Positions 1 through 64,000 of a stretch of 64,000 nt of DNA are shown here, one piece after another. The translations under genes were made by a program, and so were the position numbers. The notes beneath the pieces were generated by a model that was given only the letters and a program-made list of their open reading frames with translations, was not told the DNA's origin and did no database searches. Each line of letters opens with the position of its first letter. The stretch's first letter is position 1. The DNA lies in NCBI RefSeq assembly GCF_003254115.1, contig NZ_QKZV01000001.1:341585-405584 (forward strand), given 5' to 3'. This stretch comes from Hydrotalea sandarakina (GTDB lineage: Bacteria; Bacteroidota; Bacteroidia; Chitinophagales; Chitinophagaceae).

Positions 1-725
1 ATTTCATTAATATCGTTCAATAAACCAATACCTCTTACTACGAATGCTTGGTTGTTTTGAATAATTACATCACCTCCAATATTGATGTTTGTTTTTTGAA
101 CTGCCGTAAATACATCAAGCGGTGTAATACCTAAGTTGGTTAATTTTTCAGGATTTACTTGTATTTCGTAGGTTTTAGTTTTACCTCCGAAACTTACAAT
201 GTCACCAACACCGGGAACGGAGCGCAATTGACGATCAATTACCCAGTCTTGCATGGTTTTTAATTCCCTAACATCTCTTACATTACTTTTTAAAGTGTAG
301 CGATAAATTTCACCTGTTGGACCGGTAGGGGGCTGCACACTTGGAGTAACACCGTTAGGAAGATTAGCATTACCTAAAAGGTTCATTACTTGCTGACGGG
401 CCTGAGGGTCTTTTACATTGTCTTCAAAAATTAACTTTACGTAAGAAAGACCAAAGATGGTTGTGGAACGAAGGCTAACTTTATCTTGTACCGGGTTCAT
501 AGCCAATTCAATGGGAATGGTTACAAACTTTTCAACTTCTTCAGCACTTCTTCCCGGCCATTGGGTTATAATACTTATTTCGGTATTGGTTACATCGGGA
601 AAGGCTTCAATTGGCATATTTTTAAAAGTAATTATGCCCACAATGATCATTGCCACCGATGCAAGTATTATGAAAAATTTATTTTTAAGCGAAAAACCGA
701 TAACGCTTTTTAATACTTTTATCAT
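1..725 (-). CDS. czcA: CzcA/CusA-type heavy-metal RND efflux pump, N-terminal part (cut by window edge)
   Basis: The reverse strand is open from an ATG at 725 to the window edge, giving the first 241 residues of a protein that normally has about 1000-1450. The N-terminus shows one membrane segment (about residues 13-31), then the RND porter start with MPIEAFPDVTN and ITQWPGRSAEEVEKFVT, both typical of the heavy-metal efflux branch. The PTGPTGEIYRY stretch also fits that family. The pump would export divalent or monovalent metal ions across the inner membrane using the proton gradient. It is the last gene seen of a czcC-czcB-czcA operon and starts 25 bp after czcB. The metal cannot be told from this part. 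Confidence 0.93.
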   Translation of the reverse strand, partial: MIKVLKSVIGFSLKNKFFIILASVAMIIVGIITFKNMPIEAFPDVTNTEISIITQWPGRSAEEVEKFVTIPIELAMNPVQDKVSLRSTTIFGLSYVKLIFEDNVKDPQARQQVMNLLGNANLPNGVTPSVQPPTGPTGEIYRYTLKSNVRDVRELKTMQDWVIDRQLRSVPGVGDIVSFGGKTKTYEIQVNPEKLTNLGITPLDVFTAVQKTNINIGGDVIIQNNQAFVVRGIGLLNDINE

Positions 726-750
726 TGCTATGGTTTGTAATAATTTTAAA

Positions 751-1857
751 CTAATTGTTTAGTGTGTCATAAATTAAAATGGCTTGCGATGCAATAATTT
801 GATCGCCAACATTAATGCCTGAAGCAATATAAGTTTTGTCGCCAATGGTATTTATTACTTCTACCGGTGTTATAACGGCTTTGCCATTTCCTTCATACTT
901 TAAAACATAATAGCGGCTGTTATCGAAAACCAAAGCCTTAGATGATATGCAAATTGATTGCTTGTTTTCTTTATTAGTAACCAAAATGCTGGCAAACATT
1001 TGTGGTTTTAATGCATAATCATTATTCGGTAGTACCACTCTAACTTTCATTACTTTGTTAGTAGGGTCTAATACATTCATCATTTTATCTATTCTTCCCT
1101 TAAATACTCTGTTAGGGTATGAAATAGTTGTAACATCAACCGGGTCGCCCAAATGAATTTTGCTAATATTCGATTCGTACACATTAGCATAAATCCACAC
1201 ATCTTTTAAGTCGGAAATGGTAAATAAATTGTTGCCATTATCGGTACGAATAGCGGTATTGTTGGTAATATTTTTTTGAACAATAAAGCCGCTGATGGGT
1301 GCTTTTATAATGTAGTTACCTTGTGTATTGTTACTGTTGATTTTTAAAATACGTTCAATCATTTCTAATTGTGCAACAGCTTGTTGGTAATTGGCTTCTG
1401 CGTTATTTACATCAAGTGAAGATGCAAGGCCACTTTTAAATAAATCACGTTGGGCATCTAAATTCTTTTTGGCTACCGCTAAGTTGGTTTGGGCATTTAC
1501 TAAACTATTACTATAGCCGGCCATTTCGCTACTTTTAATAACAGCCAGCACCTGACCCTTCTCAACATAATCACCTAATTGTACTTTTATGTCTTCAACA
1601 TTTCCACTAACTAACGGATATATATTGACTTGTTTGTCCTGATTAAAATCAACCATACCTGTTAAAGTTATTGCATCAACTAAAGGACAGGTTTTTACGG
1701 TATCAATTCTTAACGTTTTTAATAATGAATCTGGAATAACATATTGTTGTCTTTCCTCTTTTTTTTCAGCGGCTTCATTACATGCAGTTAAGCTAAAAAA
1801 ACTTATAGCAATTAAAAATGCTGCCGGAATACATTTTTTAAGCATAATATTTTTCAT
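751..1857 (-). CDS. czcB: Efflux RND periplasmic adaptor, CzcB/CusB type
   Basis: This 368-residue membrane-fusion protein links the RND pump to the outer-membrane channel. A lipoprotein signal is visible, with lipobox LTAC and the acylated Cys at residue 26. Next come a barrel-sandwich half (VEDIKVQLGDYVEKGQVLAVI, about 88-108), a coiled-coil hairpin (about 115-175), the second lipoyl half (IIKAPISGFIV) and a beta-barrel domain. There is no N-terminal His-rich metal-binding extension, unlike some CusB proteins. It sits between czcC (19 bp upstream) and czcA (25 bp downstream) on the same strand, so the three are almost certainly co-transcribed. A second possible start at residue 5 would not change the lipobox. 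Confidence 0.93.
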   Translation of the reverse strand: MKNIMLKKCIPAAFLIAISFFSLTACNEAAEKKEERQQYVIPDSLLKTLRIDTVKTCPLVDAITLTGMVDFNQDKQVNIYPLVSGNVEDIKVQLGDYVEKGQVLAVIKSSEMAGYSNSLVNAQTNLAVAKKNLDAQRDLFKSGLASSLDVNNAEANYQQAVAQLEMIERILKINSNNTQGNYIIKAPISGFIVQKNITNNTAIRTDNGNNLFTISDLKDVWIYANVYESNISKIHLGDPVDVTTISYPNRVFKGRIDKMMNVLDPTNKVMKVRVVLPNNDYALKPQMFASILVTNKENKQSICISSKALVFDNSRYYVLKYEGNGKAVITPVEVINTIGDKTYIASGINVGDQIIASQAILIYDTLNN

Positions 1858-1876
1858 ATTTAATTTGATTCAGGGT

Positions 1877-3157
1877 TTAAAAAAGTGATGTGCCGGTAAA
1901 ATAATTTAAATCTTCAAAAGCACTTATGCGGTTAAATTTTATGGCATTTATTTGCAAAGTGTTTTGTTTGTAAGCATCATAAAAATCCAAAAAATCCAGT
2001 AGGCTTATGTTTCTTTTTTTGTAGTTGTTTAAAACTTCATCTTTTAATCTGTCAAAATCCTTTCCAAATGAGGGATCTATTTTTTGGTATAATGCAGTGT
2101 TATCATATGCCTTTTGTAAGGCTCGGTATATTTGCTCTTCAATACTTGCCTCAGTGCTTTTTTGAGTTGTAGCATTATAATCAATCATTGATTTTGCAGA
2201 CTTTATATTGCCTTGATTTCGATTAAAAATGGGTACATCAATACCGAATCCGATACTATTAAAGTTATTGATGTAGTTGCCTTGTTGGTCGTAACCCAAC
2301 TGCAAGGTTAAATCGGGAACGGCTAAGGCTTTCTGTAAATCGTAATTTTGCTTACTCATATCGGTATAAGCCTTGGCAATTTTTAAATCCGTACGTGCTT
2401 GATAAGCAGAATCAATTAATGTAGCTAACGGATATTTATTCGGTGTAATTTTTGCCAGTTCCGCTTCATTAATTTCCGGTAGAATAAAATTGTCTTTTAT
2501 TTGCAACACCAGGCGTAGTTCACTCTCCGTATCATTTATTTGATTGATTAAATCATTATACTCGCTTTGTAAACTGTAAAGCTGTGCTTTTATACGCACA
2601 ACTTCTTTTTCAGCAATATAGCCTTTTGATTGTTGCTCTTCGAAAGCGGTAACTACTTGTTGTAAAGCATTAATTTCTTGTTGATATACTTTTGATGATT
2701 GAGTAAGGTAATAAATGTTATAAAAGTCGGTACGTAAAGTATAACGCAAAGTGCGCATTAAATCGTAAAACTGGTATTCGGCTAATTTAGCATTGGTTTC
2801 AGCCAGCTTAATTTGTTTGTTCCGTTTACCTGCCAGTATTATCATTTGTGATAGTGTGGCTTGTATTTCACCTTCTGAACCAAACGGCAATATTTTTTTT
2901 GATACGGGCTGTATCATCATTTGAGAAATATTGATGTTTGGGTTCGGATACAACTTGGCTTGTATTATTAATGCTTTTTGTGCATCTATATTATAGCGTT
3001 GTGCCAGTAATAATAAATTGTTTCTAAGAAAAATGTTTTCTGCGCTGTCAATGGTTAAATGAATGGTATCACTAACCGGTGGTCGCCATTGTGCCATTGC
3101 TATTCCAAAACTGAATATTGAAATAGCTAATAAAACTCCTTGTTTAAGTTTTAGCAT
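1877..3157 (-). CDS. czcC: TolC/CzcC-family outer-membrane efflux protein
   Basis: A 426-residue outer-membrane channel protein with a signal peptide (about residues 1-22, ending AMAQ). Two repeated long alpha-helical segments follow, as in outer-membrane efflux proteins; the second half carries LTLQLGYDQQGNYINN and GFGIDVPIFNRNQGNIKSA, where the channel strand and turn are expected. It completes the CzcCBA export complex. The next upstream gene on this strand is the small histidine-containing protein about 100 bp away, which may be the operon leader. The assignment to metal efflux rather than drug efflux rests on the adjacent CzcA-type pump. Confidence 0.9.
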   Translation of the reverse strand: MLKLKQGVLLAISIFSFGIAMAQWRPPVSDTIHLTIDSAENIFLRNNLLLLAQRYNIDAQKALIIQAKLYPNPNINISQMMIQPVSKKILPFGSEGEIQATLSQMIILAGKRNKQIKLAETNAKLAEYQFYDLMRTLRYTLRTDFYNIYYLTQSSKVYQQEINALQQVVTAFEEQQSKGYIAEKEVVRIKAQLYSLQSEYNDLINQINDTESELRLVLQIKDNFILPEINEAELAKITPNKYPLATLIDSAYQARTDLKIAKAYTDMSKQNYDLQKALAVPDLTLQLGYDQQGNYINNFNSIGFGIDVPIFNRNQGNIKSAKSMIDYNATTQKSTEASIEEQIYRALQKAYDNTALYQKIDPSFGKDFDRLKDEVLNNYKKRNISLLDFLDFYDAYKQNTLQINAIKFNRISAFEDLNYFTGTSLF

Positions 3158-3257
3158 AAAAAAATGTGATATTCAATGAATAAATTATATGGGTTAAAAT
3201 ACAACTCAAATTGAATATTTTAACCAAAAATCCTAATTAAATCCGAAAAAAATAAGG

Positions 3258-3644
3258 TTATGCAACCTTGGGAGGGGGAGGAATAATTTCTTTAATAACC
3301 ATTAAAGAATAAAATTCGTTTTTGTTATTGTAGGGAGTATTTTGAATAATATAGTGATTGGGTACAAGTTTAAATGGGACTTGCTGACATATTTTAACAT
3401 CGAAGTGTTTAATGTTTTGCGATTCTTTGGCATTGTGTTTACTGTATTCCGGGAAGGCATCTTTATTACCCAAAATAATTTCATCAAAGTATTCTACAAC
3501 AGAGTTTAAATAGTTAAAATCGCTAATGGTATTTCTGTGTTTATGTGGATGGAAATCAATGGTGTCCATGCTGAAATTCAAGACCTGTAAAGCAACCAAA
3601 AGAAGAAGAAGTTTTGTTGCAAAATCTTTAATTCTATTTTTCAT
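3258..3644 (-). CDS. Small secreted histidine-containing protein heading the czc operon
   Basis: A 128-residue protein with no recognised domain. It has an N-terminal hydrophobic segment (about residues 9-24, KLLLLLVALQVLNF), then a short His cluster FHPHKHR (about 31-37), and ends in a PPPP stretch. The start at 3644 is preferred over an upstream in-frame codon at 3710 because a perfect -7 box (TACATTTG, reverse strand) lies at 3662-3669, so the longer form would begin upstream of the transcript. It is followed by czcC, czcB and czcA on the same strand. The location and histidines suggest a periplasmic metal-binding or sensing accessory, but that is inference. Confidence 0.7.
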   Translation of the reverse strand: MKNRIKDFATKLLLLLVALQVLNFSMDTIDFHPHKHRNTISDFNYLNSVVEYFDEIILGNKDAFPEYSKHNAKESQNIKHFDVKICQQVPFKLVPNHYIIQNTPYNNKNEFYSLMVIKEIIPPPPKVA

Positions 3645-3661
3645 TAATCCAATCACAAGTA

Positions 3662-3669
3662 CAAATGTA
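3662..3669 (-). promoter_or_regulatory. -7 promoter element of the czc operon
   Basis: The reverse strand reads TACATTTG, an exact match to the Bacteroidota TAnnTTTG element, 17 nt upstream of the chosen ATG of the small His protein. No clear -33 TTTG is visible. It decides the start of that gene. Confidence 0.55.
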
Positions 3670-3738
3670 AAATTTATATGGCCAGGGTATTGGAATAATC
3701 TGAATTTCATGCTGTTTTAACTTAGTGATAACAAAAAT

Positions 3739-3776
3739 AAAAAACTGTTGCAAATTTTGGTATGCAACAGTTTTTA
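3739..3776 (-). terminator. Terminator downstream of secDF
   Basis: Two 12-nt arms (AAAAACTGTTGC and GCAACAGTTTTT) form a perfect inverted repeat with a 12-nt loop. Runs of T flank it on both strands, so it can end the secDF transcript and also shield the czc promoter region beyond it. Confidence 0.8.
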
Positions 3777-3798
3777 TTTTAAAATGAAATTTTATTGG

Positions 3799-6700
3799 TT
3801 ATTTTTTTTCAGATGAATCGCCCAATGGTTTGTCTTTGGCCATATCAACCAAAATTGGTGCAGCCACAAATATAGACGAGTAGGTACCGGTAATTACACC
3901 AATTAACATGGCAAATGAGAATCCACGAGTTACTTCACCACCAAATATGAATAATATTAACAATGTTAAGAATACTGTTAGAGAAGTCATAATGGTACGA
4001 CTCAATGTATCATTAATTGATTTGTTAATGATGGCACCTTTTGATGCACCTTTCATTAAGTGGCTATTTTCCCTAATTCTATCAAATACAATTACAGTAT
4101 CATTCATTGAAAAACCAATTACGGTTAGAATGGCCGCAATAAAATGCTGATCAATTTCTAATGGGAAAGGTACAATCTTCCTAAAGAAAGAGAATACAGC
4201 TAAGGTTACACATACGTCGTGCATTAACGAGAATATAGTACCCAATGAATAACGCCAATCTCTGAATCGAATGAATATGTACAAGCAAATGATAATTACA
4301 GCAATAATTGTTGCCTTTTTAGCACCGGCTTTCAGTTCATCTGAAATGGAAGGCTGCACTGTTTGTGAACTTTGTTTGAACTTCTTATCAAAATCATAAT
4401 AAGTAGTTCCTTCGGGCAAGTAATTCTTTAAACCCTCATAAATAGTGTGTTCAACAACAGAATCGGTATTTGGCTTTGTATCCTTAATTAAATAAGCAGT
4501 GGTAATGTTTAACTGATTATTGGTGCCCACTGTTTTAATAATGGGCAATTCACCGCCCAATACAGGTCTTAGAGCATCAGCTAATTGTTGCTGATTTACT
4601 GCTTTTTCGAATTTTATAGTATAACTTCTACCACCTTCAAATTCAACACCTTCATCAAAACCATTGAAATAGGACCCTATACCTAAAGCAAATACAATTG
4701 CTGAAATAACATAGGTAATTTTTCTATATTCAATAAACTTGAATGCAGAGTGTTTAAATATTTTTCTTGAAATACCGGTGAAATAATTAAAGTGCCTTTT
4801 TCTGGTCATGTAAATATCTGTAATCATTCTTGACACCAGAATACCACAGAATAATGACAATAAGATACCTATAATTTGGGTAGTTGCAAAGCCCAATACA
4901 GGACCCAAACCAAAGTAAGCAAGTATAATTGCGGTTAACAAAGTAGTAACGTGCGCATCCAATACCGGTGCTAATGAACGTTTATAACCATCATTAATTG
5001 CATTTTGGTAGCTTTTACCTTTTGTAAGCTCTTCTTTAATTCTTTCAAAAATAATTACGTTCGTATCTACCGCCATACCAACGGTTAGTACTAAACCTGC
5101 AATACCGGCTGCTGTTAAAGTGAAGCCTAATGCGCTTAAAATACCTATTGTGAATAATAGGTTTAAAATTAAAGCAATGTTGGCTACCCATCCACCGGTG
5201 TTGTAATAAATTAGCATTAAAGCAAATATTACTAAGAAGGAGATGAAGAAAGCTAATGCCCCACCTTTAATTGCAGCAGAACCTAAGGTAGGACCAACAA
5301 TTTGTTCCTGTACAATTTTAGCAGGAGCAGTTAATTTACCACTGGTTAAAATTTCAGCTAAGTCTTGTGCTTCTTTAACTGTATAGTTTCCTGAAATTTG
5401 TGAGTTTCCGGTAGTTATGGCATCATTTACATTGGGGGCGGAATAAACAAAGTTATCCAACACAATGGCAATGGGTTTATCAATATTTCTGGCAGTCATT
5501 TTCGCCCAAATATTTGTACCCACATTATCCATTGACATACTAATTACCACACGACCTCTTTCATCATTATCTTGACGTGCATTGGTAACATGTTCGCCTT
5601 CTAATTCTGCTTGGCCATTATCTAATGTTTTAATGGCATATAAATTCAAGAAGTTTTTAGCCTTGGGGTCATTGCCGGCATTATCAGGTTTACCGTACAT
5701 AAATACAAGGTTGGGCGGGAATTTGCTTTTCACAATATCCATGCGCATGTATTTATTAAAGGTGCTGGTATCCTTTACTTGAATCATGGCAATAACACCG
5801 GGATATACCACTTTTCCGGCAGCATTACGATAGGGTTGAGGGCCGGGCAATAATAATCTTCTTAATGGATTTTCATTGTTTTTAAATGTAGTAGAATCAT
5901 TAACTGCACTGTTTTTATTTTCACTGCCTGTTAATTGTGATAGGGTAGCTGTTTTGGTAGTATCAGTATTTTGAACCGCTGTGCTGGTAGCCGTTGGTTT
6001 TTGTGTTTTGGAAGTATCGGTAGCTTTTATACCATTCAAATAATCTTGCAATGCTTTATCTGCATTGATTAAACCATTCACTAGTTCGGGGCTTTCAGCG
6101 GTATATACTTCAAAAAACTGAAGGTTTGCGGTTGATTGCAAGTAATTTCTTACTCTTTCAGGATCAGTTATACCGGCCAATTCAACATTGATAATTCCTT
6201 TAGCGGGATCGGGATTGATATTGGGTGATGATACACCAAATTTATCTATACGTGTTCTTAAAACCCGTAATGTATTGTTGAAAGCGGAAGTAGCTTGTTC
6301 TCTCAAGTAATTAATTACATCATCGTTTGATGTGTTGTATTTTAATTTTCCATTGCTTCTGGCAACGAAATAAGGAGCCAATTGAACATTGGGATTAATT
6401 TTTTTGAACTCATCAACAAACAGGGTAATTAAATCGGCCCCGCTATTGGCTTTTTTGTTAACGGCAGCCTCTAAAGCCTGATTGAATTGCGGGTCTTTGG
6501 TGTAATCGGCTAACGACTTAATTAATGCATCTAATTGCACTTCCAAAGTAACACTCATTCCACCTTGTAAGTCTAATCCGAGTAGTAACTCTTTATCTTT
6601 TGCACTACGATAAGTTGTTAAACCAAAGGGACCAATTTTAAAATCTTGAGTACTATCGATTAATCTTTTGTACTCTGCTTCTTTCAATTGCTTTAAAGTG

Positions 6701-6894
6701 TCGGCATATAAATCGCGTAAAGTAGGATTGTTGGCATACTTTACCATAGGAGATGGGAAGGCCTGTATGTATTTTTCGGCCTTGGCTTCCATAGCACTTT
6801 CATGACTTTTTACAATCCATGTAAAAGACAGCTGATAAATACAAATTAGAATAAGAGCAATCGTAAAAAATCGCACTAAACCTTTCAGTTGCAT
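3799..6894 (-). CDS. secDF: Fused protein translocase subunit SecDF
   Basis: A 1031-residue fusion of SecD and SecF, which use the proton gradient to help SecYEG complete protein export. SecD comes first. One membrane anchor (about 8-27) is followed by GLDLQGGMSVTLEV (about 106), the periplasmic P1 region with a Ser/Thr/Lys-rich insert (about 285-335), and membrane segments containing GMAVDTNVIIFERIKEEL. SecF follows from about residue 720, with its own periplasmic loop and GFSMNDTVIVFDRIREN. Fusion is usual in Bacteroidota. A -7 box 33-40 bp upstream gives it its own promoter. A terminator follows directly, so it is monocistronic or the end of a short operon. Confidence 0.97.
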   Translation of the reverse strand: MQLKGLVRFFTIALILICIYQLSFTWIVKSHESAMEAKAEKYIQAFPSPMVKYANNPTLRDLYADTLKQLKEAEYKRLIDSTQDFKIGPFGLTTYRSAKDKELLLGLDLQGGMSVTLEVQLDALIKSLADYTKDPQFNQALEAAVNKKANSGADLITLFVDEFKKINPNVQLAPYFVARSNGKLKYNTSNDDVINYLREQATSAFNNTLRVLRTRIDKFGVSSPNINPDPAKGIINVELAGITDPERVRNYLQSTANLQFFEVYTAESPELVNGLINADKALQDYLNGIKATDTSKTQKPTATSTAVQNTDTTKTATLSQLTGSENKNSAVNDSTTFKNNENPLRRLLLPGPQPYRNAAGKVVYPGVIAMIQVKDTSTFNKYMRMDIVKSKFPPNLVFMYGKPDNAGNDPKAKNFLNLYAIKTLDNGQAELEGEHVTNARQDNDERGRVVISMSMDNVGTNIWAKMTARNIDKPIAIVLDNFVYSAPNVNDAITTGNSQISGNYTVKEAQDLAEILTSGKLTAPAKIVQEQIVGPTLGSAAIKGGALAFFISFLVIFALMLIYYNTGGWVANIALILNLLFTIGILSALGFTLTAAGIAGLVLTVGMAVDTNVIIFERIKEELTKGKSYQNAINDGYKRSLAPVLDAHVTTLLTAIILAYFGLGPVLGFATTQIIGILLSLFCGILVSRMITDIYMTRKRHFNYFTGISRKIFKHSAFKFIEYRKITYVISAIVFALGIGSYFNGFDEGVEFEGGRSYTIKFEKAVNQQQLADALRPVLGGELPIIKTVGTNNQLNITTAYLIKDTKPNTDSVVEHTIYEGLKNYLPEGTTYYDFDKKFKQSSQTVQPSISDELKAGAKKATIIAVIIICLYIFIRFRDWRYSLGTIFSLMHDVCVTLAVFSFFRKIVPFPLEIDQHFIAAILTVIGFSMNDTVIVFDRIRENSHLMKGASKGAIINKSINDTLSRTIMTSLTVFLTLLILFIFGGEVTRGFSFAMLIGVITGTYSSIFVAAPILVDMAKDKPLGDSSEKK

Positions 6895-6926
6895 ACTAGT
6901 AAGGGTTTATTAAATTTTAGAGTGGG

Positions 6927-6934
6927 CAAAGATA
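6927..6934 (-). promoter_or_regulatory. -7 promoter element of secDF
   Basis: The reverse strand reads TATCTTTG, an exact TAnnTTTG match, 32 nt before the secDF ATG. This suggests secDF need not depend on read-through from the upstream FKBP gene. Confidence 0.5.
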
Positions 6935-6992
6935 GGGGAATGAAAATGATATTTAATTAGAAATTAACAATAGTAAACGGGTGTTAAAAAAA

Positions 6993-7469
6993 TTATTGAA
7001 CATCTACCAGGTTAATATCAAAAAAAAGTGGTGCATTGGGTGGTATAGGACCGGCTCCTGTGCAGCCATATGCCAATGACGAGGGAATGACAATTTTAAT
7101 TTCGCCTCCTTTTTTTATGAAGGGTAACGCAATTTGCCAGCCGGGTATTAACGAACTTAACAACCAGCCTGTTTGCGCTGCATTGGTTTGTGCGTCAAAA
7201 GTGGTTCCATTCAATAATTTTCCGGAATAGGTAATGAAAATTCTTGAATTAAGGGTTGGAGTGGCTCCGGTTCCGGGATTAATAATTTGATACATGATGC
7301 CACTGGTATCTGTTTGGTAGTTTATGCCATTGGCAGTACAGTAGGCAGCCATGGCATTTTTTTCGGATGCTACTGAAGCAGGTTGACAAGATTGAGTGCC
7401 TGAGTTGGATTTGGAACATGCAGCAAAAACAAAAGCTGTAATACAACAGTAGAAAAGTGTTTTAATCAT
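6993..7469 (-). CDS. FKBP-type peptidyl-prolyl isomerase lipoprotein
   Basis: A 158-residue lipoprotein with lipobox FAAC (Cys18), placing it at the periplasmic face of a membrane. An FKBP domain fills about residues 65-158: RIFITYSGKLLNGTTFD, then LIPGWQIALPFIKKGGEI, then IPSSLAYG and a closing strand LFFDINLVDV. This family isomerises Xaa-Pro bonds and helps fold exported proteins. It starts 9 bp after the stop of the small membrane protein upstream and lies before secDF, a fitting setting for an export-folding factor. Two Cys in the mature part (for example in QSCQ and AAYC) could form a disulfide. Confidence 0.92.
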   Translation of the reverse strand: MIKTLFYCCITAFVFAACSKSNSGTQSCQPASVASEKNAMAAYCTANGINYQTDTSGIMYQIINPGTGATPTLNSRIFITYSGKLLNGTTFDAQTNAAQTGWLLSSLIPGWQIALPFIKKGGEIKIVIPSSLAYGCTGAGPIPPNAPLFFDINLVDVQ

Positions 7470-7478
7470 TGTGGAAAT

Positions 7479-7856
7479 TTATGGGTTATTCTCTTTAGTA
7501 TTTAAATTGTTGGTTGAGTTTTGATTATTAGATGAATTGCTTTTATTAATTCTTTTTTGTTTCGCCAGTAATTCTAAATAGTACTGCTGGTTCATTTCCC
7601 ACCTGTAATTACGGTATAAAAATGCCATGAAAAGGGCTAAAATTAAAATAATGAATAATAAAAAAAATGGATTTAATTTGCTGTGAGCTTCCATGTCTGC
7701 TCGTTCGTACCAACCTGCTGCTATTAATAAAATTATTGCCACACCGATACTCATACCTAAGGAAAAGCCTTTTAATAGCGAACGAGCACCATGCTTTTGC
7801 TTTTCGCCATTTTCGGCCCAGTATTTTATAAATTTTTCTTCTTTATCGGTTAACAT
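7479..7856 (-). CDS. Small two-pass membrane protein of unknown function
   Basis: A 125-residue protein not recognised as a named family. The N-terminus is charged (LTDKEEKFIKYWAENGEKQ). Two membrane segments follow (about 31-47 and 62-80), then an Asn/Ser-rich tail. Both ends are predicted to be cytoplasmic. A perfect -7 box (TAATTTTG, reverse strand 7861-7868) ends only 4 nt before the ATG, which predicts a leaderless or nearly leaderless mRNA. It is the first gene of a likely two-gene unit with the FKBP lipoprotein. Confidence 0.75.
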   Translation of the reverse strand: MLTDKEEKFIKYWAENGEKQKHGARSLLKGFSLGMSIGVAIILLIAAGWYERADMEAHSKLNPFFLLFIILILALFMAFLYRNYRWEMNQQYYLELLAKQKRINKSNSSNNQNSTNNLNTKENNP

Positions 7857-7860
7857 GGCG

Positions 7861-7868
7861 CAAAATTA
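7861..7868 (-). promoter_or_regulatory. -7 element almost touching a start codon
   Basis: The reverse strand reads TAATTTTG, a match to TAnnTTTG. Its final G is five positions before the A of the ATG at 7856, so transcription should start at or within a few bases of the start codon. Confidence 0.5.
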
Positions 7869-8026
7869 GTAGTTGCTATTCAAAAAACAGCTTGCTGATT
7901 TTTTTAAACAATATCTACTCTTCATAGTACTTTATTAAATCAAAGTTTTGGGTCTGTTTCATAAAAAAGTACCTTTTTTAACGAAACCACTTATTTTCGT
8001 AATATTCAATTACAAAAATTAACTGC

Positions 8027-8713
8027 ATGCGCCTATTAAAAAAGCATGGGATATTGGTTTTTTGGTTTTTTCTATTAGCCGATTGCTATTTAATATTAAC
8101 AGAAAAAGAAGGCTTACGATACCTTACCAAACCCGTATTAATACCTGTGTTATTATTTTATATTTTTCTGAATGCAAAACCTCATTTATTTAAACACACC
8201 AAAAAGTTTGTATTTATTGCTTTTTTATGTGCTTGGTTGGGCGATGTGTTTTTAATGGGAAAAGGCAATTTTTGGTTTATAGTTGGTATGTTGGCTTTTA
8301 TTGCCGCTCATTTAATTTGGGCTGCTATTTTTATACGCATGCACAAACCCGAAATAAAACACAGCCAGGAAGTTGTTATTGGATTGGCTATTTTAATATG
8401 CTGGAATTATGCTATCCTGCATTTTATAGGGCCAAATTTGGGTAACATGAAAATACCTATATTGGTGTATATGGTAATTATAAGTTTAATGGCTCTGTCA
8501 ACAGTTAACTTATTAGGCAGTAGAAGTAAACAAAATTTGGCAATCAATTTTTTTATTCCCGGTGCTGTTTTATTCATGATTTCAGATTCTGTTTTAGCAC
8601 TTAGAATGTTTTTGTACACAGATGTGTCATTTTTAAGCGTGGTAGTAATGGTAAGTTATGGTTATGCCATTAGTTTATTGGCCGATGGATTTGCCCATTA
8701 CCTAAGAGGATAA
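8027..8713 (+). CDS. YhhN family membrane protein (lysoplasmalogenase-like)
   Basis: A 228-residue multi-pass membrane protein, about seven or eight hydrophobic helices, with the family hallmarks CAWLGDVFLMG (about 70-80), FIAAHLIWAAIF and the C-terminal MISDSVLALRMF. YhhN homologues include mammalian TMEM86, which cleaves the vinyl-ether bond of lysoplasmalogens. The conserved Asp residues in those two motifs are present. Whether this bacterium makes plasmalogens is not shown here, so the substrate is uncertain. It is transcribed alone; a -7-like TATTTTCG lies at 7992-7999. Confidence 0.85.
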   Translation: MRLLKKHGILVFWFFLLADCYLILTEKEGLRYLTKPVLIPVLLFYIFLNAKPHLFKHTKKFVFIAFLCAWLGDVFLMGKGNFWFIVGMLAFIAAHLIWAAIFIRMHKPEIKHSQEVVIGLAILICWNYAILHFIGPNLGNMKIPILVYMVIISLMALSTVNLLGSRSKQNLAINFFIPGAVLFMISDSVLALRMFLYTDVSFLSVVVMVSYGYAISLLADGFAHYLRG

Positions 8714-8720
8714 AAAAAAA

Positions 8721-8739
8721 TTCCTCATAAAATGAGGAA
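8721..8739 (-). terminator. Hairpin terminator reading on the reverse strand
   Basis: TTCCTCAT and ATGAGGAA form a perfect 8-bp stem with a 3-nt loop. On the reverse strand it is followed by nine T (A-run 8712-8720), so it terminates reverse-strand transcription. This is a second terminator beyond that of groEL and it overlaps the stop of a 29-codon reading frame. Confidence 0.7.
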
Positions 8740-8814
8740 GGGATTATTAAAGTCGTCGTCTTTTTTAAAGAATAATGCGGTTATCCATGTCTTAACTGTT
8801 TCAATCCATCTCAT
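8725..8814 (-). CDS. Possible 29-residue small protein between two terminators
   Basis: From ATG at 8814 a frame of 29 codons runs to TGA inside the terminator hairpin at 8721-8739. The peptide begins MRWIETVKTWITALFF and continues KKDDDFNNPFLIL: an amphipathic aromatic half followed by a charged turn and a hydrophobic end. It lies downstream of the groEL terminator, with its own terminator exactly at its end, which random frames rarely have. No strong -7 box is seen upstream. I do not recognise it, and expression is unproven. Confidence 0.35.
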   Translation of the reverse strand: MRWIETVKTWITALFFKKDDDFNNPFLIL

Positions 8815-8846
8815 ATACACTCAAATTTTTGACGCTTTAAAAAATC

Positions 8847-8889
8847 GAAAAAAAATCCCGAAACAACTAAAATTAATCATTTCGGGATT
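8847..8889 (-). terminator. groEL terminator
   Basis: AATCCCGAAA and TTTCGGGATT pair perfectly across a 16-nt loop. On the reverse strand the hairpin is followed by a run of eight or nine T. It lies 35 bp beyond the groEL stop. Confidence 0.85.
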
Positions 8890-8923
8890 GAATATGTGTT
8901 TATGACAGAATGTTTGGAAGGGA

Positions 8924-10558
8924 TTAGTAACCCATACCGCCCATATCAGGTGCAGGGTGTGCTGCAGGTGTTTCCGGTTTAGGTTTGTCTGCAATTACGC
9001 ATTCGGTAGTTAAGAACATTCCGGCAATAGAAGCAGCATTTTCTAAAGCAACACGGCTTACTTTGGTTGGGTCAATTACACCAGCCTTAAATAAGTTTTC
9101 GTATTGCTCAGTTCTTGCATTAAATCCGAAGTCGTCTTTACCTTCTTTAATTTTTTGAACTACAATTGAACCGTCAACACCGGTATTGGTAGTTAAAATG
9201 CGAATAGGCTCTTCCAATGCACGACGGATAATGGCCATACCGGTTTGCTCATCGGCAATTTGACCTTTGATTTTGCTGTCCAATACTTCAATTGAACGAA
9301 TATAGGCAACACCACCACCGGGTACAATACCTTCTTCAACTGCAGCACGGGTAGCATGTAAAGCATCATCAACGCGGTCTTTCTTTTCTTTCATTTCAAC
9401 TTCAGTAGCAGCACCTACATACAATACGGCTACACCGCCTGATAATTTAGCTAAACGCTCTTGTAATTTTTCTTTATCGTAATCAGAAGTTGTATTTTCT
9501 ATTTGAGCCTTAATTTGATTAATTCTTGCGGTAATATCTGTTTTTTTGCCTTTACCACCTACAATGGTAGTATTGTCTTTGTCGATAGTTACAGAAGCCG
9601 CTTGACCTAAGTAGCTTAAATCTGCATTTTCTAATTTAAAGCCTTGTTCTTCGCTTACAACTGTACCGGCAGTTAAAATGGCAATATCTTGTAACATTTC
9701 TTTTCTTCTATCGCCAAATCCGGGAGCTTTTACAGCAGCTACTTTAATAGTACCGCGTAATTTGTTAACTACTAATGTGGCCAATGCTTCGCCTTCTAAG
9801 TCTTCAGCTATAATTAACAATGGGCGACCACTTTGCGCAACTTTTTCTAAGATGTGCAAAATGTCTTTCATGGCAGAAATCTTCTTATCATAAATTAAAA
9901 TGTAAGGATTTTGTAATTCTGCCTCCATTTTTTCGCTGTTGGTAACGAAGTAAGGAGAAATATAACCTCTGTCGAATTGCATACCTTCTACTACTTCAAC
10001 AGTGGTATCAGTACCTTTGGCTTCTTCAACGGTAATAACCCCTTCTTTACCAACTTTTAAGAAAGCTTCAGCAATTAACTTACCAATGGTTTCATCGTTA
10101 TTGGCTGAAATAGTAGCAACCTGTTGAATTTTTTTAGAATCATTTCCAACAGCTTGGCTTTGTGCCTTTAAGTTTTCAACTACTAAGCTAACAGCCTTAT
10201 CAATACCACGTTTTAAATCCATTGGGTTAGCACCTGAAGCTACCATTTTTAAACCTTCGCTAATAATAGCTTGTGCTAAAACGGTAGCAGTAGTTGTACC
10301 ATCACCTGCTATATCGGCAGTTTTTGAGGCTACTTCTTTTACCATTTGTGCACCCATGTTTTCAATGGGATCTTCTAATTCAATTTCTTTTGCAACGGAT
10401 ACACCATCTTTAGTAACCTGTGGTGCACCAAATTTCTTTTCAATAACAACATTTCTGCCTTTGGGGCCTAATGTAACTTTAACAGCGTTGGCTAATACAT
10501 CAACGCCTTTTTTCATTTTATTTCTTGCTTCAATATCAAAGAAAATTTGTTTGGCCAT
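8924..10558 (-). CDS. groEL: Chaperonin GroEL (60 kDa)
   Basis: A 544-residue type I chaperonin that folds proteins inside a 14-mer cage with ATP and GroES. Visible signatures are [19 protein letters not shown] near the N-terminus, the ATP-site [11 protein letters not shown] (about 86-96), [18 protein letters not shown] (about 400) and a short Gly-Met tail ending GGMGY. Length is normal for the family. It follows groES by 80 bp on the same strand, and a strong terminator follows. No CIRCE element is visible upstream of the pair, so control is probably not by HrcA. Confidence 0.99.
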
Positions 10559-10638
10559 CTTTTAATTTTTTTAAAAGTTTGGGAATTTTTTTATAATGTT
10601 AGAGCGATTATTAACGGCAATGATTGTTTTTACGATAA

Positions 10639-10920
10639 TTAAACAATTGCCAAAATGTCGCTTTCGCGCATTATTAATAAATCTTCTCCTTCAATTTGAA
10701 TTTCAGTTCCGGCATATTTACCATATAAAACGGTGTCGCCAACTTTTACGGTTAAAGGTTCATCTTTTTTTCCGGCACCAACAGCTACTACAGAACCTTT
10801 TTGGGGTTTTTCTTTTGCTGTGTCCGGAATAATAATACCACCTGCAGTTTTTTCTTCAGCAGCAGCAGGCTTAACAATTACCCTGTCGTGAAGCGGAGTA
10901 ACGTTTAATTTTTTAGCCAT
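10639..10920 (-). CDS. groES: Co-chaperonin GroES (10 kDa)
   Basis: A 93-residue lid for the GroEL cage. It has the N-terminal [21 protein letters not shown] motif including the mobile loop, [15 protein letters not shown], and the C-terminal [13 protein letters not shown]. It is the first gene of the groES-groEL operon. No conventional -7 box or CIRCE repeat was seen in the 270 bp upstream; an imperfect inverted repeat is noted elsewhere but its role is unclear. Confidence 0.99.
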
Positions 10921-11191
10921 ACGTTATTGTTTTTTAAGTTTTTAAAGAAAACTGATTTAGAATGTCCCACCTCTAGCCATTTTTATGCCACGCAACAGAA
11001 GCAAGTCAAATTTGCAGGTTTTTGCTTCAATTACTCAATATACTTGTGAATGCTGGCAGCAGAATGAATAAATGAATGACAAATAAAATTGTTTGTGTGT
11101 CAAAATTGCACTTATACAAAAAATTAAAGAAAAGCAATCGCAACAAATCCATATAATCAGCACATACGTATGTATTTTAAAATTTGTTGTT

Positions 11192-11626
11192 ATGCGCAGT
11201 AAAACAGTTGTAAAAAGTATTTTGATTACTACACTGGCTCTATTTATAATATTGGTTGTGCATATAATTTGGGTTACAAGGCCAACAAAAACTAATGTTT
11301 TAAATGTGGCCATGGCTCGAATAGATTTTCAAGTGCCCTTAAATGATGCTCAAGGAAAAGCTATAACAGCATGGCTTTATGCACAAAAAGGAGTTACCCA
11401 TGTATTGTGTAATACTGCTTCGAAAATTGCAGTTTTTACTTTTTATCCGGCTCAAGTAAATGCTACGCAATTAGCCAAGCAATTATCCGAGTACATGCAA
11501 ATTCCGGCTACTCGGTACCTACCTGCTAAAGAAGAAATTGAAAATGGTTGCCCGGTTGTATCCATTTCAACCCAACAAAAAATAGAACAGTTATCACGTT
11601 GGTTCTTTCATTCTGTCAACAATTAA
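11192..11626 (+). CDS. Membrane-anchored HMA-fold protein lacking the CxxC metal site
   Basis: From the ATG at 11192 this is a 144-residue protein with one N-terminal membrane segment (about residues 7-26, then TRP) and a soluble domain. That domain follows the beta-alpha-beta-beta-alpha-beta order of heavy-metal-associated domains: ARIDFQVPL, a helix, THVLCNTASKIAVFTFYP, a helix (NATQLAKQLSEYM), then a strand. The usual CxxC metal motif is absent; a single Cys lies in the second strand region. An upstream in-frame ATG at 11093 would add 33 residues ahead of the membrane anchor and is less likely. It ends 11 bp before a globin lipoprotein, so the two probably act together outside the cytoplasm. 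Confidence 0.65.
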   Translation: MRSKTVVKSILITTLALFIILVVHIIWVTRPTKTNVLNVAMARIDFQVPLNDAQGKAITAWLYAQKGVTHVLCNTASKIAVFTFYPAQVNATQLAKQLSEYMQIPATRYLPAKEEIENGCPVVSISTQQKIEQLSRWFFHSVNN

Positions 11627-11637
11627 AATCAAATAAT

Positions 11638-12195
11638 ATGAAAAAAGCAAAAATCACTTTATTGGTGGCCTTTTTAGGTATCGTTTTGGCATTAGGCATT
11701 TCCTGTAAAAAATCAAATAGTGCCCCAAATATGCCACAAACATTGTATGACTCATTAGGCGGAACAGCTATGGTGCCCGATCCGGCCATGCAAGGGGCCA
11801 TGATTGAGAAAGGTCGTTTAGGCATACGGTCGGTAGTGGATAGTGCCATTTTTGTAATTGCTGCCGATACAAGCATCAATAGTTATTTTAAAGTTTTATT
11901 GCAGGAGGTTTCTTCCGGAAACTTAAGCGGATTCAATGCTTTAAGTAAGAATTTAACCGACTTCTTTTGCGTAGCAACAGGAGCCAAAAATTTTTCCTAT
12001 ACCGGAAAAGATATGGTTTCAGCGCATAACCCGGCTACTAATCCAAGAATGAATGGAAAGGCAATGAATGACGATTTTGATTCGTTTGTTGCTGATGTTG
12101 TTATTGCTGCCAAAAAAAATGGACTACCTGATTATTTAATTGCCCGATTAGGAACTATTATTAACTCTGTTCGTTCGCAAGTGGTGCAAGCATAA
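11638..12195 (+). CDS. Truncated (2/2) globin lipoprotein, group 1-like
   Basis: A 185-residue lipoprotein (lipobox LGISC, Cys23) whose mature part resembles truncated haemoglobins. It shows TLYDSLGG (35-42), VVDSAIFVIAADTSINSYF (66-84), the segment LTDFFCVATGAKNFSYTGKDM and AHNP with the likely haem-ligand (F8) His130. A stretch of about 20 residues (PDPAMQGAMIEKG) is inserted after the first helix compared with standard proteins. By alignment from memory the B10 Tyr is replaced by Ile71. Cytoplasmic family members bind O2 or NO; this one should face the periplasm or surface. It pairs with the HMA-fold gene just upstream, and a strong terminator follows. A shadow start at 11548 was not used. 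Confidence 0.75.
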   Translation: MKKAKITLLVAFLGIVLALGISCKKSNSAPNMPQTLYDSLGGTAMVPDPAMQGAMIEKGRLGIRSVVDSAIFVIAADTSINSYFKVLLQEVSSGNLSGFNALSKNLTDFFCVATGAKNFSYTGKDMVSAHNPATNPRMNGKAMNDDFDSFVADVVIAAKKNGLPDYLIARLGTIINSVRSQVVQA

Positions 12196-12234
12196 CAAAT
12201 CCCTGCTTTTCAATAACACTTAAGCATTATAATG

Positions 12235-12269
12235 AATAGCTATGTTGAAAGTAAACATAGCTATTTTTA
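12235..12269 (+). terminator. Terminator of the HMA/globin pair
   Basis: AATAGCTATGTT and AACATAGCTATT pair perfectly across a 7-nt loop and are followed by TTTATTTT. It starts 39 bp after the globin stop. Confidence 0.85.
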
Positions 12270-12324
12270 TTTTAAACTGTATTTATTTAAATACACATTA
12301 TTATGGTAATAAGTTGCACTTGCA

Positions 12325-12355
12325 TTTGGAAACTACATATAAACCATTACTTTTG
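12325..12355 (+). promoter_or_regulatory. Promoter of the nusB-yajC cluster
   Basis: TTTG at 12325-12328, a 19-nt spacer and TACTTTTG at 12348-12355 match the Bacteroidota -33/-7 consensus closely. The nusB ATG is 26 nt downstream. Confidence 0.65.
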
Positions 12356-12381
12356 CTGCCACTAAAACAGTTCTTTTAGCA

Positions 12382-13311
12382 ATGATTAGCAGACGAAATA
12401 TACGTGTTAAAGTAATGCAATTACTGTATGTAATTGAAAGTTCTAAAGAGTCAGAAAATATTAAAAATCCCGTTCAACAATTAGAAAATAATTTTAAAAA
12501 AACAAGTGATTTGTTTGTTTACATTATTTATTTTTTAAGCGAAGTTGCTAAATACGCTGAACAGGATGCCCGCATAAAAGCCAATAAACATATCACTACC
12601 GTTGAAGATTTGAACGTAAGTACAAAAATTGCCGGCAATACTGTATTATGGCAAATATTGGAATTGCCTGCAATACAACATGCTGTTAAAAGTTTAAATC
12701 CGGCTACGTTTATTGATACTGAACTGGTACGTAAGCTTTATTTGCAAATAGTAAATAAACCGGAATATAAAACTTATATCGCTGAACAAAGTCGTGATAT
12801 ACGTAACGAGAAATCCATTTTACTGTTCATGTTGAATGAATGCATTTTGCCCAATGAAGATTTTGAAACCCATGTGGAAGATGTATTTCCCAATTGGCAA
12901 GATGATGGTGAAATGATTATGCAGTTTGTTGCAGAAATGATTCAAAAGCCGGCAGCCAGCCATTTTCCGGAATTATTGGGTGAAGAAAAATGGAAGTTTG
13001 CCAAAGAGTTATTGTTAACTGCTATTGATAAAAAAGAAGTAACCTTAAACATTATAAAGCCCAAACTCAATAACTGGGATATGGAACGCATTGCTTTATT
13101 AGATATGATTATAATGCGTTTAGGAGTTTGTGAATTTTTGTTTTTTGAAACTATACCGGTGAAAGTTACCATTAACGAGTATATTGATATTGCCAAAGAA
13201 TACAGTACACCTCAAAGCGGACAGTTTGTGAACGGTATTTTAGATGCTATTCATAAAGATTTGGCCAATGAGGGTAAAATTGAAAAAGTAGCCTATAAAC
13301 CCGGTAACTAA
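12382..13311 (+). CDS. nusB: Transcription antitermination factor NusB
   Basis: A 309-residue protein, twice the length of the E. coli NusB, as usual in Bacteroidota. The start MISRRNIRVKVMQLLYVIE is the conserved first helix. The C-terminal NusB fold (about 175-300) contains LLDMIIMRLGVCEFLFFE and VTINEYIDIAKEYSTPQS. NusB binds boxA RNA with NusE (S10) and supports rRNA antitermination. It opens the run nusB, DUF1573, yajC on one strand with gaps of 12 and 40 bp. Confidence 0.96.
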   Translation: MISRRNIRVKVMQLLYVIESSKESENIKNPVQQLENNFKKTSDLFVYIIYFLSEVAKYAEQDARIKANKHITTVEDLNVSTKIAGNTVLWQILELPAIQHAVKSLNPATFIDTELVRKLYLQIVNKPEYKTYIAEQSRDIRNEKSILLFMLNECILPNEDFETHVEDVFPNWQDDGEMIMQFVAEMIQKPAASHFPELLGEEKWKFAKELLLTAIDKKEVTLNIIKPKLNNWDMERIALLDMIIMRLGVCEFLFFETIPVKVTINEYIDIAKEYSTPQSGQFVNGILDAIHKDLANEGKIEKVAYKPGN

Positions 13312-13323
13312 AAAGTGGCACAC

Positions 13324-13776
13324 ATGAATTTTAGCAAAATTCTGATAATAGGTTGTTGTTACTTTATTATATTCGCCTGCCATTCCGGTAAGGCTGATAA
13401 TAACCCTGCTATGGCAGCTGCGTTTGATACCAGCCACTATACCATGGTTAAATGGATTGACAGTATTGTGAATTTTGGAACAATTACAAAAGGTGAGCAG
13501 GTAACAGTACATTTTCGTTGTAAAAATATTGGCACAGAGCCACTAATATTGGTAAACGTTAGGCCTGTTTGTGGTTGTACTGTTGCAGATTATACTAAGC
13601 ATCCAATTATGCCCGGATCGGAAGGTTTAATTGAAGCTGCATTTAACAGTGAACATGTAGCGCCCGGCAATGTTTTTAAAACCATCATTGTCAATACAAA
13701 CACGAAAAATGGAACTGAACATTATTTGTTTTTCCGAGGAGATGTAACAACCGATTCAACCAATTCAACAAAATAA
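13324..13776 (+). CDS. DUF1573 domain lipoprotein
   Basis: A 150-residue protein with a lipoprotein signal (lipobox IFAC, Cys19) and one DUF1573 immunoglobulin-like domain. The typical pattern is FGTITKGEQVTVHFRCKN, then NVRPVCGCTVADYTKHPI and PGSEGLIEAAF. DUF1573 proteins are abundant and secreted in Bacteroidota, with no settled function. ATG at 13324 is chosen over a GTG nine bases earlier because it sits right at the signal peptide. It lies between nusB and yajC, a frequent arrangement in the phylum. Confidence 0.88.
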   Translation: MNFSKILIIGCCYFIIFACHSGKADNNPAMAAAFDTSHYTMVKWIDSIVNFGTITKGEQVTVHFRCKNIGTEPLILVNVRPVCGCTVADYTKHPIMPGSEGLIEAAFNSEHVAPGNVFKTIIVNTNTKNGTEHYLFFRGDVTTDSTNSTK

Positions 13777-13816
13777 AAAACGTATTTTTTAAAACAATCA
13801 ATAAAACAAAAAACAC

Positions 13817-14161
13817 ATGTTAAATTTCAACGTTATTTTAATGGCTGGTAACCCTCAACAAGGTGGTGGTTCTGTACAATTATTTTTAATGTTAGCCATT
13901 ATTGCAGTATTTTATTTTTTCATGATTCGCCCACAAGCCAAAAAAGCTAAAGAACAAAAAAAGTTTATAGATAATTTGCAGAAAGGTGACAAAATTGTAA
14001 CGTTAGCCGGCATTCATGCTACTGTTTACAAAATAAATGAAGATGGTACATTGCAAATTGAAGTAAACCCCGGTAGTTATTTAAAAATTGAAAAATCAGC
14101 TATTAGCATGGAATGGACTGCTGCTTTAAACAAAGCAACTGCTGCCGCTGAAAAAAAATAA
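13817..14161 (+). CDS. yajC: Preprotein translocase subunit YajC
   Basis: A 114-residue single-pass inner-membrane protein that associates with SecDF. A membrane helix (about 21-38) is followed by the family motif MIRPQAKKAKEQKKFIDNLQ and then KGDKIVTLAGIHATVYKI. The ATG at residue 9 could be an alternative start. Its partner SecDF is encoded about 7 kb away. A strong terminator follows immediately and closes the nusB cluster transcript. Confidence 0.95.
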   Translation: MLNFNVILMAGNPQQGGGSVQLFLMLAIIAVFYFFMIRPQAKKAKEQKKFIDNLQKGDKIVTLAGIHATVYKINEDGTLQIEVNPGSYLKIEKSAISMEWTAALNKATAAAEKK

Positions 14162-14183
14162 GAAAATATTTTAAAATCATATA

Positions 14184-14216
14184 CCCGGCTTTTATATTAC
14201 AAAAGCCGGGTTTTTT
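14184..14216 (+). terminator. Terminator after yajC
   Basis: CCCGGCTTTT and AAAAGCCGGG form a perfect 10-bp stem with a 7-nt loop, followed by six T. It separates yajC from coaE. Confidence 0.92.
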
Positions 14217-14249
14217 ATGTATTGTAAATGAGATGAATTAATTTTAAAC

Positions 14250-14837
14250 ATGCTTAAAATTGGTCTTACAGGTGGTATAGGCAGCGGTAAAACTACTGTG
14301 GCAAAAGTTTTTCAGGTATTCCAAGTTCCGGTTTTAGATGCTGATGCTGTAGCGAAACAACTAATGGAAGAAGATGCTTCGCTCATACAGTCAATTACTA
14401 ATCAGTTTGGTGCTAATGCTTATGTAAATGGGAAATTAAACCGCAGCTTTATTGCCAACATAGTTTTTAAGGATGCAAAAGCCTTGCAGCAATTAAATGC
14501 AATTGTGCATCCCGCAACTATAGCCTATGCGCAAAAATGGATTACAGAACAACAAGCACCTTATGTAGTAAAGGAAGCTGCATTGTTTTTTGAATCGGGC
14601 ACCGATAAAGAAATGGATTATATGGTGGGTGTTACTGCACCCTTAGAACTTAGAATTAGCAGGGTAATGCACCGCGATAATATTTCCAGAGAAGCAGTAT
14701 TGAATAGAATGAGTAAACAAATGCCAGAAAATGAAAAAATGGCGAAATGCCATTTTGTTATTCAAAATAATGAAGAAGAATTATTAATACCACAAGTATT
14801 TCAATTACACAGCCATTTTTTATCACTTTCAAAATAA
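14250..14837 (+). CDS. coaE: Dephospho-CoA kinase
   Basis: A 195-residue enzyme for the last step of coenzyme A synthesis: ATP-dependent phosphorylation of the ribose 3' position of dephospho-CoA. The P-loop GLTGGIGSGKTT is at residues 5-16. VLDADAVAKQL (about 29-39), the IVHPATIAYAQKWI stretch, VKEAALFFESG and RDNISREAVLNRM all fit the family. It is normal length. Although next to yajC, a terminator separates them, so it should have its own promoter. Confidence 0.97.
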   Translation: MLKIGLTGGIGSGKTTVAKVFQVFQVPVLDADAVAKQLMEEDASLIQSITNQFGANAYVNGKLNRSFIANIVFKDAKALQQLNAIVHPATIAYAQKWITEQQAPYVVKEAALFFESGTDKEMDYMVGVTAPLELRISRVMHRDNISREAVLNRMSKQMPENEKMAKCHFVIQNNEEELLIPQVFQLHSHFLSLSK

Positions 14838-14876
14838 AGAATGAACTGTGTAATTGAAATGAGTAATAACGTACAA

Positions 14877-15308
14877 TTAAAATATATACTTAGCTGCTCT
14901 TGAAATTAAAGGAATTACGATGGTAGCAAAAGCACCTGTTATAGCAGTATAACCAACAATTTGTAAACGAGCTGCAAAATTGTAAGTTTCAATAGTATAA
15001 TGAAAAGTTAAGTGGCTGGCAGCAATTACCAACACAATTGTTAATATACCCATTAAAATTACATAGATAATTCCACCTGCCATTTTAAAATTGGCATAAA
15101 AGAAATGATAGATTAAGCAAGCAATCATCATAAATAACATAGAAGAGAATATGATGGAAGAAACATTCATTAATTCAGAATCGGTAAAGTTGGTTAATGA
15201 ACGTAATAAGAAATCGAATAATAAGTTAAGGATGGTTAATAAATATCCGGTTAAAACGCCAACTGATAAATGCTTAGAAAGGGTAGTTTGTTGAAAAGCG
15301 TATTCCAT
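14877..15308 (-). CDS. Four-pass membrane protein of unknown function
   Basis: A 143-residue protein dominated by four hydrophobic helices (about 17-35, 51-70, 76-98 and 117-137). It has few charged residues and no motif I recognise. It is similar in layout to DUF4199-like small membrane proteins of Bacteroidota, but I cannot assign a family. It is convergent with coaE (39 bp apart) and about 100 bp upstream of the RlmK-like gene's end, so probably a single-gene transcript. Confidence 0.7.
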   Translation of the reverse strand: MEYAFQQTTLSKHLSVGVLTGYLLTILNLLFDFLLRSLTNFTDSELMNVSSIIFSSMLFMMIACLIYHFFYANFKMAGGIIYVILMGILTIVLVIAASHLTFHYTIETYNFAARLQIVGYTAITGAFATIVIPLISRAAKYIF

Positions 15309-15409
15309 ACATGTGTTTTTATAATGTTATAAAACGAATTATTTTGTAAAATTAAAGAATGTGATGCTGGTTTTAAAATTAAAATGTTATAAGATTAAAC
15401 ATATCGGCT

Positions 15410-16417
15410 TTATTTGGTAATGCGGTAGCACCATCTTTTTAATTTGCCCTCAAAATCGAAAGGGGTGGTGGCATTGGTAATATTTTTTATGATGCTTGCC
15501 CTAATATTTTCTTCATCCATTACAAATTTTGTATAGTTGGTGCTGAAGTAAATGGTGCCACCCGGCGTTAAAGCATGTAAAGCATCATTTAGTAAAGCAA
15601 CATGGTCGCGTTGAATGTCTAAAATATCCTTCATGCGTTTGCTGTTACTAAATGTAGGCGGATCCATGATGATTAAATCGAAGCTATTGGGTTGTAAAGT
15701 TTTTAAATATTGCTTTACATCGGCATGAATAAAATGATAGGCTGCATTATTTTTCAATCTATTAATTGTAAAATTATCCTGCGCCCATTGTAAATAAGTC
15801 TTAGAAAGATCAACTGTAGTTACTGAACTAGCTTGACCAGCGGCTGCATACACTGAAAACGAACCGGTATATGCAAATAAATTTAATACACGTTTATTTA
15901 AAGCCTCGCTGCGCACCATTTGACGGGTAATACGGTGGTCTAAAAATAAACCCGTGTCTAAATAATCGGTTAAGTTTACCAAAAATTTTAGCCCATTTTC
16001 CATAACGGTAAAATATTGTTGAGCATCACCGGTTTTTTCGTATTGGTCGTTGCGATTGGCCTTTCGTTTACGTTGTTTAACGTAAATGTTTTCATTGGGT
16101 ACATCTAAATGCGTGCTTATTAATTGCAAACAAGCTTCCAACCATTGTGTATGCTCTTCTTCTGACATTTTGTGTTTGCGGTGGTATTCGGCAACATATA
16201 CATGGTTTTCATATAAATCAATACAAAAGGGAAATTCGGGTAAATCGTGGTCGTACACCCGCCAACAAGTAATTTGCTGTTTTTGGGCAATTTTCTTTTT
16301 TCGTTTAAATACTTTATTCAGCCGGTTTTCAAACATTTCGGCCTTTTGGGGCGATAAAACGAAATTAGATTCAGATGATGAGGGCGTACTTTCCATACTG
16401 TTCAAAATTAATGGCAT
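15410..16417 (-). CDS. Stand-alone RlmK-type 23S rRNA methyltransferase
   Basis: A 335-residue class I SAM-dependent methyltransferase matching the C-terminal (RlmK) half of the gammaproteobacterial fusion RlmKL, which makes m7G2069 in 23S rRNA. Seen are MFENRLNKVFKRKKK, CWRVYDHDLPEFPFCIDLYE, VNLTDYLDTGLFLDHRITR, the SAM-site VLNLFAYTGSFSVYAA and the catalytic-site IIMDPPTFSNSKRMKD. The RlmL/THUMP half is absent. Several in-frame ATGs exist near the N-terminus (16417, 16396), so the exact start is unsure. RlmI-like m5C enzymes are the alternative, but the SNSKRM motif favours RlmK. Confidence 0.82.
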   Translation of the reverse strand: MPLILNSMESTPSSSESNFVLSPQKAEMFENRLNKVFKRKKKIAQKQQITCWRVYDHDLPEFPFCIDLYENHVYVAEYHRKHKMSEEEHTQWLEACLQLISTHLDVPNENIYVKQRKRKANRNDQYEKTGDAQQYFTVMENGLKFLVNLTDYLDTGLFLDHRITRQMVRSEALNKRVLNLFAYTGSFSVYAAAGQASSVTTVDLSKTYLQWAQDNFTINRLKNNAAYHFIHADVKQYLKTLQPNSFDLIIMDPPTFSNSKRMKDILDIQRDHVALLNDALHALTPGGTIYFSTNYTKFVMDEENIRASIIKNITNATTPFDFEGKLKRWCYRITK

Positions 16418-16568
16418 AGCCGCATTCAGCCATAAAATATTATTGTATAACCGGTTGAATAGCGCTTTGAACGTACAAGTGTGCGACGCAAGCGGTGCTT
16501 AATAGTAGTAACGAAGCCGGTAACAAAATTATTAGCAAGGGTGTAACTTACCGCTAATATATATGTGC

Positions 16569-16576
16569 TACCTTTG
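16569..16576 (+). promoter_or_regulatory. -7 element just upstream of rimO
   Basis: TACCTTTG matches TAnnTTTG and ends 8 nt before the rimO ATG, predicting a 5' leader of only a few bases. Confidence 0.5.
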
Positions 16577-16584
16577 CAGCTTCT

Positions 16585-17898
16585 ATGAAGGCAAAAACAT
16601 TAAAACAAAACAAAATAAACATTATTACATTAGGTTGCAGCAAAAACCTGGTTGATAGTGAAGTGTTGAGCGGACAATTAGCAGCCAATGCTATACCGGT
16701 GGTGCATGAAAATAATAAAATTGACCATAACATTGTGGTAGTAAATACTTGTGGTTTTATTGATAAAGCTAAAGAGGAAAGTATTGACACCATTTTGAAT
16801 CAGATTGAATTGAAACGCAGAGGGAAACTTGATAAGGTTTATGTAACAGGTTGCTTGAGTGAGCGTTACAGAAATGATTTGGAAAAAGAAATTCCGGAAG
16901 TGGATGCCTGGTTTGGCACAATGGAGCTGCCGCTTATTTTAAAGGAATTGGGTGCAGACTATAAATCGGAATTATTGGGCGAAAGGCTTTTAAGTACCCC
17001 CAAACATTATGCTTATTTAAAAATTAGTGAAGGTTGTAATCGTACATGCGCTTTTTGTGCAATACCCTTAATGCGTGGTGCCCATGTTAGTAAACCTATT
17101 GAAGCTATTGTTGCCGAAGCCGAAGCATTGGTGAAAAAAGGGGTGAAGGAAATTATGCTGATTGCACAAGAGCTAACGTATTATGGTTTGGATTTATACA
17201 AAAAACGGTCATTACACACGTTATTGGAAAAATTGGCTGATGTGCAAGGGCTGGAATGGATTCGGTTGCATTATGCTTACCCCAATAAATTTCCTTTAGA
17301 AGTTTTAAAAGTAATGCGTGAACGAGATAATATATGCAAATATTTAGATATGCCTTTGCAGCATGCCAGTAACAATATGCTAAAGGCTATGCGCAGGAAT
17401 AGCACCCGTGAAGAAATGAGTGCTTTAATTAAAACCATTCGGCAAGAGGTTCCGGGTATATGTTTGCGTACTACTTTAATTGCCGGCTTTCCCGGCGAAA
17501 CGGAAGCTGATGTGGAAGAATTAAAAAGTTTTTTAGAAGAACACAGGTTTGATAGGGTGGGTATTTTTACTTACAGCCATGAAGAAAATACAAGTGCCTA
17601 TGGTTTAGAAGATAATATTCCTGCAGAGGTAAAACAGCAACGTGCTCAGGAAATTATGGAAGTGCAGCAGGAGATTAGTTTGGAAAAAAATATGGAAAAG
17701 GTAGGGAAGGTGTTTAAAGTTATTATTGATAAGAAGGAAGCCGGCCGATTTATTGGTCGCACGGAGTTTGATAGTGTAGAAGTTGACAATGAAGTAATTA
17801 TTTCAACCAATAAAAAACTTTCTATTGGGCAATTTGTTAATGTTCGCATTACCAAGGCGTATGATTATGATATTGAGGGCGAATTGGTTGATGAATAA
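16585..17898 (+). CDS. rimO: Ribosomal protein S12 methylthiotransferase RimO
   Basis: A 437-residue radical-SAM enzyme that adds a methylthio group to an Asp of ribosomal protein S12. The N-terminal cluster cysteines are Cys18 (in TLGCSKNLVDSE), Cys56 and Cys90. The radical-SAM triad is Cys151, Cys155 and Cys158 in GCNRTCAFCAIP. A C-terminal TRAM domain (about 370-437) ends the protein. The CSKNLVDSE motif separates RimO from MiaB. A -7 box lies just before the start. bshC follows 50 bp downstream on the same strand. Confidence 0.96.
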   Translation: MKAKTLKQNKINIITLGCSKNLVDSEVLSGQLAANAIPVVHENNKIDHNIVVVNTCGFIDKAKEESIDTILNQIELKRRGKLDKVYVTGCLSERYRNDLEKEIPEVDAWFGTMELPLILKELGADYKSELLGERLLSTPKHYAYLKISEGCNRTCAFCAIPLMRGAHVSKPIEAIVAEAEALVKKGVKEIMLIAQELTYYGLDLYKKRSLHTLLEKLADVQGLEWIRLHYAYPNKFPLEVLKVMRERDNICKYLDMPLQHASNNMLKAMRRNSTREEMSALIKTIRQEVPGICLRTTLIAGFPGETEADVEELKSFLEEHRFDRVGIFTYSHEENTSAYGLEDNIPAEVKQQRAQEIMEVQQEISLEKNMEKVGKVFKVIIDKKEAGRFIGRTEFDSVEVDNEVIISTNKKLSIGQFVNVRITKAYDYDIEGELVDE

Positions 17899-17948
17899 AT
17901 AGATTAAACTTTAGTGTTTGTATTTTTAAATGGATTAAGTTTTGTTGC

Positions 17949-19553
17949 ATGGAAGACAATTGCTATTATTTGCCAATAACTGAAACAGGATTTTTTTCAG
18001 CTATTGCTATGGATTATGTTACAGAAAAACCTGCCTTAAGGCCTTTTTACGAACATAGTGTATCATTAGATGGCATAAAAGCTGCAATTGCCGCTCGACA
18101 AAAAACTAAAAATCATAGAACAGTTTTACAGGCTGCTTTATTAAAGCAATACAGCCCAATTACCCTAACTGAGGTTCAACAAAAAAATTTAAACGCATTG
18201 TTGTTGGATAATACGTTTACCATTACAACAGCACATCAGCCCAATATTTTTACAGGACCATTATACTTTATTTATAAAATAATTCATGCCATACAGCAGG
18301 CTCAATTTTTACAACAACAGTTGCCTGAATACAATTTTGTGCCGTTTTATTACATGGGTAGTGAAGATGCCGATTTAGAGGAATTGGGTACTATAACGTT
18401 ACAAGGTAAAAAGCTAACCTGGTTAACCAACCAAACGGGTGCTGTAGGCAGAATGAAAGTTGATAAACTTTTTTTATCATTAATTGAAGAAATAAAAGGA
18501 CAGATTAATGTTTTACCCTATGGTGAACAGTTATCGCAGCTTTTCGCCAATGCATACACGTTAGGTAAAACCATTCAGCAAGCAACTTTTGAATTGGTAA
18601 ATAATTTATTTGCCGACTTTGGATTGCTAATTTTAATACCCGATAATGCTGCTTTAAAAAAAGTGTTTGAACCGGTGGTTGAAAAAGAATTACTGGAACA
18701 GTTTTCGCATAACGCAATAGCAAGCACAATTAAAGCATTACAGGAACATTATCCCATACAAACGCAAGGTAGATCTATTAATTTGTTTTACTTAACCGAT
18801 ACTTATCGTGAAAGAATTGAATGGGATGCTGCCTCAGAAAAATTTGTAGTGAAAAATACGCAGTTGCAATTTACTAAAACAGAAATGTTGAACGAGCTGC
18901 GTCAGTACCCTGAACGTTTTAGTGGCAATGTAATTTTACGTGGTTTATTTCAAGAAACTATATTGCCCAATATTATGTTTATTGGTGGCGGGGGCGAATT
19001 GGCCTATTGGTTAGAATTAAAAAATGTATTTGCCGCTGCTGCTATCCCTTATCCTGTTTTGTTATTGAGAAACTCATTTGTAATAGCCGATTCCAATAGT
19101 TTAAAACAATGGCAACAAATGCAGTTTACTATTGCCGATTTGTTTAAGCCTATTCTGACATTACAACAAAACTATGTATTGAAGCACAGCAACTACAATG
19201 TATTGTTAGACTCGGAAATAAAAGCCCTGAATGAAGTGTATGAACAAATGCGGCAACATGCTGTAAAAGCAGATGCTACATTAGAAAAGCATGTTTTAGC
19301 ATTGCAACATAAGGCCTTAGAAAAAATAAATGTGTTGCAGAAAAAAATAATAAAGGCTGAAAAACGAAAACATGAAATTGAAATGCACAGATTAGAAAGA
19401 ATTAAAAACGCTTTATTTCCCAACAATCATTTGCAAGAACGCGTTGAAAATTTTTCTGTGCTTTATGCGCATTATGGCCCCAACTTGTTGCATTCAATTT
19501 TGAAAGCCAGTAAACAATTTGGGCAAAAAATGGGGGTTATTGGATTGCCTTAA
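17949..19553 (+). CDS. bshC: Bacillithiol synthase BshC
   Basis: A 534-residue enzyme that adds cysteine to glucosaminyl-malate to form bacillithiol, the low-molecular-weight thiol used instead of glutathione. It shows the family-typical [19 protein letters not shown] near residue 100, [18 protein letters not shown], the long central Rossmann-like core with [15 protein letters not shown], and a C-terminal coiled coil (about 425-490, rich in Glu/Lys). Its stop overlaps the stop of the convergent purE by 4 bp. A bacilliredoxin gene is also in this window (49229), consistent with a working bacillithiol system. bshA and bshB are not seen here. Confidence 0.95.
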
Positions 19554-20071
19554 TTATCAAACTGATTGGGCCAATTGCTTTTTACTTTCCCAATTTTTTC
19601 TTTTACATCATTTTCCAGTTGCATTTTATATTGTGCCACTTGAATACCAATTTCACTATTAAAGGCACCTAATATTTGTGCTGCTAAAATTCCGGCATTT
19701 TTGGCTGCATTTAAAGCAACGGTAGCAACCGGTACACCGTTAGGCATTTGTAATATTGATAAAATTGAATCCCATCCATCAATTGAGTTGGAAGATTTAA
19801 TGGGAACACCTATTACCGGTAAAGTTGTAACAGATGCTAACATGCCCGGCAAGTGAGCAGCACCACCTGCACCTGCAATAATTATTTTCAAACCCCGTTC
19901 TTTGGCTTTTTGTGCATATTCAATCATGCGCAATGGAGTTCTGTGAGCAGATACAATGGTTAGCTCAAACGGAATTTGCATTTGTGTAAGTATATCTGCA
20001 GCAGCCTGCATTACCGGAAGATCGCTATCGCTTCCCATTACTATGCCTACTTGTATGTTTGTGGTTGTCAT
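19550..20071 (-). CDS. purE: N5-carboxyaminoimidazole ribonucleotide mutase PurE
   Basis: A 173-residue class I PurE that converts N5-CAIR to CAIR in purine synthesis. It carries [13 protein letters not shown] (residues about 9-21), the catalytic SAHRTP and [16 protein letters not shown]. The C-terminal GILAAQILG helix is normal. It lies 3 bp downstream of pdxJ on the same strand and is likely co-transcribed with it. purK is not adjacent. It is convergent with bshC and the two stops overlap. Confidence 0.97.
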
Positions 20072-20074
20072 AAT

Positions 20075-20806
20075 TTATGCTTCAGTTTGTAATTGACGTT
20101 TATAAAGTTGTATGGTATTTTCAAAACCCAAATAAAGTGCATCGCAAATCAGTGCATGACCAATACTTACCTCATCTAAATGTGGAATATGTTTTTTAAA
20201 ATAAGCCAGATTATGTAAATCTAAATCGTGGCCTGCGTTAATACCTAATTTAAGTTTATTTGCCAGTTCGGCTGCGGCAATATAGGGTTTAATAGCTTTT
20301 AAAGGATGCCCTGCTGCAAATAGTCGAGCATATCCTTCTGTATAAAGTTCAATTCTATCGGTAAAAGTATTGGCAGCAGCCTCTATCATTTTTACATCCG
20401 GATCAACAAATATGGACACCCGAATTCCGGCTTTTTTAAAAGTGCCAATAATGTCTATTAAGAATGCTTTGTGTTTTATGGTATCCCATCCATGATCGCT
20501 GGTAAGTTGTTGTGAAGCATCGGGAACCAAGGTTACCTGATGTGGCTTAACTTCTAAAACTAAATCAACAAATTTTTTTTCAGATGGATTGCCTTCAATA
20601 TTGAATTCGGTGGTAATTATGGGTTTTATTTCTCGTACATCTTTATAAGTAATATGCCTTTCGTCGGGGCGTGGATGCACGGTAATACCTTCTGCACCAA
20701 AAAGCTGTGCATCGATGGCCGCTTTCAAAACATTGGGATTGTTACCCCCTCGGGCATTACGCAATGTGGCAATTTTATTAATGTTTACACTTAAGCGGGT
20801 ATGCAT
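20075..20806 (-). CDS. pdxJ: Pyridoxine 5'-phosphate synthase PdxJ
   Basis: A 243-residue TIM-barrel enzyme that condenses 1-deoxyxylulose 5-phosphate with aminoacetone 3-phosphate to give vitamin B6 phosphate. It begins [18 protein letters not shown] and shows [12 protein letters not shown], then [37 protein letters not shown] and [12 protein letters not shown], all conserved barrel-edge motifs. Length is normal. It heads the pdxJ-purE pair. The presence of PdxJ indicates the DXP-dependent B6 route. Confidence 0.97.
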
Positions 20807-20972
20807 GATGATTGATTATATAATTATGCAAAGTAATTGTAAAAATGGCAAAAGTATTCATTCATTTTCTATTCCTGTTTTTCTATTCAACCCGTTAGGG
20901 CAAACAGGTATCTTTCCGTAAAACAGCACTACCTTCGCAACAACAATTTTAAAGCCTAAGTGTTTCAGTATT

Positions 20973-22805
20973 ATGTCGTATAACAGTTTGGAATCTTGTT
21001 TAATTGATTTAGAAAAGCATGGCCATTTAGTAAGGATAAAAGAAGAAGTAGATCCTTATTTAGAAATGGCTGCCATTCATTTAAGGGTACATGCGGCAGG
21101 TGGCCCGGCTTTATTGTTTGAAAATGTAAAGGGAAGCAAATTCAGAGCTGCATCAAATATATTTGGAACAGTAGAAAGAAGTAAATTTATTTTCAGGGAC
21201 ACTTTTAACTTGGTTCAACAATTAATTGAGCTAAAAAATAATCCAATCAAGGCTATTCAATCGCCCATTAAAAATATGCGTACAGGATGGGCCGCTATGA
21301 AAGCTTTCCCTTTAAAGCATCCAAGCCATAAACCGGTTTTAGCAAATGAAATTGCTATTAGTGATTTACCGCTAATTCAACATTGGCCCAAGGATGGAGG
21401 TGCATTTGTTACTTTGCCCCAAGTTTATACAGAGGATATTGATGCACCGGGTATTATGCATGCCAACTTAGGTATGTATAGAATACAATTAACCGGCAAT
21501 GATTACAACTTAAACAAGGAAATAGGATTGCATTATCAATTGCATCGTGGAATAGGCGTGCATCAAACAAAGGCCAACGCAAAGGGATTACCGTTGAAAG
21601 TAAGTTGTTTTGTAGGGGGACCACCTGCTAACACTTTAGCTGCTGTAATGCCCTTGCCGGAAGGTATGAGTGAAATGACCTTTGCCGGTGTTTTAGGAAA
21701 CCGTCGTTTTAGATATACTTATGTGGATGGGTTTGCGGTAAGTACAGACGCAGATTTTGTGATTACCGGTGAGGTATTGCCCGGTGAATTAAAACCTGAA
21801 GGCCCATTTGGTGATCATTTAGGTTATTATAGTTTAAAACACCCATTTCCGGTAATGCATGTGCACAAAGTTTATGCACGGAAAAATGCCATTTGGCCTT
21901 TTACGGTAGTGGGAAGACCACCTCAGGAAGATACTAGTTTCGGGGCTTTAATTCATGAGTTAACGGGTAATGCCATTGCCAAAGAAATACCCGGTGTTAA
22001 AGAAGTGCATGCTGTTGATGCCGCCGGTGTACATCCTTTATTATTAGCAGTGGGAAGTGAGCGTTATACACCTTATAATCCAACACAGCAACCTGCAGAA
22101 ATATTAACCATTGCGAATCATATATTAGGAACGGGGCAATTAAGTTTAGCTAAATATTTATTCATTACTGCTGAATATGATGCACCGGTAAATGCTCACA
22201 ACGTACCCGCATTTATGCAGTATATATTGGAAAGGATAGACTTTAGCCGGGATGTGCATTTTTATACAAACACCAGTATTGATACACTTGATTATAGCGG
22301 TACCGGATTAAATACGGGTAGTAAAGTAGTTTTGGCTGCTTATGGAAAACCTATTCGTAGTTTATGTACAGAGGTGCCTTTGGGAATGAATGAATGTTCC
22401 CCTTTGTATAATGCACAATTGGCATTTCCGGGTGTTGTAGTGGTTTCAGCACCGGTTTATACCAACGAGGCAGATACTGTACAACTAATAGAACGCATGA
22501 ACACAGGATTGTCGGAAGATGCATTGCAAAATGTAGCTATAATTGTGCTGTGCGATGATAGTGGGTTTACTGCTAATAATCTTCAAAATTTTTTGTGGGT
22601 TACATTTACGCGTTCAAATCCTTCGCACGATATACATGGTATTCATGCTTTTGTAAAGCATAAGCATTGGGGTTGTAAAGGCCCATTGGTTATTGATGCT
22701 CGTATTAAACCACACCATGCACCGGCAGTTGAAGTTTTACCGGAAACCAATAAAAAGATTGATAAATTATTTGCGAAAGGTGGAAGTTTGTATGGTATTG
22801 AATAG
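20973..22805 (+). CDS. UbiD family prenylated-FMN decarboxylase
   Basis: A 610-residue member of the UbiD family, which uses prenylated FMN to decarboxylate aromatic or alpha,beta-unsaturated acids. The clear signature is EGPFGDHLGYYSLKHPFP (about 275-292), preceded by FRYTYVDGFAVSTDADFVITGEV; the acidic and basic residues expected at the active site lie in this region. It is longer than E. coli UbiD (497) and resembles the long form found in many Bacteroidota. No UbiX prenyltransferase is nearby. The substrate is not evident; a role in menaquinone synthesis is one possibility. TACCTTCG at 20930 may be its -7 element. Confidence 0.88.
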   Translation: MSYNSLESCLIDLEKHGHLVRIKEEVDPYLEMAAIHLRVHAAGGPALLFENVKGSKFRAASNIFGTVERSKFIFRDTFNLVQQLIELKNNPIKAIQSPIKNMRTGWAAMKAFPLKHPSHKPVLANEIAISDLPLIQHWPKDGGAFVTLPQVYTEDIDAPGIMHANLGMYRIQLTGNDYNLNKEIGLHYQLHRGIGVHQTKANAKGLPLKVSCFVGGPPANTLAAVMPLPEGMSEMTFAGVLGNRRFRYTYVDGFAVSTDADFVITGEVLPGELKPEGPFGDHLGYYSLKHPFPVMHVHKVYARKNAIWPFTVVGRPPQEDTSFGALIHELTGNAIAKEIPGVKEVHAVDAAGVHPLLLAVGSERYTPYNPTQQPAEILTIANHILGTGQLSLAKYLFITAEYDAPVNAHNVPAFMQYILERIDFSRDVHFYTNTSIDTLDYSGTGLNTGSKVVLAAYGKPIRSLCTEVPLGMNECSPLYNAQLAFPGVVVVSAPVYTNEADTVQLIERMNTGLSEDALQNVAIIVLCDDSGFTANNLQNFLWVTFTRSNPSHDIHGIHAFVKHKHWGCKGPLVIDARIKPHHAPAVEVLPETNKKIDKLFAKGGSLYGIE

Positions 22806-22811
22806 GAATTG

Positions 22812-24221
22812 TTACAGCAGAATACCTTGTAAAAACAAATATGCTACACTAAAGTAAATAATCAGTCCTGTAACGTCAACCAATGTGGCAACGAAGGGTG
22901 CGGAAGATACTGCCGGGTCGGCACCTAATTTTTTTAATAAAATGGGTAGCATAGACCCGGATAATGTTCCCCATAATACCACGCCAATTAAACTTACACC
23001 TACGGTAAGGCCAATTAATAACCAATGTTCGCCATATAAATTTTGAATAATGCCATGTTGCATTAATACATGCCAACTGGCAATACGAATAAAACCAATT
23101 AATCCTAAAATGCTTCCTAAAACCACACCACTGCTTATTTCGCGCCGCATTACGCGCCACCAATCACTTAAGGATACTTCGCCAACAGCCATTGCCTGAA
23201 TGATTAAGGTTGATGCTTGTGATCCGCTATTGCCACCACTTGACATGATTAGTGGTACGAAAATAGAAAGTACGACAGCTTTTTCAATTTCATCGGCAAA
23301 AAAAGCCATTGCAGTAGCAGTAAGCATTTCGCTTAAGAATAAAACAATTAACCAACCAACTCTTTTCTTAATTAGTTTAAAAAAAGAAATATCAAGATAT
23401 GGTTCATCCAGTGCCTCAGTTCCACCAATTTTCTGAATATCTTCACTAAACTCTTCATTGGTAACCCATAAAATGTCATCAATCGTTACAATGCCTAATA
23501 AAATATTATTATCGTCCACAACCGGCAATGCCACCCTGTTGTTCATTTTAAATACCTGATTGGCATGTTCTTGATCATCATGAACGTTTAAGGTAATTAC
23601 CCTTCCATCCATAATTTCCGAAACAAGGGTACTAGGCGATGCTAATAAAATATCTTTTATGCGTAAATCATCTAACAGTTCACCTTTTTGGTTAATTACA
23701 TAAATCACATCAATGGTTTCACTGTTCTTTGCATATTTCCTTATAGTGGCAAATACTTCTTCAATGGTATTGTATTCATAAACATAAACGTAATCGGGTG
23801 TCATTAAACGGCCAACCGAATCTTCAGGATATCCCAACAAGGATAGGGTAATTTTTCTTTCTTCCGGGTTTAAAAGTTTAATTAAATCGCGAATAGTAGC
23901 ATTGGGTAATTCCGATAAAAAAGAAGTTCTGTCATCGGGTGGTAATTCATTTAATAATTCAGCTGTTTTGGCTACTGATAATGATTTGACGATTTTTTTT
24001 TGTTGCGCTAAATCTAATATTTTGAATACATGAATGGCCCTATGCATAGACATTAATGTAATAATGTATGCCTCATGCTCAGGATACTGGTTAATCAATT
24101 CAACTACATCGGTAATGTGCAAATTATTTAAAAAATAGGCTAATGCTTCTTTATTGTCTTGTTGAAGATGATGTAAAAACTCTTCTTCTATTACTGAAGG
24201 TGTAATTGAATTTGCAGCCAT
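22812..24221 (-). CDS. mgtE: Magnesium transporter MgtE
   Basis: A 469-residue Mg2+ channel/transporter. The superhelical MgtE N domain (about 25-145, with LLNELPPDDRTSFLSELP) is followed by two CBS domains (about 150-270, with LMTPDYVYV and GIVTIDDIL) and five membrane helices containing FVPLIMSSGGNSGSQASTL and the C-terminal DPAVSSAPFVATLVDVTGL. The last two motifs form the selectivity pore. Family knowledge says the cytoplasmic domains sense Mg2+ and gate the pore. No riboswitch is visible in the 87-bp upstream gap. It converges on ubiD with a 6-bp gap. Confidence 0.97.
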   Translation of the reverse strand: MAANSITPSVIEEEFLHHLQQDNKEALAYFLNNLHITDVVELINQYPEHEAYIITLMSMHRAIHVFKILDLAQQKKIVKSLSVAKTAELLNELPPDDRTSFLSELPNATIRDLIKLLNPEERKITLSLLGYPEDSVGRLMTPDYVYVYEYNTIEEVFATIRKYAKNSETIDVIYVINQKGELLDDLRIKDILLASPSTLVSEIMDGRVITLNVHDDQEHANQVFKMNNRVALPVVDDNNILLGIVTIDDILWVTNEEFSEDIQKIGGTEALDEPYLDISFFKLIKKRVGWLIVLFLSEMLTATAMAFFADEIEKAVVLSIFVPLIMSSGGNSGSQASTLIIQAMAVGEVSLSDWWRVMRREISSGVVLGSILGLIGFIRIASWHVLMQHGIIQNLYGEHWLLIGLTVGVSLIGVVLWGTLSGSMLPILLKKLGADPAVSSAPFVATLVDVTGLIIYFSVAYLFLQGILL

Positions 24222-24308
24222 AGTGCAATTTAATATTTTCGGTTAGCACAAAAAAATAGGAAATGGTTAATTCCCTTTAACTTCGTTTCGTTTGACATAA
24301 ATATTATT

Positions 24309-24692
24309 ATGATTTTACCTTGTTTAACAATTGCGCCATCTCCAAAGGGTGGTAGAGGTGTTTTTACAACCATTAACCTAAAGGCGGGCACCGTAATAGA
24401 AATTTCGCCGGTTTTGGTACTTAGCAAAAATGAAAGGGCTATAGTAGAACAAACATTGCTATATAATTATATATTTGAATGGGGTAAAACAGGTAAGAAA
24501 GCCGCCATTGGTTTAGGGTATTTATCTATGTACAATCATGATTATAATGCCAATGCTGATTACACCATGGATTTTGAACATGCCATTATGACGATTACGA
24601 CTGTAAAAAAAATTAAGAAGGGTGAGGAAATTTTTATTAACTATAATGCCAACCCATCCGATAATACACCAATTTGGTTTGATGCAAAATAA
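24309..24692 (+). CDS. Small SET-domain protein
   Basis: A 127-residue protein made only of a SET domain, the lysine methyltransferase fold. GGRGVFT (14-20) forms the first SAM strand, NHDYNANADY (76-85) matches the NHS-x-x-PN motif in relaxed form, and GEEIFINY (105-112) matches the GEE-x-x-x-Y end. Family members in bacteria methylate unknown protein targets or are uncharacterised. It is divergent from mgtE and convergent with the tolC gene. The canonical NHSCxPN is altered (NHDYNAN), so activity is uncertain. Confidence 0.85.
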   Translation: MILPCLTIAPSPKGGRGVFTTINLKAGTVIEISPVLVLSKNERAIVEQTLLYNYIFEWGKTGKKAAIGLGYLSMYNHDYNANADYTMDFEHAIMTITTVKKIKKGEEIFINYNANPSDNTPIWFDAK

Positions 24693-24718
24693 AAATGGGG
24701 TTGTAAGAATACAACCCC
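24691..24718 (-). terminator. Terminator of the emrAB-tolC operon
   Basis: GGGGTTGT and ACAACCCC pair perfectly with a 6-nt loop; on the reverse strand the hairpin is followed by ATTTTTATTTT. It lies 33 bp beyond the tolC-like stop and overlaps the end of the convergent SET gene. Confidence 0.8.
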
Positions 24719-24750
24719 GTAATTCACCAAAACCCAACTATAAAAAAAGT

Positions 24751-26034
24751 TTACCAATATTGATAGCCAATTAAACGGGCTAATTCAATTTTAGCTAAGC
24801 ATAACTGATATTGATATTGTAATCTGGTTAATTCAGCTCGTTGAACATTAGTACTGGCATTGGTTAATTCTAAGTTAGTGCCTGTACCATTTAGGAAGCG
24901 AGCCGCAGCCAATCTTTCAGCATATTTTGCTTCATCAATTTGCCCTTGTGTATTTTGAATTCTTTCCATGTTGCTTTTAATATCGGTTAAGGCTTGCTGT
25001 ATATCTTTTTTGTAATTATTATTCAATGTTTCTTGTGCTAATTCATTTTGCTTAACAATGTTTTGTGCCAGTTTTACTTGTTGTTTGGTTTTACCACCAT
25101 TGTAAATAGGAACGGTAATACCAATGCCAGCCAAATAATTAAAACGAGGATTTTCTACATCGGGTATATAACCATTTTTATAGCCGGCTGAAGCTTGTAA
25201 GCCCACTATTGGTTTGTTCGATAATTTGGCAATATTTACATCGCTTAAAGCTTCTTTAATTTTATCTTTCATAATCACAAAATCCATGTTGGTTGCCTGA
25301 GCAATGGCAATTAAATCATCAATATTATTCGTGGCGGTTAAATCAAAATCAAACTGAGTGCCATTGGCTAAACTTATGCCGGTAGTGTAATTCAATAAGT
25401 TCAATTGTTTTTGTATTGCGTTCTGTAGATCAACTTTTCTGTTTTGTTCATTATCAATTGCAGCTTGAATATTTAAAACATCTACTTTTAGTGCATCGCC
25501 ATTTTGCAATTTGGCATCAACAATTTTTTTATTATCGTTAAGGAATTTTAAAACGCTATCTTGAATGGCAATGGCTTTTTTCAGATAAACAATATTGTAA
25601 TAAATATTTGCAACTTGATTGGCCAGTTGTGCCTTAACGTAAGACAGATTATGTGTTGCAGTTTGTAATTCATCTTTTGATTTTTCTATGTTTGCTTTTA
25701 AACGTCCAAAATCTATTAGTGCATATTGTGCATTAATACTGGCATTTACACTATTTACGGGTGCAAATTGAAATTCAGTACCGCCTAATGGAATTGTAAT
25801 CTTTGGTTGAATGTAAGCATAGCTTGCATTACCTGTAACCTCAGGCATATTATTCAACTTTGTTAATTCTAATTTTTGTTGTGCGGTGCTGATGGTATTA
25901 TTTACCTCTTTTACTTTTGGGTAGTATGTAAACGATTGATTGATTAAATTTTTTAGCTCATTATTGATCTGTACTTGTGCAGTACCATAAACTGCATACA
26001 TACTAAACAATACAAGCAAAATATTTTTTTTCAT
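24751..26034 (-). CDS. TolC-family outer-membrane channel of a drug efflux system
   Basis: A 427-residue outer-membrane efflux protein. Signal peptide 1-19 (ending GTAQ) precedes two pseudo-repeats of long coiled helices; channel-strand regions are GNASYAYIQPKITIPLGG and GLQASAGYKNGYIPDVENP. The QARFLNGTGTNLELTNA-like stretch near the C-terminus (AARFLNGTGTNLELTNAST) is typical of TolC. It is the last gene of the tetR-emrA-emrB-tolC operon and supplies the exit duct. It is distinct from the CzcC channel at the start of the window. Confidence 0.92.
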   Translation of the reverse strand: MKKNILLVLFSMYAVYGTAQVQINNELKNLINQSFTYYPKVKEVNNTISTAQQKLELTKLNNMPEVTGNASYAYIQPKITIPLGGTEFQFAPVNSVNASINAQYALIDFGRLKANIEKSKDELQTATHNLSYVKAQLANQVANIYYNIVYLKKAIAIQDSVLKFLNDNKKIVDAKLQNGDALKVDVLNIQAAIDNEQNRKVDLQNAIQKQLNLLNYTTGISLANGTQFDFDLTATNNIDDLIAIAQATNMDFVIMKDKIKEALSDVNIAKLSNKPIVGLQASAGYKNGYIPDVENPRFNYLAGIGITVPIYNGGKTKQQVKLAQNIVKQNELAQETLNNNYKKDIQQALTDIKSNMERIQNTQGQIDEAKYAERLAAARFLNGTGTNLELTNASTNVQRAELTRLQYQYQLCLAKIELARLIGYQYW

Positions 26035-26068
26035 TTTAAATTTATTTTAATTATCGCTTTTTTTAATA

Positions 26069-27655
26069 TTAATGTGCTTCACTGGCCGCCTTCATCATAG
26101 CAGCTTTTTCTGCATCACTTTGTTTTTTCACTCTTAAAAATGCCACCAGTGGAATGACCAAAATAAAAAATATGGCCACTAATCGAAATGTATCTAAATA
26201 GGCTAAATAATAAGATTGTCGTTCTACTGATGCATTAATAAAGCCGTAAGCCTGATGGGTTGCATCTTGCAAACTGGCACCGGTTTTACTCATTAATCCA
26301 CCGGCTATGGTGTGCACACGCTGATTTAACAGTGGCGACCCTTCCGGCATATTACTCACTAAATCAGTTCTGTGCTGTGCATATTGGTGCGAAATATAGT
26401 TATTTGCCATGGCTATGCCGAATGCCCCGCCTAATTGTCGTATCATATTGTTTAAAGAAATACCGGCAGCATAATCTTTTGGTTGTAATCCGGCAACTGC
26501 CTGATTTATTAATGGTAATTGTACCATTGATATACCAACAGCTCTAAGTAAAAGCGGTAAGAAGAAATCCCATTTGCCTACATTAGGACTAACTTGAGAG
26601 GTGAGTATACTATAGGCCGCAAAGAGTAAAAAACCCGCTACTACAAACGGAATTGGTGAAACACCCTTACTCATAATTTTACCAACAATGGGTAACATTA
26701 TTACCGCCATAAGGGTAGGTGGCAACAAAGAAATACCTGTTTCGTAAGCAGTAAATCCTAAAATGCGTTGTGCTAAAATTGGATAAACAAATACGGAAGT
26801 AAATAAACCCAATCCTGCAACGAAAGTAAAAATGGTTGTAAATGCTAAGTTGCGGTTTCCTAATACGCGTAAATTTACTGCGGGTTCATCAATACTTAAT
26901 TCATAAATAATGAAACCAATAATACCAAGAACTGCAATTACAGAGCAAATTCTAATGGCATCGCTGCTAAACCAATCATCAGCTTCACCACGTTCCAATA
27001 CAAATTGTAAACAACCTATACCTGCTGCCAGCAATAGTATGCCGTTATAATCAATGTGAATGGATTTTTTCTTCTTCCCTTCGCCTTCTTTTTTCTCAAT
27101 AAAGTAAAAAGTAAGCATAGTGGCAACAATACCAATGGGAATATTAATCATAAATATTAATGGCCAAGAAGCATGGTCAATAATATATCCACCCAGAGTT
27201 GGCCCCAATGTTGGCCCCAATACTATGCCCATACCGAATAAACCGGAAGCAATAGGTCGGTCTTTAGGTTCAAATGCATCAAATAAAATTGCTTGTGAAG
27301 TTGATAATAAGGCACCACCTCCAATACCTTGCACAAAACGCCAAGCAATTATTTCAACCAACGAAGTAGATTGGGCGCACATGTATGATGCTACCGTAAA
27401 AATGATCATTGAAACCAAATAATAATTTTTACGGCCGAAATATTCTGCCAAAAAACCGGTTAATGGAATGATGATAACATTGGCAATAGCGTATGAAGTA
27501 ATTACCCAACTAATGTCTTCAATACTAACGCCCAAACTTCCACTCATATCATTTAATGCCACGTTTACTATTGAGGTGTCAATCAACTCCATTACTGCGG
27601 CAGTAACGGTGGTTAATACAATAATAAATCGGGCAAATCCTTTTGGTGTCGCCAT
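26069..27655 (-). CDS. emrB: DHA2-family MFS multidrug exporter, EmrB type
   Basis: A 528-residue major facilitator protein with about 14 membrane helices. It shows DTSIVNVALNDM (about 26-37, motif D1), the motif-A loop GFLAEYFGRKNYYLVSM, motif C GIVLGPTLGPTLGGYIID (about 143-160) and AVGISMVQLPLINQAV. EmrB proteins work with an EmrA adaptor and a TolC channel to expel hydrophobic drugs using the proton gradient. The gene lies 10 bp from emrA and 34 bp from the tolC-like gene. Substrate range cannot be read from sequence. Confidence 0.95.
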   Translation of the reverse strand: MATPKGFARFIIVLTTVTAAVMELIDTSIVNVALNDMSGSLGVSIEDISWVITSYAIANVIIIPLTGFLAEYFGRKNYYLVSMIIFTVASYMCAQSTSLVEIIAWRFVQGIGGGALLSTSQAILFDAFEPKDRPIASGLFGMGIVLGPTLGPTLGGYIIDHASWPLIFMINIPIGIVATMLTFYFIEKKEGEGKKKKSIHIDYNGILLLAAGIGCLQFVLERGEADDWFSSDAIRICSVIAVLGIIGFIIYELSIDEPAVNLRVLGNRNLAFTTIFTFVAGLGLFTSVFVYPILAQRILGFTAYETGISLLPPTLMAVIMLPIVGKIMSKGVSPIPFVVAGFLLFAAYSILTSQVSPNVGKWDFFLPLLLRAVGISMVQLPLINQAVAGLQPKDYAAGISLNNMIRQLGGAFGIAMANNYISHQYAQHRTDLVSNMPEGSPLLNQRVHTIAGGLMSKTGASLQDATHQAYGFINASVERQSYYLAYLDTFRLVAIFFILVIPLVAFLRVKKQSDAEKAAMMKAASEAH

Positions 27656-27665
27656 GTTTTTTTAA

Positions 27666-28715
27666 TTAATCTTTGTTATTTGCAACTACGTAAACACTTA
27701 GTCCTGCACGCATTAAATCTTTAATTTGATCGAGATTGTCAAAATTGATTTTCACAGGAACACGTTGAGTAACTTTTACAAAGTTTCCACTTGCATTATC
27801 AGGAGGAAGTAATGCAAATTTAGCACCGGTAGCGTCGCTTAAATTGGCTACTGTTCCAATGAATTTTTTATTGGGATAGGCATCAATTTCAATTACTACT
27901 TTCTTACCGGTATGTAAATGTTGTAATTGATTTTCTTTAAAATTAGCTACCACCCAATAATTGCTGTCATCAACAATTGAAAATAAAGGTGTGCCTTCCT
28001 GAACAAATTGACCTTCACTGACATTCCTTTTTCCAATTTTACCTGATTGGGGCGCAAAAATTTTGGTATAAGTAAGTTTTAATTTTTGCTGATCAATTTT
28101 GGCTTGTTGTACTGCAATGGAAGCTTCCGCTTTTTCTACTGCGGCTTTTAAAACAGCAATTCTGCTGTCGGCTGCATTATAATCTCTGTGTGAGTTTTGA
28201 TACTGTTGTAAAGCAGTTTCATAATTGTATTGAGAATCATCTAATTGCTTTTTGGTAATTGCTTCGGCAGCGAATAAGTTTTTGTCTCTATTTAAATCTT
28301 GTTCTGCTTTCTTTAACCGAATTTCACTTAAATCAATGTTGCCTTTGTTTACCTTTAATGATACCAATGCATTGTTTAGTGAAGCTTTTGCATTGACAAT
28401 ATCAATTTTGGTTTGCGCCAATGCTGCTTCCATTTCTTTTAATTGCAATTGTAAATCGGCATCATCAATTTCTGCAACCAATGCTCCCGCTTTCACACTA
28501 TCATAATCTCTTATGTATAGTTTTTTAATGTAACCTGAAACGCGGGGTAATACCGGTGTAATTTGTCCTTCTACCTGCGCATCATCGGTAGTTTCGTGTG
28601 TAAGTGCAAATTTTATTTTATCGAATATAAAATACCCGGCTATCAACAATACAATAATTAATATGATTAGTCTGATAGGTGATTTTTTCTTGGGTTCTTT
28701 TGCTTGCTGTTCCAT
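27666..28715 (-). CDS. emrA: HlyD-family membrane-fusion adaptor, EmrA type
   Basis: A 349-residue adaptor with one N-terminal membrane helix (about 14-32) and no lipobox, as in EmrA. Next are a lipoyl half (VLPRVSGYIKKLYIRDYD), a long coiled coil (about 80-205) and the second lipoyl half (KIFAPQSGKIGKRNVSEGQ). The beta-barrel WVVANFKENQLQHLHTG is a family hallmark. It bridges EmrB to the outer-membrane channel. It starts 14 bp after the TetR regulator stop, so regulator and pump are one operon. Confidence 0.95.
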   Translation of the reverse strand: MEQQAKEPKKKSPIRLIILIIVLLIAGYFIFDKIKFALTHETTDDAQVEGQITPVLPRVSGYIKKLYIRDYDSVKAGALVAEIDDADLQLQLKEMEAALAQTKIDIVNAKASLNNALVSLKVNKGNIDLSEIRLKKAEQDLNRDKNLFAAEAITKKQLDDSQYNYETALQQYQNSHRDYNAADSRIAVLKAAVEKAEASIAVQQAKIDQQKLKLTYTKIFAPQSGKIGKRNVSEGQFVQEGTPLFSIVDDSNYWVVANFKENQLQHLHTGKKVVIEIDAYPNKKFIGTVANLSDATGAKFALLPPDNASGNFVKVTQRVPVKINFDNLDQIKDLMRAGLSVYVVANNKD

Positions 28716-28729
28716 GTATTTAAATTGGT

Positions 28730-29374
28730 TTATTTTGTTTCAGAATTTAATAAGGAAGAATGAACAATTTGTTGGATGTGTGTAACAAGTCTTTTTCGAA
28801 AATGTTCATCAATGTAAGGATCAAAATCTTTTTCTGTATTTTTTACAAGAAATAAGTAACAAACCGATTTTGATTTTAGTACCTGATTAATGGTACCAAC
28901 AATAGTGGCAAATAGCAATGGTGCATCTACTTTTTTGAATATTTTTTTGCGTATTCCTTTTTCAATGGTTTTTGAAAAGAAATTAATTTTCTTGTTGATT
29001 GATTCGATTAAAATTTGATGTAGTTCATGCCTGTTCGATACCAGCATTTCCTGTTCCATAACTTTATGAAAGTCGGGATTTGAAAAGAATCGGTCTACAT
29101 AATATTCAATAATTAAATCAATTTTTTCAATTTCGTTCAGTGTTTTATCGTTTTCTAATTCATCAAATTTTACTTGTAACTTATTAATCCGTTCTTCTAC
29201 AATAGCCTCAAATAATTTTTCTTTTGAGCCGAAGTAATAATTAATCATGGCCAAGTTTACTTCTGCTTTTTGTGCTATATCGCGAATGGATGTGCCTTCA
29301 TAGCCTTTTTCGGAAAACAAGGATAGGGCAGTTTCCATAATCACTTCACGCTTATCTAACTTATCTGCACACAT
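28730..29374 (-). CDS. TetR-family repressor of the emrAB-tolC operon
   Basis: A 214-residue regulator. The N-terminal DNA-binding part has REVIMETALSLFSEKGYEGT and the helix-turn-helix TSIRDIAQKAEVNLAMINYY followed by FGSKEKLFEAI; the C-terminal ligand domain is helical and not assignable. The start at 29374 (MCADKLDKRE) is preferred over an in-frame ATG at 29422 because the latter lies inside the paired operator at 29403-29429. As first gene of the efflux operon it most likely represses itself and the pump until a drug binds. Confidence 0.9.
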   Translation of the reverse strand: MCADKLDKREVIMETALSLFSEKGYEGTSIRDIAQKAEVNLAMINYYFGSKEKLFEAIVEERINKLQVKFDELENDKTLNEIEKIDLIIEYYVDRFFSNPDFHKVMEQEMLVSNRHELHQILIESINKKINFFSKTIEKGIRKKIFKKVDAPLLFATIVGTINQVLKSKSVCYLFLVKNTEKDFDPYIDEHFRKRLVTHIQQIVHSSLLNSETK

Positions 29375-29402
29375 AGAAAATAATTTACGCTGCAAAGTTA
29401 AA

Positions 29403-29429
29403 CAAGTGTTTGATTTAAACAAACGTTTG
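29403..29429. promoter_or_regulatory. Candidate TetR operator pair
   Basis: Two related 10-nt palindromes, CAAGTGTTTG (29403-29412) and the perfect CAAACGTTTG (29420-29429), are spaced 17 bp centre to centre between the tetR gene and the divergent GH1 gene. Such paired sites suit two TetR dimers. They lie just upstream of the repressor start, where its promoter is expected, and could also touch the GH1 promoter. Confidence 0.6.
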
Positions 29430-29489
29430 ATTCATTTTTATAAAAATTTAATGTGGAATTAAAATTAAAGCCTCAATTTTAGGTTTCAT

Positions 29490-30854
29490 ATGGCTATAAA
29501 CTCGGTGTTAAGAAAGCAAGATTTCGGACCAAATTTTCAATGGGGCATTGCTATTGCAGCAGCGCAAAATGAGGGTGCAGCTAATTTGTACGGCCGTGGG
29601 CCTTCTATTTGGGATGATTTTGCACAACGTTCGGGCAAAATAAAAGGCCATGCTAAGCCAACAGAATGTTGTGATTTTTATCATCGTTATAAAACCGATT
29701 TGTTACTTGTTAAACAAATGGGATTTACAGTTTTTCGATTCTCAATTTCCTGGAGTCGTATTTTACCGAATGGTACCGGGGCTGTTAATAAAAGTGGCAT
29801 TGCTTTTTATCATCAGTTAATTGACGCTTGTTTAGCTTTAGACATTACACCATGCATTACTTTGTATCATTGGGATTTGCCTTTGGCATTGCAAAAAGAG
29901 GGTGGGTGGACTTCTCATTCCATGTTAAAATGGTTTAGTAAATACGTTACACTTTGCATGCAAGAATATGGACATAAAGTAAAGCAATGGATTATACTGA
30001 ACGAGCCTGTAGGTTTTACATCTTTAGGGTATATGTTGGGCAAACATGCTCCCGGAAAATCTGGCATTCAGCAATTTTTTGCTGCTGTTCATAATGCTGC
30101 ATTGTGTCAGGCTGAAGGGGGACGAATTGTTCGCGCTTTAGTAAAAGATGCAAAAATTGGTACAACTTTTTCCTGCAGTAAAGTCAATCCCGCTTCCGAA
30201 AAAAAAGAAGATCAATTAGCCGCAGAGCGTATTGATATTTTATTGAACAGATTGTTGATTGAACCCGCTTTAGGGCTAGGTTATCCATCATCAGATAATT
30301 TTATTTTAATGGATCGTTTGCATTTGTTTACAAAAGCTTGGAAATATACCGAACGAATGCAATTTGATTTTGATTTTATTGGCTTACAAAATTATTTCCC
30401 TGTTACCGTGGCATATCAATCGCTAATTCCTTATGTACAGGCAGTAGAAGTTAAAGCCATAAAAAGAAAAGTACCTTGTACGGATTTGGGATGGGAAATA
30501 AATGGGAATGCTTTTTATGAAATTTTACATCAATTTGCTGCATACAAAACAATTCAATCAATTATAGTAACCGAAAATGGTGCATGCTTTGAAGACAAGT
30601 TGGTGAATGGCAGCATAATGGATGATAAGCGTATTGATTATTTCAAAAGTTATCTTTCTGCTTTATTAAATGCTAAAAAAGATGGCTTACCTATTGATGG
30701 TTATTTTGTATGGACTTTAACCGATAATTTTGAATGGGCTGAAGGATTTAAAGCGCCTTTTGGTTTGGTGCATGTTGATTTTAAAACCCAACAGCGTACC
30801 ATGAAAGCATCAGGCATTTGGTGGCAACATTTTTTGCATAATGAAAATATATAA
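29490..30854 (+). CDS. Glycoside hydrolase family 1 (beta-glucosidase-like)
   Basis: A 454-residue (beta/alpha)8-barrel enzyme. The acid/base motif is ILNEP with Glu172; the nucleophile motif is VTENGA with Glu362. Substrate-site motifs FRFSISWSRILPNG, ITLYHWDLPLALQKEGGW and TDNFEWAEGF are intact, so it should be active on beta-glucosides or beta-galactosides. No signal peptide is seen, so it is cytoplasmic. The next gene, a TlpA-like protein, overlaps its end by 14 bp. It is divergent from the TetR operon and shares the operator region. Confidence 0.95.
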   Translation: MAINSVLRKQDFGPNFQWGIAIAAAQNEGAANLYGRGPSIWDDFAQRSGKIKGHAKPTECCDFYHRYKTDLLLVKQMGFTVFRFSISWSRILPNGTGAVNKSGIAFYHQLIDACLALDITPCITLYHWDLPLALQKEGGWTSHSMLKWFSKYVTLCMQEYGHKVKQWIILNEPVGFTSLGYMLGKHAPGKSGIQQFFAAVHNAALCQAEGGRIVRALVKDAKIGTTFSCSKVNPASEKKEDQLAAERIDILLNRLLIEPALGLGYPSSDNFILMDRLHLFTKAWKYTERMQFDFDFIGLQNYFPVTVAYQSLIPYVQAVEVKAIKRKVPCTDLGWEINGNAFYEILHQFAAYKTIQSIIVTENGACFEDKLVNGSIMDDKRIDYFKSYLSALLNAKKDGLPIDGYFVWTLTDNFEWAEGFKAPFGLVHVDFKTQQRTMKASGIWWQHFLHNENI

Positions 30855-32103
30855 TTTAATTATGATAATTAGAAAGTTTGTATCGTTTTTTTTACTTGTA
30901 AGTTTTTTCTTGATAGTTGGTTATGGTAATGCACAAAATGTATGGACGGTAAAATTATTACGTCCCGATGGGCATGCAATTGTATTTAATTTTGAATTAA
31001 CTCAGTTGAATAAAAAACCGGTTTTGTATTTGATAAATGGCGCAGACAAATTTTTAGTAGATAATGTTGTATTTAAAAATGATTCAGTATTTATTCAAAT
31101 GCCGGTATTTGAATCGCAATTCAAAGCTAGAATTGTTAGCCCCACAGAATGGCAAGGTTTATGGAAAAAAGGTACTTCCGGTGCACCGGTAATACTACCA
31201 TTTGAAGCAAAAGTACAATCTCAAAAATTTGCTGTTACGCAAACTCCAGTTGCTAATTTATCCGGGCGTTGGCAAGTTACTTTTATTCGTCCCAATGGTA
31301 CACCACGTCCTGCTATTGCAGAATTTGTGCAACACAATAATACCATAACGGGCACTTTTTTAACCCCCAGTGGCGATTATCGATATTTGAGTGGAATTGT
31401 AAATGGCGACACTTTAAAGCTATCTACCTTTGATGGTGGACATGCCTATTTATTTGAAGCAGTTGTACAACAAGATTCTTTATTAAAAAATGGATTTTTT
31501 TATTCTGATGCAACCGGTTTAGAAAAATTTTCAGCCTTTAAAAATCAGAATGCACAATTACCCGATTCAATTGCTGCTACCTACATGAAACCCGGTGAAA
31601 CTACTTTGCATTTTACGTTTCCCAACCTTAATCATCAACCCATTTCGTTTCCTAATGCAAACCTTAAAAATAAAGTAGTTATTCTGCAAATAATGGGTTC
31701 ATGGTGCCCTAACTGCATGGATGAAACACAGTTTTTAAGCAAATTTTATCAGCAATACAAAAATAAAGGGGTTGAAGTAATGGCATTGGCCTATGAACTA
31801 AGTACGGATTTTAATCGTTCTAAAGCCAGTTTGGAAAAGTTTAAGCAACGTTTTAATGTACAGTATCCCATTCTAATTACCGGTGTTGCAGTAAACGATA
31901 GTTCAAAAACGGAAAAAACACTTCCGCAATTACAAGCTATAAAGGTGTTTCCTACACTAATCTTTATTGGTAAAGATGGAAAGGTTGCTAAAATTGATGC
32001 CGGTTTTTACGGCCCTGGTGCAGGGGAGCATTATAAAAAATTTCAAGAAGAATTTTATCAAACCGTTCAATATTTGCTACAACAAAAAAACAATAACGAA
32101 TAA
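30841..32103 (+). CDS. Periplasmic TlpA-like thioredoxin-fold protein with an N-terminal extra domain
   Basis: A 420-residue secreted protein. After a signal sequence (about 1-31, ending GNAQ) comes a beta-rich region (about 35-240) with two similar segments beginning WTVKLLRPDGHAIVFNF and WQVTFIRPNGTPRPAIAEF. A thioredoxin domain follows (about 255-415) with redox motif WCPNC (Cys289, Cys292) and the cis-Pro VFPTLIFIGKDG. This layout is common in Bacteroidota and suggests a thiol reductase for extracytoplasmic proteins. The first ATG overlaps the GH1 gene; ATG at 30862 is an alternative with the same signal. Confidence 0.88.
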   Translation: MKIYNLIMIIRKFVSFFLLVSFFLIVGYGNAQNVWTVKLLRPDGHAIVFNFELTQLNKKPVLYLINGADKFLVDNVVFKNDSVFIQMPVFESQFKARIVSPTEWQGLWKKGTSGAPVILPFEAKVQSQKFAVTQTPVANLSGRWQVTFIRPNGTPRPAIAEFVQHNNTITGTFLTPSGDYRYLSGIVNGDTLKLSTFDGGHAYLFEAVVQQDSLLKNGFFYSDATGLEKFSAFKNQNAQLPDSIAATYMKPGETTLHFTFPNLNHQPISFPNANLKNKVVILQIMGSWCPNCMDETQFLSKFYQQYKNKGVEVMALAYELSTDFNRSKASLEKFKQRFNVQYPILITGVAVNDSSKTEKTLPQLQAIKVFPTLIFIGKDGKVAKIDAGFYGPGAGEHYKKFQEEFYQTVQYLLQQKNNNE

Positions 32104-32193
32104 ACATTATTTACTAAATTACGCTTAAGGAGTGGTGAAATTAATTTCTATCACACTGCATTTTATATTTTTTCCTAGCCAAAACTTTGCCAT

Positions 32194-32655
32194 ATGAAAG
32201 CTATAAGACAGTTTGTAATGTTTATTTTAGTAATAGTAGCCATTGTTGCCTTTTATATTGGAGTACAATTGATAAACGATTCAAGCGGGCGAACATTAGG
32301 TTTAATGTATGATGATTTGCAAGGAACACCCTTTAGTTCATACGCCGCCCCCGGATGGTTGTATTTAATTTTTATTGGAGTAGGAAGTATTGTTACATTA
32401 ATCTTAACGGTAAAACATATAAAACATTACCCGGCTATTGTTATAATTATGGGAATTATTTTAGCCATTTTTATCATTGCCCAAATTGCATTAATCAATA
32501 GCATTAATTTTTTAATTGTCGTATTAGCCTTGTTTGCTTTTGCGCTTATTGTATTAGGTAATTTCATGCGCAGAAGGTTAAAGCATCCGCATCATGCACC
32601 TGTTTCACAAAGTGCAAATCATAAAAATAAGAAGCATCACTTGCATAAAAAATAA
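32194..32655 (+). CDS. Small membrane protein with a His/Lys-rich tail
   Basis: A 153-residue protein with four hydrophobic segments (about 7-26, 49-68, 80-98 and 102-121), then a basic His-rich cytoplasmic tail (HPHHAPVSQ and HKNKKHHLHKK). I do not recognise the family. The tail might bind metal or nucleic acid, but that is only inferred from composition. It lies alone between the TlpA-like gene and the convergent dps. Confidence 0.65.
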   Translation: MKAIRQFVMFILVIVAIVAFYIGVQLINDSSGRTLGLMYDDLQGTPFSSYAAPGWLYLIFIGVGSIVTLILTVKHIKHYPAIVIIMGIILAIFIIAQIALINSINFLIVVLALFAFALIVLGNFMRRRLKHPHHAPVSQSANHKNKKHHLHKK

Positions 32656-32684
32656 AAGCATGGAATGTAACGTATTCCATGCTT
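32653..32684 (-). terminator. Terminator of dps
   Basis: AAGCATGGAAT and ATTCCATGCTT pair perfectly with a 7-nt loop. The reverse strand continues TTATTTTTT, so it mainly ends dps transcription between the convergent genes. Confidence 0.75.
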
Positions 32685-32699
32685 AAAAATTATTCATTT

Positions 32700-33170
32700 C
32701 TATTTCAAATAACTGCGTATAAACCAGGCATATTTTTCATGTAGTTCCATCAATGCCGTTAAAAACTCGGCATTTCCTAAATCTTTGTATTCGTTAGTAA
32801 ATGTATTTACATCGTTTCGTAAATTTCTAATTAAGGTTTCATGATCGCTTAACAAATTTTCTAATTGTTGTTTTTGATTGTTACTGTATTCCTCTTCCAA
32901 TAAGTTGGTCAATGATAAAAAATCTTTTAATCGGCCTTCAGCATAATGCCCCAACATTCTAACGCGTTCTGCAATTTCATCAATTTTTTCATCAATGGCA
33001 TTGTACATGTCTTCATAAAACTTGTGCATTTCCATAAAATTGCTGCCTTCAATGTTCCAATGGCAGTTACGAACTTTTGTGTACAAAACATATTCGTCTG
33101 CTAAAATTTGATTCATTCTTTTGGCAGCCAATTGAGCATGCTGTTCATTAATTCCAATATTTGCTTTCAT
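32700..33170 (-). CDS. dps: Dps-family ferritin-like DNA-protection protein
   Basis: A 156-residue four-helix ferritin-like protein. The ferroxidase site at the dimer interface is visible: His in NCHWNIEGSNF, His in EMHKFYEDMY and the acidic pair in IDEKIDEIAERVRMLGH. Dps dodecamers store iron with peroxide as oxidant and shield DNA in stress. The extended N-terminus needed for DNA binding is short here. A -7 box TAAATTTG (reverse strand, 33194-33201) lies 24 bp upstream. It stands back-to-back with the his operon. Confidence 0.95.
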   Translation of the reverse strand: MKANIGINEQHAQLAAKRMNQILADEYVLYTKVRNCHWNIEGSNFMEMHKFYEDMYNAIDEKIDEIAERVRMLGHYAEGRLKDFLSLTNLLEEEYSNNQKQQLENLLSDHETLIRNLRNDVNTFTNEYKDLGNAEFLTALMELHEKYAWFIRSYLK

Positions 33171-33193
33171 AAAATGACATTTTTAATTCATTA

Positions 33194-33201
33194 CAAATTT
33201 A
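33194..33201 (-). promoter_or_regulatory. -7 promoter element of dps
   Basis: The reverse strand reads TAAATTTG, an exact TAnnTTTG match 23 nt before the dps ATG. Confidence 0.5.
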
Positions 33202-33306
33202 ATTTATTCAATTTGAAAAGCTTGTTATTAAACTGCTATAATTTTTAAATATTAGCTCATATTCATGCTTTAGTGTGATGAAAAAGAAAGCGAAAAAATT
33301 TTTTTA

Positions 33307-33333
33307 TTGATTATAAATATAGCCTTACATTTG
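33307..33333 (+). promoter_or_regulatory. Promoter of the his operon
   Basis: TTG at 33307-33309, a 16-nt spacer and TACATTTG at 33326-33333 (TAnnTTTG). Transcription would start near 33338, just before the leader-peptide ATG. The spacer is a little short against the usual 19 or so. Confidence 0.55.
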
Positions 33334-33349
33334 CGCAATAATTTTTAAA

Positions 33350-33400
33350 ATGAAATTGACACATTCACATATCCATCATCATTCAATGCCCTCGCGGTAA
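33350..33400 (+). CDS. hisL: Histidine operon leader peptide
   Basis: A 16-codon frame encoding MKLTHSHIHHHSMPSR, with five His codons among seven consecutive positions (residues 5-11). It lies directly after a -7 box and 90 bp before hisG. Its stop codon is inside the 5' arm of a predicted antiterminator, and an intrinsic terminator follows 36 bp later. This is the layout of a classical histidine attenuator: ribosome stalling at His codons when charged tRNA-His is scarce decides whether the his genes are read. The peptide itself has no other expected role. Confidence 0.88.
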   Translation: MKLTHSHIHHHSMPSR

Positions 33401-33461
33401 GCGATTGATGTTGCTATGTGTATCAACATAACATTAAAAGCTTACCTCGGTAGGCTTTTTT
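33392..33461 (+). promoter_or_regulatory. His attenuator: antiterminator and terminator alternatives
   Basis: Segment GGTAAGC (33396-33402, overlapping the leader stop codon) is complementary to GCTTACC (33440-33446); the pairing extends outward by three more pairs past one mismatch (33392-33394 with 33448-33450). GCTTACC is also the 5' arm of the terminator stem at 33436-33459. A 6-bp hairpin (ATGTTG 33408-33413 with CAACAT 33424-33429) lies between the antiterminator arms and would bring them together. A ribosome reaching the stop covers GGTAAGC and favours the terminator; one stalled at the His codons leaves it free. Confidence 0.85.
33436..33461 (+). terminator. Intrinsic terminator in the his leader
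   Basis: AAAAGCTTAC pairs with GTAGGCTTTT over a CTCG loop (10 pairs, one G-T wobble), followed by a T-run. It precedes hisG by 29 bp and forms the off state of the attenuator. Confidence 0.87.
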
Positions 33462-33490
33462 TATTTTATAACCATAACAAAAAAAGTAAA

Positions 33491-34354
33491 ATGCAAACTG
33501 AAAAGTTGAAATTGGCAATACAAAAGAGTGGTCGCCTGCATGATGATTCCATTAAACTTTTAAAAGAATGTGGTATTGATATTTCAAATGGTATAAACCA
33601 GTTAAAAACAGAGGCCAGTAATTTCCCATTAGAAGTGTTTTTTTTACGTGATGATGATATTCCGCAATATGTTGAAGATGCCGTAGCAGATATTGGTTTT
33701 GTGGGTGAAAATGTGGTGTATGAAAAAAATAAAAAATTAAAAGTAGTTGAACAGTTGGGCTTTGGAAAGTGTCGTCTTTCTATTGCAGTAAAAAAGGGAG
33801 AATCATATAATGGCCCTGAATACTTACAAGGTAAAAAAATTGCAACAAGTTATCCGGTAATACTGCAACAATATTTGCAACAAAAAAACATAAAAGCTGA
33901 AATACATGAAATTAGCGGTAGTGTTGAAATTGCACCCGGTATTGGTTTAGCCGATGCTATATGCGATTTGGTGAGTAGCGGTTCTACTTTGTTTATGAAT
34001 GGTTTAACTGAGGCAGAAGTAATATTGAAATCGCAAGCTGTTTTAATTCAACACCAACAATTGTCTGCAGAAAAACAACAATTACTGGAAAAGTTGGTTT
34101 TTCGTATTCAGGCGGTAAAAAAGGCGAAGAATAATAAATATGTGTTATTAAATGCGCCTAACGATAAACTTTCAGAAATAATAGCGCTGTTACCGGGTAT
34201 GAAAAGTCCTACAGTTCTACCTTTAGCACAACCGGGGTGGAGCAGTGTTCATAGCGTTCTAAGTGAAAATCAATTCTGGGAAATAATTGAGCAACTAAAA
34301 AATGCCGGTGCGCAGGGAATTTTAGTAGTACCTATTGAAAAAATGATTGTTTAA
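33491..34354 (+). CDS. hisG: ATP phosphoribosyltransferase HisG, long form
   Basis: A 287-residue enzyme for the first step of histidine synthesis, joining ATP and PRPP. KLKLAIQKSGRLHDDSIKLL begins the catalytic domains; the PRPP-binding loop is ISGSVEIAPGIGLADAICDLVSSGSTL (about residues 139-165). The C-terminal regulatory domain (about 205-287, with LPGMKSPTVLPLA and GAQGILVVPIEKMI) makes it the long type, which is feedback-inhibited by histidine and needs no HisZ. ATG at 33491 is chosen: the upstream in-frame extension from 33416 would run through the leader terminator. It is first in the his operon. Confidence 0.97.
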   Translation: MQTEKLKLAIQKSGRLHDDSIKLLKECGIDISNGINQLKTEASNFPLEVFFLRDDDIPQYVEDAVADIGFVGENVVYEKNKKLKVVEQLGFGKCRLSIAVKKGESYNGPEYLQGKKIATSYPVILQQYLQQKNIKAEIHEISGSVEIAPGIGLADAICDLVSSGSTLFMNGLTEAEVILKSQAVLIQHQQLSAEKQQLLEKLVFRIQAVKKAKNNKYVLLNAPNDKLSEIIALLPGMKSPTVLPLAQPGWSSVHSVLSENQFWEIIEQLKNAGAQGILVVPIEKMIV

Positions 34355-34365
34355 AAACTATTATC

Positions 34366-35649
34366 ATGCAAATTTTTAATAATCCATCTATCAACGATTG
34401 GCAGCAAATACTGCAAAGACCGGCCATTAATAACGATACCTTACAAAACACTGTTTTGCACATATTAAAAAGTGTACAAACTGAGGGTGATGAAGCAGTA
34501 AAGGCTTTTACAAAAAGCATTGACCACATTGAACTCAAGCAGTTACAAGTTGCACCGGAAGTAATTAAAAAGGCCGGCGAGAAAGTAGATGCAGCTTTAA
34601 AAAATGCCATTGATATCGCCATTCAAAATATTCGTCTTTTTCATCAAAAACAAGTGCAGGCTATTGAAAAAGTTGAAACAATGCCGGGAGTAGTATGTTG
34701 GCGAAAATCTGTACCAATAGAAAAAGTGGGTTTATATATTCCGGGCGGAACAGCACCATTATTTTCTACTTTAATTATGTTGGCAATACCTGCTAAAATT
34801 GCCGGATGTAAAGAACTGATTGTTTGTACTCCGCCACGTAAAGATGGAACCGTTAGTGAAGTTATTTTATACACTGCATCTGTTTTGGGCATTGAAAAAG
34901 TATTTGCTATTGGGGGAGTACAGGCTATTGCAGCAATGGCCTATGGTACAGCTTCCGTACCTCAGGTATATAAAATTTTCGGACCTGGAAATCAATATGT
35001 AACAGCTGCCAAACAATTCATTCAACAACAAGGGGTAGCCATTGATATGCCGGCAGGACCAAGCGAAGTTTGTGTATTGGCCGATGAAAGTGCAAATCCC
35101 GATTTTATCGCTGCAGACTTACTTTCACAAGCTGAACATGGCCCCGACAGCCAGGTTGTTTTAGTAACCAACCAAATGATAATAGCGGAAAAAGTAATAA
35201 AGGCTATTGAACAACAACTAAACAATTTACCACGGAAGGTAATTGCAGAAAAAGCCTTGCAAAACAGTAAGTTTATTATTATGGATGATTTAGAAGATGC
35301 TATTGCTTTAGTGAATACTTATGCCGCAGAACACTTAATTATTCAATGTGAACATGCTGAAGCAATTGCAGAAAAAATTACCAATGCCGGTTCTGTATTC
35401 TTAGGCAATTATTCACCTGAAAGTGTGGGTGATTATGCCAGCGGTACAAATCATACATTACCTACTAATGGCTTTGCTAAAGCATATAGTGGCGTTAGTG
35501 TGGATTCATTTGTGAAAAAAATTACTTTTCAACAACTTTCACAACAAGGCTTGCAACAAGTTGGCCCCGCTGTTATGCAAATGGCAATTGCCGAAGGATT
35601 AGAAGCACATAAAAATGCAGTTCAGATAAGATTAAATCAAACAATTTAA
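34366..35649 (+). CDS. hisD: Histidinol dehydrogenase
   Basis: A 427-residue zinc enzyme that oxidises histidinol to histidine in two NAD-dependent steps. Motifs include VPIEKVGLYIPGGTAPLFST, FGPGNQYVTAAKQF, IDMPAGPSEVCVLAD, LLSQAEHGPDSQVVLVT with zinc ligands, and AEHLIIQCEHAE. Length is typical. It begins 11 bp after hisG and ends 10 bp before hisC. Confidence 0.98.
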   Translation: MQIFNNPSINDWQQILQRPAINNDTLQNTVLHILKSVQTEGDEAVKAFTKSIDHIELKQLQVAPEVIKKAGEKVDAALKNAIDIAIQNIRLFHQKQVQAIEKVETMPGVVCWRKSVPIEKVGLYIPGGTAPLFSTLIMLAIPAKIAGCKELIVCTPPRKDGTVSEVILYTASVLGIEKVFAIGGVQAIAAMAYGTASVPQVYKIFGPGNQYVTAAKQFIQQQGVAIDMPAGPSEVCVLADESANPDFIAADLLSQAEHGPDSQVVLVTNQMIIAEKVIKAIEQQLNNLPRKVIAEKALQNSKFIIMDDLEDAIALVNTYAAEHLIIQCEHAEAIAEKITNAGSVFLGNYSPESVGDYASGTNHTLPTNGFAKAYSGVSVDSFVKKITFQQLSQQGLQQVGPAVMQMAIAEGLEAHKNAVQIRLNQTI

Positions 35650-35659
35650 ACAACTTAAT

Positions 35660-36709
35660 ATGTCATTTTCTCTTCAATCATTAATACGAAAAAATATTGC
35701 TGCATTAAAACCTTATTCGTCTGCAAGAGATGAGTTTAGTGGAGAAGCCTCCGTTTTTTTAGATGCGAATGAAAATAGTTTGGGTTCACCAACCATTAAA
35801 TGGTATAACCGTTATCCTGATCCTCATCAAAAAAAATTAAAAGCTGCCATTAGTGCTGTAAAAAACGTTCCGGCAGATCAAATTTTCTTAGGAAACGGCA
35901 GTGATGAATGTATTGATATATTATTCCGCACTTTTTGTGAACCCGGAGTTGATAATGTTATTGTTTGCCCACCAACTTATGGCATGTATGAAGTTTCAGC
36001 AGCTATTAATGATGTTGCCGTAAGAAAGGCCCCCTTGACACCCAATTTTCAACTTGATATTGTAGCAATTGAAAAATTAGTAGACAGCAATACAAAAATA
36101 ATTTGGCTTTGCTCACCTAATAATCCTTCGGGCAATTCTTTAAATAGAACCGATATAGAAACAGTTTTAAATAATTTTAATGGCATTGTAGTAATTGATG
36201 AGGCATACATAAATTTTTCTCGTCAAAAATCATTTATTCAAGAATTAGCTGAATATCCCAACTTGGTAATACTTCAAACATTCAGTAAAGCTTGGGGACT
36301 TGCCGGTTTGCGTTTGGGAATGGCATTTGCACAGCAGCCCATTATTGCAATAATGGATAAGGTAAAACCACCTTATAACATTAATCAACTTACACAAGAA
36401 ATAGTAACAGATGCATTACAAGAGGTAGGCATGGTTAATGATATGATTAAAGAAATTGTGGCCATGCGTGAGGCTTTAGCTAAAGTTTTTATGCAAATAC
36501 CTGTGGTTGAAAAAGTGTATCCATCTGATGCGAACTTTTTATTAGTGAAAGTAAAAAATGCACAATCGGTTTATAATTATTTATTAACAAAAGGCATTGT
36601 GGTACGTGATAGGAGTAATGTTATACTTTGTAATGAATGTTTACGTATTACCATTGGCACGGAACAGGAAAATACATTGTTGGTTGATGCCCTGGCCGCA
36701 ATTGAGTAA
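35660..36709 (+). CDS. hisC: Histidinol-phosphate aminotransferase
   Basis: A 349-residue PLP-dependent fold-type I aminotransferase. It shows LDANENSLGSP, the IFLGNGSDECIDILFRTF cofactor-binding turn, WLCSPNNPSGN, VVIDEAYINFS with the PLP-interacting Asp, and the Schiff-base Lys in TFSKAWGLAGLRLG. It converts imidazole-acetol phosphate to histidinol phosphate. It lies 10 bp after hisD; a 116-bp gap then separates it from the dehydrogenase gene placed inside the operon. Confidence 0.97.
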   Translation: MSFSLQSLIRKNIAALKPYSSARDEFSGEASVFLDANENSLGSPTIKWYNRYPDPHQKKLKAAISAVKNVPADQIFLGNGSDECIDILFRTFCEPGVDNVIVCPPTYGMYEVSAAINDVAVRKAPLTPNFQLDIVAIEKLVDSNTKIIWLCSPNNPSGNSLNRTDIETVLNNFNGIVVIDEAYINFSRQKSFIQELAEYPNLVILQTFSKAWGLAGLRLGMAFAQQPIIAIMDKVKPPYNINQLTQEIVTDALQEVGMVNDMIKEIVAMREALAKVFMQIPVVEKVYPSDANFLLVKVKNAQSVYNYLLTKGIVVRDRSNVILCNECLRITIGTEQENTLLVDALAAIE

Positions 36710-36825
36710 TGTCAATTATTGAAGTGTTACATACAATCTTTAATTATCTTTAACCGGTCAAACAAATTTTTTTTACAGTTGTTGCATTACTGCATATACA
36801 TTCCTGTACCACAAATAATACTTGT

Positions 36826-38124
36826 ATGAAAAAGAAATTGATTGTTTTTATTTCGGTATTGTGCCTTTATCAAATGGCCAATGCCAATACAATTCATTCT
36901 ACTGATTCTGTTATTGTTCGTTCCGGTTCAATACAGCCCGATGCGGATAATGCCGGTTTAATTTTGCCTAAAGGTTTTGGTGCTTTAATTGTTACCAGTG
37001 CTTATGGTAAACCAAGGCATATTGCGGTTACACCTGAAGGATATTTATACGTTAAATTAGCGCAACCATTTAATGGGAATGGCATTTATTTATTAAAAGA
37101 TAAAAATGGTGACGGTAAAATAGATGATGCTATTGGTTTTGGTAATTATGGCGGTACCGGCATTGCTTTAAAAGATGGATACTTATATGCTTCATCCGAT
37201 GAAAATGTATATCGTTATAAGTTGAATAATCAACATGAAGTAACCAACCCGAACGATCCTGATGAAATTATTCATGGATTATTGAATAGGCGGGAACATG
37301 AATCAAAATCAATTACATTAGACAACAACGGGAATATATATGTAAACATAGGTGCTTATTCCAATGCATGCCAGGTACAAGATAGGGTACCGGGAAGTCC
37401 GGGTATGAAACCATGTCCAATATTAGATTCTGCCGGAGGTATTTGGCAATTTAAAGCCAATCAAATGCATCAAACTTATGGTGATGGAGTTCGTTATGCT
37501 ACCGGTTTGAGAAATGTTGTAGGTTTAGATTGGAACACACAAACCAATTCATTATTTGTAATGCAACATGGACGCGATCAGTTACACGATAATTGGCCTA
37601 AATTATTTACTGTTCAGCAAAGTGCAGAATTGCCAGCTGAATGTATGTATGAAATTCATAAAGGTGATAATGCCGGTTGGCCATATATTTATTACGATCA
37701 AATTCAACACAAGAAAATATTGGCACCGGAATATGGTGGTGATGGAAAGAAAACTGCCGGTGAAGATGCTATCAATCCCATTATGGCATTTCCGGGTCAT
37801 TTGGCTCCTGATGGTTTATTATTTTACACCGGAAATATGTTTCCGGAAAAATATAAACATGGTGCATTTATTGCCTTTCATGGAAGTTGGAATCGTGCTC
37901 CCTTACCTCAAGAAGGTTACTACGTAGTATTTGTTCCTTTTAAAGATGGAAAACCTACCGGCGAATGGGAAGTTTTTGCCAATGGTTTTGCCGGAAAACC
38001 ACCCATTACATCAGCCAGAAATGCACACCGTCCCTGTGGTTTGGCACAAGGCCCGGATGGCTCATTATATGTAACTGATGATAACAAAGGGGCTATTTAC
38101 AGAATTATTTATACAGGAAAATAA
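36826..38124 (+). CDS. Secreted PQQ-type sugar (sorbosone-like) dehydrogenase
   Basis: A 432-residue protein with a signal peptide (about 1-20, ending ANA) and a six-bladed beta-propeller of the glucose/sorbosone dehydrogenase type. Blade motifs include GKPRHIAVTPEGYLYVKL, IYLLKDKNGDGKIDDAIG (a Ca-binding-like DxNxDG loop), YATGLRNVVGLDWN and FHGSWNRAPLPQEGYYVV. Family members are usually PQQ-dependent periplasmic oxidoreductases. It is followed by a c-type cytochrome gene, a plausible electron acceptor. Unusually, both lie between hisC and hisB. PQQ synthesis genes are not visible here, so cofactor and substrate are uncertain. Confidence 0.85.
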   Translation: MKKKLIVFISVLCLYQMANANTIHSTDSVIVRSGSIQPDADNAGLILPKGFGALIVTSAYGKPRHIAVTPEGYLYVKLAQPFNGNGIYLLKDKNGDGKIDDAIGFGNYGGTGIALKDGYLYASSDENVYRYKLNNQHEVTNPNDPDEIIHGLLNRREHESKSITLDNNGNIYVNIGAYSNACQVQDRVPGSPGMKPCPILDSAGGIWQFKANQMHQTYGDGVRYATGLRNVVGLDWNTQTNSLFVMQHGRDQLHDNWPKLFTVQQSAELPAECMYEIHKGDNAGWPYIYYDQIQHKKILAPEYGGDGKKTAGEDAINPIMAFPGHLAPDGLLFYTGNMFPEKYKHGAFIAFHGSWNRAPLPQEGYYVVFVPFKDGKPTGEWEVFANGFAGKPPITSARNAHRPCGLAQGPDGSLYVTDDNKGAIYRIIYTGK

Positions 38125-38166
38125 TTGTCCTTCCATAAAAACTTATTTAACTCGAATATACTCAGT

Positions 38167-38589
38167 ATGATAAAGTATCTTTTTTTTGTTATGGCTATTG
38201 CAATTGTAGCAGTAGCCATAACTGCTTTCACTCCCGCTCAAATTAATGATGTAAAAGCATCCGTTAAAAGAGGAGAAAAAGTTTATACAAAAGTTTGTTT
38301 GCCTTGCCACATGGCCGACGGTGGTGGTGTACCCAATATGAATCCACCCTTAATTCAAACTTCATACGTTTTAGGTGATAAAACAAAATTAATTGGTATT
38401 GTTTTGCACGGAATGAATGAACGGGTACCAATTGACGGTGATTATTATTCAAATAATATGGCACCACACAATGATTTAACCGATCAGCAAATTGCGGATG
38501 TATTAACCTATGTTAGAAACAGTTTTGGCAACAAAGCCAGTGCCGTTACCCCAACTGAAGTAAAGCAAGCTCGTTTAAAAAAACAATAA
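38167..38589 (+). CDS. Mono-haem c-type cytochrome
   Basis: A 140-residue membrane-anchored or secreted cytochrome c. The N-terminal hydrophobic segment (MIKYLFFVMAIAIVAVAI) is followed by the haem motif CLPCH (about residues 47-51), GGGVPNMNPPL and the probable axial Met in NNMAPH, with the C-terminal helix TDQQIADVLTYVRNSFG. The ATG at 38167 is used; a TTG at 38125 directly after the previous stop is less likely. It probably takes electrons from the upstream dehydrogenase. hisB starts 21 bp later, so it likely shares a transcript with histidine genes. Confidence 0.9.
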   Translation: MIKYLFFVMAIAIVAVAITAFTPAQINDVKASVKRGEKVYTKVCLPCHMADGGGVPNMNPPLIQTSYVLGDKTKLIGIVLHGMNERVPIDGDYYSNNMAPHNDLTDQQIADVLTYVRNSFGNKASAVTPTEVKQARLKKQ

Positions 38590-38610
38590 ATTAAAGACTT
38601 ATCCTTATAC

Positions 38611-39750
38611 ATGAAAAAAGTTTTATTCATCGATAGAGACGGAACCATCATTAATGAAGTACCACCTACTTATCAAATAGACAGTTTTGAGAAATTACAA
38701 TTCTATCCGCAGGTTTTTAGATACTTGGGATTAATTGCTGCAGAATTAGATTATGAATTAGTAATGGTTACCAATCAAGATGGATTAGGTACAAGTTCAT
38801 TTCCTGAAGAAACTTTTTGGCCGGTACAAAATTTTATCATGGATTGCTTAAAGCAAGAAGGAATTGTTTTTAATGAAGTGTGTATAGATAAAAGTTTTCC
38901 TGAACAACATTTGCCAACACGTAAGCCCGGTACCGGCATGCTTCAAAAATACATGAATAATGAAGTATATGACATGGCTAATTCTTTCGTAATTGGCGAT
39001 AGAATTACCGATGTACAACTTGCAAAAAATTTAGGCTGCAAAGCAATTTGGCTTAACAGTGATGAATCACTTGGAAGTGCAGAAATATCCGATGAAATGA
39101 ATGTTTTAATCCCAACAATAGCTTTAAAAACTTTAGAATGGCGTGATATTTATAGTTTTTTAAAACTTTCTAACCGTAGCGTAAAACATATTCGTAAAAC
39201 CAATGAAACGAATATTGAAATTGAGTTAAATGTTGATGGTAGTGGCGTTGCTCATATTCACACCGGTTTAGGTTTTTTTGACCATATGTTGGAACAAATT
39301 GCCCGGCATGGTAAAATGGACATAAGTATTTCCACAAAAGGTGATTTACATATTGATGAACACCACACCATTGAAGACACAGGCATAGCATTGGGTGAAG
39401 CATTTGCCCTAGCATTGCATGATAAAAGGGGTATGGAACGTTATGGTTTTGCCTTGCCCATGGATGAAGCAGAAGCAAAGGTGCTGATTGATTTTGGCGG
39501 AAGAAGTTGGCTGGTTTGGGATGCTGAATTTAAAAGAGAAAAAATTGGTGATATGCCCACAGAAATGTTCTTTCATTTCTTCAAATCCTTTTCCGATGCT
39601 GCTAAATGCAACTTAAACATAGCTTGTAAAGGCACTAACGAACACCACAAAATTGAAGCTATTTTCAAGGCATTTGCAAAAGCAATGAAAATGGCTGTTA
39701 AGCGTGATCCCTTCAATAATTATTTGCCGAGTACCAAAGGTGTTTTATAA
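38611..39750 (+). CDS. hisB: Bifunctional histidinol-phosphatase / imidazoleglycerol-phosphate dehydratase
   Basis: A 379-residue fusion. The N-terminal HAD phosphatase (about 1-165) has FIDRDGTII with Asp8 and Asp10, [10 protein letters not shown] and [19 protein letters not shown]. The C-terminal dehydratase (about 185-379) has [30 protein letters not shown] and [17 protein letters not shown], the paired His motifs that bind manganese. It covers two steps of histidine synthesis. It is split from hisGDC by the dehydrogenase/cytochrome pair. hisH, hisA, hisF and hisI are not in the window. Confidence 0.98.
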
Positions 39751-39787
39751 AAAAATGTAAACGAAAATTATTTAATGCAAATGCTGT

Positions 39788-41002
39788 TTATTTTGCTTTT
39801 TTAATAATAACCGGCTTACTATTAATTTTTAACCAGAAATAGCCTAAGGTCATAGCAATTATTGTAGCAATTAATACTGAAATTTTAGCAATGTCTTGTT
39901 CATTTTCACTTTTAAAGGCAAGTGTAGCAATAAAAATACTCATGGTAAAACCTATACCTGCCAACATGCCGGCTCCAATCATATGATGCCAGTTTACTTT
40001 TGCAGGCAGTACTGCCCAACCTCTTTTCACCATTAAATAAGCCATACCGCAAATACCCAACGGTTTACCAATTACTAACCCTGCAATAATGCCCCAGCTA
40101 AGTGATGTATCTAAAGCTTCGGCAAAATTTTGTGGTAAAACAATGGCTGTATTGGCCAAAGCAAAAATGGGAATAATGATGAAGTAAACCGGTAAATGCA
40201 GTTTAACTTCAAAATTTACAATGTCTTTTAATGGAATAAAAAAAGCAAAAATTACTCCGGCTACGGTGGCATGTATGCCGGAATTAAACATAAAATACCA
40301 AAGTAGTACACTTAAAATAATCTGCATCCATCCAAATTTTTTATGCATTTTTTGCAGCCACCATAATAATACAATTACAATGGCACAACCTAATAAATAG
40401 ACGAAATGCAGTTTTTCGCCATAAAATAATGCAATTACAATAATGGCACCTAAATCATCAATAATAGCTAAAGCCGTTAAAAAAATTTTTAGATTAACCG
40501 ATACTTTATTTCCCAGCAGTGAAGCAATGCCTAAAGAAAATGCAATGTCTGTCGCAGTGGGAATAGCCCATCCACTCATAAATGGTGAATCGCGATTGAA
40601 TTGAATAAACAATATTGCCGGTACAAGCATGCCACCAACAGCACCTAGTGAAGGAAGTAACGCCTTTTTAATAGTGTTTAATTCTCCTTGAACCACTTCT
40701 CGTTTAATTTCCATTCCGGCTAAAAAGAAAAAAAATGCCATCAAAAAATCATTGATGATAACGAGAGGCGAATTGGGTAAATGCAATCCAATTACATTGA
40801 AACTATGTGCTTCATTTCCATTAAAATGATAATGCCATAAATGCGTGTATGCTTCACCTATGGCAGGAATATTACTGATAATAAGGGATAATGCTGTACA
40901 TGCTAATAGTATTATACCGATAGAACGGCTATCGTGCATAAATGCCAACAAAGGATAAAACCATTTTTGTGTTTTATTATTCTTAAGCGTACTCATATAC
41001 AA
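39788..41002 (-). CDS. nhaA: Na+/H+ antiporter NhaA
   Basis: A 404-residue inner-membrane antiporter with about 12 helices. The key sequence PTATDIAFSLGIASLLG and IIDDLGAIIVIALFY carries the conserved Asp pair of the ion site. FFFLAGMEIKREVVQGEL and the pH-sensing loop are intact. It exports Na+ or Li+ in exchange for protons and supports salt and alkaline tolerance. It lies convergent with hisB (37 bp) and is probably a single-gene unit. A start two codons later is equally possible. Confidence 0.96.
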   Translation of the reverse strand: MYMSTLKNNKTQKWFYPLLAFMHDSRSIGIILLACTALSLIISNIPAIGEAYTHLWHYHFNGNEAHSFNVIGLHLPNSPLVIINDFLMAFFFFLAGMEIKREVVQGELNTIKKALLPSLGAVGGMLVPAILFIQFNRDSPFMSGWAIPTATDIAFSLGIASLLGNKVSVNLKIFLTALAIIDDLGAIIVIALFYGEKLHFVYLLGCAIVIVLLWWLQKMHKKFGWMQIILSVLLWYFMFNSGIHATVAGVIFAFFIPLKDIVNFEVKLHLPVYFIIIPIFALANTAIVLPQNFAEALDTSLSWGIIAGLVIGKPLGICGMAYLMVKRGWAVLPAKVNWHHMIGAGMLAGIGFTMSIFIATLAFKSENEQDIAKISVLIATIIAMTLGYFWLKINSKPVIIKKAK

Positions 41003-41094
41003 ACTATTATTGCAGCATGAACAAATAGTATCCCTGCAGAAATGGCAATGACCGTTACAGGTTTATAAACTGCAATATAGTTTAAAAAAAATTA

Positions 41095-41817
41095 TTAGTT
41101 TTTGTGCATGGCGTAAAGAATGCCACCTAACAAGTGTCCTAAAAATAATGGATCACTATATGATGCGTCTGTATGACCTAATGCTGTGTAAAAAACTCTA
41201 CCACCTTCAAATGAATGATACCAACTCATGGGATGATAATCACCGTTTTCACCACCATGGTATGATTTTTCATCAATAGTTAGTAATACATGAACACTGT
41301 CCCAATGTGTATTTTTAAAATTGTACCATTCATCCCAACGCGTCCAAGTTTCAGGTAAATTTTTGGTAGCAATAAAATGTTTATCAACTACATGCAGATT
41401 GGCATTCTGTTGTTCCGGATGGCTTTTAAAATAAGCACCAATCATTCGGTTATACCATGGCCAATCATATTCTGTATCCGTAGCAGCATGTATGCCCACA
41501 AATCCCCCTCCGTTGTGTATATATTTCTCAAATGCTGCTTTTTGTGCATCATTTAAAATTGTTCCGGTGGTACTTAAAAAAATAACTGCTTTGTACTGCT
41601 TTAAATTTGCATCGGTAAAAATATTGCTGTTAGTAGAAGTATCCACCATAAAATGGTTTTCTTTCCCAAGCTTTTCAATTGCTTTTATACCGGCAGCAAT
41701 TGATTCGTGGTGGTAACCGGCAGTTTTGCTGAATACTAAAACCTTATCTTCTTTTTTGTTAAATGAAACTAATAATACCACTAACAAAATTGAAGCAGCT
41801 GTTGATAATATTTTCAT
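41095..41817 (-). CDS. Secreted ThuA-like domain protein
   Basis: A 240-residue protein with a signal peptide (about 1-19) and a ThuA-type class I glutamine amidotransferase-like fold. Seen are VLVFSKTAGYHHESI, YKAVIFLSTTGTILND, YIHNGGGFVGIHAATDTEYDW and the C-terminal GGRVFYTALGHTDASYSDP. In Bacteroidota these proteins accompany carbohydrate catabolism, but their reaction is unsettled. The nucleophilic Cys of true amidotransferases is absent in the GIHAA turn. It stands alone between nhaA and the Dabb gene. Confidence 0.88.
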   Translation of the reverse strand: MKILSTAASILLVVLLVSFNKKEDKVLVFSKTAGYHHESIAAGIKAIEKLGKENHFMVDTSTNSNIFTDANLKQYKAVIFLSTTGTILNDAQKAAFEKYIHNGGGFVGIHAATDTEYDWPWYNRMIGAYFKSHPEQQNANLHVVDKHFIATKNLPETWTRWDEWYNFKNTHWDSVHVLLTIDEKSYHGGENGDYHPMSWYHSFEGGRVFYTALGHTDASYSDPLFLGHLLGGILYAMHKN

Positions 41818-41892
41818 AAGGCGATTTGTTAGTTATAATTTGAAATAAAAAGCAATAATCGTTTTATGCTTGTTGTAATGAAATAAGTTATT

Positions 41893-42216
41893 TTATTTGG
41901 ATGGCGATACAGAATCAAAAACCACCACTTTCTCCCATAAATGGCCGCAGGTTTCAATAAAACGTAAATGAATAGGGTGGGTTTGGTATATTTCTTCGTC
42001 GGTTAAATTTTCAAAAATAGCCAGCCATGAAAAATGGTAACTTCTTTCAATAACATTTCTATTGGTTGATGCCGGCACACCAATATGAAAACTTTTTATT
42101 TGAGGAACCTTGCTTAAAGCTTGTAAACCTTCATGCAATGCTGCATGTGCCTGTTGATTATTGGGCTCTTTTAGCCAAAAATAAACGTGATGAATAAAGT
42201 AATTTTCCGGAATCAT
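41893..42216 (-). CDS. Dabb (stress-responsive A/B barrel) domain protein
   Basis: A 107-residue protein that is one dimeric alpha/beta barrel domain. The start FIHHVYFWLKEPNNQQAHAAL is the family N-terminal strand and helix; SFHIGVPAST and FSWLAIFENLTDEEIYQTHP follow. Dabb proteins are small dimers with varied or unknown roles. No partner gene is evident nearby. Confidence 0.88.
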   Translation of the reverse strand: MIPENYFIHHVYFWLKEPNNQQAHAALHEGLQALSKVPQIKSFHIGVPASTNRNVIERSYHFSWLAIFENLTDEEIYQTHPIHLRFIETCGHLWEKVVVFDSVSPSK

Positions 42217-42338
42217 GCTTTAAAGTTTATAAAATAGATGTACAAAAAATAAAGCATTAAGTTAATAGTTTAAGTTAGAATTGTATATAATGTGTGACCA
42301 CAATTTTTTGGTTTGGCCATTTTTTTAGCATATATCAA

Positions 42339-43904
42339 TTATTGATATTCACCAAATACGTTCCGCAGCACATCAGCAATTTCACCTATGGTACAATAAT
42401 TTTCCACAGCCTCAATAACCACAGGCATCAAATTGGTATTTTCTTTTGCAGCAGTAGCTATTTTTTGTAAGCAAAATGCTACTTGTTGATTGTCACGCTT
42501 ATTTTTGAATTGTTGTAATTTTTGAATTTGTACATTTCTAATATTATCATTGATTTTGAATGGCGGAATAGGATGGTGGTTTTGAGAAATAAAACGATTT
42601 TCGCCAACAATAATTTTAGTTCCATCTTCAATTTGTTGTTCATAACGGTAGGCACTTTGTGCAATTTCTTGTTGAATGAACCCCGATTCAATAGCTGCAA
42701 CACTTCCACCCATAGTATCAATTTGTTGTATTAGTTTCCAGGCATTTTGTTCAACTTCATTGGTAAGACTTTCTATAAAATAGCTACCCGCCAAAGGGTC
42801 GGCAGTAGCGGCAATTCCACTTTCATAAGCAATAATTTGTTGTGTTCTCAGTGCAATACTTGCTGCTTCTTCCGAAGGTAAACTCAATGCTTCATCATAA
42901 CCATTGGTATGCAAACTTTGCGTGCCACCAAGAACCGCAGCAATAGCTTGTATGGTTACCCTGCTTATGTTATTCAATGGTTGTTGTGCCGTTAATGTAC
43001 TTCCGCCTGTTTGAGTATGAAAACGCAGCATCATTGCCTTTTCATCGGTAGCACCCATTTGCTGCATTATTCTAGCCCACATTCGTCTTGCCGCCCTGAA
43101 TTTGGCTATTTCCTCAAATAAATTATTGTGTGCATTGAAAAAAAACGATAAACGTTTTCCAAAAACATTAATGTCAAGCCCTCTTTGTAATGCGGCTTGC
43201 ACATATGCTTTTGCGTTACTAAGTGTAAATGCTATTTCCTGAACAGCCGTACAACCGGCTTCACGCATGTGGTATCCCGAAATTGAAATTGTATTCCATT
43301 TAGGTACTTCATTTGCGCACCATTCAAAAATATCGGTAATAATGCGCATAGAAGGTTTAGGTGGGTAGATGTAGGTGCCACGTGCAGCATATTCTTTTAA
43401 AATATCGTTTTGAATTGTGCCGGATATTTGTTTTAAATCTGCCCCTTGTTTTTTGGCTATGGCAACATAAAATGCTAAAACAATGAATGCCGTTGCGTTA
43501 ATGGTCATTGAAGTGGAAATTGATTGAAGATTAATACCTTCAAATAGTTCTTCCATGTCTTCTATGCTATTAATAGATACGCCCACTTTGCCCACTTCAC
43601 CTTCAGCTAAAGGATGGTCGCAATTATAACCAATTTGTGTTGGCAAATCAAAGGCAACACTTAAGCCATTTACGCCTTGTTCTAATAAATAATGGTAACG
43701 TTGATTGCTTTCCTTCGCAGTTGAAAACCCGGCATATTGCCGCATTGTCCATAATTTACCTCTATACATATCCGACTGAATGCCGCGTGTAAAAGGAAAT
43801 TTCCCCGGCAGTTCATTGGCTAAGTTTTGTTGAATGGATTCAATATCTTCTATAGTGTAAACAGGCTTAATTTCAATACCTGCATCTGTTTTTATTGTAT
43901 TCAT
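42339..43904 (-). CDS. Methylmalonyl-CoA mutase, catalytic subunit without the B12-binding domain
   Basis: A 521-residue protein covering only the substrate-binding barrel of the mutase family. Motifs are [87 protein letters not shown] and [19 protein letters not shown]. The cobalamin domain (DxHxxG) is missing, as in two-part enzymes whose B12 subunit is a separate small protein. That subunit is not seen here. The active-site Tyr in DMYRGK agrees with methylmalonyl-CoA rather than isobutyryl-CoA as substrate, but this is from memory. Confidence 0.9.
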
Positions 43905-43914
43905 ACAATAAAGT

Positions 43915-44427
43915 TTAATTCAACACATTTTTGGCTTCGTTGCTAATTACTTCACAAGCCACCTCATGCAAATTGCCTTTTTTGTCTGTTAAACTATATT
44001 CTAATAATAATTTATTTAAATCAGAACCATTAGCAGAAGCAGGAAGGTTTTGTGCTAGCTGATTGATGGTATAAATACTTTGATCTTTCAAGTTTTTAAT
44101 GGCTTTCCAAGCATCGGTGCTCACATAAATTTGTTGTGTAATGTTGTGTTCAAACTCCTGCTTAATGGTTTGTATTAACAGTATTTGCATTTCTTTAGCT
44201 GAAATATCGGATGTGTTCAAACGACTGATTAAATTCGGTAATGCAATTCTATTGGCTAATAAAACCAACCTTTCATAAGCTTGTAATTGCATTAACCGGC
44301 TATTGGCATCATTATTCATGTTATTCATGGGTTTTTCCTCGCTTTGTTTTTTAGATGGCCAAAAGTTAATTACCAAAAACAAAATAATAATTGCGCCAAC
44401 AATGCTAATAACCAGTGTATTGTTCAT
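43915..44427 (-). CDS. Single-pass membrane protein of unknown function upstream of the mutase gene
   Basis: A 170-residue protein with an N-terminal membrane anchor (about 5-22, then [11 protein letters not shown]) and a helical, Leu/Asn-rich soluble region. I do not recognise the family. It lies 10 bp upstream of the mutase gene on the same strand and is likely co-transcribed, yet it has no B12 motif and so is not the missing small subunit. Cytoplasmic orientation of the soluble part is expected but unproven. Confidence 0.7.
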
Positions 44428-44493
44428 ATATCAATATTTTTTTTCAAAAATACTTGAAAGTAAAGGTATTGCTTACCATTGTAAACAAGTTAA

Positions 44494-44525
44494 AATAAAA
44501 AGCCCCCGTTTTAAACGAGGGCTTT
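44494..44525 (-). terminator. Terminator of etfBA
   Basis: AAAGCCCCCGTTT pairs with AAACGAGGGCTTT (one mismatch); the reverse strand continues TTTATTTT. It lies 14-45 bp after the etfA stop and separates it from the mutase unit. Confidence 0.82.
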
Positions 44526-44538
44526 GATTAAAGAAAGT

Positions 44539-45501
44539 TTATTTATTCTGCATAGCTTTAATGGCTGCCGTAAGCTTTGGAACTACTTCAAAAGCATCGC
44601 CAACAATGCCATAATCGGCTGCTTTGAAAAAAGGCGCTTCCGGATCTTTATTAATTACCACAATTGTTTTACTTCTGTTTACCCCTGCTAAATGTTGTAT
44701 GGCGCCGGAAATACCAATAGCTATATATAAATTGGGTGCAATTTGTACACCGGTTTGACCTACATGCTCGTGGTGTGGACGCCAATGCGCATCTGCTACC
44801 GGACGGCTACATGCAGTTGCAGCATGCAATGTGTGAGCTAAATCTTCTACAATACCCCAATTTTCCGGGCCTTTTAATCCACGGCCACCACTTACAACAA
44901 TATCTGCCTCGGTTAATGGAACTTCTCCACTTACTTTGTTTGTTGCTACCACTTTTACTGAAGGTGCCGGCACATCAACCGTTAATTGTTCTATGGTAGC
45001 TGAACCTTCAGCAGTTTGCATGCCAAAGCTATTCGGATTAATCGTAATTACTTTAATAGCCGATGTAATTTTTACATAAGCAAACGCTTTACCGCTAAAC
45101 ACAGTTTTCTTTACCACAAAATCATTGTCGGTGGTAGGTAAAGCGCAAGCACCGGTAACTAATCCTGCTTTAAGTTGAATGGCAACACTTGGCGCTACTG
45201 CTTTTCCTGTTTGATTATGGCTAAATACCAATACCGATGCATTCAGTTGTTGAACGGCACCGGAAATAACTTTTGCATATACCAATGCATCTACATGATT
45301 TAAATTGTCATTTTGTATTTGGTAAACTTTACTAACACCGTAATTACCCAACTGAGCTAAGTTATCACTCACGGTTCCTAATACCAAAGCATTTGCGGTT
45401 GTGTTTAACTGCTTAGCCAAGGCACTACCGTAAGCAGCAGCTTCAAATGAAGCTTTTTTTATATGGCCTTCAGATTGATCGATGAATATTAAAACAGACA
45501 T
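44539..45501 (-). CDS. etfA: Electron transfer flavoprotein alpha subunit
   Basis: A 320-residue subunit that binds FAD with EtfB and carries electrons from acyl-CoA dehydrogenases. The C-terminal FAD domain is well preserved: VVSGGRGLKGPENWGIVEDL, CSRPVADAHWRPHHEHVGQTG, IAIGISGAIQHLAGV and VINKDPEAPFFKAADYGIVGD. The N-terminal alpha/beta domain binds EtfB. It starts 49 bp after etfB and the pair is one transcript. The neighbouring mutase gene suggests fatty- or branched-acid breakdown, but a terminator separates them. Confidence 0.97.
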   Translation of the reverse strand: MSVLIFIDQSEGHIKKASFEAAAYGSALAKQLNTTANALVLGTVSDNLAQLGNYGVSKVYQIQNDNLNHVDALVYAKVISGAVQQLNASVLVFSHNQTGKAVAPSVAIQLKAGLVTGACALPTTDNDFVVKKTVFSGKAFAYVKITSAIKVITINPNSFGMQTAEGSATIEQLTVDVPAPSVKVVATNKVSGEVPLTEADIVVSGGRGLKGPENWGIVEDLAHTLHAATACSRPVADAHWRPHHEHVGQTGVQIAPNLYIAIGISGAIQHLAGVNRSKTIVVINKDPEAPFFKAADYGIVGDAFEVVPKLTAAIKAMQNK

Positions 45502-45550
45502 AAAATATTTTTTTTATTTTTCGAAATTGAATTTTTCTTTCCGACAATGG

Positions 45551-46294
45551 TTAAATTACTTTCGCTTCTTCATGTAATAATCTCACTAATTCTTCTACAT
45601 TGTCGGCAGGCACCAATTTAACACCGGCTTTGGCTGGTGGCAACTCAAAAGCAACAATATGTGTAAGTGCTTCTGTCGCCACTGCATTCAAAACTTTTAA
45701 TGGTTTAGTACGTGCAGCCATAATGCCACGCATATTTGGAATACGTTGCTCGGCCATTCCTTTTTGGCAACTGATTACTGCAGGTAAATTAACAACATCA
45801 ACTTCCTCTCCACCTTCAATTTCACGGGTAACTTTAGCTTCAGAACCATTTAATTCGAATTGTGTGGCTAATGATATATAAGGTATGTTCAATTCTGCCG
45901 CAATCATTCCGCCAATAGCTGAACCGTTATAATCAATGGTTTCTTTTCCTGTAAATATTAAATCATAATTTCCTTCTTTTGCTACTGTAGCTATTTGTGT
46001 AGCAATGGTATAAGCATCATCGGTTTCCAAGTCAATGCGCATGGCTTCATCACCGCCTAAAGCTAAAGCTTTGCGAATAATGGCATCACAATCAGCTCCA
46101 CCTACGGTAATTAAATGTAAAACAGCGGATGGATCTTTTTCTTTTAATTCAATCGCTCTAACTAAAGCATACCATTCATCGTAAGGATTAATAATCCATT
46201 GTACACCTGCATCTTCAAACTGCGTATTGTTATTCTTAAAAGCAATTTTTGCAGTAGTATCAGGCGTTTTGCTAATACAAACCAGAATTTTCAT
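45551..46294 (-). CDS. etfB: Electron transfer flavoprotein beta subunit
   Basis: A 247-residue partner of EtfA. It begins MKILVCISKTPDTTAKIAF and has INPYDEWYALVRAIELKEK, then LIFTGKETIDYNGSAIGGMI (AMP-binding region) and LPAVISCQKGMAEQRIPNMRGIM, the surface region that docks with dehydrogenases. A -7 box TATATTTG (reverse strand) lies 84 bp upstream. It is first of the etfB-etfA unit. Confidence 0.97.
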   Translation of the reverse strand: MKILVCISKTPDTTAKIAFKNNNTQFEDAGVQWIINPYDEWYALVRAIELKEKDPSAVLHLITVGGADCDAIIRKALALGGDEAMRIDLETDDAYTIATQIATVAKEGNYDLIFTGKETIDYNGSAIGGMIAAELNIPYISLATQFELNGSEAKVTREIEGGEEVDVVNLPAVISCQKGMAEQRIPNMRGIMAARTKPLKVLNAVATEALTHIVAFELPPAKAGVKLVPADNVEELVRLLHEEAKVI

Positions 46295-46377
46295 ATGTGC
46301 GTTTTTAAATGAAACAATTTTAATCCAAATCTGTTAAAGAACCGGAACATAAAATTAGTTGTTTATGCAACTATTGG

Positions 46378-46385
46378 CAAATATA
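46378..46385 (-). promoter_or_regulatory. -7 promoter element of etfBA
   Basis: The reverse strand reads TATATTTG, a TAnnTTTG match 83 nt before the etfB ATG, implying a leader of roughly 80 nt. Confidence 0.5.
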
Positions 46386-46486
46386 GTAAGCTTTTCTTTC
46401 AAAGTTTATGCAGTTGCAAAAAACTTCTATTAATTTTCAAATTTGTTTACACCAATTTTGCATTTATAGAAAGTAAATTGATAGGT

Positions 46487-46798
46487 ATGAATAGGATAGA
46501 ACAATTGCTTCAGTTTCTAAAAGAAAACCCAAAAGATAATTTCGTTCGCCATTCTTTGGCATTGGAATACATAAAATTAGGCGATGATTTAAAAGCCCGT
46601 ATTTTATTCGAAGAAATATTAAACGACTCACCCGAATATATTGGCAGCTATTACCATTTAGCCAAATTGTTAGAACGACAAAATCAAATTGATTTAGCTA
46701 CCGAATGGTATGAAAAAGGGATGGCAGCAGCTAAAAAAGCAAACGATATGCGCAGTTATAATGAATTACAAGCTGCTTATGAAGACTTAATTTATTAA
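46487..46798 (+). CDS. Small tetratricopeptide-repeat protein
   Basis: A 103-residue cytoplasmic protein of about two and a half TPR units: the helix pair HSLALEYIKLGDDLKARILF, followed by YIGSYYHLAKLLERQNQIDL and ATEWYEKGMAAAKKANDMRS. TPR folds mediate protein contacts; the partner is unknown. The ATG at 46487 is preferred to a TTG nine bases earlier. It precedes hutU by 58 bp on the same strand but with no functional link visible. Confidence 0.8.
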   Translation: MNRIEQLLQFLKENPKDNFVRHSLALEYIKLGDDLKARILFEEILNDSPEYIGSYYHLAKLLERQNQIDLATEWYEKGMAAAKKANDMRSYNELQAAYEDLIY

Positions 46799-46856
46799 GT
46801 TATTTTAAACGAAGATTACATAGCATTTTTCTACCTTTATGTTTTAAACGATTGCT

Positions 46857-48539
46857 ATGTTAAACACTATTCAAGAAAATGTTTTTCGTGCAGAAAAATA
46901 TGTTACGCCAACCGGCAATAAATTGAATTGTAAAGGTTGGGTGCAAGAGGCTGCTTTACGGATGTTGTTGAATAATTTAAATCCCGAAGTTGCTGAAAAG
47001 CCTGAAGAATTAATTGTATATGGTGGAAGAGGAAAAGCAGCGCGCAATATTGAGTCATTAGATTTAATCATTAAAGCACTTAAAGATTTAAACAATAATG
47101 AAACATTGTTGGTGCAAAGCGGCAAACCGGTTGCTATATTAACAACCCATGAAGATGCGCCACGTGTATTAATTTCCAATTCACAATTGGTGCCTAAATG
47201 GGCTACATGGGAACATTTTGATGCCTTGGAGAAAAAAGGGTTAATGATGTATGGCCAAATGACTGCAGGCAGTTGGATTTACATTGGTTCCCAAGGAATT
47301 GTGCAAGGTACTTTTGAAACCTTTGCTGCTGTAGCCAAAAAACATTTTAATGGAACTTTAGCCGGAACATTAACGGTAACAGCCGGTTTAGGTGGAATGG
47401 GTGGTGCTCAACCATTAGCAGTTACCATGAACGAAGGGGTATGCCTTGTTGCAGAAGTGGAAGAATGGCGAATTGATAAACGCCTTCATACCAGGTATTT
47501 AGATGAAAAATGTACAGTAATTGATGAAGCAATTGATAGAGCACTGACCGCTAAACAACAAAAAAAATCATTAAGCATTGGGGTATTGTGTAATGCTGTT
47601 CATTTATTGCAGCGTTTGTTGGAAAGAAATATTCAAGTGGATGTTTTAACGGATCAAACTTCTGCACACGATCCTTTAATTGGCTACATTCCACATACAT
47701 TAACCAACGAACAAGCCAATGTGCTCAGGCAGGAAAATCCCGAAAACTATAAAGCATTAAGTTATGAAAGTATGAAGCAACATGTAGCTTATATGTTGGC
47801 TTTACAAGAAAAGGGTGCCATTACATTTGATTACGGGAATAATTTAAGAGCCAGAGCTAAAGAAGCCGGTTTGCAAAATGCTTTTAATTTTCCGGGTTTC
47901 GTACCGGCTTATATCAGGCCCTTATTTTGTGAAGGGAAGGGGCCTTTTCGTTGGGCTGCTTTAAGTGGCGATCCAGCTGATATTGCTGCTACCGATAAAT
48001 GTATTTTGGAATTATTTCCTGAAAATAAAAGTTTGCACAAATGGATTAGCATGGCTCAACAGCGCATTGCTTTTCAAGGACTTCCTGCCAGAATTTGTTG
48101 GTTAGGGCAGGGGGAAAGAGAAAAAGCAGGTCTTGCTTTTAATGAATTAGTAAGAAAAGGAATTGTACAAGCACCAATTGTTATTGGCCGCGATCATTTA
48201 GATACCGGTTCTGTTGCATCCCCTAATCGTGAAACCGAAGCTATGTTAGATGGGAGTGATGCTGTAGCCGATTGGCCTATTTTAAATGCATTGGTAAACA
48301 CTGCAGGTGGAGCCAGTTGGGTAAGTTTACACCATGGTGGTGGAGTTGGAATGGGATATAGCATTCACGCAGGTATGGTAATTGTTGCGGATGGCACTGA
48401 AGCAGCTGCAAAACGATTGGCCAGAGTGCTGCGAAATGACCCTGGTATGGGTGTAATTAGGCATGCCGATGCCGGGTATGATATTGCTTTAGATACTTTA
48501 CGTAAAAACGGATTAAGCCTTTCCGATAGATTGAAATAA
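46857..48539 (+). CDS. hutU: Urocanate hydratase
   Basis: A 560-residue enzyme that converts urocanate to imidazolonepropionate in histidine breakdown, using tightly bound NAD. Signatures include [65 protein letters not shown] and the active-site loop [11 protein letters not shown] with the catalytic Cys. Length is normal. hutH, hutI and hutG are not adjacent. The window therefore holds part of both histidine synthesis and histidine breakdown. Confidence 0.98.
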
Positions 48540-48579
48540 TGCAATTGGCGTTTAATCCAAGTTTTACTTGAATCATTAT

Positions 48580-48616
48580 AAAAAATAAGAGGCTGCCTTT
48601 TTTGAGACAGCCTCTT
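48580..48616 (-). terminator. Terminator between hutU and hsp20
   Basis: AAGAGGCTG and CAGCCTCTT pair perfectly across a 12-nt loop. The reverse strand continues TTATTTTTT, and the plus side continues TAATAAAAT, so it chiefly serves hsp20. Confidence 0.75.
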
Positions 48617-48638
48617 TAATAAAATATGTGCATCATCA

Positions 48639-49037
48639 CTAAGCTACTGCTATATTTTTTGCTACTGGTGTTTTAACTGCTTTTAATGGCAATGAAATTT
48701 TTAAAACCCCATCAGTATAAGCGGCTTCAATATTATCGGTTTGAATATTTTCCGGTAATGAAAAAACTTTTTTGAATGATTGAGCGGCAAATTGTTTTTG
48801 TAGAATTTTATTGTTTGTTTCCTTTTGCGCTGTTGGTTGGTTATATTCCACGGTTAATAAGCCATTTTCAGATTGAATGGTAAAGTTGGTTTTATTTCTT
48901 CCGGGAACCATTAATTCAATTTCGAAAGCCTTTTCTGTTTCATAAATATTGACAGGAATAGCAATGTTGTTATTTTTTTCATAGGCATGTTGAAATAATG
49001 CATTATGAAAAGGTCTGTGTTGTGAACGGTAATACAT
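48639..49037 (-). CDS. Small heat-shock protein Hsp20
   Basis: A 132-residue alpha-crystallin family holdase. The domain runs from IPVNIYETEKAFEIELMVPG through LLTVEYNQPT and SFKKVFSLPENIQTDNIEA to AAYTDGVLKISLPL, the family signature GVLKISLP. It ends with a short tail carrying a VPVAK-like segment (TPVAKN) that could dock in a dimer groove. It binds unfolding proteins without ATP. It is divergent from the bacilliredoxin gene over a 191-bp gap. Confidence 0.95.
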   Translation of the reverse strand: MYYRSQHRPFHNALFQHAYEKNNNIAIPVNIYETEKAFEIELMVPGRNKTNFTIQSENGLLTVEYNQPTAQKETNNKILQKQFAAQSFKKVFSLPENIQTDNIEAAYTDGVLKISLPLKAVKTPVAKNIAVA

Positions 49038-49199
49038 AATTTTTAAATTTTTTTATTTTCATTCAAAATGTATTCCTGCAAAGAAAATGAAACTTAATTA
49101 CGACAAAGTGGCTGTATTTAATCTCTAAATGCGACTTTATGGCATTTTCGGTTTTAGAAAAACCGCAAATTGGCTGAAGTAGTTAACTACTAAAGTTTG

Positions 49200-49207
49200 T
49201 AAATTTG
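49200..49207 (+). promoter_or_regulatory. -7 promoter element of the bacilliredoxin gene
   Basis: TAAATTTG matches TAnnTTTG and lies 21 nt before the ATG. Confidence 0.5.
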
Positions 49208-49228
49208 CATCCTAAACAATAAAAAAAT

Positions 49229-49645
49229 ATGTATCCTGAAGAAATAGTAAAACCCATGAAGGCGGAATTAACCGAAAATGGTTTTGAGGAAATGCTGACC
49301 GCTCAAGAGGTTGATGAAACATTAAAAAAAGAAGGAACTACATTGGTAGTTATTAATTCGGTTTGTGGTTGTGCAGCCGGAAGCTGCCGTCCGGGTGTAT
49401 TAATGGCCGTTCACAATGCCACTAAAAAACCAACTCGTTTGGTAACAAGTTTTGCTGGTTTTGATATAGAAGCAGTAAATAGAGTAAGGGAACATTTATT
49501 ACCTTATCCACCATCATCCCCATCCATTGCCTTGTTTAAAGACGGGAAGTTGGTAAGTATGGTTGAGCGCCATCAAATTGAAGGTCGCCCGGCACAAATT
49601 ATTGCCCAATATCTTATCCATGAGTTTGAACAATTTTGCAACTAA
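49229..49645 (+). CDS. Bacilliredoxin (BrxA/BrxB, YphP family)
   Basis: A 138-residue thioredoxin-fold protein with the CGC motif (Cys46-Gly-Cys48 in SVCGCAAGSC) and a further Cys53. Family knowledge: bacilliredoxins remove bacillithiol from S-bacillithiolated proteins. The conserved start MYPEEIVKPMKAEL and end PAQIIAQYLIHEFEQFC are intact. It fits with bshC in the same window. It is transcribed alone, with a -7 box upstream and a terminator after it. Confidence 0.93.
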   Translation: MYPEEIVKPMKAELTENGFEEMLTAQEVDETLKKEGTTLVVINSVCGCAAGSCRPGVLMAVHNATKKPTRLVTSFAGFDIEAVNRVREHLLPYPPSSPSIALFKDGKLVSMVERHQIEGRPAQIIAQYLIHEFEQFCN

Positions 49646-49682
49646 TCGTTGTACTTTGTTATAGATGTGTTAGTAATGTACG

Positions 49683-49712
49683 AAGTCTCGTTTCTACGAG
49701 ACTTTTTTCTTT
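49683..49712 (+). terminator. Terminator of the bacilliredoxin gene
   Basis: AAGTCTCG and CGAGACTT form a perfect 8-bp stem with a 6-nt loop, followed by TTTTCTTTT. Confidence 0.88.
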
Positions 49713-49792
49713 TGGTTGAAATAGATTAATTTACACGTTTGCCATTTTCTAATTATCATTGCACATTCAAAATTTCACATTAACAAACGGTT

Positions 49793-51076
49793 ATGTATCC
49801 TAATCTATATTATGTTTTTAAAGATTTATTTGGGGTAGAGTGGAACGGATTGAAATTAATTAACTCATTTGGTTTTTTTGTAGCCATTTCTTTTGTTGTT
49901 TCTGCATGGGTATTAACGCTGGAATTAAAGCGTAAGCAAGCAGCAGGTATTTTAACTTATACCGAAAAAACCATTGTAGTGGGTGGCCCCGCCAGTGTGA
50001 ATGAATTGATTTTAAATTTTATATTAGGATTTGTATTAGGATTTAAAATTATAGGTGCATTTTTAATACCAGCTGCATTGTCCGATCCCCAAGCCTTTAT
50101 TTTATCCGCTCAGGGAAATTGGCCTTTAGGTATTATTTTAGGAATTGTATTTGCTTTTTTAAAATGGCGTGAAAAAGAAAAAGAAAAGTTAGCAAAACCC
50201 GAAAAGCGAATCATACGCGTATGGCCACAAGATAGAGTGGGCGATATTGTTATTTATGCTGCCATTTTTGGATTTGCCGGCGCCAAAATATTTAATAGTT
50301 TAGAAACCTGGGATGATTTTGTACAAGATCCCATTGGTTCATTGATTTCTTTTAGTGGATTAACATTTTACGGTGGTTTAATCTGCGCAACAATTGCCTT
50401 ATATTATTACACAAAAAAACATAAAATTCCTTTTATTGCTCTTTGTGATGCTGCTGCACCTGCACTAATGTTGGCTTATGCCTTAGGCCGAATTGGATGC
50501 CAGGTAGCTGGTGATGGTGATTGGGGAATTTTAAATAGTGCCTATATTAGTAATGCCGAAGGAAAATTGGTGCCGGCTACTATGGAGCAATTTAATAGAG
50601 CATTACAAGCAAACCAACTTTATTACAGTCAACAATTTTCCACTTTTAAAATTCAACATCTTTCTGTTCAAGCATTCTGGGGTTTACCCAAATGGTTATT
50701 TGCTTACAATTATCCTCATAATGTGGTGAATGAGGGTATCCATTTTGCTAATTGCACCGGTAATTATTGCTCCTTCTTACCCATAAGTGTATTTCCTACA
50801 CCTCTGTATGAAATTATTATGTGTCTAATTTTATTCTTTGTATTGTGGGCTTTGAGAAAAAAAATTACCACACCGGGTAAGTTATTTGCTATTTATTTGA
50901 TATTAAATGGCTTGGAAAGGTTTTTAATTGAAAAAATTCGCGTGAATACCCGTTACCATTTTTGGGGGTTGCAACCTACACAGGCAGAATTAATTTCCAG
51001 TGCACTGGTTATAGGTGGTATTATACTCTTCATTTATTCCAAAAAAATCAAACTAAAACAATATCCGGCTTTATAA
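49793..51076 (+). CDS. lgt: Prolipoprotein diacylglyceryl transferase Lgt
   Basis: A 427-residue inner-membrane enzyme that attaches diacylglycerol to lipobox Cys, needed for the several lipoproteins in this window. Key motifs are SGLTFYGGLICATIALYYY, the family signature in Bacteroidota form GRIGCQVAGDGDWG, PTPLYEIIMCLILFFVLWAL and NGLERFLIEKIRVNTRY with catalytic Arg residues. It is much longer than E. coli Lgt (291) through an expanded loop after the first helix (about 40-145) and an insert of about 60 residues after the signature. A terminator follows. Confidence 0.94.
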   Translation: MYPNLYYVFKDLFGVEWNGLKLINSFGFFVAISFVVSAWVLTLELKRKQAAGILTYTEKTIVVGGPASVNELILNFILGFVLGFKIIGAFLIPAALSDPQAFILSAQGNWPLGIILGIVFAFLKWREKEKEKLAKPEKRIIRVWPQDRVGDIVIYAAIFGFAGAKIFNSLETWDDFVQDPIGSLISFSGLTFYGGLICATIALYYYTKKHKIPFIALCDAAAPALMLAYALGRIGCQVAGDGDWGILNSAYISNAEGKLVPATMEQFNRALQANQLYYSQQFSTFKIQHLSVQAFWGLPKWLFAYNYPHNVVNEGIHFANCTGNYCSFLPISVFPTPLYEIIMCLILFFVLWALRKKITTPGKLFAIYLILNGLERFLIEKIRVNTRYHFWGLQPTQAELISSALVIGGIILFIYSKKIKLKQYPAL

Positions 51077-51107
51077 ATAAAGTCAAGATTTGTACAACTA
51101 CTTTACT

Positions 51108-51137
51108 AAGCCAATCTCAAAAGGATTGGCTTTTTTT
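51108..51137 (+). terminator. Terminator of lgt
   Basis: AAGCCAATC and GATTGGCTT form a perfect stem with a 7-nt loop and are followed by a run of T. Confidence 0.88.
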
Positions 51138-51319
51138 CGCCTATTTGCTGGTGTTTTGCTTTATTTCCACCAAGTAACATGAATCGATCACTGTAACTTT
51201 TAGGTACTTTAACCGTTCCAATTCTATACTTCTCATAACATTCTTCTTCCATTATCGCCATTCATCCTGCAAAATTTGCCATTCGATATAAAACAATGTA
51301 CTATGTTTTACATACTACT

Positions 51320-51327
51320 TAGTTTTG
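51320..51327 (+). promoter_or_regulatory. -7 promoter element of the TonB-dependent receptor
   Basis: TAGTTTTG matches TAnnTTTG, 39 nt before the ATG. The rest of the 290-bp gap after lgt holds the lgt terminator and nothing else I can name. Confidence 0.5.
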
Positions 51328-51366
51328 TGATGTAATATTTAAAAACCAGAACTTAAAAAATAAAAC

Positions 51367-53814
51367 ATGAAAAAGAATATTGTATCACTCATGCTTATGA
51401 CAGTTTTAATTGTCATTGCCTTTAGTAGCAAAGCTCAAACAGGTAAAACATACACCATTTCGGGTGAAATAACTGGCCAGAAAAAAGGACTGGAATCGGC
51501 TAATGTTATACTGTTAAATGAAAAGGATTCTGCCGTTGTTAAAATGGTTATTACCAATAAAACCGGGCAGTACATTATGGAAAACGTATCTGCCGGATCT
51601 TATATAATCAAAACAATAGCAATTGGTTACGAAACTTATTTTTCAAATTCATTTAGATTATCTGCGTCACAAAAACTAGACTTTCATTTAAAACCATTAA
51701 CGCAAGATTTAGCAGCAGTAACCGTTACCTCGAAAAAGCCATTAATTGAACAAAAATTAGATAAAACAATCATTAATGTAGATGCTTCGCCATCTAATAC
51801 AGGATTAACTGCAATGGATGTTTTAGAAAAATCACCCGGCGTTTTAGTAGATAAAGATGGTAACATTAGCTTAAAAGGAAAACCCGGTGTATTGGTATTA
51901 ATTGATGGGAAACCTTCTTATTTAAGTTCAACTGACCTTGCTAATATGCTGAAAAGCATGTCAAGCAGTACTATTGATCAAATTGAATTAATGACCAACC
52001 CACCTGCTAAATATGATGCTGCCGGTAATTCAGGTATCATTAATATTAAAACCAAAAAAACGAAAACGGTAGGTTATAATGGCAGTGTTACAGTTGGTTA
52101 TGGGCAAGGTGTTTACCCTAAAAGCAATAACAGCATCAATTTAAATTATCGCAAAGACAAGGTTAATTTGTTTGGGAATTTCAGTTATAACTACTACGGT
52201 GGCTTTCAGGATTTGGGCATAACCCGCAATTTTAGAACCAGTAATGGTGAGGATATTTTATCCATATTCAAGCAAAGAGCATTTATGAAACGGCAACAAA
52301 ATAATGTTTCCTATAAAGTTGGGGCCGATTATTATGCTTCTAAAAAAACAACTTTAGGGGTAGTAGTTAATGGTTTTTCTAATCCATCAACAGAAAATAA
52401 TTATAACGTTACTGATATATTGAATCCAAATAACCTTTTACAAAGCACAACCTTGGCTTCTTCTAATATTAAAAATAACTTGAATAATATAGCTTTCAAT
52501 TTGAATGGAAGACATGTTTTTGACAGCACAGGGAAGGAATTGTCTATGGACTTAGATTACGTTCATTACAATACTTTAAATGATCAAATGTTTGTTAACT
52601 CTTTCTATGATAATGCTGGGAACAAAATGATGCCTGACCAGTGGTTAAAAGGAAATTTACCGTCAGACATCAATATATATTCAGCCAAATCCGATTACAC
52701 ACAAAAACTAAAGCATAATATTAAAATGGAAGCAGGTTTTAAAGTTAGTTATGTAAAAACCGATAATGTTTCTAGTTATTTTAATCAGTTGGGCAATCAA
52801 TGGGTAATGGATAGCACGCAAAGTAACCATTTCATTTATGAAGAAAATATTAATGCTGCCTATGTATCCTTCAGTAAGCAGCTTTCAAAAAAATGGAGTT
52901 TGCAACTTGGTAGCCGCGTTGAAAACACACATTCAAAAGGTACGCAATTGTTTAATGGCGTTTCATTCGATAGAAATTACACACAGTTATTCCCAACTTT
53001 CTATTTAGGATATAAGCCAAATGATAATAATCAGTTCTCATTAAATTATGGAAAACGCATACAACGTCCTGATTATGAAGATTTAAACCCTTTCTATTAT
53101 TTTTTAGATAAGTACACTTATATGGTTGGAAACCCATATTTATTACCACAAATCAGCCAAAATATTGAAGTGAACCACATATACAAAGGATTTTTAACGA
53201 CAAGTTTAAGCTATGGTGTGATAGACAACTTTATTACACAAGTATTCAATCAAGTTGATAGTATTCATACCACTTATGTTAAGAATGATAACATAGCTCG
53301 GGTTCAAAATTATACTTTAAGTATAAATGCCTCATTTTCACCTGCAAAATTTTGGAAGATAAACTGGTATAACCAATTTAATATCAATAAGTTTAATGGT
53401 TACGTAAATGAAGGCCCCATCAGCGTATCCGGCTTTAATTATTCAACCAACTTTTCTAGCACATTTGAGGTAAAGAAAGGTTTAAATGTGGAATTAAATG
53501 GGTTTTATCGTACCGTAACGCAGGAAGGTACCATAACTGCGAATGAAATGAGTCAATTAAATCTTGCTATTAGTAAGCAGATTTTTAAAGATAAAGGTAC
53601 AATTCGGTTAAATTGCCGCGACTTTTTAAAATTACAACATTTTAGTGGATATAGCCGATTTCAAAACATTGATGTTCAATTATATAACACTTGGGATACC
53701 AGAGTTTTTAATTTAAGTTTTACATATCGCTTTGCTAAGGGAAAAGCCGGCGCTGCACCAAGAAAATCTGCCGGGGCTATTGATGAAGCCAATCGTGTAA
53801 AATCGAACAATTAG
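51367..53814 (+). CDS. TonB-dependent outer-membrane receptor
   Basis: An 815-residue outer-membrane protein. A signal peptide (about 1-23, ending SKAQ) is followed by a carboxypeptidase-regulatory-like beta-sandwich (about 28-115, EITGQKKGLESANVILLNEK). The plug region (about 120-225) has MDVLEKSPGVLVDKDGNISL, then IDQIELMTNPPAKYDAAGN and GIINIKTKK. The rest is a beta-barrel of the OMP_b-brl_3 type. There is no SusD partner and no TonB box I can name. The ligand is unknown; siderophore, peptide or metal uptake are all possible. It is a single gene with a strong terminator after it. Confidence 0.93.
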   Translation: MKKNIVSLMLMTVLIVIAFSSKAQTGKTYTISGEITGQKKGLESANVILLNEKDSAVVKMVITNKTGQYIMENVSAGSYIIKTIAIGYETYFSNSFRLSASQKLDFHLKPLTQDLAAVTVTSKKPLIEQKLDKTIINVDASPSNTGLTAMDVLEKSPGVLVDKDGNISLKGKPGVLVLIDGKPSYLSSTDLANMLKSMSSSTIDQIELMTNPPAKYDAAGNSGIINIKTKKTKTVGYNGSVTVGYGQGVYPKSNNSINLNYRKDKVNLFGNFSYNYYGGFQDLGITRNFRTSNGEDILSIFKQRAFMKRQQNNVSYKVGADYYASKKTTLGVVVNGFSNPSTENNYNVTDILNPNNLLQSTTLASSNIKNNLNNIAFNLNGRHVFDSTGKELSMDLDYVHYNTLNDQMFVNSFYDNAGNKMMPDQWLKGNLPSDINIYSAKSDYTQKLKHNIKMEAGFKVSYVKTDNVSSYFNQLGNQWVMDSTQSNHFIYEENINAAYVSFSKQLSKKWSLQLGSRVENTHSKGTQLFNGVSFDRNYTQLFPTFYLGYKPNDNNQFSLNYGKRIQRPDYEDLNPFYYFLDKYTYMVGNPYLLPQISQNIEVNHIYKGFLTTSLSYGVIDNFITQVFNQVDSIHTTYVKNDNIARVQNYTLSINASFSPAKFWKINWYNQFNINKFNGYVNEGPISVSGFNYSTNFSSTFEVKKGLNVELNGFYRTVTQEGTITANEMSQLNLAISKQIFKDKGTIRLNCRDFLKLQHFSGYSRFQNIDVQLYNTWDTRVFNLSFTYRFAKGKAGAAPRKSAGAIDEANRVKSNN

Positions 53815-53871
53815 AAAGTTTGGAAAACCAACATCCAATAATTCAATCAAGGGATTAATTAATTACAATGC

Positions 53872-53905
53872 AATGCCATTCATTTATTAATGAGTGGCAT
53901 TTTTG
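53872..53905 (+). terminator. Terminator of the TonB-dependent receptor
   Basis: AATGCCATTCATT and AATGAGTGGCATT pair with one mismatch across a 4-nt loop and are followed by TTTTG. The remaining gap up to 54112 shows no other feature I can support. Confidence 0.8.
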
Positions 53906-54112
53906 TTTGAATGATCATTAGAAATTGATTGATTATTTTAAGGTGGTTGTAAGTTGAAAATGAGCTTATTAATGATCCAAATCGTTAGACTTAAAGTATT
54001 TCTTTTTTCTTATAATTTATATTATGTTAAATAAAGAAAATCGAAATAAATTGCAACATACACTCTATGACTGTGTTAATATTCCCATCCAATCAATTCA
54101 AAAAATCAAAGG

Positions 54113-54922
54113 TTATACCCGTCTAATACACTCATTGGTTTTGTGGCTGGAAGATTTTAATATTTGATGATATGCACCATCCCAAAGTGCCAAGCGTTTT
54201 TTTAGGGCTTCAACCGTTGCCTCTTCAGCTTCTTTCCAAATTTGTTGGTCGTTACCACAAAGATGTGCGGTCATTTGTAATGCCAGCTGACTGTGATGGT
54301 CGCCATCCACTTCAATATGTCGATCTAAATAATATTTAAAAATGGAAATGCTTTCAGGAAAGTTTTTATGGATATCGTTTACCATGGATAAAAACATTCC
54401 GGGAATCAAATCTTCTCGCCCAAATGTGAAAACGGCAGATTGTAAAAATGCTTTTTCAGTTCCAATAATTTTGAAAGTATAATCGACAAACTCATAAGCT
54501 TCTTTGGGGGTATTGGATGCAGTAAGTGCTGCTTTGAGGTTGCCATCCTTCTGCAAAAGGTTAATAAAACCTTCAATTTGTGAAGTATCTGCCCCGCATT
54601 GTTTCATAGCATCAATATATAATTCGAAATGGCTTTTTCGGTTACCGAAACTATCAATGTCTGATTCTTCACCCACCACTATTTCATTAATTAGGTATCG
54701 CGTATCGGCCAAACCTTTTGGGAACCATGGAACCGATGTGCAAGTTAATTTGTTTTGTAGTGCTTTTAATAAAGACATAAAATCCCAAACAGCATATACA
54801 TGGTATTGCATAAATACTTTGAGGTCATCTATATTTTTAATGGCTGCATAAACTTTATGATGCATAATTTCCTGCCTCAATGGTTCAATGGTGTGTTTAA
54901 TTTTTTCTATTTGTTCCGTCAT
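54113..54922 (-). CDS. DUF3050 family protein (haem-oxygenase-like fold likely)
   Basis: A 269-residue helical cytoplasmic protein of the DUF3050 family. Conserved potential metal ligands are visible: His41 in MQYHVYAVWDFM, Glu80, Glu85 and Glu86 in LINEIVVGEESD, His98, and the cluster RHIEVDGDHH (201-210). Spacing of these His/Glu/Asp residues along long helices resembles iron-dependent haem-oxygenase-like proteins, which is inference. FGREDLIPGMFLSMV is a strongly conserved family piece. It stands alone between convergent and divergent neighbours. The substrate is unknown. Confidence 0.8.
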   Translation of the reverse strand: MTEQIEKIKHTIEPLRQEIMHHKVYAAIKNIDDLKVFMQYHVYAVWDFMSLLKALQNKLTCTSVPWFPKGLADTRYLINEIVVGEESDIDSFGNRKSHFELYIDAMKQCGADTSQIEGFINLLQKDGNLKAALTASNTPKEAYEFVDYTFKIIGTEKAFLQSAVFTFGREDLIPGMFLSMVNDIHKNFPESISIFKYYLDRHIEVDGDHHSQLALQMTAHLCGNDQQIWKEAEEATVEALKKRLALWDGAYHQILKSSSHKTNECIRRV

Positions 54923-55056
54923 CTTTAATTTGTTAATTGGCTTCGAAATTAAATCGATTAAAGAAGATTTCCTTGGTTTGTTTTTATTGTAGGCTCAACC
55001 ATTTTAGTTGATTAAACAGTCTATTGTATTAGTATGCAAATAAATTTGTAAAAATG

Positions 55057-55089
55057 AAAATCCCACAAAGACATGCCTTTGTGGGATTT
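55057..55089 (-). terminator. Terminator of the TPR gene
   Basis: AAATCCCACAAAG and CTTTGTGGGATTT pair perfectly with a 6-nt loop; the reverse strand continues TTCATTTTT. It lies 36 bp after the stop. Confidence 0.87.
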
Positions 55090-55125
55090 ATTATCGTAAA
55101 ATGTAAATGTTATTTGCTACAAATA

Positions 55126-56505
55126 TTAATGTCCGCTAGCAGAAATTAACTGGTCATAGAATTTCACTTTTGCATCATAGGCATCGTACAAAGTTGGATT
55201 AGTAGTTTTTACTTTATCGCGTTTGTAACTATACATATTATACAAAATATCTAAACATTTGTTATATACATTTTTTTCAGCTTGCGACTTGTCCTTTACA
55301 GCATTAAGTGCTCTGTAAGCATTTTCCAACCATAAAATGGTACTATCGGCTAAAGCAGCTGCTGGTTTTTCTAAATCAGCATTAGCTTTTTTCAAAGCAT
55401 CAACTTGTGGTTTAATCTGAGCATCGTAGGCTGCTTTCTTTTTGGGGTCTTTAATATCAGCTTTCGCGGCATTTAATTTTTGTAATGAACGAATATTATC
55501 GCGCATTTTATCATCAATGTTATTAAATTCCAAGTTGTATAAAACACCGGCATTGTATGCAGCTATACCATTCGTAGTATCTTTAGTATAAGCTCGCTCA
55601 AATGCGGTTCTTGCTTTATTTTTATAGTACACTTCTTCAGTACTATCCATTTTATCTCTATCCTCTTTTGGAATATTAGCAAACATTTCTCCAAATTGAA
55701 GATATTTAGCGGCTGTTAAAGTGCCTGCTGCATCTTCTTTATCAAACAGTTCAGCTTTTTCTTTCAGCGTATAATTTTTATTTAAATAATCTGCTTCATA
55801 ATCATCCCATTCGCCATTGGGATAATATTTTTTTGCCAAAGACAACCATTTATCAAAAGCTGTTTTATCCTTGTTGTCGCTGGCACTTACTAATAAAAAT
55901 TTATAAATATCTTCATATTCTTTGCCATTAACACCACTATCGGCTAAGCGGCTGTAGTACTGGTAAGCTTTGTCTAATTTTTTGTCATTTTGATTGGCAT
56001 ATGCTGCGTATAAAATGGAAGTTGTATCAAAGGTCATTTTAGAGGTGCTCCATTTATTTTCAAAAATTACATCACTATACTTTACTGCGTAGCCAAAGTA
56101 AAACGCAGCAGAATCCCATTTTTTCGAGTTAAATTCCTTTACGCCTTGGCCAAAAGATGTTACATATAAATTAAAAGGAATGTCCTGTCCACCATTTTCT
56201 TTTAAAATTTTATAATCAGGATCCATTTCCTGGTATTTTTTAAAAGCTTCAGCAGCGGTAACTTCAGTATTGGGGTATTTTTCACGGGTTTTATCATCTT
56301 TATACAATGCTGCATAAACTTTTGCTTTCCAGTACCAACCTTCTGCCTTTGCCTGTGCTTTAGGTTCTTGCATTAATTTATCTATTTCTGTTTTAGCGTT
56401 TTCCAGCTGATTTAAAAGTAAAGCAGTTTGTACCTTTTTAAAATCCTGCGCTTTCAAGGCCGATAAACCAAAACAAAGAAAGGCAAACAATAAAAGTTTT
56501 TTCAT
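55126..56505 (-). CDS. Secreted tetratricopeptide-repeat protein
   Basis: A 459-residue protein with a signal peptide (about 1-19, ending LKAQ) and several degenerate TPR helices: AKAEGWYWKAKVYAALYKDD, AAFYFGYAVKYSDV, AYQYYSRLADSGVNG and GIAAYNAGVLYNLEF. A Lys/Ala/Asp-rich helical part near 345-390 could form a coiled coil. It lies 40 bp after gyrA on the same strand and may be read from the same promoter, although no functional link is known. Periplasmic scaffold function is likely but not proven. Confidence 0.85.
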   Translation of the reverse strand: MKKLLLFAFLCFGLSALKAQDFKKVQTALLLNQLENAKTEIDKLMQEPKAQAKAEGWYWKAKVYAALYKDDKTREKYPNTEVTAAEAFKKYQEMDPDYKILKENGGQDIPFNLYVTSFGQGVKEFNSKKWDSAAFYFGYAVKYSDVIFENKWSTSKMTFDTTSILYAAYANQNDKKLDKAYQYYSRLADSGVNGKEYEDIYKFLLVSASDNKDKTAFDKWLSLAKKYYPNGEWDDYEADYLNKNYTLKEKAELFDKEDAAGTLTAAKYLQFGEMFANIPKEDRDKMDSTEEVYYKNKARTAFERAYTKDTTNGIAAYNAGVLYNLEFNNIDDKMRDNIRSLQKLNAAKADIKDPKKKAAYDAQIKPQVDALKKANADLEKPAAALADSTILWLENAYRALNAVKDKSQAEKNVYNKCLDILYNMYSYKRDKVKTTNPTLYDAYDAKVKFYDQLISASGH

Positions 56506-56545
56506 GAGTGTAAGTTTAAGTTATCTAAAATGGTTATGTATTTAC

Positions 56546-59227
56546 TTAGTTTTCAGGACTTGGATTTGTAGGTTCTTCAGATGGGTTGTTCGTGCTGTCA
56601 ATATTACTTTCGTTGGTTTCACCATTCTCCGCATCGGTTGTATTTTCCTCTGTTTCAGAAACCTGTTCTTGAATGGTAGATATGGCAGCAATGGCATCAT
56701 CAGCATCTAACCTTATCAAAATTACGCCTTGAGTAGCTCTTCCCGATTCTTTAATATTAGCAATTGGGGTACGTAAAGTTATGCCCGATTTGCAAGTAAT
56801 AATTAAATCTTCGGTATCATCTACGGCAGTTATTCCCACTAAATTACCGGTTTTTTCGGTTATATTAATGGTCTTTACCCCTTTTCCACCACGGTTGGTA
56901 ATTCTATAAACGTCTTCACCATCGGCATCAACTAATGGTGTTCTTTTGCCAAATCCTTTTTCACTAATTACTAATATGGTTTTATTTCTATCTTCTTTAT
57001 CTACACATACCATGCCAACTACTTCATCATTGGCTTCATCTACTTCAATACCTTGTACACCAATGGCACCCCGTCCGGTAGGACGAACTTTTTCTTCAGG
57101 AAAACGAATTGCTCTACCGGATTTAACTGCTAACATTATTTCATGGTTACCATTGGTCATTTTAGCTTCTAAAAGTTCATCACCTTCAATGATGGTAATA
57201 GCATTGACACCTGAAGCTCTCGGACGACTAAAATCCTCTAAATATGTTTTCTTAATGATGCCTTTCTTTGTACACAAAACAATGTATTTATCGGCAATAG
57301 AGGCTTTGTCTTCTAAATTGTTTACATTTAAAATGGCTTTTACTTTATCATCAGGCGGAATTTGTATAAGGTTTTGAATGGCACGACCTTTACTTTGTTT
57401 ATCGCCTTCAGGTATTTCATAAACTTTCAACCAAAAACAACGACCTTTTTCAGTAAAGATGAGCATGGTATCGTGTGTTGAAGCCACAAATAAATGTTCA
57501 ACATAATCTTCTTCTCTGGTTTTTGTACCAATGGCTCCTCGCCCACCTCTTTTTTGCTGACGGTACTCCGTTGCCGTAGTTCGTTTTATATAGCCTAAGT
57601 GTGAAATGGTAATAACTACATCTTCTTCTTTAATGAAGTCGAGCATATTCATTTCTTCGGCTAAATATTGAATTTCTGAACGGCGTTGGTCGCCAAACTT
57701 TTCTTTTATTTCAATTAGTTCTTTAGCAATTAAATCGTAACGTAATTGTTCACTTGCCAATAATTCTTTTAAATGACGGATTTCATGAATTAAACTGTCA
57801 AATTCTTCCACAATTTTATTGCGTTCCATTCCGGTTAAACGTTGTAAACGTAACTCCAGAATTGCTTTAGCTTGTAACTCGGATAAGCCAACGGCTTGCT
57901 GATATAATTCTACTGAAACATCCGTAAACAGTTCTTGCGATAAATACCATTTTTCCTCGGCACTTTTTTGCATTAAAGCAATTTTTGCTTCATCGGGTGT
58001 TTGGCTGGCACGGATTAATGCTATTACTTCATCTAAGTGGTCTAATGCTTTCAGGTAACCTTCTAAAATATGCGCTCTTTCTTCTGCTTTACGTAATTCA
58101 AATTTTGCTCTGCGGGTTACTACCTCCATTCTAAACTGAATAAATTCAGCAATCAGCTCTTTTAAATTCAGTGTTTTAGGTCTTCCGTTTGAAATAGCAA
58201 CATTGTTAATACCATAACTGGTTTGCAGCTCTGTGTATTTATATAATTGATTGATGATAACGTTGGCAACAGCATCACGTTTTAAATCAATTACAATTCT
58301 AGTACCTTCCCTGCTATTGCTTTCGTTATTTACATGGGCAATGCCTTCAATGGTTTTATCATTTACCAACTGCCCTATTCTATCTGTTAATGCATCAAGT
58401 CCAACCTGGTAAGGTGCTTCCGTTATAATGATCTGTTCTCTGCCACTGGGTTTGGTTTCAATATGGCATTTGCCGCGTATCACTACTCTTCCCCTTCCGG
58501 TTAAAAAAGCTTGTTTAACGCCATCCATGCCATATATAATTCCACCGGTTGGAAAATCAGGTGCTTTAATGTGTTGCATTAGTTCATCAATGGTAATAGC
58601 TTGATTTTGAATGTACGCAACACATCCATCAATTACTTCACTTAAGTTATGGGGCATCATATTGGTTGCCATACCAACGGCTATACCACTGCTACCATTG
58701 ATTAACAACTGTGGAATGCGTGTAGGAAGTACAGTAGGTTCTTGCAATGAATCATCAAAATTCAATTGAAAATCTACTGTTTCTTTTTCAATATCTTCCA
58801 ACATGGCTTCCGCAAAGCGATGTAATCGAACCTCTGTATAACGCATGGCTGCCGGCGGGTCGCCATCCTGATTACCAAAGTTTCCCTGACTATCAACCAT
58901 TACATAGCGCATTGTCCATTCCTGGGCCATACGCACCAAAGTGTCATAAATAGAAGCATCGCCATGCGGGTGGTATTTACCCATTACCTCACCCACAATA
59001 CGGGCTGATTTTTTATAGGGTTTATTACTATTGTTTCCTAATTCATGCATGGCGTACAAAACCCTTCTATGTACAGGTTTAAATCCATCCCTAACATCGG
59101 GTAAAGCCCTGCCAACAATTACCGACATTGAATAATCAATGTAGGCAGTTTTCATTTGTTCTTCGATATTTACCTGAATAATACGGTCGTTATCGTTTGT
59201 TTTTTCCGGCAATAAATTCTCTTCCAT
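56546..59227 (-). CDS. gyrA: DNA gyrase subunit A
   Basis: An 893-residue type II topoisomerase subunit that cuts and rejoins DNA to introduce negative supercoils with GyrB. The breakage domain has catalytic Tyr130 in AAMRYTEVRL. The C-terminal pinwheel carries the GyrA box QKRGGRG, which marks gyrase rather than topoisomerase IV. An acidic Glu/Asn/Ser-rich tail of about 45 residues ends the protein. The quinolone region reads HPHGDASIYD: the residue at E. coli position 83 is Ala91, and Asp95 is kept. An inverted repeat overlaps the probable promoter. Confidence 0.98.
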   Translation of the reverse strand: MEENLLPEKTNDNDRIIQVNIEEQMKTAYIDYSMSVIVGRALPDVRDGFKPVHRRVLYAMHELGNNSNKPYKKSARIVGEVMGKYHPHGDASIYDTLVRMAQEWTMRYVMVDSQGNFGNQDGDPPAAMRYTEVRLHRFAEAMLEDIEKETVDFQLNFDDSLQEPTVLPTRIPQLLINGSSGIAVGMATNMMPHNLSEVIDGCVAYIQNQAITIDELMQHIKAPDFPTGGIIYGMDGVKQAFLTGRGRVVIRGKCHIETKPSGREQIIITEAPYQVGLDALTDRIGQLVNDKTIEGIAHVNNESNSREGTRIVIDLKRDAVANVIINQLYKYTELQTSYGINNVAISNGRPKTLNLKELIAEFIQFRMEVVTRRAKFELRKAEERAHILEGYLKALDHLDEVIALIRASQTPDEAKIALMQKSAEEKWYLSQELFTDVSVELYQQAVGLSELQAKAILELRLQRLTGMERNKIVEEFDSLIHEIRHLKELLASEQLRYDLIAKELIEIKEKFGDQRRSEIQYLAEEMNMLDFIKEEDVVITISHLGYIKRTTATEYRQQKRGGRGAIGTKTREEDYVEHLFVASTHDTMLIFTEKGRCFWLKVYEIPEGDKQSKGRAIQNLIQIPPDDKVKAILNVNNLEDKASIADKYIVLCTKKGIIKKTYLEDFSRPRASGVNAITIIEGDELLEAKMTNGNHEIMLAVKSGRAIRFPEEKVRPTGRGAIGVQGIEVDEANDEVVGMVCVDKEDRNKTILVISEKGFGKRTPLVDADGEDVYRITNRGGKGVKTINITEKTGNLVGITAVDDTEDLIITCKSGITLRTPIANIKESGRATQGVILIRLDADDAIAAISTIQEQVSETEENTTDAENGETNESNIDSTNNPSEEPTNPSPEN

Positions 59228-59263
59228 GAATAATGTGTAGTACTAATCAATAAAAAATATTCC

Positions 59264-59286
59264 TAAACACCGAAAATAGGTGTTTA
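59264..59286. promoter_or_regulatory. Inverted repeat over the gyrA promoter
   Basis: TAAACACC and GGTGTTTA form a perfect 8-bp inverted repeat with a 7-nt centre, 37 bp upstream of the gyrA ATG. On the reverse strand the centre reads TATTTTC followed by G, resembling a -7 element (TATTTTCG). It may be an operator or a leader hairpin. Confidence 0.45.
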
Positions 59287-59432
59287 AAGGGATGGCGAAG
59301 ATAACTTTTTTGCCGCTAAAATGAGCCATTTTAAGGGCTTTTTTCGTGTATTTATCCACAAAAAAATGCTGCAATGTGCAATAATTTTTAAGCCAAGCTG
59401 AAATGCTTTTCATGCACCTCGTAGTTTGGGTA

Positions 59433-59440
59433 TATCTTTG
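59433..59440 (+). promoter_or_regulatory. -7 promoter element upstream of the saccharopine dehydrogenase-like gene
   Basis: TATCTTTG matches TAnnTTTG, 49 nt before the ATG at 59490. Confidence 0.45.
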
Positions 59441-59489
59441 AATAATATTAAAGAAAAACGATTGACTCACTATTTGATTGGTCTTGTTT

Positions 59490-60806
59490 ATGAAATCAAT
59501 TTTATTATTTGGTGCCGGCAAATCGGCCACTGTTTTAATTGAATATTTAAAGAAAGTTTCTGCACTTAATCACTGGCAGGTTACTGTAGCTGATGCAAAT
59601 TTAACTGTTGCTCAGGAAAAAGTAGGGCAACATGATTGGGTGAAAGCTGTAAGCATTCAAATTGAGTTGGAAGCTCAACGACAACAGTTAATTCAACAAG
59701 CGGATGTGGTAATATCCATGCTGCCACCTGCCTTGCATTTTTTGGTTGCAAAAGATTGTTTGGTATTAAAAAAACATTTACTAACGGCCAGTTATGTTGA
59801 TGATAATATGAAACAAATTGCCGCAGAAATACAACAGCAAGGTTTATTGTTTTTGTGCGAAATGGGCTTAGACCCCGGCATAGACCATATGAGTGCCATG
59901 AAAATGATTGCTGAGATAGAAAAAATTGGTGGAACAATTACTGCATTTTATTCACATTGTGGCGGCTTGGTAGCACCTGAAAGCGATAATAATGCCTGGC
60001 ACTATAAAATAAGTTGGAATCCCAGAAATGTTGTAATGGCAGGTAGTGCAGGTGCTGTTTATAAAGAGAATAATACAACAGTTGAAATTGACTATAAAAA
60101 CATATTTTCTAATTGCACCCCTTTAAAGTCGGCAACAATACCGGGTTTGTGTTACTACCCCAATCGTGACTCACTGCAATACATGCAGCAATATGGTTTA
60201 AGTAATGTAGCAACATTTAAACGTACTACCATTCGATATACAGATTATTGTAATGGATGGCAATGGTTAGTAAAAGCTAACTTAACCAGTGAAGCTTTGC
60301 AATATGATACAGATGGTTTATCGTTTGCAGCATTTTTTGAAACTCATTTTTCTAAAACCAATCAACAACAACTTTATCAGCACATCACTCATTTACCTGA
60401 AATGCAGGCTTTGCTGCAAGACATTGGTTGGTTTGATACAAAAACATTCATCAATAAAGGCGTGTGCAGTGCTGCTGTTGCACTACAGTTTATTTTAGAA
60501 AATAAATGGGCCATGCAACCCAATGATAAGGATATGGTATTGATGATACATGAAATTGAGTATTTATTAAGTGGTAAAAATATGTTGCATAAAGCCGAAT
60601 TAAAAGTTATTGGCGAAAATGCCATGCATACTGCCATGGCCAAAACGGTTGGTTTGCCTTTAGGTATTGCAGCTAGTCTATTACTTAAAGGTGAATTGTT
60701 ATTAACAGGTCTTCACATACCAACCCATCCACATATTTACAATTTAGTTTTACCCTTACTTGAAAAGGAAGGTGTATGTTTTAATACATCTACACAATCG
60801 GTTTAA
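59490..60806 (+). CDS. Saccharopine dehydrogenase-like oxidoreductase
   Basis: A 438-residue protein with an N-terminal Rossmann fold (MKSILLFGAGKSATVLIEYL) and the saccharopine reductase/lysine-ketoglutarate layout. Further motifs are QADVVISMLPPALHFLVAKDC, LTASYVDD, CEMGLDPGIDHMSAMKMI and SHCGGLVAPESDNNAW. Family members act in lysine breakdown or synthesis. ATG at 59490 is used rather than a TTG twelve bases earlier. It ends 5 bp before the MutS-like gene, so the two are probably co-transcribed. No partner lysine-ketoglutarate reductase is seen. Confidence 0.9.
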   Translation: MKSILLFGAGKSATVLIEYLKKVSALNHWQVTVADANLTVAQEKVGQHDWVKAVSIQIELEAQRQQLIQQADVVISMLPPALHFLVAKDCLVLKKHLLTASYVDDNMKQIAAEIQQQGLLFLCEMGLDPGIDHMSAMKMIAEIEKIGGTITAFYSHCGGLVAPESDNNAWHYKISWNPRNVVMAGSAGAVYKENNTTVEIDYKNIFSNCTPLKSATIPGLCYYPNRDSLQYMQQYGLSNVATFKRTTIRYTDYCNGWQWLVKANLTSEALQYDTDGLSFAAFFETHFSKTNQQQLYQHITHLPEMQALLQDIGWFDTKTFINKGVCSAAVALQFILENKWAMQPNDKDMVLMIHEIEYLLSGKNMLHKAELKVIGENAMHTAMAKTVGLPLGIAASLLLKGELLLTGLHIPTHPHIYNLVLPLLEKEGVCFNTSTQSV

Positions 60807-60811
60807 TTTGT

Positions 60812-62605
60812 ATGAATCATTCTACCAAAGCAGTGCTTACTGCATTTTATGAAACACAAATAAAGGCACATAATATTGGTATACAAAAGCTAAAAAAATT
60901 CATTAATTGGCTCGCAATTTTGCGGGCTCTTGTTTTTATAATTGCAGTATTATGTCTCTATCAATATTTCAACAGCCCTAATCATTTGTTTATTTTTCTG
61001 TTCATATTTTTTGTTATAGTATTTTTTGGATTAGTGGCATGGCATATTCAAAAAAAGCAAAAAAAGCAATTACTGGAAAATAAGTTGCGATTAGCCCAAA
61101 ACGAATGGAATATTATTCATGGAAAGGAAAATGAATTTGACGATGGAAGCGAGTTTTTGCAAATGTCGTCGTATGCTGTTGATTTAGATATTTTCGGAAA
61201 AAACTCTTTGTTTCATGCTTTAAACAGAACTGTAACCTTTGCAGGCAAACTTCAATTAGCAAAACGTTTATCAAACACTATTTTAGATAAAAAAACAATT
61301 ATAGCTTATCAGGAAGCAATAAAAACCTATAGCACGCAATATCCTTTTATTGAAAACTGGATAGCCACCGCCTTGTTACATAAAAAAGAACATAACCCAT
61401 CAGATTTACTTTTGAAGCAGTGGATAGTGGACTTTAAAAGAATGAAGCATGTTGAATATTACAATGTTATCCGTTGGGTATTGCCTGCCTATACATTAGC
61501 TGCATTGTACATTGCATTAGATAGCGGTCAATATTTTTTACTTTCTATTGGTATTGTATTAAATTGGATTCATGTAATCCGAGTAAAAAATCAGAATATT
61601 CAAGCTTTCCATTTTCTTAGTAAAAACGAAGATATTATAGCACAATACCATCGGTTAGTAGAAACATTTCAACAGGTGCAACCCGGCAACAGCGATATTT
61701 TACAAGAACTAAAAAATAATTGTAAACAGGCTAATAAAAGTTTTCAAGAACTGGCATACATTACTAACCTAATTCATCAGCAGCACAATTTGTTAGCTTC
61801 TACCCTTTTAAATAGTTTGTTAATGATTGATGTTCACAGTGCATTATCATTAAATAAATGGCACAATAAATATTCATTAAAATTCTCTAAATGGATAGAC
61901 TCAATTGCTGAAATTGATTATTTAAATACAATGGCCATATATGCCCATAACCATAGTGCATTTGTGTATGCACAATTGAGTGAAGATGAACTTTTCATAA
62001 GTGCAAGGAACATGGCACATCCTCTACTTTCCGAAGATACTCGTGTTCCTAACTCATTTGCTTTTAATAACAAGGGAGTTAGAATTATTACGGGTTCAAA
62101 TATGAGTGGAAAGAGCACTTTTTTGCGAACTGTAGGTATAAATGTTTTGTTGGCACAAATGGGTGCACCCGTTTGTGCGGATGAATTTTTATTAAGTCCA
62201 ATGTATATTTTTTCTTGTATTAGAATAACAGATTCATTGCAGGAAAATCATTCTTATTTCATGGCTGAGTTGCAACGATTGTATGATATTAAAACCGCTA
62301 TAAATACTCATTATCCGGCATTGGTTTTAATGGATGAAATTTTAAGAGGCACTAATTCTGCCGATAAGTTTGAAGGCTCTACGCAATTTCTTGAGCAAAT
62401 GATGCAATTACCCTGTATTGTTTTATTTGCAACACACGATTTAAAATTAAGCACTTTAGAAAAGGATTATCCGGAAAGTATTTCAAATTATTGTTTTGAA
62501 AGTACCATTTCAGATACCGACATTCATTTTGATTATATTTTACGTGAAGGAGTTGCACAAAACAAAAATGCCACATTTTTAATGAAAAAAATGGGCATTA
62601 TTTAA
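60812..62605 (+). CDS. Membrane-associated MutS-family ATPase
   Basis: A 597-residue protein with only the core and ATPase domains of MutS; the mismatch-recognition domain is missing. Two N-terminal membrane helices (about 33-50 and 57-78) and a third hydrophobic stretch (about 220-255) suggest membrane attachment, odd for a repair protein. The ATPase is complete: Walker A GSNMSGKST (428-436), a Q-loop-like DSLQENHSYFMAEL and Walker B LVLMDEILRGTNSADKFEGS, then FATHDLKLS. Similar proteins are widespread in Bacteroidota without a known role. It follows the saccharopine dehydrogenase-like gene by 5 bp. Confidence 0.88.
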   Translation: MNHSTKAVLTAFYETQIKAHNIGIQKLKKFINWLAILRALVFIIAVLCLYQYFNSPNHLFIFLFIFFVIVFFGLVAWHIQKKQKKQLLENKLRLAQNEWNIIHGKENEFDDGSEFLQMSSYAVDLDIFGKNSLFHALNRTVTFAGKLQLAKRLSNTILDKKTIIAYQEAIKTYSTQYPFIENWIATALLHKKEHNPSDLLLKQWIVDFKRMKHVEYYNVIRWVLPAYTLAALYIALDSGQYFLLSIGIVLNWIHVIRVKNQNIQAFHFLSKNEDIIAQYHRLVETFQQVQPGNSDILQELKNNCKQANKSFQELAYITNLIHQQHNLLASTLLNSLLMIDVHSALSLNKWHNKYSLKFSKWIDSIAEIDYLNTMAIYAHNHSAFVYAQLSEDELFISARNMAHPLLSEDTRVPNSFAFNNKGVRIITGSNMSGKSTFLRTVGINVLLAQMGAPVCADEFLLSPMYIFSCIRITDSLQENHSYFMAELQRLYDIKTAINTHYPALVLMDEILRGTNSADKFEGSTQFLEQMMQLPCIVLFATHDLKLSTLEKDYPESISNYCFESTISDTDIHFDYILREGVAQNKNATFLMKKMGII

Positions 62606-62623
62606 GTGAATTGAAATTTGAAC

Positions 62624-63397
62624 TTAGCTGAGTTTTCTTACCCAAATGTTTCTAAAACTAATGGGTTTGCTTTTATCTCCATGTGCTTGTAGTTTGATGG
62701 GCTCGGCACCATGTGCTTTATAAAAAGGTTGACCAATATAAAGTGTTTGTCCTTTCAATATGGTATTATTTTGAATAAGTACGCCGTTTTGAAAGGCAGT
62801 AACCCTAGCCGGTGATTTTAAGGTGCCATCATCATTAAAGCGAGGTGCTGTCCAAATAACATCATACGATTGCCATTCACCGGGTTTACGGCAAGCATTC
62901 ACTAATGGAGGAAATTGTTTATAAATACTGCCGGCTTGACCATTTACGTAAGTTGTATTTTTATAATTATCCAATATTTGCAATTCATAGCCTGCATCGC
63001 CCGGTCCGGTAGATGCCAAAAACAAACCGCTATTGCCCCTGGCCTGGCCTTCGCCTTCAATATCGGCAGGTATTCGCCATTCAATATGTAATTGGTAATC
63101 TGTAAACTTTTCTTTTGTTTGAATATTTCCTGCTTTTTTGTTAACGGTCAAAATGCCATTCTTAACATCCCATAGTGCGGGTTGACCGGGATTATTAACA
63201 CTTTCCCAAGCATTTAAATTCTTACCATCGAACAAAATAATTGCATCGGATGGTGGATTAATGAAAGCAGAAATGCCAGGCGTTACAACTGGCGGTACCG
63301 GTGTCCATTGCTCAGTGGCTTCAGGATTATTTTGGGAAAATGCTTCTAAGGATACTGTTAGAACCATTGCGAGTAGTAAAGTTTTTTTGAGTAACAT
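62624..63397 (-). CDS. Secreted DUF1080 (3-keto-disaccharide hydrolase-like) protein
   Basis: A 257-residue secreted protein with a signal peptide (about 1-21, ending EAFSQ) and one jelly-roll DUF1080 domain. Seen are IILFDGKNLNAWESVN, GNIQTKEKFTDYQLHIEWRI, RGNSGLFLASTGPGDAGYEL and the end KPISFRNIWVRKL. Family proteins act on glycans, some on 3-keto sugars, but this one's substrate is unknown. It lies 29 bp after the RNase R gene on the same strand and converges with the MutS-like gene. Confidence 0.9.
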   Translation of the reverse strand: MLLKKTLLLAMVLTVSLEAFSQNNPEATEQWTPVPPVVTPGISAFINPPSDAIILFDGKNLNAWESVNNPGQPALWDVKNGILTVNKKAGNIQTKEKFTDYQLHIEWRIPADIEGEGQARGNSGLFLASTGPGDAGYELQILDNYKNTTYVNGQAGSIYKQFPPLVNACRKPGEWQSYDVIWTAPRFNDDGTLKSPARVTAFQNGVLIQNNTILKGQTLYIGQPFYKAHGAEPIKLQAHGDKSKPISFRNIWVRKLS

Positions 63398-63426
63398 GGT
63401 TGGTTGTTTTAAATGTAGATGAAAAA

Positions 63427-64000
63427 TTATTTTCTTTTCTTTTTTTTGTTTGATACACTTTTTGTCGTGTTTTTTTTCTTATTTGAATTGGAATTCGGCA
63501 CCCATTCATAGTCTAGTTGCCTTTTTTCTAAATTGGCAGCAACTACTTTAATCATTACTTTGTCGCCCATTCTAAACTGTCTGCCACTTCGCCTACCTAC
63601 TAATGCATATTCCGATTCTACGAGTTTAAATTCATCATAATCGTTTAAATCAACAATACTTACAAGGCCTTCGCATTTATGTTCAACTGTTTCAACCCAA
63701 AAACCAAAAGATGCAACACCACTTACCACGCCTTCAAAAACCTCGCCTAATCTATCCTGCATAAATTCTACTTGTTTATATTTATTTCCTGCTCTTTCAC
63801 ATTCCATTGCGGCTCTTTCGCGTTCACTGCAGTGTTTACATTTTTCTTCCATTTTTTTGTCAACAATAGGTTTGTCTTTCAAAATAGATGCTACTATTCT
63901 ATGCACTAATATATCAGGGTAACGTCGAATTGGTGAAGTGAAATGACAATAATACGCAAACCCAAGTCCGTAATGTCCAATGTTTTTTTCCGTATAAATG
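63427..64000 (-). CDS. rnr: Ribonuclease R, C-terminal part (cut by window edge)
   Basis: The reverse strand is open from the window edge to a stop at 63427, giving the last 190 residues or so. The segment ENIGHYGLG-like start (KNIGHYGLGFAYYCHFTSP) and IRRYPDILVHR are conserved at the end of the RNB catalytic domain of RNase R. An S1 RNA-binding domain follows (about 90 residues, GEVFEGVVSGVASFGFWVE), then a Lys/Asn-rich tail ending KKKKRK. RNase R is a 3'-to-5' exonuclease that degrades structured RNA. The catalytic acidic residues lie beyond the window. Confidence 0.93.
   Translation of the reverse strand, partial: IYTEKNIGHYGLGFAYYCHFTSPIRRYPDILVHRIVASILKDKPIVDKKMEEKCKHCSERERAAMECERAGNKYKQVEFMQDRLGEVFEGVVSGVASFGFWVETVEHKCEGLVSIVDLNDYDEFKLVESEYALVGRRSGRQFRMGDKVMIKVVAANLEKRQLDYEWVPNSNSNKKKNTTKSVSNKKKKRK

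Follow-up and report, generated by a model that had tools for sequence, protein, structure and literature searches.

Does the region in front of hisG in Hydrotalea sandarakina contain a histidine attenuator, and, if so, how would it choose between termination and read-through? In the gammaproteobacterial hisL element, a leader peptide with a run of His codons precedes alternative hairpins and a terminator, and the choice between them is mediated by the ribosome. A first reading made from the letters only (the sequence-only reading) had proposed such an attenuator, in a simplified two-state form, in the stretch of 64,000 nucleotides analysed here (the window). Based on the comparisons described below, we are highly confident that the element is a classical transcription attenuator, mediated by the ribosome and serving hisG and the his genes downstream.

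Organization of the hisG leader region

Every part listed in the sequence-only reading was located. The −7 box, the 16-codon leader with five His codons and the GGTAAGC motif lying over its stop codon were found at 33326–33402, and the GCTTACC motif, shared by two competing pairings, and the T-tailed terminator before hisG were found at 33440–33463 (Table 1). The small hairpin described between the antiterminator arms is also present, but it is not a separate structure and forms the tip of the antiterminator itself. The region includes the parts by which an attenuator is recognized, namely an amino-acid-rich leader ORF, an intrinsic terminator and a mutually exclusive antiterminator sharing the 5′ arm of that terminator.

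Table 1. Features of the hisG leader region and the adjacent his genes in the window
Feature	Position	Strand	Remarks
−7 promoter box TACATTTG	33326–33333	+	exact TAnnTTTG
Leader peptide MKLTHSHIHHHSMPSR	33350–33400	+	16 codons, five CAT His codons; ATG 33350, TAA 33398–33400
1:2 hairpin	33366–33420	+	−15.6 kcal/mol; pairing support on 51 sequences; stems 33366–33371/33415–33420, 33377–33381/33406–33410 and UGCC 33387–33390/GGUA 33396–33399
GGTAAGC (segment 2)	33396–33402	+	overlaps leader stop codon
2:3 antiterminator	33396–33446	+	GGUAAGC 33396–33402 with GCUUACC 33440–33446; apical stems 33405–33411 and 33415–33419 paired with 33426–33437
3:4 terminator	33436–33463	+	AAAAGCUUAC CUCG GUAGGCUUUU and U tail
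GCTTACC (segment 3)	33440–33446	+	
GGTAGGC, terminator 3′ arm, then T tail	33449–33455	+	
hisG, first regulated gene (proposed)	33491–34354	+	TIGR00070 193.9 bits, cut-off 75.75; TIGR03455 C-terminal domain
hisD and hisC	34366–36709	+	TIGR00069 and TIGR01141 above cut-offs
hisB, bifunctional	38611–39750	+	NF003937 above cut-off; two genes of other function intervene

Chance is an unlikely source of these parts. Both strands of the window were searched for ATG-started ORFs of 8–30 codons that are His-dense (at least four His in seven codons). There are two, the leader with five His and an ORF at 41211–41279 with four; 20 Markov shuffles of the window (both strands) gave four such ORFs altogether. 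One terminator-like site (33436–33459) was detected in 33171–33600, with 0.2 expected. For the 58-nt antiterminator region, the folding energy was −23.1 kcal/mol (z −5.7), a value that none of 200 shuffles matched.

The genome of H. sandarakina comprises 3.27 Mb in 30 contigs, and its HisG is 89% identical to that of Hydrotalea flava, the nearest named record. A hisG start at 33416, taken from a mechanical ORF list, was rejected because the alignments with relatives begin at 33491 or only a few residues away. The two genes between hisC and hisB (36826–38589) encode a protein of heme-binding type (TIGR02604, sub-threshold) and one resembling cytochrome c (sub-threshold matches). The genes hisH, hisA and hisF lie about 160 kb from hisG, downstream of trpB/trpA and in the same direction (L216:7–4480, i.e., C1:211506–215979); hisF was assigned by TIGR00735, and hisH, hisA and trpB/trpA were named by eye. 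No His-run ORF was found in this 6-kb hisH/hisA/hisF stretch. In the relatives G005, G009, G011, G017 and G018, trpE is located approximately 4.7–6.6 kb downstream of hisG.

Leader and terminator in related genomes

The gene hisG was found in 22 of 39 relative genomes, that of H. sandarakina included, and further hisG loci were taken from a collection of named genomes (the best 80 of 218). This gave 103 loci in total, with our own genome counted twice and some genomes present in both collections. Under a lax definition (an ATG ORF of up to 40 codons with at least three His within 450 nt before hisG), a His-bearing short ORF precedes hisG at 101 of the 103 loci, which include the best 80 of 218. 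A stricter leader pattern lost four loci (L003, L009, L023 and L094), and the removal of seven duplicates left 92 distinct leaders. L003 and L094 have weak leaders, and reading of L023 revealed five consecutive CAT codons in an ORF without an ATG start. A T-tailed hairpin lies downstream of 91 of the 92 distinct leaders (from loci including the best 80 of 218); at the exception, L040, the hairpin is there with too few T.

A retained hisG with neither His codons nor compensatory changes, named in the sequence-only reading as the finding that would speak against it, was not seen family-wide at the DNA level, and single exceptions such as L009 occur. The L009 locus (family genome G020) keeps hisG, but the 450 nt before the gene contain no His run.

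Conservation and covariation of the three pairings

Alignment A1, on which covariation in relatives was assessed, comprises 51 of 54 non-redundant sequences; the window is among them, as the entry for L001, and L002, L012 and L017, whose hairpins are written in other letters, are left out. Both pairings put forward in the sequence-only reading, 2:3 and 3:4, were conserved, and compensatory changes were found in them. In the 3:4 terminator, 97.0% of cells were paired and 8 of 11 pairs had changed on both sides; 38 cells had changed on both sides versus 12.6 in shuffles, a count that none of 500 shuffles reached. The main helix of 2:3 was paired in 98.2% of cells and the apical helix in 75.9%, and 7 of 13 pairs over both helices had changed on both sides, a count that none of 500 shuffles reached. 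In line with the sequence-only reading, the parts of a ribosome-mediated His attenuator are thus present, are conserved in relatives and show compensatory changes.

That reading had seen no 1:2 hairpin and had described a simplified device. However, the hairpin is present (33366–33420); in it, the His codons and those after them pair with GGTARGC and the letters 3′ of it, with 78.5% of its cells paired and a covariation score of 0.252 versus 0.206 in shuffles (A1, 51 sequences). It stood above all 500 shuffles in paired cells, pair types and covariation score; its count of both-side-changed pairs was not unusual and was reached by 69 of the 500. When 1:2 was compared with six slid versions, five had more both-side-changed pairs, one had more both-side-changed cells (35 vs 33) and one equalled it in pair types. 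Across the family, the 1:2 region surpassed its dinucleotide shuffles in stability (mean z −2.89; z below −1 in 89 of 91); its advantage over synonymous recodings was less striking (mean z −0.93; z below 0 in 77 of 91).

Segments were also swapped between species, in 87 of the 91 sequences (L002, L008, L012 and L017 lack the GGTARGC pattern). The average loss was about 1.6 kcal/mol for 2:3 and about 0.35 kcal/mol for 1:2. The native 2:3 value was reached by 0 of 20,000 permutations (29 of 20,000 in a 20-sequence subset); for 1:2, where the weakening was slight, the corresponding counts were 424 and, in the 20-sequence subset, 869 of 20,000.

Since the 1:2 hairpin exists and is supported on 51 sequences, we assign the element to the classical 1:2/2:3/3:4 layout. 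Competition of 1:2 with 2:3 was found for the family and is present in the window, where the evidence taken alone is weak; the window 1:2 hairpin showed no gain in stability over synonymous recodings (z 0.02).

Spacing and the leader stop codon

Of 91 leaders, 88 contain GTARGY (three do not), and in 70 of these 88 the motif lies 14 nt past the His run (sd 1.4 nt), with GGTARGC starting at 13. The leader stop was at the usual place in 78 of the 88, earlier in 4 and 8–17 nt past the element start in 6, and its position was more variable than this spacing (sd 3.5 nt). The overlap with the stop codon, on which the choice had been said to hinge, was therefore rejected as the determinant. The constant spacing fits a ribosome that would stall at the last His codon with segment 2 just free.

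These data bear on the simplified two-state attenuator, in which there is no working 1:2 hairpin and the choice consists in the ribosome covering the stop codon. Although GGTARGC is overlapped by the stop at its usual place and, in the window, 2:3 beats 1:2 at equilibrium without a ribosome and 1:2 is not above its synonymous recodings, we consider this reading improbable, given the pairing support for 1:2 on 51 sequences, its stability relative to dinucleotide shuffles in the family and a stop that drifts more than the His-to-GGTARGC spacing.

Folding with a masked ribosome

In the window, folding of the full transcript favored antitermination with the ribosome at every His codon (0.58–1.00) and termination once it was beyond them. 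Full-transcript equilibrium folding left the states unseparated in most relatives, where the terminator usually wins: with the full terminator, termination was favored despite a stalled ribosome in 73 of 91 sequences when it sat on the first His codon and in 79 of 91 when it sat on the last. Folds of transcripts ending before segment 4, with the ribosome masking 14 nt downstream, were used too. In these, 2:3 was above 0.5 in 90 of 91 sequences with the ribosome at the last His codon, in 88 of 91 at the first and in 0 of 91 at the stop. When no ribosome was present, 2:3 was above 0.5 in 32 of 91 and 1:2 in 53 of 91.

Because the terminator wins at equilibrium in most relatives, timing matters, and the model requires the antiterminator to form first. 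The untranslated leader of the window favors 2:3 at equilibrium, so default termination is uncertain for H. sandarakina.

Proposed mechanism of attenuation

From this anatomy, we infer ribosome stalling, premature termination and regulation by histidine. A shortage of charged His-tRNA would stall the leading ribosome on the His codons, where it would cover segment 1 and leave GGUAAGC (segment 2) free to pair with GCUUACC (segment 3). The 2:3 pairing would then block the terminator, and hisG would be transcribed. When histidine is plentiful, the ribosome would reach the stop and cover segment 2, after which the 3:4 terminator would form. If the leader is not translated, 1:2 could form first, and 3:4 would be left to terminate. 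Judging from the sequences and folding models, histidine shortage very probably turns the his genes on through the leader and its switchable hairpin.

Classical attenuation requires a ribosome close behind the RNA polymerase. A conserved attenuator in a phylum without Shine–Dalgarno sites implies transcription–translation coupling there, and the attenuator offers a simple reporter for testing such coupling. It also provides annotators with a definable RNA family, Rfam having none above its cut-off there.

Distribution in the family and the phylum

In the window's family, 76 of 97 genomes had a match to the covariance model R1, with downstream genes checked for part of the matches; at least one match, in G054, a genome without hisG, is an ordinary terminator. 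Within the phylum, R1 matched 29 of 296 genomes, and 23 of these 29 matches lie before hisG; the other six comprise the L130 match, located before trpE, and five ordinary terminators, in L116, L124, L126, L129 and L131. The element tracks its gene: among the family genomes scanned for both, 14 of 17 with hisG match R1, and R1 is absent from all four without hisG (G008, G013, G014 and G023). The three hisG-bearing genomes that R1 misses are G004, G017 and G020.

Direct reading of hisG upstream regions revealed a His-run leader in 74 of 91 genomes, against 0 of 91 on the reverse strand. It should be noted that 23 of the 91 genomes had been picked by means of R1 and are thus positive by selection; the remaining 68 comprise the best-scoring hisG matches and about one per further genus among the matches listed, and 51 of these 68 were positive. 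Some positives rest on doubtful ORFs (families f24, f25 and f44), and L147 was counted as negative, yet has a long His-rich ORF. Negative genomes belong to f28, f29, f30, f32, f33, f34, f40, f43 and f50; f44 (one of three positive) and f36 (three of four) are mixed.

A terminator was found automatically after 50 of the 74 leaders, a figure that is not exact because the finder (loop limit 9) misses some terminators. Those missed include L118 and L203, with ACCCGTC..GACGGGT hairpins and 10-nt loops before T runs. In f18, three of four leaders gave no terminator, although an A/T-rich hairpin followed by a T run can be seen at L167. The 2:3 complementarity had p < 0.05 in 26 of the 50, so that the evidence for an antiterminator covers only part of the families.

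In f38, His-rich leaders precede hisG in all 15 genomes read (L133–L137, L143, L151–L154, L156, L163, L174, L176 and L196), with about ten His in some. In none of these 15 genomes was an intrinsic terminator recognized after the leader. By eye, a pyrimidine-rich, G-poor stretch follows the leader, and a strong hairpin that lacks a T run is present in L152 and L156; Rho-dependent or translational attenuation is possible in this family. It is conceivable, though less likely than not, that the His-codon leader before hisG is an old trait of Bacteroidota, retained while the hairpin letters, the place of the stop and the mode of termination changed (intrinsic terminators in many families, in f38 maybe Rho), with most leaders in Chitinophagaceae being translated from near-leaderless mRNA.

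The same comparisons weigh on two further explanations. Within the window's family, the letters GGTARGC and GCTTACC are conserved, which would suit a hairpin region bound by a protein or a metabolite, the His codons being incidental. We regard this as very improbable, since His runs recur with different hairpin sequences in other families of the phylum, the peptide may end in G, R, W, L or P while the RNA element stays constant and no Rfam family is above its cut-off in the window (the best sub-threshold match in the region is Phe_leader, 22.9 bits). A translated microprotein with its own function, e.g., metal binding by His, has a negligible probability, for in spite of the recurrent peptide pattern MK...H.HHHHFLP.G, the C-terminal residues and the stop position vary around the steady RNA element, and R1 gives mostly one match per genome, typically before hisG.

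Divergent leaders show the same attenuator logic in other letters: GGTGAGCC with GGTTCGCC at L074 and TCAAAC with GTTTGA at L012. The L074 record is titled Beijerinckiaceae; its hisG is 77% identical to that of the window, its leader letters are compensated, and it is probably mislabelled or a mixed bin.

Promoter and transcription start

Of 91 leaders, 76 have the box TAnnTTTG in the 60 nt before them, with 4.4 expected from shuffles. By the published spacing, the first T of the −7 box stands at −12 (PMC6847099 and PMC9723704, available portions). Transcription in the window is thereby predicted to start near 33338, with a 5′ UTR of about 12 nt, and 5′ UTRs of 0–9 nt are predicted for 64 of the 76 leaders; these lengths rest on leader start codons chosen by rule. 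According to the available portions of the same sources, 5.5% of transcripts are leaderless in F. psychrophilum (PMC9723704), 87% have a 5′ UTR longer than 10 nt in F. johnsoniae (PMC6847099) and most transcripts are leadered in both Flavobacterium species. Shine–Dalgarno sites are described there as absent from mRNAs of Bacteroidota (PMC6847099).

Relation to known leader RNAs

The kind of element is already known, and its version in Bacteroidota is hardly described. Like His_leader (RF00514), it combines a His-run leader peptide before hisG, alternative hairpins, a terminator and ribosome-mediated logic. However, the Hydrotalea leader has no recognizable sequence relation to RF00514, and its mRNA is predicted to begin near the start codon. 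RF00514 was absent among the window matches at E up to 10 and exceeded its cut-off in none of the 39 relatives. Sub-threshold matches occurred in 26 of the 39, none at the window's leader, and one (31.8 bits) lies just before hisG in G036, a genome outside the family. On 14 control genomes, RF00514 matched seven, E. coli included, with one match above the cut-off.

The attenuation logic of hisL is restated in the portion consulted of PMC9413887, which reports attenuators in Proteobacteria and some Firmicutes and in which the word Bacteroidetes is absent. In PMC8305728, on his genes of Bacteroidota, the accessible text mentions attenuation for S. enterica and E. coli only. Leader-peptide-like sORFs of B. 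thetaiotaomicron are reported in PMC7366714, whose accessible text does not mention histidine. The closest parallel comes from F. psychrophilum, where hisG is preceded by a structured 5′ element that is found also in other genera of Flavobacteriaceae, and leader-peptide attenuation is suspected there for amino-acid operons (PMC9723704, in part). This element shares phylum and gene with that of Hydrotalea; the accessible text gives no architecture for it. Among the matches listed, as far as their available portions go, it was the only candidate for a His attenuator of Bacteroidetes in the open literature.

Bacteroid-trp (RF01692; PMC2864571, in part) is likewise a leader RNA for amino-acid genes in Bacteroidota but carries Trp codons and precedes trp genes; it had no match in the window. 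The R1 match at L130 is a WWW leader before trpE (gene named by eye), which RF01692 scores at 43.1 bits (cut-off 49). In the H. sandarakina genome, a Trp leader, MNNIWWWHTNLYRGW, and a terminator-like hairpin lie before trpE (L217:6183–6230), a gene likewise named by eye. Of 19 trpE-like loci of relatives (L218–L236, our own included), 17 have WWW leaders, 15 with WWWH and 2 with WWWQ. At several loci, the CAN codon after TGG can pair, by eye, with ATGCCA-like letters past the stop, and the His after WWW in Trp leaders may reflect a constraint on the RNA.
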